29,232 bases of DNA, taken from a virus. The notes beneath the pieces were generated by a model. It was not told where the DNA came from. It did not search any database and saw nothing but the letters and a program-made list of their open reading frames with translations. The stretch lies in the IMG/VR virus record IMGVR_UViG_3300025697_000105, positions 1 to 29,232 of that record; one strand, written 5' to 3'. Both the position numbers and the translations under genes were made by a program. Positions within the stretch are counted from its first letter, which is position 1. The number at the start of each line of letters is the position of its first letter. Positions 1-29,232 of the stretch are shown here, one piece after another.

Positions 1-12
1 CATTAGGAAGGG

Positions 13-33
13 TTCACTCATAATTAAAGTGAA
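13..33. repeat. Short inverted repeat in the leader
   Basis: TTCACT at 13-18 is the reverse complement of AGTGAA at 28-33, with a 9-base A/T spacer. It lies upstream of the first promoter and is followed by A, not T, so it does not look like a forward intrinsic terminator. It could be an operator half-site pair, the end of an upstream transcript, or chance in AT-rich DNA. Confidence 0.25.
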
Positions 34-91
34 AAAAAGTGTTTGTACTTGACAAACTTTTGATTAAATTATGAAAAACTTGACTCCGTTC

Positions 92-120
92 TTGTTTTAT
101 ACTTTAAAAGAGTATATAAT
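92..120 (+). promoter_or_regulatory. Sigma70-type promoter upstream of the portal gene
   Basis: TTGTTT (92-97) and a perfect TATAAT (115-120) are separated by exactly 17 bases, giving an expected start near 127 and a leader of about 25 bases before the portal ATG at 152. The same two hexamers with the same spacing occur at 15929-15957, which strengthens both calls. Nearby TTGACA (49-54) and TTGACT (80-85) are not at a usable distance from a good -10. This probably drives the head gene block. Confidence 0.6.
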
Positions 121-151
121 TGTGATATAACAATTTTATTTTAAAAAATAT

Positions 152-2272
152 ATGGAAATAGATAAAAAAGCAAAAAGTAAGGGAGACAAAGCAGTTATTG
201 AATTTGTGGAGGATAAAAAGAAAGAGATGAAAAAATCCCAGTATCGAGTTCAGTTCGATGCTCTTGCTGCGGAAATTAGTCAGAATATAATGAACACTGC
301 TGTTTCTTATGGTCAGAAATTGTACGAAAAATCTGGATGGGGATCAATGGTGTTTTATAACAAGATGGCTAGTGGTGCTTACGACATTTCGGTGTACCCA
401 CAAAAATTAACAGATCGTGATCAAAATAGATCTGGAGTTCCAGTGTCCCAGGAACCAATTGCTTTTTCAAAAATTATGATTGCTACTTCGGTTCTTGCCG
501 GGAAGCTTCCTGACGCTAAAGTTGTTTGTGATGATAAAGTATACGGAAAAGCAATGTACGAGTTATGGAAACGTAACTGGTCTATGACTGGTGGTAATGG
601 TGAAAATACTTTAATGATAACTTATCAGAATATTTTTACCTATGGATGGGCGGCTTGGAGAGTATATCCCAGACGAGTCCAAACAAAAAGAAATGGCGTA
701 GCTAAAATATTATTTGATGATGTATATAGGGAGCCACTTGAGTGTACTCGTACTTGGTTGGGAGTTGGTTTTAACAACGGCGATGTTTGGTCACAGACTG
801 AAGTTTACTATGAGAAGGACATGCCTAAGGATGAGTTTTTTGATAAATATCCAGAGGCTAAAAAGAATAAAAAGAAATTACAATACATTTCAGTAACAGA
901 AGAAGCTAAGGACGAAAATAATGAGAAGGTCCATACCAGCGTCACAATTGGTTATTACGAGAATGTTTTATCGAATAGATATGTTGTAGTCTGTGGACAA
1001 ATGGTTATTTATGATGGAGAGCTTCCTAATGATGGATCTCACGGGTCTGTTGTTGTAGCGCGTTGTTTCCAAAAAAATATGAATGATCCTCATGGTATTG
1101 GATTGTACGAAATGATGAGAGGAAACACTGCTTTATATACTTATATTAATTCTCTTAACGCGCAACAAGTAGAAGCAGAAATATTTCCGTTACTTTTCGG
1201 TGCCCAGGTTCAGAATGGATCTAATACATATAAAAGGGGACCAAATATTGTTAATCCTAAACATCCTGGTTCTGATATTGATGTTATTAAAACCTCTGGT
1301 AATATAGATGCTGGAGTTGGATTTGCTGATAAACAGAAACAAAATATTGAAGTAAATACGGGAATTAATAATATTGTTGCTGGTGCTGATACCGAAACTA
1401 CTCTTGGTTCTACTGTTATTATGAAGGAAGCTGCTTATAACAGATTAACCCCACCTAAAAATTCAATGGTTATGGGATTGGAAACAGACGCTCATATAGC
1501 TAATACTTGGATGAGACAAATTTATCCAGTGGACAAAATATTTATGATTGATTCTGAAGATCAGCTTGCTGAATTTACTAAACAGAATCCTGATTACTTT
1601 ATTGAATCGCAAGATGTATTAAATGATGATGGTATATCTACTGGTATGGTTGCAGCAGCTTCGAAGAATTTACGACTTAACTTTGATTTCTCACAAGAGG
1701 GAGAAGTTATGGAAAATGTTGCAACACGTCAGATTTCAGCAAAGGGATTATTCGATGAGATGAAAGATTCTGGACATATGTCAGACTATATCGATTTCAT
1801 TATAGATCCTGATTCAATGTTATTGCCTTCGATAGAAATTCAGAAGCAAACATTTATGGCTTTATTCCCAGTGATTACTAACCAGCTTACTCTAATTTAT
1901 TCAATGAGAAATCAGGACCCAGAAGCTGCTTCTTCTCAACTTATGGCTTTAGAAAAGATGCTTGATATTCAGAATGGAGATATTTTTGATTACATTTCAA
2001 AAGTTGATTACGATGCTATTATGGCTAAACAGCCTTCAGAAGTTCAAAGAGAAATGGAGCAGAAAAGAATGGAAGAAGAAGCTAGAGCTACAGCTATGAA
2101 TGCGAAAGCTGGTGGAGCTGGTGGCGGGGGAGGAACACCTCCAATCGGAAAGCAAATGGCTGGAGATGGTACAAATCCAATGCAACCTCAAAATCCAAAC
2201 GAAGTTCCACGACCTCAATCACCTATGATGTCTTCAATTGATGCTTCGGTTGGTAGAGCAGCTAATCAATAA
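152..2272 (+). CDS. Portal protein, podovirus type
   Basis: Portal (head-to-tail connector) proteins form the dodecameric ring through which DNA is packaged and ejected. At 706 residues this is close to the size of P22-like portals and larger than T7-like ones. The middle holds the portal-like stretch around DPHGIGLYEMMRGNTALYTYI, followed by a polar region rich in N and T (GINNIVAGAD) and a long helical C-terminal half. The C-terminal 70 residues are Gly/Pro/Asn/Gln-rich and probably disordered. It is the first gene after the leader promoter and heads the capsid genes, the normal portal position. The ATG is preceded by an A/T leader without Shine-Dalgarno. The assignment rests on size, motif feel and synteny. 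Confidence 0.85.
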   Translation: MEIDKKAKSKGDKAVIEFVEDKKKEMKKSQYRVQFDALAAEISQNIMNTAVSYGQKLYEKSGWGSMVFYNKMASGAYDISVYPQKLTDRDQNRSGVPVSQEPIAFSKIMIATSVLAGKLPDAKVVCDDKVYGKAMYELWKRNWSMTGGNGENTLMITYQNIFTYGWAAWRVYPRRVQTKRNGVAKILFDDVYREPLECTRTWLGVGFNNGDVWSQTEVYYEKDMPKDEFFDKYPEAKKNKKKLQYISVTEEAKDENNEKVHTSVTIGYYENVLSNRYVVVCGQMVIYDGELPNDGSHGSVVVARCFQKNMNDPHGIGLYEMMRGNTALYTYINSLNAQQVEAEIFPLLFGAQVQNGSNTYKRGPNIVNPKHPGSDIDVIKTSGNIDAGVGFADKQKQNIEVNTGINNIVAGADTETTLGSTVIMKEAAYNRLTPPKNSMVMGLETDAHIANTWMRQIYPVDKIFMIDSEDQLAEFTKQNPDYFIESQDVLNDDGISTGMVAAASKNLRLNFDFSQEGEVMENVATRQISAKGLFDEMKDSGHMSDYIDFIIDPDSMLLPSIEIQKQTFMALFPVITNQLTLIYSMRNQDPEAASSQLMALEKMLDIQNGDIFDYISKVDYDAIMAKQPSEVQREMEQKRMEEEARATAMNAKAGGAGGGGGTPPIGKQMAGDGTNPMQPQNPNEVPRPQSPMMSSIDASVGRAANQ

Positions 2273-2283
2273 TAAATATAATT

Positions 2284-2520
2284 ATGACAGAAAATAAACA
2301 AAGTATGGATCAAAAGAAAATGGCTTTAGCGGCTAGTGAGCACTCTCCGGTTATTATTGAGTTGATGAAGGATTGTATGTCTCAAACACCTATTCTTGGA
2401 AAAACAGAATGGGAGACTATTGTTAATGCTCTTACATTGGAAGTTCAAGGAACAATGCTTCGAGGGATGGTTGATCTTTTGGACAACATAAGAAAGGGAA
2501 GTTTACATATACCTAAATAA
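2284..2520 (+). CDS. Small protein downstream of portal, unknown
   Basis: A 78-residue soluble protein with no signal peptide or membrane segment. It looks mostly helical, with amphipathic stretches around EHSPVIIELMKDCMSQ and NALTLEVQGTMLRGMVDLLDN. It starts 11 bases after the portal stop and ends 4 bases before the next ATG, so it is cotranscribed with both. I do not recognise a family. A head-assembly accessory role is suggested only by position between portal and scaffold genes. Confidence 0.75.
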   Translation: MTENKQSMDQKKMALAASEHSPVIIELMKDCMSQTPILGKTEWETIVNALTLEVQGTMLRGMVDLLDNIRKGSLHIPK

Positions 2521-2524
2521 TAAT

Positions 2525-2998
2525 ATGAAACCAAAACAAATAAAAAAAGAAAATTACACAGTCCAAATAGGTTATTCAGAGGAAGCTGTGGAAAAAAAAT
2601 TATTAAAATTTATTTCCAAGTCTGGTGATGAATTTGAAATTAGTGCAGAGGAATTATCTTCAATGCTTATTGGTGGTATAAATTCAGATACTTTAGAAGC
2701 TACTTTCGTTGAGTCTGATAAGATTAATGTTGTTGAGGTTGGAAGGCAGTTGGAATGTGTGTTGGATAAGGATATGAAAAAGGGTGAAAAAATTCTTATG
2801 AATTATAAACATCCTTACCCAATTGAATTTGCTCTAATAGAACAAGCTATGGGTATTGCTAAGATAGATGAGGATGTTCCTGTTACAACATTAACAAAGG
2901 AATATATAGATAAAGTGAGGTCTAAAATAAAACCGAATCAAGAAAATTTTATAAAGAAATTTTACAAGAGTTTTAAAAATATTAAATTAAATAAATAA
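2525..2998 (+). CDS. Unknown head-region protein, 157 aa
   Basis: A 157-residue soluble protein with a mixed alpha/beta look and no hydrophobic segment. The C-terminus is strongly basic (SKIKPNQENFIKKFYKSFKN), which could bind nucleic acid or an acidic partner such as the scaffold-like proteins downstream. The middle segment GRQLECVLDKDMKKGEKILM is a compact beta/turn-rich stretch. It starts 4 bases after its upstream neighbour. No family is recognised; function is unknown. Confidence 0.75.
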   Translation: MKPKQIKKENYTVQIGYSEEAVEKKLLKFISKSGDEFEISAEELSSMLIGGINSDTLEATFVESDKINVVEVGRQLECVLDKDMKKGEKILMNYKHPYPIEFALIEQAMGIAKIDEDVPVTTLTKEYIDKVRSKIKPNQENFIKKFYKSFKNIKLNK

Positions 2999-3004
2999 TT
3001 TATT

Positions 3005-3049
3005 AATTAACCATCGGCACCGTTCACGATACGAGCGGATAATTATATG
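3005..3049 (+). promoter_or_regulatory. Conserved leader element, copy A (hairpin 3020-3038)
   Basis: A 45-base stretch ending at the ATG of the 3047 gene is repeated with three mismatches at 3604-3648 in front of the 3646 gene. Its GC-rich core is unlike the surrounding A/T leaders. CCGTTC (3020-3025) can pair with GAGCGG (3033-3038), including one G-U pair, around the 7-base loop ACGATAC. The stem ends 8 bases before the ATG, so it would sit in the ribosome footprint. The hairpin bases are identical in both copies. A translational enhancer, protein-binding operator or RNA-stability element is possible. Confidence 0.65.
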
Positions 3050-3571
3050 GGAAATACAACAAAAACTCCAGAGGAGTTACAAACAGAAGCAAAAGCAGCG
3101 GTAGAAGTAAAACCTAAGGTAGAAGTAAAACCTAAGGTAGAAGTAAAACCTAAGGTAGAAGTAAAACCTGAGGTAGAAGTAAAACCTAAGGTTGAAAAAA
3201 AGAAAATAGTTATAAGGAATACTTCAGGAGAAGAGGTCCCTGCTAGTGATTATTTCAACAAAGGAATAATTGCTCCAGGATTCGAAGGGTCTTGTGGTGA
3301 ACCAGTAACTAGAAAGGATTTATTGTTAGTGTTTAACAAGGTTTTTAAGCCTTCTGACAATATTTTATTTTATAGACAGGTAGATAAGGAAGTTTATTTG
3401 GTGATTGTTCCAATTAAATATTCTGATTTAGTCGGTGATTCTGAAGATTCTATGGATGGGGATTTTCAAAAGCATGCTATTTCATTTTTAGATGAGGGCT
3501 CTGTAAATATGGATACATTGAGACAGAAATTAGAAAAAATGAAAAAATTTGTAAAATACGATGATAGATAG
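3047..3571 (+). CDS. Repeat-bearing acidic/basic head-region protein
   Basis: A 174-residue protein with a low-complexity N-terminus made of five tandem VEVKPK-type hexapeptides (residues about 19-48), followed by a folded region from about residue 50 with mixed alpha/beta character and a Lys-rich C-terminal helix (LRQKLEKMKKF). No family is recognised. The extended charged Pro-rich arm and the place next to the scaffold candidate suggest a capsid-assembly or internal head role. It shares its 45-base leader, including the hairpin, with the next gene, so the two are probably translated under the same control. The two N-termini are also alike in character (repeated V-E-K-P), hinting at a duplicated leader-plus-arm module. 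Confidence 0.75.
   Translation: MGNTTKTPEELQTEAKAAVEVKPKVEVKPKVEVKPKVEVKPEVEVKPKVEKKKIVIRNTSGEEVPASDYFNKGIIAPGFEGSCGEPVTRKDLLLVFNKVFKPSDNILFYRQVDKEVYLVIVPIKYSDLVGDSEDSMDGDFQKHAISFLDEGSVNMDTLRQKLEKMKKFVKYDDR
3101..3190 (+). repeat. Five tandem 18-bp units encoding VEVKPK
   Basis: Five consecutive copies of GTAGAAGTAAAACCTAAG run from 3101. The fourth has GAG instead of AAG at its end. Units are almost identical at the nucleotide level, which implies recent expansion by slippage or recombination. The unit is a multiple of three, so copy number can change without a frameshift. Confidence 0.95.
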
Positions 3572-3572
3572 T

Positions 3573-3601
3573 TTGCTTTTAGTTTTTAAAAGTCCTATAA
3601 T
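3573..3601 (+). promoter_or_regulatory. Promoter upstream of the scaffold candidate
   Basis: TTGCTT (3573-3578), a 17-base spacer and a perfect TATAAT (3596-3601) begin just after the stop of the 3047 gene. The predicted start is near 3608, so the transcript would open almost exactly with the conserved leader element at 3604-3648. The spacing and hexamers match the promoters at 92-120 and 15929-15957 apart from one base in the -35. It would add extra transcription for the scaffold and capsid genes, which are needed in high copy. Confidence 0.55.
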
Positions 3602-3603
3602 TA

Positions 3604-3648
3604 AATTAACCATCGGTACCGTTCACGATACGAGCGGATAAACATATG
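3604..3648 (+). promoter_or_regulatory. Conserved leader element, copy B (hairpin 3619-3637)
   Basis: Second copy of the element at 3005-3049, offset by exactly 599 bases and ending at the ATG of the 3646 gene. Differences are C/T at 3018/3617 and two bases just before the ATG. The hairpin CCGTTC-ACGATAC-GAGCGG is unchanged. In this copy CGGTACCG (3615-3622) is also a perfect palindrome, so an alternative fold exists. It lies directly downstream of a promoter. Confidence 0.65.
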
Positions 3649-4662
3649 GAAATAAAAAAAACAATAGAGACTGAAGCCCCAGTGGCTGAAGTTGTTGTTG
3701 ACCCAATAGTCGACAAAAAATCAGATGTTGAAGATGAATCAGAGTTAGACAAAACTCTCGAAGAATCAATAGCATCTGTCCAAGCTGGAAATGAGCTTGC
3801 TCCAACAGAGAAAGCCAAGGTTGAAGATCCAACGGGGGATACTCCTGAAGATATTAAACCGGAGGAACCAAAAGTTGAAGATCCAAAAGTTGAAAAACCT
3901 GTGGATCCTAAACAAGAGGACCCCAGCACTCCTCCAGTTGATGAAGAAAAACCGGCGGAATACGAATTTCGTGTCCCAAATAAAGGTAAGTTTGAATCTG
4001 ATGAGTCATTCGAGAAGCGTATAGAGCTTTTAGATTTAGTTAAAAGAAAAAAACTTGCTACAACCGATGAACAACGTCAACAATTATCAGACGAGATTAA
4101 GACCGCGAAGGGTCAAATGAAAAATCTTAATGGCGCTGATAGGTTTGTAAATCCACTGAATCAAAAAGTTGATGACAAACCAAAAACACCGGAAGAAGTT
4201 AAAGACAAAGATGATGCTTTAGAGGCTGACAAAGAACGCCTAAAGGAACTGGGTGGAGCGACCAAAGAGGATATCGCAGAGATAGTCCAACAGGAACGCC
4301 TTGCCGCAGATGTTAAAAGTACCTTAGATAATTTTGTTGGAAGACATTCCGAACTTAAAGATAGTGATACACGTGAAGTATTTTTCGACTTCGTTGATTC
4401 AAACTACGCTTGGCAAAACAAGGGTGGCAAAGATTTAATGACAGTCCTAGAACTTGCTCGTGAAAATATGTTTAAACCATCGGAGACTATTCAAGAAAGA
4501 GTATTGAAAGGTGCAAATGTTCAGGAGAAGGTCAATGCAATGCAATTCCCAGGTGGAACCGTTGCTAAGACTGATTACTCCCCAGAAATGCGTAGTTCGT
4601 TAGATGAGCTAATCAAGACTGGTATGTCAGAAGAAAAAGCTGTCGAGTTGATATCAGATTAG
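3646..4662 (+). CDS. Capsid scaffolding protein candidate
   Basis: Scaffolding proteins guide assembly of the major capsid protein and usually lie upstream of it. This 338-residue protein is highly acidic and Pro/Glu/Lys-rich for its first 110 residues, then largely helical and charged (KRIELLDLVKRKK, TTDEQRQQLSDEIKTAKGQM, VQQERLAADVKSTLDNF). It has no membrane segment and a C-terminal helical tail (SSLDELIKTGMSEEKAVELI) of the sort that contacts coat protein. Together with its position one structural gene before decoration and coat proteins, this fits a scaffold. It has its own promoter and the conserved hairpin leader. Stop is TAG. No enzymatic motif is seen. The alternative is an internal head protein. 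Confidence 0.6.
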   Translation: MEIKKTIETEAPVAEVVVDPIVDKKSDVEDESELDKTLEESIASVQAGNELAPTEKAKVEDPTGDTPEDIKPEEPKVEDPKVEKPVDPKQEDPSTPPVDEEKPAEYEFRVPNKGKFESDESFEKRIELLDLVKRKKLATTDEQRQQLSDEIKTAKGQMKNLNGADRFVNPLNQKVDDKPKTPEEVKDKDDALEADKERLKELGGATKEDIAEIVQQERLAADVKSTLDNFVGRHSELKDSDTREVFFDFVDSNYAWQNKGGKDLMTVLELARENMFKPSETIQERVLKGANVQEKVNAMQFPGGTVAKTDYSPEMRSSLDELIKTGMSEEKAVELISD

Positions 4663-4666
4663 TCTT

Positions 4667-5137
4667 ATGAAAAAGATTAAACTGACAAAAGGTAAATATA
4701 CTTTAGTTGACAATGACGATTACGAGATACTTAACAATTATAAATGGTATGCAAAAAGAGGTACAAACACTTTTTATGCAGCTCGTTCAATCTTAAATAA
4801 AGATGGTAATCAAAAAACTATCAGGATGCACAGATTATTAATGGATGCACCAGATAGTTTAGAAGTTGACCACAAAGATGGGAACGGACTTAATAATCAG
4901 AGGTCTAATATTAGATTGGCTACCAAATCCCAGAACAGGATGAATAGACCTAAACAGTCTAGAAATATATCCGGTTTTAAAGGAGTCTCTTGGGATAAAA
5001 TCCATAGAGCTTGGATAGCTTATATAACATTAGATGGTGTACAAAAAAATCTTGGCTACTTTAAAAGTAAACAAGAGGCATACCAACATCGTTGTAAAGT
5101 AAGTATTGAATATCACAAAGAATTTACTCACAACTAA
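4667..5137 (+). CDS. HNH homing endonuclease with AP2 DNA-binding domain
   Basis: A 156-residue free-standing homing endonuclease of the HNH-AP2 class common in phages. The HNH core is around residues 53-93: His55 in MHRLL, Asp68-His69 in EVDHKDG, Asn74 and Asn77 in NGLNNQRSNIRLAT, with all expected residues present. The AP2 domain follows at about 101-152 (SGFKGVSWDKIHRAWIAYI, then LGYFKSKQEAYQHR). Such enzymes nick or cut near their own insertion site and spread their gene. It starts 4 bases after the scaffold stop and splits the scaffold/decoration/coat cluster, as expected of a mobile insertion. It appears intact. No intron is evident, since both neighbours look complete. Confidence 0.93.
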   Translation: MKKIKLTKGKYTLVDNDDYEILNNYKWYAKRGTNTFYAARSILNKDGNQKTIRMHRLLMDAPDSLEVDHKDGNGLNNQRSNIRLATKSQNRMNRPKQSRNISGFKGVSWDKIHRAWIAYITLDGVQKNLGYFKSKQEAYQHRCKVSIEYHKEFTHN

Positions 5138-5145
5138 ACTTCTAT

Positions 5146-5159
5146 CGGATTAAATAATC
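5146..5159 (+). other. Small hairpin upstream of the decoration gene
   Basis: GGATT (5146-5150) pairs with AATCC (5155-5159) around a 4-base loop, in the 40-base gap after the HNH gene. It is followed by only a short T run. It may be a weak terminator for the inserted HNH gene or a leader structure for the decoration gene; support is slight. Confidence 0.3.
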
Positions 5160-5177
5160 CTTTAACAGATAATTAAT

Positions 5178-5591
5178 ATGGCAACTGTAAAACAGGCTAC
5201 CATAAAAAACACAAGAGAATTGCGTGACGAAAACAAAGCAACAGGAACTGTGATGACATTAGGAAATATCCTAGCTCAAACAGCAGGTCTTGCTGTTGAC
5301 GCTGACAGTGGAACTGTTGTAGCTGATTTGTTAGGTGTTTGTAATCAAACAATTTCAGTCGCAGACGCATTAACTCGTGTTCAAGTGATAAAGCCTTCAG
5401 ACGAAGATACATTTATCTTCGCTGTAACAAACAACTCCGATGCTACTCATAATGGGCAAGCAATGGTTTTAACTGATGCGACAGAAGTAAATAATACTGG
5501 TACAACTTCTGGTACTGGAATCGTACAGCAAGTCGAACCGTACGGAGAAGCTTCAGATAAACTTATTATCGGAAGATTTTTGACTTTATAA
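5178..5591 (+). CDS. Capsid decoration / head auxiliary protein candidate
   Basis: A 137-residue soluble protein rich in Ala, Thr, Val and Asn with an alternating beta-strand pattern (GTVMTLGNILAQTAGLAVD, NGQAMVLTDATEVNNTG). Small beta-rich proteins encoded immediately before the major capsid gene are often head decoration or cement proteins that bind the outside of the shell. It starts after a 40-base gap and ends 21 bases before the coat gene. No signal peptide or catalytic motif is present. The assignment is by size, composition and synteny. Confidence 0.5.
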   Translation: MATVKQATIKNTRELRDENKATGTVMTLGNILAQTAGLAVDADSGTVVADLLGVCNQTISVADALTRVQVIKPSDEDTFIFAVTNNSDATHNGQAMVLTDATEVNNTGTTSGTGIVQQVEPYGEASDKLIIGRFLTL

Positions 5592-5612
5592 TTCATTTAA
5601 TAATATAAAAAT

Positions 5613-6650
5613 ATGGTTGGAACAATAAATGATTATGCGGTCATAGTAAACAATGTTTTAAAACACATTGCTCCAAAGACTTCACCTACTGTCCGAGCAG
5701 AATACTTGGACTTCATGTATAAAGTTGATAACAATGAAAGAACTTATACTGATGTTGGTGTTACTGGACTTGGTATGGCTCAAATAATCCCAGACGGTGG
5801 TATCGGTGCTTCTGATGCCCCAATTCAAGGATATTCAAAAAATTACGTTCAAATGCACTTTACTAAAAAAGTACGTTTGACTTTCCAAACGAATTTCTTT
5901 TTATTCGAATCAGCAGCTAAAAAAATTAAAGGCTCTGTTAAATCAAAAGTTTTAGAAGGAAAGAACGCTATCGAGCACGCTAAAAATTATTTAGCTCAAT
6001 CTCTTTTAGCTCAAGGATTCACAACATCTTTCACATGGACTCCAATTAATTCAGTAGGTACTTCTACACCAGTTTCTACTGTTGGTGCTGACGCTGTTGA
6101 ATATTGGTCACAGGTTCATCCACGTGAAGATGGTGGCGCAGCTTGGTCAAATGTTATTGTTGACGGTGCTACAAGTTCACCTCAATTCACTTATTCATCT
6201 CTATTAGCTGCTCGTAGATTACAATCAGATAAGAAAGATGGACGTGGAAATCCATTAGTTTCTGATTTAGATACTTTAGTGTGTCGAAAGGGTTCAACTA
6301 CTGCTCAATTTGCTAAAACTATTAAAGGTACAATTGACAAAGGTTTAGCTCCACAACAAACTAATTTGTTTAATAATACTCCAGCTACTGATACTTTCAA
6401 AGTTGTAGAATTATCTCCATACCAAAATTTGGCTATGGACGGTTTAATGTGGGGTATGTTTGATTCTAAGATGATGAATGAAGACTACGGTTTTCTTTAC
6501 ATCGAAGCTTTACCAACTCGTGCAGAACCAGCAGTAATTGACTTGCTAGGTAATCAAGATTTGGTATTAAATTTTAACTCCCTAGCTGTTATGGGTGCAT
6601 CTGATCTTCGTGGTTGGGAATGGTCAGCGGGCGACGGAGCTACTGTTTAA
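5613..6650 (+). CDS. Major capsid protein
   Basis: At 345 residues it has the usual size of an HK97-fold or P22-like coat subunit. Features are a structured N-terminal region with aromatic and charged residues (AEYLDFMYKVDNNERTYTDV), a long helical stretch about 100-135 that could be the spine helix (SVKSKVLEGKNAIEHAKNYL), and a beta-rich C-terminal part (YGFLYIEALPTRAEPAVIDL) resembling a P-domain/A-domain ending. The region around DLDTLVCRKGSTTAQFAKTI is typical of the A-domain of phage coats. It lies after scaffold and decoration genes and is followed by a strong hairpin, typical for the most highly expressed phage gene. I assign it by position and character, without a sequence match. Confidence 0.75.
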   Translation: MVGTINDYAVIVNNVLKHIAPKTSPTVRAEYLDFMYKVDNNERTYTDVGVTGLGMAQIIPDGGIGASDAPIQGYSKNYVQMHFTKKVRLTFQTNFFLFESAAKKIKGSVKSKVLEGKNAIEHAKNYLAQSLLAQGFTTSFTWTPINSVGTSTPVSTVGADAVEYWSQVHPREDGGAAWSNVIVDGATSSPQFTYSSLLAARRLQSDKKDGRGNPLVSDLDTLVCRKGSTTAQFAKTIKGTIDKGLAPQQTNLFNNTPATDTFKVVELSPYQNLAMDGLMWGMFDSKMMNEDYGFLYIEALPTRAEPAVIDLLGNQDLVLNFNSLAVMGASDLRGWEWSAGDGATV

Positions 6651-6665
6651 GTTAGTCTTCCTATT

Positions 6666-6689
6666 GAACTCCCAATTAGTTGGGAGTTC
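6666..6689 (+). terminator. Perfect hairpin after the major capsid gene
   Basis: GAACTCCCAA (6666-6675) and TTGGGAGTTC (6680-6689) form a perfect 10-bp stem with a TTAG loop; T6665-A6690 extends it to 11. No T run follows (AGACAGACAG), so it is not a classical intrinsic terminator. It is more likely an mRNA-stabilising end for the coat transcript or an attenuating partial terminator. Confidence 0.7.
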
Positions 6690-6727
6690 AGACAGACAGA
6701 GTAACTAAATAAGTAAATAAAAAATAT

Positions 6728-7060
6728 ATGGGAATTTTACAAGATGCTCACACAAAAAAAACATCAACTGCTGTAGCCGCTGCAATTGGTACAAACGAAA
6801 TTGTCGCTGCACAAGATAATGCTTATATTTATGTTCACGAGTTAATAGGAGATTTATCAGGTGCTGGTAATTTAACTGTAATGGCAGGTACTAGAACTTT
6901 AGCAGCTTTTGCTTTAGATGCTGGCCAAGGTATTACAGAACAAGATGAACCTGGTATGGATGGAGTACCTAGATTTGAATGTAGACCTGGAGAAGCTTTC
7001 AAACTCGTAGTAACAGGAGGAACTTTTAATGGTTCGATAGACTATAGCTTTCGATATTAA
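6728..7060 (+). CDS. Small beta-rich virion protein, decoration candidate
   Basis: A 110-residue protein, hydrophilic and beta-rich, with pattern AYIYVHELIGDLSGAGNLTV, AGTRTLAAFALDAG and a C-terminal FKLVVTGGTFNGSIDYSFRY that resembles the closing strands of a small beta-sandwich. Such compact proteins following the coat gene are often capsid fibres or decoration trimers. It is separated from the coat gene by a strong hairpin, which could lower its expression relative to coat. No enzymatic motif is seen and the family is not firmly recognised. Confidence 0.5.
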   Translation: MGILQDAHTKKTSTAVAAAIGTNEIVAAQDNAYIYVHELIGDLSGAGNLTVMAGTRTLAAFALDAGQGITEQDEPGMDGVPRFECRPGEAFKLVVTGGTFNGSIDYSFRY

Positions 7061-7068
7061 TTAACTCT

Positions 7069-7356
7069 ATGCCTAGTGGTGTTTATAAAAACAATAAGGG
7101 GAAAACTCTTTCTTCGGCTACTAAAAAGAAAATTAGTAAAAATCATTCAAGGCATAATTTAGGAAAACACCTTTCTATTGAAACCAAGAAAAAGATTAGT
7201 GATTCTAAAAGGGGTGGTAAAATGTCAGAAGAAACAAAGAGAAAGATTTCAGAGGCAAATTCAGGGAAGAAGAATTACAAGTGGATTTCTGACAGAAGCT
7301 TATTGAAAACTGACAGGCTAAAGGGGAAGAGAGAACGAAAAAAGACTTATCCCTAA
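7069..7356 (+). pseudogene. NUMOD3-repeat remnant of a homing endonuclease
   Basis: The 95-residue product is almost entirely NUMOD3-type DNA-binding units: three copies of the S-x-E/A-T-K-K-K-I-S pattern at about residues 13-28, 32-48 and 52-67 (for example LSIETKKKISDSKRGG and MSEETKRKISEANSG). In homing nucleases of the HNH and GIY-YIG classes such repeats flank a nuclease domain, and the tail YKWISDRSLLK is the kind of linker that leads into an HNH core. Here translation stops about 25 residues later, with no H-N-H or GIY-YIG residues. It is probably a truncated nuclease, though a free-standing DNA-binding protein cannot be excluded. It is strongly basic, unlike its neighbours, and starts 8 bases after the upstream stop. 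Confidence 0.75.
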
Positions 7357-7387
7357 ATTAAAAAGATTAGTATTAAGAAAATAATAT

Positions 7388-7990
7388 ATGGAAAATACAG
7401 AACTAACTACAGAGCAAAAAGATCAATTAAAAACATGGGCTGAGCAAAGAGATGCCTTTCTTCATGCTATTCAGGTTTTAAGAGTTGAAGAAGAAAAACT
7501 TCAGTCAATAAATAAAGACCTAGCGAACTCAAATTCTGACATTGAAAATAGGATGAATGTAATTAGTGGTCGTATTGAAGAATTAAAAATAAAAGAAAGT
7601 GAACTGCCAGAGGTAATCTCCAAGGAGGTTGCTTTTTTAGAATCAAAAAAAACTACATTAGAGTCAGAGATAATGAACCTTGGAAAAATATTAGTTATAT
7701 TGGAAAATCAAAAAGAAGGATTAGACTCTGATGTTAAAAATGCTTTAGCTACATTTGAGGTTATCAAAGGTGAAACACTTTTGTTAGATAAGGTTGTTGA
7801 CCGTGTTACTCAAGTAAGTAAAAAAAATTCGGATGAAATAGATTTGTTGGTAAAGAATTTAGCAGTAAGTCTTGAGGAAATTATAAATGTTAATAAAAAG
7901 AATGTTTTTGAGACAAATATAGTAATTGATAAAGTACCGAAGATGATTATGGAATGTCAAAAAAAAGGTTTAATAAATAAGAAAATATAA
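7388..7990 (+). CDS. Coiled-coil protein, 200 aa, unknown
   Basis: A predominantly alpha-helical, charged protein without membrane segments. Heptad-like spacing of Leu/Ile/Val is visible over most of its length (residues about 20-170, for example [20 protein letters not shown] and [20 protein letters not shown]), so it should form a long coiled-coil oligomer. The C-terminus is short and basic. It lies directly before the big collagen-like fibre gene with a 4-base gap, which would suit a fibre attachment or assembly-chaperone role, but no family is recognised. Confidence 0.75.
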
Positions 7991-7994
7991 AAAT

Positions 7995-10043
7995 ATGGCA
8001 TATCTAGCAAATAAATTAGGCGACCCGAATAATTTAGGATGGTTTGCTACACCAGCAGCTCTTAATATTGCCTACCCAGTTGGTGCAGATGGTTATTTTG
8101 CTATGGTAGGTTCAACTGATTCAATATGGACTTGGGACTCAGATACTAGCGCTTGGGTTGATACTAAAACAACTGGACCAATAGGACCAACTGGCCCTAC
8201 AGGTTATACAGGTTACACTGGATATACAGGTTATACTGGAGCTGATTCAACTGTTATTGGTCCTACAGGTTATACAGGAAGCGGTGATACTGGTCCTACT
8301 GGTTATACTGGTTCTCAAGGAGAAACTGGTTATACAGGCTATACAGGAAGTGGTGATACTGGTCCTACTGGATATACTGGACTTCAAGGAGCAACAGGAT
8401 ACACTGGAGATACAGGAGCTGACTCAACAGTAACTGGTCCAACTGGTTACACTGGTCCAACTGGATATACTGGTGATTCAGGAACTGATTCAAATGTTAC
8501 AGGTCCTACTGGTTACACAGGTTCAACTGGATATACAGGTTATACTGGGCTAGCAGGAGCTGGCATTGATTGGAAAGGTACTTGGGAAATTGGAACAAAT
8601 TATGTTATTGATACTGGTGTTTATGATGCAGTTGCTTGGGAAGGTAATTCTTATATAACAAATATTGATGATAATATAGGTAACGAACCACCAGATGCTA
8701 CTTGGGATTTATGGGTAGCACAAGGTCCAACTGGTTATACAGGTCCAACTGGTTACACTGGTCCAACTGGTTACACTGGTCCAACTGGTTACACTGGCCC
8801 AACTGGTTATACAGGTGATTCTGGTACTGACTCTAATGTAACAGGATACACTGGTTATACTGGCTTCACAGGTTACACTGGTTATACTGGTTATACAGGT
8901 CCAGATGGTGGAACAGGACAATTTGGTGGTTACTCCGCTAAATGGAATTTTGATACCAGTACAGCAGCTGAAACAACTGATGATCCTGGAACTGGAGATA
9001 TAAGATTTAATAGCGCGACATCTTCAAGTGTTACAGAAATGGTTATTAGTCAGACTGATGCTGATAGTAATAATATGCAAGAGTTTCTACTTTCTTTAGT
9101 CGGTGCTGGAGCAGCAGAACCTGATTATGGATTTATAAAATTCTTTAGTGTTGCTACTCCTAATACTAAATTCTGGAATGGAAAAATTACTACGGTTGCT
9201 GATCAAGGAGATTATTTTTGGATAGAAGTTACATATATTACTCACGGTGGTGGTGACCCTCCATTTTCGAATGGGGATCCTATTGTTTTAACATTTTCTC
9301 CAAGAGGAGATATTGGTTATACAGGTTACACAGGTCCAATCGGTTCTACTGGCTATACTGGGTATACAGGTGATTCTGGTGCTGATTCAACGGTAACTGG
9401 TCCAACTGGTTATACAGGTTACACAGGCCCAATAGGTCCTACTGGCTACACAGGTGATGATGGAGCGGATTCTACAGTAACTGGTCCTACTGGCTATACT
9501 GGATATACCGGTTTTACAGGGTACACTGGTTATTCAGGAGCTGATTCAACAGTTATTGGTCCAACTGGTTATACTGGTCCAATTGGTCCTACTGGCTATA
9601 CAGGCGATTCTGGAGCTGATTCAACAGTTACTGGCTATACTGGCTATACTGGTTATACGGGTTATACTGGTCCTGAATCAGTGACTCTTACTAATACAGT
9701 TACTCTTACGAATAAAACAATTACAAATAGAGTATTAACATTTACTACGGATGCAACTCCAGAAGTGGATTCAGATGATTATGATGTGGTTACAATAACA
9801 GCACAAGATGCAGCAATTACAGATGTTGATATGGTTGGTACTGCTGAAACTAACTTTCAGAAAATAATATTTAGAATAAAAGATGATGGTACGGCAAGAG
9901 CAATAGCTTGGGGAGATGATTTTGAGGCAAAAGGAGTTGCGTTACCTACTACTACGGTTATAAGCAAGGTTCTTACGGTTGGATTTATTTATGACACTGT
10001 TACTGCAAAATGGGGATGTGTAGCAGTTGCTAATGAAATTTAA
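7995..10043 (+). CDS. Collagen-like tail/head fibre protein
   Basis: A 682-residue modular fibre. Residues 1-60 form an N-terminal anchor domain of the type seen in phage structural proteins ([19 protein letters not shown]). Three Gly-X-Y collagen segments follow at about 61-190, 244-312 and 438-560, dominated by GPT and GYT triplets. Between them are a small aromatic domain (192-240, [15 protein letters not shown]) resembling carbohydrate-binding CBM5/12-like modules, and a beta domain (313-437). Residues 561-682 form a C-terminal knob ([19 protein letters not shown]) of a kind used for trimerisation and receptor binding. It is almost certainly a trimeric surface fibre. The Thr-rich triplets are candidate O-glycosylation sites, relevant to the glycosyltransferase fusion at 12889. 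Confidence 0.85.
8175..8564 (+). repeat. Collagen-like repeat region 1
   Basis: Imperfect 9-bp Gly-X-Thr units encoding about 43 triplets, mainly GPT and GYT, interrupted by short spacers such as GADSTV and GSGD. Synonymous codons for Gly, Pro, Tyr and Thr vary along the array (GGA/GGT, CCA/CCT, ACA/ACT), which keeps DNA identity below protein identity. Confidence 0.9.
8724..8930 (+). repeat. Collagen-like repeat region 2 with near-identical 18-mers
   Basis: Begins with tandem copies of GGTCCAACTGGTTACACT encoding GPTGYT, at least three of them identical, then a more divergent GYT run. The perfect copies suggest recent local expansion, in contrast to the more diverged segments 1 and 3. Confidence 0.9.
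9306..9674 (+). repeat. Collagen-like repeat region 3
   Basis: Gly-X-Y array of about 40 triplets, mostly GYT with GPT and GPI, broken by a recurring spacer G(D/A)SGADSTVTG. The same spacer occurs in region 1, so the higher-order unit is a block of collagen triplets plus spacer, duplicated within the gene. Confidence 0.9.
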
Positions 10044-10047
10044 ATAT

Positions 10048-11151
10048 ATGGCTAGTCCAATTAAAAATTTAATAGAAGGCAAATTAGCAAATGAACGAGC
10101 TAGTTTTAAAGGCAAAGAAATCGCAAAGATTAAAAAGGTAGCTAAAGTTAAACGTACAAAATACGATATTGAAATTGTTGATATGAAAGAAATAGATGGT
10201 GGTGTGGAGGTATTTGCAAGAGCGTGGAATAAAGACGGACAAATAGGTTTTGGAAAAAATGGAACGATTGATATTGAACGCTTTATAATAATCAATCCAC
10301 CTATTTTAGTAGATGACCCTAATGGTGATATTATTAGAGAATGGATTGATATAGATACTGGAGAAAAAAAAATAAGAAAGTTAAGAGAAGATTTAAAAGA
10401 AGCAATTTTACAATCATTAGAACATACCATAAGTGTTAAGAAACAAGTTTTTGATGATAGTAAAATTGTAAGTGGTAAAATAGGCAATACTACAAGTACA
10501 TTTTATCCTGCGGCAGGAGCTAACAGTCCAGTTGACGGATTTGTTGAACGTTCTGTTACTAATGAATCATTTAGTACAATTCGTACAAGTGCTGGTACTG
10601 GAGCTAGTCCAACATATTTAGATTTACAACCATCAAAATTAATTTCAGGCAGTAGTTCAAATACTTTTAATAATCTAGCTCGTGGAATAGTTTTATTTAA
10701 TACCTCATCAATAGCTGTTGGAGATACAGTAAGCAGTGCAACACTTTCTTTATATGTAACAGCAAAAAGTAATACTGCTGGAGAAAGCAGTGCAAATGCT
10801 GGACTAAGACTTACGACCTCAACACCAGCTAATGATAATAATTTAGTTAATGCTGATTATGCAAATCTAGGAACAACTGCAATAGCTTCTGATATTCCTT
10901 ATGATTCAGTTACTACATCTGCTTATAATAATTTTTCATTAACTGATTTAACTAAAATATCACAAACAGCAAATTCAAAATTTGGTTTACGTTCTAAAGT
11001 TGATGCAGACAATGGAACACCTGCGTGGTCATCAGGAAATCGTTTTTCAATAAAGGCAAGTTCAGCAGATGTTTCAGGAACCATACAAGACCCTAAACTT
11101 GTAGTAGAGCATAGTGTAGGTGGCAATAGTAATTTCTTACCATTTTTTTAA
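10048..11151 (+). CDS. Adhesin-like protein with C-terminal DNRLRE-type domain
   Basis: The start chosen is ATG at 10048 (M-A-S-P-I-K), 4 bases after the collagen fibre stop and preceded by the TATATG context; upstream in-frame starts would overlap that gene. The product is 367 residues. Residues 1-145 are a charged N-terminal region with DIEIVDMKEIDGGVEVFARA and a helical segment (RKLREDLKEAILQSLEHTI), probably the virion anchor. Residues about 155-365 form a Ser/Thr/Asn-rich beta-sandwich region (FYPAAGANSPVDGFVERS, ARGIVLFNTSSI, ATLSLYV) resembling DNRLRE or carbohydrate-binding-like modules found in surface proteins. A host-binding virion role is likely. Confidence 0.65.
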   Translation: MASPIKNLIEGKLANERASFKGKEIAKIKKVAKVKRTKYDIEIVDMKEIDGGVEVFARAWNKDGQIGFGKNGTIDIERFIIINPPILVDDPNGDIIREWIDIDTGEKKIRKLREDLKEAILQSLEHTISVKKQVFDDSKIVSGKIGNTTSTFYPAAGANSPVDGFVERSVTNESFSTIRTSAGTGASPTYLDLQPSKLISGSSSNTFNNLARGIVLFNTSSIAVGDTVSSATLSLYVTAKSNTAGESSANAGLRLTTSTPANDNNLVNADYANLGTTAIASDIPYDSVTTSAYNNFSLTDLTKISQTANSKFGLRSKVDADNGTPAWSSGNRFSIKASSADVSGTIQDPKLVVEHSVGGNSNFLPFF

Positions 11152-11170
11152 ATAATATATTGTTCATTCG

Positions 11171-11213
11171 GGGGAATCCAGAAACAATACTACTATATAG
11201 CTGGCAATTCCCC
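11171..11213 (+). other. Interrupted hairpin between adhesin and holin-like genes
   Basis: GGGGAAT (11171-11177) pairs with ATTCCCC (11207-11213); inside it CCAG (11178-11181) pairs with CTGG (11201-11204), leaving a CA bulge and a 19-base loop. The 89-base gap around it is otherwise A/T-rich. T-rich sequence downstream is interrupted (TTGCCTTTCT), so termination would be partial. It marks the boundary between the fibre genes and the possible lysis genes. Confidence 0.55.
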
Positions 11214-11240
11214 TTGCCTTTCTAATAAATTAATTAATAT

Positions 11241-11624
11241 ATGTCTACCAAAGAAGAAGAATTAGAAACTAATGCGGCTTTAAAAGGTCATTTTAAGCCT
11301 AGTCCAGCTACTACAAACTTTATGGAAAAAACCACAGAAGAAATTACTAATATAAAAATAGATATGAAGGGAATGAAAAAAGATATAGGTTTTATTAAAG
11401 AAAGTCTTCAAAAACTTGAAAATAAATTAAGTAAATTTATTGATGAATGTCGGTCATCATTTCCTAATAAGAATGAATTTGATAAGTTTGAAGATGAAAC
11501 GAAAGATAGATTTGAGAAGTTAGAAAAGTTTATAACTAAAGTTATGTGGACCTCTGTTACTGGAGTACTTGGATTCCTTATTTCTATAATTTGGTTTTTA
11601 GTAGAACGCTTTGTTATTAATTAA
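11241..11624 (+). CDS. Coiled-coil protein with C-terminal membrane anchor, holin/XhlA-like candidate
   Basis: A 127-residue protein. Residues 28-100 are helical and heptad-like (TTEEITNIKIDMKGMKKDIG, FIKESLQKLENKLSKF), and a single hydrophobic span lies at about 101-121 (TSVTGVLGFLISIIWFL), near the C-terminus. This topology matches haemolysin XhlA-type proteins that work with holins in phage lysis, but also generic tail-anchored proteins. Immediately downstream are a 46-aa membrane peptide and a candidate cysteine peptidase, which together could form a lysis cassette. No signal peptide is seen. Confidence 0.6.
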   Translation: MSTKEEELETNAALKGHFKPSPATTNFMEKTTEEITNIKIDMKGMKKDIGFIKESLQKLENKLSKFIDECRSSFPNKNEFDKFEDETKDRFEKLEKFITKVMWTSVTGVLGFLISIIWFLVERFVIN

Positions 11625-11628
11625 TATT

Positions 11629-11769
11629 ATGTCAAGATATAAACGCAGACAAAATAAACCTTTAACTAACTCTAAAGAAAATGGAGATTTATTTGTTGCT
11701 TGTGGTAGTTGTGTTTTTATAATTTTATTTATAATAGTTCTAATATATATATGGAGAATAACATCTTAA
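11629..11769 (+). CDS. 46-aa single-pass membrane peptide
   Basis: A short gene starting 4 bases after its neighbour with the usual A/T leader (ATTAATATT before ATG). The product has a strongly basic N-terminus (MSRYKRRQNK) and one hydrophobic helix at about residues 21-41 (LFVACGSCVFIILFIIVLIY), so it should insert with the N-terminus in the cytoplasm. It overlaps the next gene by 19 bases, implying translational coupling. Holin or antiholin is a possible role by size, topology and context. Codon pattern and phasing look like a real gene. Confidence 0.6.
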   Translation: MSRYKRRQNKPLTNSKENGDLFVACGSCVFIILFIIVLIYIWRITS

Positions 11770-12863
11770 ACAATGGAGCGTTTGAAGGTCGTGAAGATAC
11801 TGACTTCGCTGGAGGTGTGTTGCCTTTTGAAGTAAGAATTGAAGATAGCAATTGGAATAAACCAGCGTATCTACCGACAGGGGAAATCCAAAAAGGTATT
11901 CACGGTGATAAATTGAATTGTGTTACTCAAAGTAATCACAATTCTTTTGAATTTCAGTTGAATCAAATGATTGATGTTGGAACTTTACCGATTGGTCATA
12001 TTAATTGGCTTAGAGAAAAAGGTTATTTTGATGATGCTGGTAAGATTAATTTTTCAGAAAAATATAACAGTATTCTTAATAAGACTGCTGAATATAAAGG
12101 TAACTGGTTTTATAAAGTTGCTAATGATGCTAGAGACAATGGATTGATTCCTCAACCAATGTTATTAGAAAAAGTTAATGAAGACTGGGATACTTATTAT
12201 AATAAAAAACAAATTACACAGGAGATGTTAGATCTTGGTAAAGAATTTTTAACTTTATTTAAAATTTCTTATGAGTGGGTGGATGATGTTAGCGTTGAAA
12301 ATCTTGTTAAGCAACTACAGCACGTACCACTTCAAGTTGTATTTCCAAGACACGCTGTAGTTGAAATAAAAAGTAAAGAAAATTTGATGAACTATTATGA
12401 TAGTTATAATCCTTATGTAAAAGAAAAGGCTCAAAATAAAATTACTTCTTATATGAAATTAGTAATTGATCCGATTATAAATTTACCAGAAGATATAAAA
12501 ATAATTAAAGATGCTAATTCTAAATCTGTTGGTATTTGGTACGGATGTAAAAATGAGGAAGAGCTAGTAACTAAAGCTACTGAAGCTGGTTTTCCTATCC
12601 CAAGAAATTCTGATGGTACATTAAATTGGGATATTTTAATTCAAGGCTTATTAACTTTAAATAAAAATAATATGATTAGTGAGACAATTAAAGGCTGGTT
12701 AGGTAAAAAAAAACCAGAAGAGACTCGAGTCGAGGAGGCTCCAGTCGAGGAGACTCCAGTCGAGGAGGCTCCAGTCGAGGAGACTCCAGTCGAGGAGGTT
12801 CCAGTCGAGGAGGCTCCAGTTGAGGATGCTCCAGTAGAAGAACATGTTCCAAGTTTTTTATAA
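11751..12863 (+). CDS. Papain-like cysteine peptidase candidate with acidic repeat tail
   Basis: The ATG at 11751 (M-E-N-N-I) is preferred over an upstream in-frame TTG because it has the TATATG context of this genome. The product is 370 residues. A Cys57 (KLNCVTQSNHN) at a helix start, His201 (FPRHAVVEI) heading a strand, and Asp217/Asn220 (YYDSYNPY) give the order and spacing of a papain-fold catalytic triad. I see no closer family match. Residues about 320-365 are a tandem PVEEAPVEET acidic tail, then a short VPSFL end. There is no signal peptide. It could be a peptidoglycan endopeptidase (lysin) or a virion protease; the lysin idea rests on the two membrane proteins just upstream. Confidence 0.55.
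   Translation: MENNILNNGAFEGREDTDFAGGVLPFEVRIEDSNWNKPAYLPTGEIQKGIHGDKLNCVTQSNHNSFEFQLNQMIDVGTLPIGHINWLREKGYFDDAGKINFSEKYNSILNKTAEYKGNWFYKVANDARDNGLIPQPMLLEKVNEDWDTYYNKKQITQEMLDLGKEFLTLFKISYEWVDDVSVENLVKQLQHVPLQVVFPRHAVVEIKSKENLMNYYDSYNPYVKEKAQNKITSYMKLVIDPIINLPEDIKIIKDANSKSVGIWYGCKNEEELVTKATEAGFPIPRNSDGTLNWDILIQGLLTLNKNNMISETIKGWLGKKKPEETRVEEAPVEETPVEEAPVEETPVEEVPVEEAPVEDAPVEEHVPSFL
12724..12842 (+). repeat. Tandem 15-bp units encoding PVEE(A/T)
   Basis: About eight in-frame units of the form GAGGCTCCAGTCGAG, with alternating GCT/ACT giving PVEEAPVEET. First units are nearly identical and the last two diverge (GTTGAGGAT, GTAGAAGAA). Acidic, extended tail; unrelated in sequence to the VEVKPK array but of similar character. 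Confidence 0.9.
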
Positions 12864-12888
12864 TTAATTAACATTTAACCGCAAATAA

Positions 12889-15744
12889 ATGAATAAACCA
12901 AAATTTTCAGTTGCACTCATTGCTAGAAATGAAGCTGTAACTCTTCCACGTCTAATAGGTTCTTTGAAAGAATTTCAAGACCGAGGTGGTGATATATGGG
13001 TACTCGATACAGGTTCAACTGATAACACAGTTGAAGTAGCAAGAGATTTAGGATGTAAAGTAGAAGTTGTTGGAGATAAATTTAGAATAAATATTGATGA
13101 AGATTTAGCCAACAAAATTAACTCAAAATTTATAATTGATGGTGAAGAATCAGCAGTGAAAGCTGGCGATTCTCTTTTTGACTTTGGTTCAGCTAGAAAT
13201 TACATATCTACTTTTCCGGACAATGATATGATTGCTACTCCTGATTGTGATGAGATTTTTACTAGATTTGATATTGATAAGTTAGACGAAGTTATAGGTG
13301 AAGGTTTTGAGCAATTAGAATACGAATTTGTTTTTTCTCACGACTTAGTCGGAAATCCAGTAATCAAATTTAAACATTGTAAATTTTATGATAGAAATAA
13401 AATGAAGTGGGCAGGTGTTATACATGAAGTTTTAAAAGGTTCAGCTAAAAGGATATATTTAGGAGAGGAAATTATTAAACTGGAACATTATCAAAATGTG
13501 AAAACTAATCGTTCTGGTTATCTTAGAGGTCTTGCTCTTGATTGTTATAACAATCCAGAGAACGATCGTAATTCTCATTACTTTGCTAGAGAAATGTTTT
13601 ATTTAGGAAGACATAAATCTGCAATAAAAGAATTTAAAAATCATATTTCAATGGGTAGATGGGGGACTGAAGCCGCACAATCGATGCTTTATATTGGTGA
13701 TTGTTATAAGAAGCTAGGTGAAATTGACGAAATGTTAAAATGGTATAGCAAGTCAGTGGAGAAAGAAGTGAGAAGAGAACCACTTATGCGTTTAGCTGAA
13801 TATTATTTTAGTAAAGAAATGTATCCGCAGGTAATAGCTTATTGTGAAGCAGCTTTATCTGTTACACAGTTACCTTTTTATTCGAATCATCAACCTTACT
13901 ACGAACATACGCCACATGAATTATTATATATTTCATATTGGTGGGTTAATAAAAAAGAGAAAAGCAAAGAGCATTATTTTAAAGCTTTAGCTTTTTTCCC
14001 TACTAATCCAAGATATATTTCTGATGGTAAATTTTATAATATTCCCACAAAATTAGATACTTATACAAAAAATATAAAAGATAATATTAATTTTTCATTT
14101 GTAAAAAGAGGTGATGGTGAAATAGCTTGTATGTCAGGGGAAACTGGAACTAATTGTGATGGTCACGATTACTCAGAAAAATTAGGAACTACATTAAAAG
14201 AATCATTTGAATTTTTAAAAGATAAAGCTGATATTGTAGAATGGACTGACCAAGTTAATTATAATATTTTACTTCATCGTAAAGATAATAATTTAGAAAA
14301 GTTAAAGGATTTCTGGATGGCGGTTAAAGAATCACCAAGAAGAAAAATCTTTATTGGGCCAGAACGGTTGTCTCAAGTTTGTGATTTGATTGGAGCATCT
14401 CAAATTATAGTCCCATTGGTTAATGCCTTTGAGACTATTGATAGTATTAATTTAGATATACAGGATGGAAATATACTTATATTTAGTTGTGGTATGCCGG
14501 CAAAAGTTTTGATTGCTATGGCGTTAACACAAAATAATAACATTACTTGTATTGATGCTGGTAGTTCTTTTGACCCAATGTTTATTGGTAAAACTAGAAC
14601 TGAGCAGGTTGACAAGGAAACATTAAGACGATTATATTTATACAGGCCAACACAAGATGAACTCGCAGTAAAGTTTAATATTCCTCAAGATTTACATCCA
14701 GAAAAAATGTATAAATTAAATCATATAACTGACAATGATAAAGTTATATATGATTTAGGTTGTTCAACATTTAAAACTTTAGATAGAGCTATTGGTGTAG
14801 ATATTGAGCAGAAAGAAGGCGTTGATATTGTTTCCAGTGTTGATGATTTACAAATGATAGAAGACAATTCAGTTGATGTTATTTTAGCAAGTCATGTATT
14901 AGAACATATGGAAGATACTAATAAAACTCTTTGTGAATGGAGACGTATATTAAAAGAAGATGGAAAAATAATTATAATACTTCCGGATGATGAATTTATT
15001 GATACTCTAAATCCTATGCTTAGTGGAGGTTGTCACAAGCAAGTTTTCACTAGAGATTCTTTGAAACAAATAATAGAAAGTATTCCTGGATTAGAAGTTG
15101 AAAAACTAGAAACTATAATGGAAAAATGGAGTTTTGGCGGGATCATTAGAAAACGAAGCTCTAAAATGCCTGTAGTTTCGTTTGTAATACCTACACTGGG
15201 TAGAGAGGAAGGCTTAATACGATGTTTAGAATCGATAGAAAATCTAAATTATCCAATTGATAAAATTGAAGTTATTGTAAAGCAGGACAGTTTTGAAGAT
15301 AGAACTGGCGTCCCAAAACTTCTAAAGCAAGGAGTAGAGGAGTCAACTGGTGAATGGATTGTGTTTGCTTCTAACGATGTTAAGTTTTCACCAGAGTCAA
15401 TTAATGAGGCTTTAGCCGTAGGTGAATTAGGCTATGTTGCTTTCAATACTGGGGAAGTTATACCGGACGAAGGAAATATTAATGAACATTTTATGATTAG
15501 GAAAGATATAATTGAAAAAATTGGTGAAGTTTTTGATACTGATTTTCATCATTGCGGTTGTGATAATTTACTTTGGGCTAAAATGAAAAAGTTAGGGATT
15601 GCTAAAAGAGCTGACAGAGCAATTGTTAATCATTATCATTGGACTAAAAATTCTGATAAATCTATGGATGAAACATATAAGTTAGGATGGTCTAAGGTCG
15701 TGGAGGATCGAGCGTTATTAGCTAAAAAATTAAAAGAATTATAA
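12889..15744 (+). CDS. Multidomain glycosyltransferase-methyltransferase fusion
   Basis: A 951-residue enzyme with at least five units. Residues 4-220: GT2-type GT-A fold with ARNE (12-15), DTGSTDNT (40-47) and a DxD-like Asp119-Cys-Asp121 that would bind metal and nucleotide sugar. Residues about 225-370: TPR-like helical repeats. Residues about 395-580: a domain with RGDGE (407-411) and IFIGP (487-491), the signature style of GT-D/DUF1792 glycosyltransferases. Residues about 600-740: class I SAM methyltransferase with YDLGCS (621-626) and HVLEHM (669-674), type 11-like. Residues 760-951: a second GT2 domain (VVSFVIPTLGREEG; SNDVKF). All motifs look intact. Lying between two collagen-like fibre genes, it probably builds a decorated glycan on virion proteins; host-surface modification is the alternative. 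Confidence 0.85.
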   Translation: MNKPKFSVALIARNEAVTLPRLIGSLKEFQDRGGDIWVLDTGSTDNTVEVARDLGCKVEVVGDKFRINIDEDLANKINSKFIIDGEESAVKAGDSLFDFGSARNYISTFPDNDMIATPDCDEIFTRFDIDKLDEVIGEGFEQLEYEFVFSHDLVGNPVIKFKHCKFYDRNKMKWAGVIHEVLKGSAKRIYLGEEIIKLEHYQNVKTNRSGYLRGLALDCYNNPENDRNSHYFAREMFYLGRHKSAIKEFKNHISMGRWGTEAAQSMLYIGDCYKKLGEIDEMLKWYSKSVEKEVRREPLMRLAEYYFSKEMYPQVIAYCEAALSVTQLPFYSNHQPYYEHTPHELLYISYWWVNKKEKSKEHYFKALAFFPTNPRYISDGKFYNIPTKLDTYTKNIKDNINFSFVKRGDGEIACMSGETGTNCDGHDYSEKLGTTLKESFEFLKDKADIVEWTDQVNYNILLHRKDNNLEKLKDFWMAVKESPRRKIFIGPERLSQVCDLIGASQIIVPLVNAFETIDSINLDIQDGNILIFSCGMPAKVLIAMALTQNNNITCIDAGSSFDPMFIGKTRTEQVDKETLRRLYLYRPTQDELAVKFNIPQDLHPEKMYKLNHITDNDKVIYDLGCSTFKTLDRAIGVDIEQKEGVDIVSSVDDLQMIEDNSVDVILASHVLEHMEDTNKTLCEWRRILKEDGKIIIILPDDEFIDTLNPMLSGGCHKQVFTRDSLKQIIESIPGLEVEKLETIMEKWSFGGIIRKRSSKMPVVSFVIPTLGREEGLIRCLESIENLNYPIDKIEVIVKQDSFEDRTGVPKLLKQGVEESTGEWIVFASNDVKFSPESINEALAVGELGYVAFNTGEVIPDEGNINEHFMIRKDIIEKIGEVFDTDFHHCGCDNLLWAKMKKLGIAKRADRAIVNHYHWTKNSDKSMDETYKLGWSKVVEDRALLAKKLKEL

Positions 15745-15748
15745 TTAT

Positions 15749-15928
15749 ATGAATAATACAATAACATTAAATGAAGCAGGTAGCGTACTTTTAGGTGCGG
15801 GCTTAGTGCAAATTGGTGTGGACGTAAAAATTGGATTGTTATTAGTTGGAGTCGGAGCAATACTTAAAATTATTATCGCTATTTTAAATAAAAATGATAT
15901 CGTAATCACAGGAACCCCAGTACAATAA
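15749..15928 (+). CDS. 59-aa small membrane protein
   Basis: A short gene 4 bases after the glycosyltransferase stop, with the TATATG start context. The product has a Gly-rich hydrophobic run at about residues 12-24 and a second at about 28-46 (IGLLLVGVGAILKIIIAIL) ending in a polar tail (NKNDIVITGTPVQ). It could be a two-helix hairpin or a single long helix. Holin-like size and shape are suggestive but no family is recognised. A promoter follows directly after its stop. Confidence 0.6.
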   Translation: MNNTITLNEAGSVLLGAGLVQIGVDVKIGLLLVGVGAILKIIIAILNKNDIVITGTPVQ

Positions 15929-15957
15929 TTGTTTTTAAGCTATTAAAGTTGTATAAT
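15929..15957 (+). promoter_or_regulatory. Sigma70-type promoter for the tail module
   Basis: TTGTTT (15929-15934), a 17-base spacer and TATAAT (15952-15957), identical in both hexamers and spacing to the promoter at 92-120. It lies in the 60-base gap right after the 59-aa gene and would start transcription near 15964, about 25 bases before the adaptor ATG, the same leader length as at the portal gene. It probably supplies the adaptor-to-ejection-protein block. Confidence 0.6.
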
Positions 15958-15988
15958 AAATATAGAACTAACAATTAACTAAAAAAAG

Positions 15989-17380
15989 ATGTACCCTCAA
16001 ATAAAAATTATAAACAATATAGGGAACACTATTGATATTCCAAATGAGTTGGATGTTAAAGCTTCTACTTATTTGAGTAGCAATATTGTTGCTGGAGTGT
16101 TAGCCGTCCCTGCGGATAACACAGTTGATTTTACCTCTACTGCATCAACTTTATTGTTGTTATCGTCAGTAGGTGCTGAAAATGCTGAAATAGTAACTTC
16201 AGCTTCACACACTGCGCAATCATTTGTAACTTTAGCTACAGTAATGGCTCATAATCGCGGTGATGTTATTAGTGAATTGAAATGGGATCAAATAGTTGTA
16301 TCAAAAAGCGCGACAATTGATGGAGTTTATGTTGTTTTCGCTACTCAAACTATTTTTACTACACAGCAAAAAACTACTATATATGACATAACTGGTCTAG
16401 GTACTGATTATTACAAGATTCAGTGGAAAAATTCGCTTACCGGATTACTTTCAGATTTTTCTACTGCTATAAGCGTTGATGCTTATCCAACAAATTCAGT
16501 TTCTTCTGTTATCTATCCAGTGTTGAAAGCAATGGGAGTAAGTGAAGAAGATAAAAGAATTACAATTCCATTTTGTATAGCAGCTATCAATGATGCAAGA
16601 AAATTTACTCACGCTAAACTTTATGGTATTCGTCATGCCTGGCAACAAAAGTTTGAATATCCAATTAAAATATTAGCTGGAAGTAACTATGTTGACTTGC
16701 CTACCGATATAGATTTTATAGAAACGGACAGGTCTGTTTTAGCTGCTAGATTTTTGGTTGATAATATATTAACACCATTTAATTTGAGATATATCGATAA
16801 ACGTTCCTGGAATCAGATTGCATTTTCAACAACCGGAGGAACAACTTCAGAGGTTACTTTAACCGGAGCTGTATCGATTACATTTGATAGTGTGGGAGAT
16901 TTTCCTGACAGTGCCTCGGGTGTGGCATATGTTGCAACGACAGCTTATACGCAGGATATTGAAGAAATAGCGTACACCTCTATAGATTTAACAACAAATC
17001 AACTTTTAGGAGTAACAGGAATAACTCGTGATATCCCGTCTGGGACTAGGGTTTGGTCGAGACCCACAATTTCACAGCCTATCTACTATACTGTTTTTGA
17101 TGACAAATTGTATTTTGATCGAATAGTTCCTGATTCAATGCAGGGGAATAACCTCTATATTGATTACTACAAAAAAATTGATGAAGTTGTAAGTCTTTCT
17201 GTGGAGCTTCCAGAGCATTACAGAGAAATTTATAAATGGTATCTACGTTATGCTATCAAGTATCGTAAAGATACTTCACTTGATAGTAAGGATCCTGATT
17301 TGAAGAAATTCGAGGATTTGGTGCAAGCCTTATTTAACAATCTTTATACCGGACAAGATACTACAATTATTACAAGTTAA
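15989..17380 (+). CDS. Head-to-tail adaptor protein candidate
   Basis: A 463-residue virion protein. The first 90 residues are beta-rich, followed at about 95-165 by a fibronectin-III/Ig-like segment ([33 protein letters not shown]). From about 171 a helical stretch ([20 protein letters not shown]) and the C-terminal helices ([20 protein letters not shown]) resemble the adaptor proteins that bind under the portal in podoviruses (P22 gp4 / T7 gp11-like). The order adaptor, then gp10-like hub supports the call. It has its own promoter. The Ig-like insertion would protrude from the neck and may bind the cell surface. Confidence 0.6.
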
Positions 17381-17390
17381 AAATAAAATT

Positions 17391-18365
17391 ATGGCATTTA
17401 TTAATCCGCTGATTCCTTTAGTTGATATTCAACAACAGGAACAGCCTGACAATACAAGTTCATATCAGTTAGTTACCTTTGGTACCGTAACTGGTGGAAC
17501 ACCTTACGCTGGTGCGACATATGCAAATGTTTTTGCATTAGAGTGCATACTTCAAGATTTAGATGGTTCAGCTGTTTACCAAATGACAGGCACAGTTGCA
17601 GTCCCAGCATGGACAGCAATTGGTGCTGGTGCTGCTGGTTCAACTGGCTACACTGGTCCAACTGGTTATACTGGTCCAACTGGTTATACTGGTCCAACTG
17701 GTGACACAGGTTACACAGGTTACACAGGTGCAGGCGATACAGGTCCAACTGGTTACACAGGTCCTGTAGGAGCTACTTCAGCTACTGGTGCAACAGGTGA
17801 CACTGGTGACACAGGTTACACTGGTTTTACTGGTGATACTGGTTACACAGGTCCTGATGGCCCTACTGGCTACACTGGCTACACTGGTCCAATTGGGCCT
17901 CAAGGTGTTACTGGCTATACTGGTTTTACTGGATATACTGGCTATACAGGCCCTACTGGTTATACTGGTGACGATGGAGCTGCTTCAGCTACTGGTGCAA
18001 CAGGATATACTGGTTATACTGGTCCTACTGGTTATACTGGTCCTACTGGCTATACTGGTTATTCAGGAGCTGATTCTTCTGTTACTGGCTATACTGGTCC
18101 TACTGGATATACTGGTCCTACTGGAATTACTACAGTTGTAAACGAAATTGTTACAACAACTGGTGGTGGCGCTACTGAAAATCTTTCAGCTGGTGACTTC
18201 GCTAGTGTTGCTGCTACTGATACAGTTTTTGCTACTTTAGTTAACAACGGTGGAAATAATGTTTCCATTCTATCAGTTGAAGCTAATATCGGTTCTGTTG
18301 ATATTACTTTCTCTGGCGATCCTTCAAGCGATACAATTCTAAATGTGTTGGTTCTTACTCCGTAA
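17391..18365 (+). CDS. Second collagen-like fibre protein
   Basis: A 324-residue modular protein. Residues 1-82 are an N-terminal domain ([20 protein letters not shown]) different from that of the 7995 fibre. Residues about 83-245 are Gly-X-Y collagen, again mostly GPT and GYT, including three near-identical 18-bp units at its start. Residues 246-324 are a small beta C-terminal domain ([19 protein letters not shown]) that could trimerise the stalk. It lies between the adaptor and the hub genes, so it may be a neck or collar whisker. Shared triplet style with the 7995 gene suggests both are made and perhaps modified together. Confidence 0.82.
17636..18127 (+). repeat. Collagen-like repeat region of the second fibre
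   Basis: About 54 Gly-X-Y triplets with tandem GGTCCAACTGGTTATACT at the beginning and more diverged codons later. Spacers [10 protein letters not shown] and GADSSVTG resemble those in the 7995 gene, so cassettes may have moved between the two genes by recombination. Confidence 0.9.
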
Positions 18366-18375
18366 GTTCTGACAC

Positions 18376-18422
18376 GGTAGTTTTTCTACCTCCCCACTTA
18401 TTTTTTTGCGGGATGAGTGGGG
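18376..18422 (+). terminator. Tandem hairpins after the second collagen gene
   Basis: Hairpin 1: GGTAG (18376-18380), loop TTTTT, CTACC (18386-18390). Hairpin 2: CCCCACT (18392-18398) pairing with AGTGGGG (18416-18422) around a 17-base loop that contains a run of seven T. They are the only G/C-rich bases in this 81-base gap. The stem lacks a following T run, so partial termination or transcript-end protection is more likely than full termination. Confidence 0.5.
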
Positions 18423-18446
18423 TAATAGTGAAATTAAATAGAAATT

Positions 18447-19898
18447 ATGCCTACAATAAAAGACATAAATATACCATATCCAACAGAAGGAGTTATTAGA
18501 TCATCTCAATTAAGTGATACTGTTTGTCCGGAGAATTCTGTTCAACTGGCTATCAATATGGACTTTGATAGAATTGGTTCGATGACTACTAGATATGGTG
18601 TAACAACCTATGCAACAACATTAACCGGGAGTGTAATTGCTTTCGGATCTTTAAATATTCAATCAGGCAACAAGAGACTTTTTGCTCAAGTAGGAACAGA
18701 CGTTTCAGTTTGGAACGGTACGAACTGGACTTCAGTTAGAACAACCACAGTAACTACAAAAGCTAGATTTAGTCAATTTTTAAATAGGGTATGGATGGTA
18801 AATGGTAATGCTGGTGATGATCCAAATACTTCCAATGGTGGAGCATTTGGCACAACCGATGTTCCGGCTACTTTTCCAGCGGCTGATTTTATAGAGGCTG
18901 GTTTTGGCGGGCGTATCTGGGTAGCTGATTCTTCTACTGATATTCTTTATTACACTGATATTGTTCAGTCGACAGATGGAACTACCTATGTTACTCCTTT
19001 GACTTTCGATATTACTACAAATTTTATTGCTAAATTTTCTCCGCAGGATGGAGAATCGATTACAGGGTTATTCAGAGTGCCAAAAGCTTTGCTACTTTTT
19101 AAAGAAAATCATATTTATCGCGTCTACAATACGACTAATGTAGATCCATACCCAGCATATAATGTTGGAACATTTTCCCAAGAATCAATAGTCCAAGGAA
19201 AAGATGGGGTTTATTTTCATCACTCTTCTGGATTCTATAAATTTACTTACGATAGTCAGCCTACTGAAATATCAAGAAGAATAAATGATGTTGTAAAAGC
19301 TATTCCAAGATCTAATTATACTAATATAATTGGTATTTATGATGGCAATGATGCTGTAAAATGGTCATGCGGACCGTTAACTTTAGAGGGTGTTGATTAT
19401 AAAAATTGTCAGGTTAGATATTCTATTTCCACTCAAATTTGGACTATCTATGATTTTGAAGATGTAAGTATTACATCTTTAATAAAATATGATGATGGTA
19501 CAACAATTGAGCAAATTGCCGGTACTTCGTTGGGGCTAGTTGGTAAATTAGATTCAGGTACTACTGATTTTGGAGAAAAGATTTATTACGAAATGATTGA
19601 TCGATGGCGATCATTTACTGAAATGTATTCTCATTCTAAAGCAATAACTGGTTTTGCTATAATGACTAAAAATGCCGGTGGAGCTTTGATGCAATATCAA
19701 GCTGATAAGGATACAGTAAATAAGTGGAACGATATAGGAACTATTAATGGTGATTATGTATCTTTGTTTCCTAATGAAGTAACTAAAGATTTTAATATAA
19801 TTAGAACTAGAATAAGGGGTTACACTACTGGTACCCCAATAATTTTCAATGGTATTGAAATATTAAAGATTGAGGATGCTGGTTTTGAACAAAATTAA
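18447..19898 (+). CDS. Tail hub / P22 gp10-like stabilisation protein candidate
   Basis: A 483-residue beta-rich protein, close in length to P22 gp10 (about 470). The repeated pattern of short strands with aromatic ends (SGNKRLFAQVGTDVSVWNGT, FLNRVWMVNGN, GGRIWVADSSTDILYYTDIV, ALLLFKENHIYRVYNTTNVD, GKDGVYFHHSSGFYKFTYD) is the look of a beta-propeller, as in gp10/T7 gp12-type tail nozzle proteins. It follows the adaptor and precedes the receptor-binding fibre, matching podovirus order. No catalytic motif is seen. Confidence 0.65.
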   Translation: MPTIKDINIPYPTEGVIRSSQLSDTVCPENSVQLAINMDFDRIGSMTTRYGVTTYATTLTGSVIAFGSLNIQSGNKRLFAQVGTDVSVWNGTNWTSVRTTTVTTKARFSQFLNRVWMVNGNAGDDPNTSNGGAFGTTDVPATFPAADFIEAGFGGRIWVADSSTDILYYTDIVQSTDGTTYVTPLTFDITTNFIAKFSPQDGESITGLFRVPKALLLFKENHIYRVYNTTNVDPYPAYNVGTFSQESIVQGKDGVYFHHSSGFYKFTYDSQPTEISRRINDVVKAIPRSNYTNIIGIYDGNDAVKWSCGPLTLEGVDYKNCQVRYSISTQIWTIYDFEDVSITSLIKYDDGTTIEQIAGTSLGLVGKLDSGTTDFGEKIYYEMIDRWRSFTEMYSHSKAITGFAIMTKNAGGALMQYQADKDTVNKWNDIGTINGDYVSLFPNEVTKDFNIIRTRIRGYTTGTPIIFNGIEILKIEDAGFEQN

Positions 19899-19901
19899 TA
19901 T

Positions 19902-21404
19902 ATGAAATTATCAGATTTATATTTAAACAGATTCCTTTATAGGGATAATAACCAGAATTTGGAAACAAAGGACTCCTCTTTTGTTTCAACTGACTCGTCT
20001 GAAGCTGAACCAGCCTCTATTCCTTCTGGTGGGGCTGCTCAAGATATAAATACTGGTAATGTTCAAATCGATGGAGCACAAATAGAAGATGGAACTATCC
20101 CAACTACCACCCTTGATGTTTCTAATTGGGGGTGGGGTCAAACTTGTGCCTTTGTTTCATCTACTTTAAACACAGTCACCTGGGGGGCTGGAACATTTAC
20201 TTCTGCTGATGGGACTGCTTATTCTATTGATGCTGGTTCTACTGGAGTGATGGCTGCTAAAACTTATATATATTTATCGTTATTAGATTCAGAGACTGTC
20301 TATCAAAAAACTACTACTTCTTCTGACGCAGTCGGGCTAGGAAAAGTTCTTATAGCGGTTGCTGAAAATGGAATCACTTCTGCAACTTATATGCTTTCTG
20401 AAGCTACTCAAATTGTTGGAGATAATATTATTGCAAATACTATTGATGCTTCTAAGATTACTACTGGTCAATTGATTGTTGGTACTAATGTTGGACTGGG
20501 TACTGCCAAAGATTCAGCGGGTGTTACTACTATCGTTGGAAATGTTGTGACAACTGGATATGTGAATGCTTTAAATATCACAGCTCAATATGTAGTTGCA
20601 AGTATATCAATTTCTTCACCTTCCATCATTGGTGGTAGTATAGCTATTGGTTCAAGTAACAATATTTTTAAAGCTGATGCTAATGGAATTTATTTAGGAA
20701 ATGCTGCATTTGGTTCAGCTCCTTTTAGAGTTACTATGGCTGGAGCAGTCACTGCTTCTAGTATTACTTTGACTAACGCCTCTGTCGGGACTGGGTCTAC
20801 TTGGACTGGAAATTCAATATCAAGTGCATATATAGGTAATTTAGATGCTGGAAAAATTACTACTGGGTCTCTTTCAGTAGCTCGAACAGACGCTACGAAT
20901 GGAGCAACATTTAATAGCAATATTTCTGGAGGCGGTACAGGTACAGACCAGATTGGAAACAATGGATATATTACTAATATCTCTGGTGGTACTATTACTA
21001 CTGGTACTTTAAATGCTTCAGTAGTTAGTGTTACAAATATTAATGCTAGTAATATTTCAACAGGAACATTATCTGCTAGTAGAATAGCAACTGGTTCATT
21101 AAATGCTAATAAAATTTCATCTAATACAATTACTGGATCTCAAATTACAACCAGTCTTTTATCGACTACTTCTCAATATATTTCGGCTGGGTTAAAAGTT
21201 GGCGGAAGTGGAGCATCAATGGGTACTGGTATAATTTATGCAACAGCATATATCACAGCTCCTAAGATAAAATTAATTGCTGGAACATCAAACCCATCCG
21301 TTGCTGGTGATATAGTTAATTACGCTAGTGGAGCAACAGACCAATTTCGTGGAAGGCCAGGTGATGGTACATGGACTGGTTCTTTTGATATGACTTCTTA
21401 TTAA
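19902..21404 (+). CDS. Beta-structured tail fibre / host-specificity protein candidate
   Basis: A 500-residue Ser/Thr/Ile/Gly-rich protein starting 3 bases after the hub stop. Residues about 1-60 should be the tail-attachment end. From about residue 175 onward, short repeats such as ANTIDASKITTGQLIVG and the stretch INASNISTGTLSASRIATGS have the 7-8-residue periodicity of triple-beta or beta-helical shafts seen in tail fibres and host-specificity proteins. The end (DQFRGRPGDGTWTGSFDM) is compact and could be the tip. No intramolecular chaperone motif is recognised. Likely the receptor-binding appendage. Confidence 0.65.
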   Translation: MKLSDLYLNRFLYRDNNQNLETKDSSFVSTDSSEAEPASIPSGGAAQDINTGNVQIDGAQIEDGTIPTTTLDVSNWGWGQTCAFVSSTLNTVTWGAGTFTSADGTAYSIDAGSTGVMAAKTYIYLSLLDSETVYQKTTTSSDAVGLGKVLIAVAENGITSATYMLSEATQIVGDNIIANTIDASKITTGQLIVGTNVGLGTAKDSAGVTTIVGNVVTTGYVNALNITAQYVVASISISSPSIIGGSIAIGSSNNIFKADANGIYLGNAAFGSAPFRVTMAGAVTASSITLTNASVGTGSTWTGNSISSAYIGNLDAGKITTGSLSVARTDATNGATFNSNISGGGTGTDQIGNNGYITNISGGTITTGTLNASVVSVTNINASNISTGTLSASRIATGSLNANKISSNTITGSQITTSLLSTTSQYISAGLKVGGSGASMGTGIIYATAYITAPKIKLIAGTSNPSVAGDIVNYASGATDQFRGRPGDGTWTGSFDMTSY

Positions 21405-21434
21405 TAATAATTTTAATTAAATAATAATAAAAGT

Positions 21435-21644
21435 ATGATAAAAATTGAAAAAAACATAGCAATAACAATAATAATTGGTCTTATTTTAGTAGTAACTGCT
21501 ACATTGTTATTTTCATTAAATTTTAATAACGAAAAAGATTGGGGAGAAATTGCAAATGATTATAAAACTTACGAAGAAGAAAAATCACAAGCGTGTTTAT
21601 CTTCAGAAGTTCTTGCTGAAAGATTTGTAGAATTAATAAAATAA
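21435..21644 (+). CDS. Small membrane-anchored protein, 69 aa
   Basis: A short protein with a single N-terminal hydrophobic helix at about residues 8-28 (IAITIIIGLILVVTATLLF), preceded by a basic N-terminus and followed by an acidic polar domain with one Cys. This is a signal-anchor topology with the C-terminal domain outside. A spanin-like or superinfection-type role is possible, but no family is recognised. It is 1 base away from the next gene. Confidence 0.6.
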   Translation: MIKIEKNIAITIIIGLILVVTATLLFSLNFNNEKDWGEIANDYKTYEEEKSQACLSSEVLAERFVELIK

Positions 21645-21645
21645 T

Positions 21646-21993
21646 ATGGTTGAAAAAAATAAACTTGATTACTTAGATGATAGTAAAACAATTGAAGAAA
21701 AAAGATTATTATATAGTAATGTAATTAATAAAAAGATGAATCCTGTACCAGAAAAAAGTTTTAATCCTGAAACTTTTGATCCTCTAGGTGATAATGATAT
21801 GAATTTAATAGCTAATAGAAAAAGAACAGATGTACCAAAAATACTTCCTACTTTTGGATTGAAACCAAAAGAAATTAGAGAGGGTCAAATGATTGGAATG
21901 TTTGAAAGCAAACAAGATTTATATTTAATTATGGCTCATAGAATAAATCAACTTCAGGAAGAAATAGAGTTACTCAAAACTAAGATAAGGTAA
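21646..21993 (+). CDS. Small soluble protein, 115 aa, unknown
   Basis: A hydrophilic protein with a charged, extended N-terminal half rich in Asn, Pro and Asp (NPVPEKSFNPETFDPLGDND) and a C-terminal helix (DLYLIMAHRINQLQEEIELL) that looks like a short coiled coil. No signal peptide or membrane segment. It is tightly packed behind the 69-aa gene and 12 bases before the next. It may be an accessory internal or fibre-assembly protein; function is unknown. Confidence 0.65.
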   Translation: MVEKNKLDYLDDSKTIEEKRLLYSNVINKKMNPVPEKSFNPETFDPLGDNDMNLIANRKRTDVPKILPTFGLKPKEIREGQMIGMFESKQDLYLIMAHRINQLQEEIELLKTKIR

Positions 21994-22005
21994 TATAATA
22001 AATAT

Positions 22006-22869
22006 ATGGCAAGAAATTTTTATAAAAAAGATGGTAGTTACTACTACTCTGATAATAATCAAAAGATACTAAACATTGCTGAACTTAAAGATGCTGCGTC
22101 AGCTGGCGGTATAGAAGTAGCTTACGAAGGTGGTGGAGAAGCAGGTGCGTCCACAGAACACGATGAAGCACTAAATAACCATCCAGAAATAAAAGCTTTA
22201 ACAAACGGTGGTAGCCCTATTGAATCTATTGTTTCTGCGTTAGAATCAGGTGATTGGTCTGGTATTGTTGACTGGGATGGTCAGCCTTTTAGCGCTGCAG
22301 ATCAAGAAAGTGCCAGAGTAGAAGCACAAAAAAGTAATGAGTTATATTATAACCAACTACGAGAAAAAGAAACTGCTGACGCAGAATCTTCCCTAGCCCA
22401 ACAACAAGCTAATTATCAGAACTATTTAATAAACTCCGGACAACAGTTCGAAGCTGATAAGACTAGATCTGATCAAAAAGCTGCTGACCAGGGTGTTCTT
22501 TTTTCTGGTAGCAGAGTCCAAAAAGAAAAAAACCTTACAAGAGCATACGAGCAAGACCAAGCTACAGCACAAAGAAATATGACATCTAACATTGGTAATA
22601 CTGCTAGGGACTTCCAATATAAATACGGAAATAAAAATGCTCAAGGCTTGAGTCAGTACTATAATTTAGGTGGCAATACTTACAATGCTAACAAAGCTAG
22701 AGGAGGAGTCGGCTCTTCTGGGTTATCTAGTGTTTATAATCCTGACAACTACAGTTATGATGGTAGAAGAAATGTTGAAAGAAGTACCGACACTAATACT
22801 AGAGCTGCAGGATCTTTATGGAATAAAGGAAATAAATTATTAGCTAGCGGATATAATAATCAATATTAA
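22006..22869 (+). CDS. Internal virion protein candidate, 287 aa
   Basis: Gln/Asn/Ala/Gly-rich protein with a central highly helical segment (residues about 105-205; for example REKETADAESSLAQQQANYQ) and a Gly/Tyr/Asn-rich C-terminus. This helical Gln-rich style is common in podovirus ejection (internal core) proteins encoded just before the giant one. It is followed 4 bases later by a similar gene. No enzymatic motif is seen, and ejection with the DNA is inferred from composition and place only. Confidence 0.5.
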   Translation: MARNFYKKDGSYYYSDNNQKILNIAELKDAASAGGIEVAYEGGGEAGASTEHDEALNNHPEIKALTNGGSPIESIVSALESGDWSGIVDWDGQPFSAADQESARVEAQKSNELYYNQLREKETADAESSLAQQQANYQNYLINSGQQFEADKTRSDQKAADQGVLFSGSRVQKEKNLTRAYEQDQATAQRNMTSNIGNTARDFQYKYGNKNAQGLSQYYNLGGNTYNANKARGGVGSSGLSSVYNPDNYSYDGRRNVERSTDTNTRAAGSLWNKGNKLLASGYNNQY

Positions 22870-22873
22870 ATAT

Positions 22874-23923
22874 ATGGTAAATTTACTACAAAATCTTTAT
22901 AATGATGGGTCGTATGGACTATCTGGATTAAATTCAGTCGGAAATGCTAATTCAACGCCTTCTATGATAGGCGGACAGAAATTAGACGAAGAAACGCTAC
23001 CTTATAATGGTGGAATTTTTAACGTATCTGGAGATTCAGCAATAGCTCCTGCCCCTGTATTTACAGGTGGGGCTACAACTCCACAGGCTCCACAGGTTCC
23101 CGAACCTGTTGCAAATAATTTGAATAATAAATATAAAGACCCTAAGACTGGAGAAATTATGTCACCACAAGAGTATGCAAATTACATGGTTAGTAAGCTC
23201 CCTAAGGGAACTGGACAAATACCTAACTACGCTGGAGACGCTATGACTAATCCTAATCAAACATCTGCTGAACTTACAGGTAGGGCTACTGATTTGAATA
23301 ATGCTCGTAATGATATTGCAACTGGGACTACTGATCCTTATGGTGTTGCTAGTAAATCTGGGATTGCTTACAGTCCAACTCAACTAAAGGCTATTGAAAA
23401 CGCTTACGCTGGAATATATGACCCTGCTTTGAATGATGTGTTCTCAAGGTTGCAGGAAAAGAAAACAGCAGAAGCTAAAAAAGCTTCCAGAGAAGATAAA
23501 ATATTTGCTACCAACGAGAGCATTAGACAATGGCAGGCTACAACGGGAACGAAGAAAAATGGTGGGGATAGTAATACTCCAAAGTCTATCTTTACTCAAA
23601 CACAGTTGAACAATGGCGCTAGTAATTCGGGATTAGGACTTGATGCTTTTAGTTCACTTGATGATGATATAAAGAATTTTTATATAAATACTCCAATGGC
23701 GCTCAATGATGAAGATAAAAAGGTTCCGATATACCAGAATTTTGAGGAAGATTTTGATAGGATTATTGCTGGTGAATTAAAGGCTGATGAATTAAGTGAT
23801 GATATAATGGGCAGTACTTTGCCACAGTCTGTTAAACATTATTTTATTGAGCAAATACCTGCCTCCCCAGAAAAAAAGGAAGGCTGGTTTTCAAAAGTTT
23901 GGGGAGCAATAACAGGAAAATAA
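22874..23923 (+). CDS. Internal virion protein candidate, 349 aa
   Basis: Residues 1-110 are low-complexity and Pro/Gly/Asn-rich (PAPVFTGGATTPQAPQVPEP), followed by a more ordered helical region (LKAIENAYAGIYDPALNDVF, RLQEKKTAEAKKASREDKIF) and a C-terminal segment with Trp/Phe (EKKEGWFSKVWGAIT) that could be membrane-active or a docking tail. It sits between the 22006 gene and the giant gene, with 4-base and 0-base gaps, as in a three-gene ejection-protein set. No catalytic motif is recognised. Confidence 0.5.
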   Translation: MVNLLQNLYNDGSYGLSGLNSVGNANSTPSMIGGQKLDEETLPYNGGIFNVSGDSAIAPAPVFTGGATTPQAPQVPEPVANNLNNKYKDPKTGEIMSPQEYANYMVSKLPKGTGQIPNYAGDAMTNPNQTSAELTGRATDLNNARNDIATGTTDPYGVASKSGIAYSPTQLKAIENAYAGIYDPALNDVFSRLQEKKTAEAKKASREDKIFATNESIRQWQATTGTKKNGGDSNTPKSIFTQTQLNNGASNSGLGLDAFSSLDDDIKNFYINTPMALNDEDKKVPIYQNFEEDFDRIIAGELKADELSDDIMGSTLPQSVKHYFIEQIPASPEKKEGWFSKVWGAITGK

Positions 23924-26900
23924 ATGTCTAATAGATATAACTCAATAGTAGATACTAAAGGAAGATACAATGCGGTTTCTCCAGAGGAGACTGCTGTAGT
24001 TAAGCCTGTAAAAAAAGTAGTTACTCCACAGCCAGCACCAATAGCACCAACTCCCAAGCCTATTCAAGCTCCTCGTGAACAAACAATGGCTGAGAAGTAC
24101 GGGCTTCCAGAATCTACTATCTCACAAGCTAAACCACAGGTGCAGGAAAAACCTAGCATTTGGAACCGAGTAGCAAAAACTCTTCTACCTAAAAGGGCAG
24201 AGGATTACTTTGGTTTGAATGACTCACAAATTCAAAAGGATATAAAAACATCTGAAGACGCTAAGCAGTATGAATTTGCTGGAGGAAGGTCAATTACCAG
24301 CGGGCTCATTGATAGCCTTACTGACTGGGATTCAAAAGATGTGCCATTTTATGGATCCGGTAAAGAAGCTGTTGAGTCTGTAGGGTTAGCGCAGTCAGCA
24401 AGAAGATTTGAAAAAGGTGAGCAAAAACCTGGTGATGTTAGTAAGTTGCAAGAGTACTATAAAAATAATGAAAAAGAAGCAAAGTTACAAAGGAATACTG
24501 GATATGCAGCAGGTGAAACGATAAAGAATTCTGTTAGATTTATGGGCGAGCTACTTCCGGTAGCACTATCAGAAATTTTAACTGGCAGCGTGGCACCAAC
24601 TGGTGACGCTTGGGTTTTAGCGCAAGCTTCCAAGATTGGTGTTAAAGAGACATTAAAAAAATATGCTGAGGATAAAGCTTTTAGAACAGCTCTTACAACA
24701 GCAGTAAAAAATAAAGCTAAAGTCGAAGCGGCCACAGTTGCAAAGCAGTTTGGGCTTACAGCTCCTACTAATATAACTGACAAGTCGGCTGAAAGAATGA
24801 TAGGCCAATATGATTTTGAAACAGGAAAAATTATAGAGCCAGGACAACCTATAGGTGAGGCTATTGTTAATGGAGTTTCTCAGCATGCAGTTGAATTACT
24901 TTCAGAAAGAACTGGTGGAATAACTGGGAAGCTTATTGGTAAGATGGCTACACCAGTTAAAAACGTAGCAGTAAAATCTTCTATATATAATGCACTTAAA
25001 AAAAGACTGCCTTCAGCTTCTAACTCTCAACTTACAGCTCTCTTAAAGAAGTCCGGTTGGAATGGTGTCATCGGAGAGTTCTTTGAGGAAAGAGACGCTG
25101 ATGCTTTAAACCAATTATTATTCTCTGTGGGGTTAGGTGATCAAGAATTTCAAGGACTTACTATAGAGCAGATAGCTACTGAGCTTATCGCTTTCTCTGT
25201 GATGGGTGGTGGTATTAGTGCTGGAGTTGGAGTGTATAATAAAACGGCTGATAAGATAGCAAATAAGCAAGTAACCAAAAAAAATATACAAGGTGAAGAA
25301 AATGCTATTACTCAGGAACCTTCAAAGGAGTCTGGTGTATTTTATTCTGGTGCAAAAGGACACGTAGTCGAAACTTCTTTGAATATTGATAAAGCAAAAG
25401 TAGCTACGATAAAGGGTGATCAAAGGGGATTAACTAATAGTAGTTCCTATGTTGAAGCTGATCAGAAATTATTTGATAAATATTCATCTGATTATGATTT
25501 TGTAAAAATAGAACATCCAGAGATGTCTAATAAGGCTGATGAATATTATAATTTAAAAGAGAGAAAATGGTATAGTCAAGATAAAGATGTAGCTGAAGTT
25601 TATGCAATGCAAAAACGTGAAGGTAAATATGAAATAAAAAAAGAAATTCCTACTAATACAGGTCCCGGCTATCAGGACCTTAGCAGGTCTATCGATAAAA
25701 TGGTTGAGAGTGGAACATTCTATCCAGAAGAAGCTACTATTCTTAAAACATTATTCGAAGGGACTAATGATAAATTGCTAAGTCAAATAAAATATACTGA
25801 AAATTCACGTTTTTCAAGAACACTAGGCAGATTTAGAACCCGGCAAAAAAAATCTACTGGAGAGATAGTCCCAGGAAGTCCTGATATTCAGATGCAAACA
25901 GGGTTAGCTAAAAAAGACTACACTCAATCTAGTAGAACTTTTGTTCACGAGTTTGGACACGCAGGATGGCATCTAATTTTAACACAGGAAGAAAGAAATC
26001 TTGTTACAAAAGTATTTAATGAAACATCTAAAGCTAAACGCACACAGCTTTTTAGCAACCTTGGTGGTAATGTTAACTACTATGCCGAAAATGAACATGA
26101 ATTTTTTGCTCAGGCTTTTTCTGATTATGTATTTGAAAATAAAGTTCCAGCCCCTCAAATGAAAGCATTGTTTAAGAGAATTACTGGAGAACTTTGGAGA
26201 CGTTTAAAAAACTTAGTAACTAGAGGCGAAGTTAAAGCTGTAAAAACGATGAGTCCTGTATTTGAAAAGATTTTAGCTGGAGATACCTCTACTCCTCTTA
26301 CGGAATTTTATAAAAAAGAACCCCCTAGCTTCAAGAAAAAACTACAAGAAATATTTGATGATCTTGCTCCAGAGGCTAAGAGATTGCAAGGAGCACAATC
26401 ACAAACTGTGGTTCCAGGTAAGAGTTTATTTTCTGGTGGAATGCCAGAGTTAGAAAAAACAGCTGAAGGATTAAGAGATCTTAAAAATAATATAGAAAAT
26501 ATTTCAGACAAAAAGCTAGAGGTTCTATATGACTTCACTGCAAACTTTGCTAAGGGGAATGACCATATGGAGAATACTCCAGAATATGCTGAAATGATAA
26601 AGCGAGGATATAAACCTATCGACCCTAACAATTTGAGGAGGGGATTTGACATGAAAAAAGAAACAACCCCAGAACCTACCCCAGAGCAACCAGTACAAGA
26701 TGTTTTCGATTCTCCGGTTGGAAATTCACCAATGGAGACGGTAGCTGATACCTTTAAAACTACTACTGAAAGTCTTCCACCGGATATTGCATCCACTATC
26801 GAGCCGATAGAGAAAGTAATGACTGAAGATGGCACTCCACTAGCTCAACAGGTGGGTGCGCTTGATTATATTCGAACGCCATGGAGAGTGTTTGAAAAGA

Positions 26901-28585
26901 TGGGGCTTAGACCAGCATATCAAAAACTTCTAGCTGGCTACGAAGCTTATATGAAAGAGTTACCAACTAATATTGATAAAATTACAGCTTGGTCGAAACG
27001 AGTTTCGAAAGAAAGCAACGAAAGAATTTTCGAATATTTAGACGGTGAGTCTATAGAATTGAATACGAATGAAGCTCAAGTTGCTAATGAGATTAAAGCA
27101 TGGATGGCACAGTGGGCTGATAGACTTGGCATGTCACCAGACGCGCGCATCACTGATTATATTACTCACATATTCCCTAAAGGAAAAGGTGGGGAAATTC
27201 CAGAAGAAATTGCTTACATGATTAGGGGTAAAATTCCTGGAAGTGTTTATAATCCTTTTTTGCTTGAAAGGCTTGGCGCTGAAGGTTATATCAAAGATAC
27301 TTGGAGAGCTTTGGATGCTTACACTAAACGGGCCACTCGTAAAGTTAATATGGACCCAGGTCTTGCAGAAATAAAAGAAGCAAGTGATAAATTAACACAT
27401 GACACCCAAATAGATTACATAAATAATTACGTTAGTAAAATAAATCTACGACCAAATAGGATTGATAAGATGATTGATACATCTATAAAACAACTTGTAG
27501 GATACAAGTTTGGAGCTAGACCAACTGCAGAAATTACAAGATCTCTTCGTATGATGATTGCCAGGGCTAAGATTGGATTTTCAGCTATTTCTTTTGCTAA
27601 AAATATTACACAGGGAGTAAATACATTAGCTGAACTATCAGCGAAATACACCACCATCGGCTACATAGACCTAGTAAAATATGGAGGAAAAGAATTGGAA
27701 GCAGAAGGTGTACTAATTGCTCCATTCATTGAGGATAGAAAATACAGCGCAGTAAAAGGTGCAATTGAGAAAGTTGATAAAGTGTTATTTGTAAACATGA
27801 ACGCTTCCGAGCTTGTGAATCGTGGAGCAGCTTACTACGGAGCAAAGGCGAAGTTTGTAGCTGGAAAAATAAAGCCACATGAATACAAGAAAGCATTTGG
27901 TAAAGAAATGCCAAAAGATTATAATCCAACGATGAAAGATGCAATTGATTACGGTAAGTTTGTAGCTGCTAAAACTCAATTTAAGTTTGGTGCGCTAGAT
28001 ACTCCGGTGGCTATGAATAGTGATTTAATGAAATTGATATTTCAATTTCAGACATTCTCACTTAAACAGGCAGAATTTATTACTCAAATGGCCAAGGACA
28101 AGGAGTATGCTAAACTTGTTAGATACACAACTGCCTCAACAATGCTCTTTCAAATTATAGGTAGCGCTTTTGGCATGAGTTGGGAAGACGCAATTAAACC
28201 TTGGAGATTCGGCTTGCCACCAGCGTTGCAATTCTTTTTAGATTTATTTGAGAAGGGAATTGTTGGAAAAGATAAATACGGAAATATATTAGACACAGAA
28301 GAAAAAGTAAAAGCAACAGCTGACACACTACTTACTAATGTTGTTCCTGGAGGCGTTCAGGCGAAGAGAACTTTTGAAGGGCTTGGAGTTGTAAACGAGG
28401 GAGCGGCCAGAACTAAGAGTGGCAACTTTAAACATAAAGTAGAACAGACACCATCAAATTATGTTAGAGGATCACTATTCGGTAAATATAATCTTCCAGA
28501 AAGTAAAGCTTACTACAAAAAGAAGGATGACAAAGCGAAAGGTAAAAGTAACTCATCAAGATCAAACAGATATAACGGTTTATAG
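23924..28585 (+). CDS. Giant internal/ejection-type protein with HEFGH metallopeptidase site
   Basis: A 1553-residue protein starting directly at the upstream stop. Residues 1-180 are Pro/Lys/Gln-rich. Hydrophobic segments at about 205-230, 420-440 and 1400-1423 may interact with membrane. At 675-679 HEFGH is a zinc metallopeptidase signature, with a likely third ligand Glu726 in EHEFFAQAFSDYV (E-x-x-A-x-x-F), a gluzincin-like arrangement. A region at about 470-575 (VFYSGAKGHVVE ... KWYSQDKDVAEVYA) faintly resembles an ADP-ribosyltransferase-like module, uncertain. The C-terminal third (THIFPKGKGGEIPEE; TQFKFGALDTPVAMNSDLMK at 1351) resembles large polyvalent protein-associated regions. Probably an ejected multi-function protein that processes host targets or opens the envelope. 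Stop is TAG. Confidence 0.7.
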   Translation: MSNRYNSIVDTKGRYNAVSPEETAVVKPVKKVVTPQPAPIAPTPKPIQAPREQTMAEKYGLPESTISQAKPQVQEKPSIWNRVAKTLLPKRAEDYFGLNDSQIQKDIKTSEDAKQYEFAGGRSITSGLIDSLTDWDSKDVPFYGSGKEAVESVGLAQSARRFEKGEQKPGDVSKLQEYYKNNEKEAKLQRNTGYAAGETIKNSVRFMGELLPVALSEILTGSVAPTGDAWVLAQASKIGVKETLKKYAEDKAFRTALTTAVKNKAKVEAATVAKQFGLTAPTNITDKSAERMIGQYDFETGKIIEPGQPIGEAIVNGVSQHAVELLSERTGGITGKLIGKMATPVKNVAVKSSIYNALKKRLPSASNSQLTALLKKSGWNGVIGEFFEERDADALNQLLFSVGLGDQEFQGLTIEQIATELIAFSVMGGGISAGVGVYNKTADKIANKQVTKKNIQGEENAITQEPSKESGVFYSGAKGHVVETSLNIDKAKVATIKGDQRGLTNSSSYVEADQKLFDKYSSDYDFVKIEHPEMSNKADEYYNLKERKWYSQDKDVAEVYAMQKREGKYEIKKEIPTNTGPGYQDLSRSIDKMVESGTFYPEEATILKTLFEGTNDKLLSQIKYTENSRFSRTLGRFRTRQKKSTGEIVPGSPDIQMQTGLAKKDYTQSSRTFVHEFGHAGWHLILTQEERNLVTKVFNETSKAKRTQLFSNLGGNVNYYAENEHEFFAQAFSDYVFENKVPAPQMKALFKRITGELWRRLKNLVTRGEVKAVKTMSPVFEKILAGDTSTPLTEFYKKEPPSFKKKLQEIFDDLAPEAKRLQGAQSQTVVPGKSLFSGGMPELEKTAEGLRDLKNNIENISDKKLEVLYDFTANFAKGNDHMENTPEYAEMIKRGYKPIDPNNLRRGFDMKKETTPEPTPEQPVQDVFDSPVGNSPMETVADTFKTTTESLPPDIASTIEPIEKVMTEDGTPLAQQVGALDYIRTPWRVFEKMGLRPAYQKLLAGYEAYMKELPTNIDKITAWSKRVSKESNERIFEYLDGESIELNTNEAQVANEIKAWMAQWADRLGMSPDARITDYITHIFPKGKGGEIPEEIAYMIRGKIPGSVYNPFLLERLGAEGYIKDTWRALDAYTKRATRKVNMDPGLAEIKEASDKLTHDTQIDYINNYVSKINLRPNRIDKMIDTSIKQLVGYKFGARPTAEITRSLRMMIARAKIGFSAISFAKNITQGVNTLAELSAKYTTIGYIDLVKYGGKELEAEGVLIAPFIEDRKYSAVKGAIEKVDKVLFVNMNASELVNRGAAYYGAKAKFVAGKIKPHEYKKAFGKEMPKDYNPTMKDAIDYGKFVAAKTQFKFGALDTPVAMNSDLMKLIFQFQTFSLKQAEFITQMAKDKEYAKLVRYTTASTMLFQIIGSAFGMSWEDAIKPWRFGLPPALQFFLDLFEKGIVGKDKYGNILDTEEKVKATADTLLTNVVPGGVQAKRTFEGLGVVNEGAARTKSGNFKHKVEQTPSNYVRGSLFGKYNLPESKAYYKKKDDKAKGKSNSSRSNRYNGL

Positions 28586-28590
28586 AAATA

Positions 28591-28623
28591 AAAAAAACAC
28601 CATTGTAATAATGGTGTTTTTTT
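28591..28623. terminator. Bidirectional intrinsic terminator between convergent genes
   Basis: A perfect 14-bp stem, AAAAAAACACCATT (28591-28604) with AATGGTGTTTTTTT (28610-28623), around a GTAAT loop. It ends in T runs on both strands, so it works for the plus-strand structural operon and the minus-strand operon alike. It lies 5 bases after the giant gene stop and 2 bases before the minus-strand stop. Confidence 0.9.
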
Positions 28624-28625
28624 AT

Positions 28626-28898
28626 TTATTTTTCTTCTTCTATTGTGCCTTCTTCCAACATTGTCATTATAAGAGGTAAGAAATTTATAGCCGTTTTATT
28701 TAAACCATTCTCTTTTAGCTCTCTTATTATAATCTCTTCTGCCTTAATTGCTATTTCTGGAGTTATCTTTATATCCATTCCTTTTGCAGTCTCTAACAAT
28801 ACTAGACCAAACTCGAAAGCTATTTTTAATGTCTTATTTCCATAGACTGGAAGTCTAAAAAACTTTTGGAGCCTATGGCTCAAGGATTGGAGATTCAT
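28626..28898 (-). CDS. Small helical protein, minus strand, unknown
   Basis: A 90-residue soluble protein, mostly helical, with a basic N-terminal segment (MNLQSLSHRLQKFFRLPVYG) and an acidic end. The pattern EIAIKAEEIIIRELKENGLN is an amphipathic helix. It overlaps the upstream minus-strand gene by 26 bases, implying coupling. No family is recognised. The ATG has A at -1, unlike most genes here, but its leader lies inside the preceding coding region. Confidence 0.65.
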   Translation of the reverse strand: MNLQSLSHRLQKFFRLPVYGNKTLKIAFEFGLVLLETAKGMDIKITPEIAIKAEEIIIRELKENGLNKTAINFLPLIMTMLEEGTIEEEK

Positions 28899-29133
28899 TT
28901 TTTTCTTTGTTAGGTTGTACTTCTACAGCTTCTGGTTCTTTTTCTATAACAGTATCTTCTGGTTTTTTATCCACATCGTAATTTTCAGAATCTGTGTAGT
29001 AAACAACTTGTTTAATAAAACCTTCTTGAGTTATCATCTGTTCAGCAGAGACAACTAATTTTAATTGTTCGCAAAGAGTACTAACAGCTTTTACTTTTTC
29101 CTGACTCTTAGCTGTGATTTCTTCTTTTGTCAT
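28873..29133 (-). CDS. Small acidic protein, minus strand, unknown
   Basis: An 86-residue protein with a helical N-terminal half (TKEEITAKSQEKVKAVSTLC, EQLKLVVSAEQMITQEGF) and an acidic Pro/Glu/Val-rich tail (EDTVIEKEPEAVEVQPNKEK), similar in character to the low-complexity arms of the head proteins. It starts one base after the stop of a further minus-strand gene (AATATG context) and ends in TAG inside the next gene. Function unknown. Confidence 0.65.
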   Translation of the reverse strand: MTKEEITAKSQEKVKAVSTLCEQLKLVVSAEQMITQEGFIKQVVYYTDSENYDVDKKPEDTVIEKEPEAVEVQPNKEKNESPILEP

Positions 29134-29134
29134 A

Positions 29135-29232
29135 TTAAATTTCTTTTAAGAATAATTGATAAGCCTCTGATATTTGATTCGCTGATTTAATAATAAGGTC
29201 TTCCATGTTTTCAATCTCTCTTTCATCAAACT
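29135..29232 (-). CDS. Partial minus-strand gene, C-terminal 31 residues
   Basis: The minus strand reads in frame from the window end to a TAA at 29135-29137, encoding a helical C-terminus (ERENMEDL-like acidic start, then IIKSANQISEAYQLFLKEI). The stop is followed after one base by the ATG of the next gene, the same tight packing as in the rest of the window. Its N-terminus lies beyond the window. No family can be assigned from 31 residues. Confidence 0.55.
   Translation of the reverse strand, partial: FDEREIENMEDLIIKSANQISEAYQLFLKEI

What the first reader, a model, noticed from the sequence alone, without database searches (positions are those of the whole stretch)
3005..3648. Duplicated 45-bp leader with invariant hairpin before two head genes
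Two copies (3005-3049 and 3604-3648) differ at only three positions, while the rest of the neighbouring intergenic DNA does not match. The GC-rich core CCGTTC-ACGATAC-GAGCGG forms a stem with 7-base loop, unlike every other leader here, and ends 8 bases before ATG. Copy B begins right where its promoter would start transcription. In a genome without Shine-Dalgarno sites, this could be a structured ribosome-recruiting or coat/scaffold-binding RNA.
Basis: partly seen in the sequence, partly recalled or inferred. Interest (0 to 1): 0.7.

Follow-up and report, generated by a model that had tools for sequence, protein, structure and literature searches.

The report
Pseudoknot RNA leader of phage genes
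Two neighbouring head-region genes of an uncultivated phage family each start with the same small knotted RNA fold just before the start codon; the fold is conserved through base-pair swaps in about 90 relatives, so it is probably a switch controlling how much of these two proteins is made.

Summary
In detail: two 45-nt copies (3005-3049, 3604-3648), 42/45 identical, each ending 8 nt before an ATG, with no third copy in the window. It is not a private duplication. About 90 distinct relatives from viral metagenomes carry the element before the same two genes (A, 3047; B, 3646) and before no other gene family. The stem is kept by many compensatory and wobble changes. A search that fixed only the unpaired bases found 71 family members: 66 had all six pairs and 5 had five. 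In divergent relatives gene A carries a second version with different sequence and the same layout. There the knot helix covaries (CCU:AGG, CCC:GGG, CCG:CGG). One B leader also switched its knot helix to CCC:GGG. Gene A's leader changed version at least five times on the tree, and the two copies in one genome tend to resemble each other. No Rfam family matches. Best reading: a cis-acting translational operator, probably feedback control by a head-assembly protein (B is scaffold-like by position and shape only). The RNA fold is well supported; the regulator, direction of control and host are unknown.

The parts
3005..3049 (+). copy A of the leader element, before gene A
3013..3016 (+). copy A pseudoknot helix S1, 5' strand (AUCG), pairs with 3027-3030
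   Evidence: complementarity in sequence; S1 covariation in relatives
3020..3025 (+). copy A stem S2, 5' strand (CCGUUC), pairs with 3033-3038
   Evidence: covariation
3026..3032 (+). copy A conserved loop ACGAUAC; 3027-3030 is the S1 3' strand
3033..3038 (+). copy A stem S2, 3' strand (GAGCGG), ends 8 nt before the ATG
3047..3571 (+). gene A (174 aa): variable low-complexity N-terminus, conserved C-terminal domain of about 120 aa, function unknown
3573..3601 (+). sigma70-like promoter TTGCTT-17-TATAAT before copy B; a -10-like box is present before B in 83 of 89 relatives and before A in 7 of 89
3604..3648 (+). copy B of the leader element, before gene B
3612..3615 (+). copy B pseudoknot helix S1, 5' strand (AUCG), pairs with 3626-3629
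   Evidence: as copy A
3619..3637 (+). copy B stem S2 (3619-3624 with 3632-3637) and loop 3625-3631
3646..4662 (+). gene B (338 aa): acidic, predicted all-helical with disordered N-terminal half; candidate scaffolding protein by position before the candidate capsid gene
   Evidence: shape only; no family match

Best explanation
The element is a roughly 28-nt H-type RNA pseudoknot in the mRNA leaders of genes A and B: S1 AUCG:CGAU, a 3-nt linker, S2 of 6 bp, and an A-rich second crossing loop. It ends about 8 nt before the AUG. Shown: the RNA fold, its restriction to these two genes, its conserved distance to the start codon, and its conservation across the phage family. Inferred: a knot ending 8 nt before the start codon lies inside the area an initiating ribosome must occupy, so when it is stabilised it should block initiation, and when it melts initiation proceeds. 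It would thus set the output of A and B together. The most likely trans-acting factor is one of the two products or a partner in head assembly (B, the scaffold-like protein, first), binding the knot when in excess.
For: S2 covaries: 94.4% of cells paired against 77.8% in shuffles, covariation score 0.484 against 0.162 (0 of 500 shuffles), collapsing when slid. The one-nt-bulge form is 99% paired. With only unpaired bases fixed, 66 of 71 family hits keep all 6 pairs and 5 keep 5; the chance hits have 0-4. Wobbles are G-U on the mRNA strand (8 against 1 A-C), pointing to RNA of this strand. S1: in version 2, 26 of 28 distinct leaders can form it against 15.8 expected on re-pairing (maximum 24 in 10,000), with CCU:AGG, CCC:GGG, CCG:CGG, CCUC:GAGG and ACCC:GGGU. 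In version 1, L106 and L355 change the fifth S1 pair U-A to C-G, and the B leader of L347 has switched to CCC:GGG. Specific to A and B: 74 of 83 pseudoknot-descriptor hits among 997 ORFs; 88 of 88 model hits in 564 kb lie in the coding sense and, by their coordinates, at the A and B leaders. The version before gene A changed at least 5 times on the tree, so versions 1 and 2 look interchangeable. A and B cores are identical in 18 of 51 genomes against 1.6 expected. A phage precedent exists: the T4 gene 32 leader pseudoknot is an autogenous operator (PMC3014915).
Against: No binding partner was identified, and the identity of A and B is not established by homology or fold. In near relatives the inner S1 pairs CG:CG never vary, and the U-A pair is broken in 8 of 39 version-1 cores; L321 B, L318 B and L376 B fit S1 poorly. 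In 31 or more genomes A and B carry different versions, so one specific binder of both must read shape rather than sequence. The permutation tests do not correct for relatedness.
Confidence: 0.5

Rival explanations
1. The pseudoknot is a positive translation element: in a host or phage that does not use Shine-Dalgarno sites it helps the ribosome find the start codon of two genes needed in large amounts.
For: Shine-Dalgarno-like sites are missing before nearly all window genes; the element sits at a fixed distance from AUG.
Against: Every other gene, including the candidate capsid gene, lacks the element and presumably translates without it. A stable GC-rich knot inside the initiation region normally hinders a 30S subunit.
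Confidence: 0.2
2. It responds to a host factor, temperature or a small molecule rather than to a phage product, for instance timing late genes by cell state.
For: Small H-type pseudoknots with an invariant core are used as ligand-binding switches (preQ1-I class; own knowledge). The core ACGAUAC is nearly invariant in version 1.
Against: It controls only two adjacent structural-region genes; no metabolic gene and no bacterial genome carries it (the one true hit is a phage contig; the other four hits lack the A+T-rich leader context). No Rfam match. Version 2 has a different core sequence.
Confidence: 0.13
3. It is a 5'-end stabiliser or processing signal: B's mRNA would start at the element, and the knot would protect the 5' end from nucleases.
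For: The predicted B transcript begins at the element; TATAAT ends 8 nt before CCATCG in most relatives that have it.
Against: Copy A has no promoter in front in most genomes (7 of 89 with a -10-like box) and lies inside an operon, yet it is equally conserved and equally close to its ATG.
Confidence: 0.12
4. It is a DNA-level site (operator, promoter part or recombination site) whose inverted repeat matters as DNA.
For: An inverted repeat next to a promoter in copy B.
Against: U-G wobbles that pair only on the mRNA strand, bulges, and pseudoknot covariation; the element is always in the coding sense just before an ATG.
Confidence: 0.03
5. It is a recent duplication without function.
For: The two copies are 93% identical here, and cores are often identical within a genome.
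Against: Family-wide conservation with compensatory changes while the flanks diverge; repeated version switches before gene A.
Confidence: 0.02

Closest known systems
T4/T2/RB69 gene 32 mRNA pseudoknot (autogenous translational operator; PMC3014915)
   Same: Phage mRNA leader, H-type pseudoknot, in front of a gene whose product is a plausible regulator.
   Different: There the knot is far upstream (described as 67 nt upstream of the start codon) and nucleates cooperative binding over an A+U-rich stretch; here it ends about 8 nt before AUG, occurs twice per genome, serves head-region genes and has an unrelated sequence.
E. coli rpsO (ribosomal protein S15) leader pseudoknot
   Same: A pseudoknot in the translational operator of an autogenously regulated gene (noted in PMC3014915; that it lies at the start site is own knowledge).
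   Different: Cellular gene, Shine-Dalgarno-dependent, unrelated sequence; no regulator is known here.
Phage P22 scaffolding protein autoregulation
   Same: Unassembled scaffold is known to turn down its own synthesis after transcription (own knowledge; no open paper found).
   Different: As far as I recall no P22 RNA structure has been assigned; no sequence relation was tested or seen.
preQ1-I class riboswitch
   Same: Very small H-type pseudoknot close to the start codon (own knowledge).
   Different: No Rfam match; the genes are phage structural-region genes, not queuosine genes.
c4 antisense RNA, manA, wcaG and STAXI motifs (phage or pseudoknot RNAs of PMC2864571)
   Same: Structured RNAs found by comparative genomics, partly in phages; STAXI is built of repeated pseudoknots.
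   Different: Different genes and settings; Rfam, which includes several of these motifs, gave no hit.

Membership tests
Any Rfam 15 RNA family | covariance-model match at the gathering score | tested here: not met
   no match in the window or in 8 relatives
H-type pseudoknot leader RNA | two helices in crossed order, each supported by compensatory change | tested here: met
   S2. S1: (version 2), L106, L355 and L347 for version 1; weaker in version 1, where the inner CG:CG pairs never vary
Autogenous phage translational operator (T4 gene 32 kind) | the RNA lies in the leader of the gene it controls and overlaps or adjoins the initiation region | tested here: met
   the fold ends 8 nt before AUG in the window and near that distance in relatives
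Autogenous phage translational operator (T4 gene 32 kind) | the gene product binds the RNA and represses its translation | not testable with these tools
   needs binding and translation assays
Autogenous phage translational operator (T4 gene 32 kind) | knot followed by an unstructured A+U-rich tract with UUAA(A) repeats for cooperative binding | tested here: not met
   only an 8-nt spacer between knot and AUG
Scaffolding protein (gene B) | sequence or fold match to a known phage scaffold | tested here: inconclusive
   no Pfam, PHROG or PDB-sequence match; all-helical model of low confidence; structure-library search of B was unavailable
Riboswitch | binds a metabolite and controls metabolic genes | tested here: inconclusive
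   ligand binding not testable; gene context is phage structural region only

The most novel reading that the evidence does not exclude
A new family of phage pseudoknot operators through which a head-assembly (scaffold-like) protein senses its own unassembled pool and shuts off two adjacent genes. It would be a concrete RNA target for scaffold autoregulation, with two interchangeable sequence versions of one three-dimensional shape.
Probability: 0.35. Interest if true: 0.8.

Novelty: new variant of a known kind. Interest (0 to 1): 0.62.

Why it matters
[quoted passage not shown] Here is a family of about 90 phage genomes, none matching a cultured phage at the sensitivity used, in which an unrelated pseudoknot is kept at two structural-region genes through extensive covariation and repeated swaps between two sequence versions. 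It gives a ready-made natural mutational series for asking how a 28-nt knot controls initiation without a Shine-Dalgarno site, and it makes the old question of how phages meter their assembly proteins directly testable.

Tried and rejected
Folding energy as evidence: not significant (z about -1.2), so not used. Rfam families: none; a sub-threshold SNORD45 hit at 2900-2942 is chance. Bacterial origin or host-borne copies: one scan of 84,980 species genomes gave four hits that look like chance and one phage contig in a 1.2-Mb Dehalococcoidia MAG, too weak to name the host. Cultured phage relatives: none for portal-like, candidate capsid or B proteins. Pseudoknots before other genes: 9 of 83 descriptor hits, in no recurrent family. 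A literature search for P22 scaffold autoregulation in open papers found nothing usable. The 2017 set of 224 candidate RNAs was not held, so absence from it rests on Rfam alone.

Full report
What is there. The window is a 29-kb fragment of an uncultivated phage genome. The two 45-nt copies at 3005-3049 and 3604-3648 are 42/45 identical, and the core CCGTTCACGATACGAGCGG occurs nowhere else even with three mismatches. Copy A precedes a 174-aa ORF (gene A, 3047), copy B a 338-aa ORF (gene B, 3646). A pseudoknot descriptor run over all window ORF starts finds only these two. Copy B is preceded by TTGCTT-17-TATAAT, and TATAAT lies 8 nt before CCATCG in most relatives that have it; a -10-like box precedes B in 83 of 89 genomes but A in only 7. 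The element is therefore not part of a promoter; it is what the two leaders share.

It is a family, not a local repeat. A DNA pattern that left the middle of the stem free hit 72 viral stretches; in about half of them it lies before gene A or B homologues with the same A+T-rich context, the rest being GC-rich chance matches. Protein searches with B and A and their alignments gave 89 distinct genomes with both genes (a few are near-copies, and the window itself is among them). Nearly all have before B a structured leader of the type seen in the window (called version 1 here).

S2 is real RNA pairing. On 39 distinct ungapped cores, 94.4% of stem cells pair against 77.8% in shuffles; four of six pairs change on both sides; the covariation score is 0.484 against 0.162, and it falls to 0.205 or less when the partner is slid. 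A form with one bulged base in the 3' strand is 99% paired. The cleanest test fixed only the unpaired parts (TAACCATCG-N9-ACGATAC) and left the stem free: 71 family hits, 66 with all six pairs (36 plain, 30 bulged) and five with five; the chance hits had 0-4. Wobbles are of the kind that pairs on the mRNA strand (8 G-U against 1 A-C).

S1 makes it a pseudoknot. The nearly invariant upstream AUCG is complementary to CGAU in the loop, giving S1 (4 bp), a 3-nt linker, S2 (6 bp), a junction A and a 2-nt loop. This is a standard H-type geometry (inference from geometry; not modelled in 3D). In close relatives the inner two S1 pairs do not vary, so they say nothing; the A-U pair holds in 37 of 39 and the U-A pair in 31 of 39. 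The evidence comes from further away. When the linker begins with U, S1 extends by a U-A pair; L106 and L355, on separate branches, have C-G there instead. The B leader of L302 turns U-A into A-U but loses the outermost pair. The B leader of L347, whose start codon is a little downstream of the first ATG, keeps AACCAU and the spacer but has S1 = CCC:GGG around a different S2.

A second version. In 31 or more genomes gene A has a different leader, AAGAACCC-NN-[stem]-AGGAUA-[stem]-spacer-AUG (version 2). With the loop as the only anchor, its stem pairs in 122 of 135 cells against 82 expected (maximum 97 in 10,000 shuffles). Its first three loop bases are complementary to the upstream C-rich tract in 26 of 28 distinct leaders against 15.8 expected (maximum 24 in 10,000), through CCU:AGG, CCC:GGG, CCG:CGG and longer pairings. 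In one search the hairpins themselves were chosen by pairing, so that test bears on S1 only. Version 2 thus has the same crossed layout, nearly the same distance to AUG and a shared GAUA-like loop end, but a different sequence. On the B-protein tree the version before gene A changes at least five times, two of them forced by well-supported branches. Where both leaders are version 1, the cores are identical in 18 of 51 genomes against 1.6 on re-pairing (maximum 7), and A-B distance within a genome is smaller than to the nearest relative (p = 0.006). Either the short tract is copied between the sites or both are tuned to the same partner; this analysis cannot separate the two.

Specificity. Among 997 ORFs of family loci the descriptor fires 83 times, 74 of them at A or B; the other nine form no recurrent gene family. 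A covariance model built from 39 cores finds 88 places in 564 kb, all in the coding sense and at coordinates matching the A and B leaders. One scan of 84,980 bacterial and archaeal species genomes found no cellular copy: four hits lacking the leader context, and one phage contig in a MAG.

The genes. A and B have no Pfam, PHROG or PDB-sequence relatives (the weak PHROG hits vary between members and include tail-fibre families, which I read as low-complexity matches to the N-terminus). B is acidic, predicted helical with a disordered N-terminal half, and lies shortly before the candidate capsid gene, which is where phages with an SU10-type adaptor (15989) carry their scaffold; the kuravirus-like phage Privateer has portal, scaffold and capsid accessions in that order (PMC7881722). 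That is a lead, not an identification. A has a conserved 120-aa domain without a fold match.

How it most likely works. A knot ending about 8 nt before AUG sits where the 30S subunit must bind. The simplest mechanism is that the knot, when stabilised, blocks initiation at A and B and so sets their output; the stabiliser would be a phage head-assembly protein in excess. The fold, specificity and position are shown; repression and the identity of the binder are inferred. The main alternative, a ribosome-recruiting element, is weakened by its absence from all other genes in a genome that equally lacks Shine-Dalgarno sites.

Novelty. No Rfam family matches. The nearest precedent is the T4 gene 32 leader pseudoknot, an autogenous operator that a 2010 review called possibly the only viral pseudoknot used for translational autoregulation (PMC3014915). 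The present element differs in sequence, distance to AUG, copy number and target genes. I rate it a new variant of a known kind.

Limits.

Noticed in passing
4667-5137: An HNH endonuclease gene (PHROG E 9e-36) sits between gene B and the next head-region gene; probably a homing-type insertion.
   Followed up: no
7995-10043 and 17391-18365: Two ORFs with long collagen-like GPTGYTG repeats sharing DNA-level repeats 9 kb apart.
   Followed up: no
3103-3192: 18-bp tandem repeat VEVKPK in the variable N-terminus of gene A; this N-terminus differs in length and composition between relatives.
   Followed up: no
5147-5160: Perfect palindrome GGATTAAATAATCC 17 nt before the ATG of the 137-aa ORF at 5178; not compared with relatives.
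   Followed up: no
15989-17380: SU10-type adaptor protein match (Pfam PF24175, E 6e-7), placing the phage near podovirus-like SU10 relatives although no cultured phage matches the portal-like, candidate capsid or B proteins.
   Followed up: partly
L143 3695-3722, L149 (match at 4881-4908): Unrelated contigs with a GC-rich hairpin around CACGATAC and a CCATCG upstream, by chance or convergence; not before gene A or B.
   Followed up: no

What the first reader, a model, noticed from the sequence alone, without database searches (positions are those of the whole stretch)
12889..15744. Phage-encoded GT2-TPR-GT-D-methyltransferase-GT2 fusion
One 951-residue reading frame carries two GT2 domains (DTGSTDNT and DCD; VVSFVIPTLGREEG), a TPR-like region, a domain with RGDGE and IFIGP typical of GT-D/DUF1792, and a SAM methyltransferase (YDLGCS, HVLEHM). 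GT-D enzymes are known from bacterial adhesin (serine-rich repeat protein) glycosylation, not as a usual phage structural-operon gene. Three sugar-transfer domains plus a methyl-capping enzyme in one chain suggests an ordered trisaccharide assembly line.
Basis: partly seen in the sequence, partly recalled or inferred. Interest (0 to 1): 0.78.

Follow-up and report, generated by a model that had tools for sequence, protein, structure and literature searches.

The report
Swappable phage protein-sugar-coating enzyme
A bacterial virus makes one long protein that appears to add two or three sugars and a methyl cap to proteins of its own particle, probably its collagen-like fibres, and related viruses swap the middle of this enzyme for other sugar- or methyl-adding parts.

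Summary
The 951-aa frame (12889-15744) is real and has the five segments described: GT2, TPR, a GT-D (DUF1792) domain, a class I methyltransferase and a second GT2. Single-sequence Pfam hits to GT-D are below cut-off, but a profile of 12 relatives finds the dGT1 structures 4PHR/4PFX (E=2e-7), and the predicted fold's only significant PDB matches are those two entries. All four segments tested are under purifying selection. (1) The GT2-TPR head resembles polypeptide glycosyltransferases: SunS/ThuS and GmaR by fold and profile, and C. difficile SgtA, which glycosylates collagen-repeat threonines, by architecture only. (2) In about 25 lineages of one uncultured phage group the head and tail GT2 are constant while the middle is swapped or absent, in a pattern that is not one clade of heads. 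(3) The gene lies between genes for collagen-like Gly-X-Thr proteins; three independent losses of the tail GT2 coincide with near-loss of the downstream collagen shaft. Best reading: a modular O-glycosyltransferase that starts, extends and methyl-caps glycans on virion proteins, most likely the collagen-like fibres. Chemistry and substrate are inferred. It is a new variant of known kinds (SgtA, dGT1, PBCV-1 A064R).

The parts
12889..15744 (+). 951-aa GT2-TPR-GT-D-methyltransferase-GT2 protein
12889..13563 (+). head GT2 domain (residues 1-225), DxD = D119-C-D121, invariant in 24 aligned heads
   Evidence: SunS/ThuS/GmaR by fold and profile
13564..14052 (+). TPR region of the head (residues 226-388)
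14053..14658 (+). GT-D (DUF1792-fold) domain (residues 389-590), invariant GDGE (408-411) and D-x-G-S-x-x-D-P
14671..15159 (+). class I SAM methyltransferase domain (residues 595-757)
14053..15159 (+). GT-D + methyltransferase cassette: absent, replaced or extended in relatives; nucleotide identity to L003 jumps from 80-85% to 100% at about residue 375-395, its upstream edge
15166..15741 (+). tail GT2 domain (residues 760-951)
7995..10043 (+). collagen-like fibre protein, 89 GXY triplets, 62 with Thr at Y (candidate substrate)
17391..18365 (+). collagen-like fibre protein, 43 GXY triplets, 34 with Thr at Y (candidate substrate)
15989..17380 (+). SU10-type adaptor protein, next gene downstream
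11241..11624 (+). small protein with a weak hemolysin (phrog_937) match and a C-terminal hydrophobic stretch, possibly a holin
   Evidence: sequence

Best explanation
The protein is a modular, soluble, multi-step protein glycosyltransferase of a tailed phage. The GT2-TPR head puts a first sugar on Ser/Thr of a phage virion protein, most likely the Thr-rich Gly-X-Thr repeats of the neighbouring collagen-like fibre proteins. The middle is a cassette that related phages gain, lose and exchange, so the enzyme family encodes a variable glycan coat on a constant scaffold. Shown: domains, folds, purifying selection, cassette variation, and co-location and partial co-variation with Thr-rich collagen. 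Inferred: catalytic activity, sugar identities, order, the acceptor protein and the biological role (fibre stabilisation, or masking/receptor interaction).
For: Head: best Foldseek hits are SunS/ThuS peptide S-glycosyltransferases (7msp E=5e-13, TMt 0.62, about 324 columns), with GmaR also hit; the profile hits GmaR 5e-13 and SunS 2e-8. SgtA (GT2 + TPR, gene immediately upstream of bclA3) puts beta-O-GlcNAc on Thr of collagen repeats (PMC7157674). GT-D; in dGT1 the DUF1792 domain and the second GT act successively on a protein-bound glycan (PMC5063993). Purifying selection on all four segments tested. Cassette swaps: none, GT-D+MT, GT-D+MT24+MT, GT2+MT, MT only, MT24+GT-D+Gly_transf_sug; GT-D-bearing heads are not one clade (5 changes, AU p=1e-4). 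Collagen: 71% Thr at Y over 1712 triplets. Head-only enzymes have 0-8 downstream triplets against at least 12 in all others, in 3 of 3 independent pairs. Two distant phages with head homologues carry Thr-Y collagen nearby: the L055 contig (GYT, 45/67) and DSL-LC01 (22/34, 26/42). Longest hydrophobic 19-mer 1.9 (Kyte-Doolittle), so no clear membrane anchor.
Against: No activity, donor or glycan is known. The collagen correlation is post hoc, rests on three tail losses (sign test p=0.25; 4e-4 only if rows are treated as independent), and one of them (L027) runs off its contig end and keeps an upstream collagen protein. L031 (12 triplets), L025 (14) and L036 (15) come close to the head-only values. 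PaBG, Lu11 and others also encode head homologues; collagen was not seen in the PaBG stretch inspected. SgtA itself was not compared by sequence. Glycosylation was ruled out for recombinant E. coli prophage collagens (PMC3368898), although those lack Tyr and are not Thr-dominated. The whole-protein AF2 model has low confidence in the middle (pTM 0.43).
Confidence: 0.55

Rival explanations
1. Same chemistry (stepwise protein O-glycosylation with methyl cap), but the acceptor is another virion protein such as capsid or tail, not the collagen-like fibres.
For: Mycobacteriophages Che8 and Rita have glycans on capsid proteins (as reported in PMC11256854 and PMC11652166). The gene sits in a structural region next to the SU10-type adaptor. 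Head homologues occur in phages where no collagen gene was seen near the gene (PaBG).
Against: Thr-Y collagen recurs beside the head in three distant phage groups; collagen shaft and tail GT2 co-vary.
Confidence: 0.2
2. The enzyme modifies a host surface glycan or host protein (receptor masking, superinfection exclusion).
For: Phage glycosyltransferases often act this way (own knowledge; also proposed for freshwater phages in PMC10202952). The tail GT2 profile hits glycan-building GT2 enzymes such as 9jma, annotated as GalNAc(5)-diNAcBac-PP-undecaprenol beta-1,3-glucosyltransferase.
Against: No membrane segment; head resembles direct polypeptide glycosyltransferases; gene lies among structural and lysis genes rather than in an early or accessory region.
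Confidence: 0.15
3. The enzyme glycosylates modified phage DNA bases.
For: GT2-like enzymes can glycosylate modified bases in phages (own knowledge; a related claim is cited in PMC10202952).
Against: TPR-bearing polypeptide-GT head, location in the structural region, and no base-modification gene identified in the window.
Confidence: 0.05
4. The GT-D or methyltransferase segments are decayed passengers without activity.
For: Single-sequence matches to GT-D models are below curated cut-offs.
Against: pN/pS 0.26-0.29 (GT-D) and 0.20-0.36 (MT), in the same range as the other segments; GDGE and D-x-G-S-x-x-D-P invariant in 12 sequences.
Confidence: 0.05

Closest known systems
C. difficile SgtA (GT2-TPR O-GlcNAc transferase of the collagen-like spore protein BclA3)
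   Same: GT2 followed by TPR in about 360-390 aa; gene close to a collagen-like protein with Thr at the Y position
   Different: Stand-alone initiating enzyme; no GT-D, methyltransferase or second GT fused; bacterial spore, not virion. Not compared by sequence here.
SunS/ThuS (SPbeta-type peptide S-glycosyltransferases) and GmaR/flagellin glycosyltransferases
   Same: Best structural and profile matches of the head; act directly on polypeptide
   Different: Single-step enzymes; SunS/ThuS act on Cys in bacteriocins; no cassette
dGT1 (DUF1792/GT-D + CgT) of Streptococcus serine-rich repeat protein glycosylation
   Same: GT-D fold; two glycosyltransferase domains in one chain adding successive sugars to a protein-bound glycan
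   Different: No initiating GT2-TPR head, no methyltransferase; bacterial adhesin
Chlorovirus PBCV-1 A064R (GT-GT-methyltransferase)
   Same: One viral chain with two glycosyltransferases and a methyltransferase that builds and methyl-caps the end of a capsid glycan
   Different: Eukaryotic virus, N-glycan, different GT families, does not start the glycan
Mycobacteriophage Che8/Rita virion glycosylation
   Same: Phage-encoded glycosyltransferases and glycosylated virion proteins
   Different: No single-chain cassette enzyme or collagen-like target reported in the papers read here
Mimivirus L230 (collagen hydroxylase/glucosyltransferase)
   Same: Multi-domain viral enzyme that glycosylates viral collagen-like proteins
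   Different: Acts on hydroxylysine; unrelated second domain

Membership tests
GT-D (DUF1792) fold glycosyltransferases | GT-D fold | tested here: met
   AF2 model pLDDT 86; only significant PDB matches are 4phr/4pfx
GT-D (DUF1792) fold glycosyltransferases | Sequence profile similarity to DUF1792 | tested here: met
   Profile A5 hits 4PHR/4PFX E=2.2e-7 and 5V4A E=7e-4; 10 of 12 members match PF22882, best 6e-6
GT-D (DUF1792) fold glycosyltransferases | Curated Pfam/NCBIfam cut-off for the single window sequence | tested here: not met
   15-17 bits against 27 (Pfam); 13-20 bits against 75-291 (NCBIfam): a divergent GT-D-fold domain, not a member of the curated SRRP equivalog
GT-D (DUF1792) fold glycosyltransferases | Sugar transfer from a nucleotide donor | not testable with these tools
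   needs enzyme assay
GT2-TPR polypeptide glycosyltransferases (SunS, GmaR, SgtA type) | GT2 domain with conserved DxD followed by TPR | tested here: met
GT2-TPR polypeptide glycosyltransferases (SunS, GmaR, SgtA type) | Structural similarity to a solved polypeptide glycosyltransferase | tested here: met
   7msp E=5e-13, TMt 0.62; GmaR 7x9r E=4.5e-7; profile hits. SgtA sequence itself not compared
GT2-TPR polypeptide glycosyltransferases (SunS, GmaR, SgtA type) | Transfer of sugar to a peptide | not testable with these tools
   inferred only
Class I SAM methyltransferase (Methyltransf_11) | Score above Pfam cut-off | tested here: met
   42-45 bits against 21.2
Viral GT-GT-methyltransferase glycan assembly enzymes (A064R type) | Homology of GT domains to A064R | not tested
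   functional analogy only, from PMC9614988

The most novel reading that the evidence does not exclude
A phage group diversifies the glycan on its collagen-like fibres by swapping enzyme cassettes inside a single multi-domain glycosyltransferase, so that one chain initiates, extends and methyl-caps O-glycans on phage collagen and the cassette content sets the virion's glycan type.
Probability: 0.4. Interest if true: 0.8.

Novelty: new variant of a known kind. Interest (0 to 1): 0.62.

Why it matters
If true, tailed phages decorate collagen-like fibres with methyl-capped O-glycans using one self-contained enzyme, and exchange enzyme cassettes to change that coat. Thr at the Y position in place of hydroxyproline, with glycosylation as a known collagen stabiliser (Bann et al. 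2000, as cited in PMC3368898), gives a direct reason for the enzyme. It would also offer a soluble single-chain tool for building glycans on collagen-like polymers, and a natural series of enzymes (head only, head+tail, head+cassette+tail) that lets each step be assigned.

Tried and rejected
Search of 84,980 species genomes with the A4 profile found no cellular or prophage relative, so host and cellular origin are unknown. Rfam found no group I intron or other RNA family at gathering threshold in the window, L010, L026, L040, L011 and L039, nor a credible one at relaxed threshold in L010 and L026, so the HNH-containing inserts cannot be called introns. tblastn of the adaptor and the 1553-aa protein against named phages gave nothing. 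The terminase of relative L041's contig is only about 31% identical to Vibrio and other phage terminases, so host is not assigned. A middle-cassette versus downstream collagen length comparison (p=0.04) was not relied on: uncorrected for relatedness. Background frequency of Thr-Y collagens in phages lacking the GT2-TPR head was not measured.

Full report
OBSERVATION. The frame at 12889-15744 is one uninterrupted 951-aa ATG ORF; shuffled copies of the window never gave a stop-free run above 197 codons. The window is an IMG/VR virus record of unknown host. Pfam places GT2 at residues 7-58 and 761-806, TPR around 262-325 and Methyltransf_11 at 647-696; phrog_13126 covers residues 97-377.

GT-D. 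Cut out alone, residues 395-581 give only weak matches to PF22882, PF08759 and TIGR03728. A profile of 12 relatives hits 4PHR/4PFX (DUF1792, dGT1) at 2.2e-7. The AF2 model (pLDDT 86) matches only those two entries significantly in the PDB. GDGE and the D-x-G-S-x-x-D-P motif are invariant in the alignment. The GT-D call stands, as a divergent member of the fold. In BFVD the same fold appears in two Homavirus proteins named for GT2-like and methyltransferase domains and in an uncultured Caudovirales protein, so GT-D in viruses, and probably its fusion to such domains, is not unique.

RELATIVES AND MODULARITY. Scans of viral contigs with the protein and with profiles gave 41 loci in one search, about 25 lineages after removing duplicates. 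The head (residues 1-388) and tail GT2 (760-951) are nearly constant; the middle varies: none (580 aa, the commonest form); GT-D+MT (951 aa: window, L002, L007, L008, L009, L010, L014); GT-D+MT with the tail split off behind an HNH-like ORF (L011, L012, L015); GT-D+Methyltransf_24+MT (L026, L039); GT2+MT (L017); MT only (L025); Methyltransf_24+GT-D+Gly_transf_sug (L055/L056, 1211 aa, heads about 50% identical). Three loci have the head alone (L020, L027, L044). On a maximum-likelihood tree of heads the GT-D-bearing rows are not one clade (5 changes; AU p=1e-4), and tail loss occurred three times. Between the window and L003 nucleotide identity rises from 80-85% to 100% at about residue 375-395, the upstream edge of the cassette; L003 begins only about 65 codons upstream, so a chimeric contig end cannot be excluded. 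All segments show pN/pS of 0.17-0.36 against three relatives.

FUNCTION OF THE HEAD. Foldseek of the full model ranks SunS/ThuS first (7msp E=5e-13, TMt 0.62, rmsd about 4 A) and also finds GmaR; the head profile hits GmaR and SunS sequences in the PDB. These enzymes act directly on polypeptide. C. difficile SgtA has the same GT2+TPR plan, lies immediately upstream of bclA3, and adds beta-O-GlcNAc to Thr in the collagen repeats of BclA3 (PMC7157674). SgtA was matched by published architecture, not by sequence.

CONTEXT. The gene is flanked by two collagen-like proteins (7995-10043 and 17391-18365) with Thr at Y in 62/89 and 34/43 triplets; over all non-redundant loci 1213/1712. The next gene is an SU10-type adaptor. 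In relatives the gene between the enzyme and the adaptor, where present, is an M23-like (L004, read from sequence, with phage endolysin matches), amidase (L027) or papain-like (L044) protein. A sister contig carries terminase and portal genes, so this is a tailed phage. Two distant phages with head homologues also carry Thr-Y collagen genes nearby: the 127.8-kb L055 contig, about 4.7 kb upstream, and Actinomycetia phage DSL-LC01, a few genes upstream. EHEC prophage collagens, by contrast, favour GPK/GPQ/GPA and lack Tyr (PMC3368898).

CO-VARIATION. In the downstream collagen-like protein, head-only loci have 0 (L027, cut at its contig end), 7 and 8 triplets; all tail-bearing loci have 12-56 (with L002, L023, L028 to L030, L036 and L041 taken). 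Three of three independent pairs agree; the sign test cannot go below 0.25 with three pairs, and the exact separation of 4e-4 ignores relatedness and was noticed after the fact. This is suggestive, not proof.

MECHANISM. The proposed order is head on Thr/Ser, then GT-D and tail GT2 extending the glycan, then methyl capping. Precedents are dGT1, whose two domains act in succession on Fap1 (PMC5063993), and PBCV-1 A064R, whose two GTs and methyltransferase finish a capsid glycan (PMC9614988). Order, donors and acceptor are inference.

VERDICT. It is a new variant that combines known kinds in a swappable single-chain enzyme, with a concrete testable substrate.

Noticed in passing
L010:510-958 and L026:4900-5372: Inserts at about residue 183-190 of the head GT2 (L010's with an HNH-like ORF at 597-968) split the gene at nearly the same site in two relatives; no Rfam intron match.
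   Followed up: partly
L011:5342-5920 (also L012, L015, L026:7663-8247): HNH-like ORF, read by eye and without a Pfam match, sits between the methyltransferase and the tail GT2, leaving the tail as a separate ORF.
   Followed up: partly
window 4667-5137 and 7069-7356: HNH endonuclease and NUMOD3 ORFs: homing endonucleases also lie elsewhere in the window.
   Followed up: no
window 23924-28585: 1553-aa protein with weak, sub-cut-off LPD14 and ATLF-like matches; probably a large polyvalent or ejected phage protein.
   Followed up: no
L004:5022-5648, L027:7136-7735, L044:3351-4220, L026:8825-9817: The gene after the glycosyltransferase is a different lysis or peptidase type in different relatives (M23-like, amidase, papain-like, PG-binding).
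   Followed up: partly
L059:6343-7914 (phage DSL-LC01): A gene annotated tryptophan halogenase lies next to the head homologue and close to two Thr-rich collagen genes; a possible further modifier.
   Followed up: no
L063:13032-13598: Stand-alone methyltransferase, Methyltransf_24-like by eye, in a sister phage, resembling the middle module of L026/L039; a possible cassette source.
   Followed up: no
L018:80-1875: Head and tail GT2 are two adjacent ORFs, possibly a frameshift or natural split.
   Followed up: no
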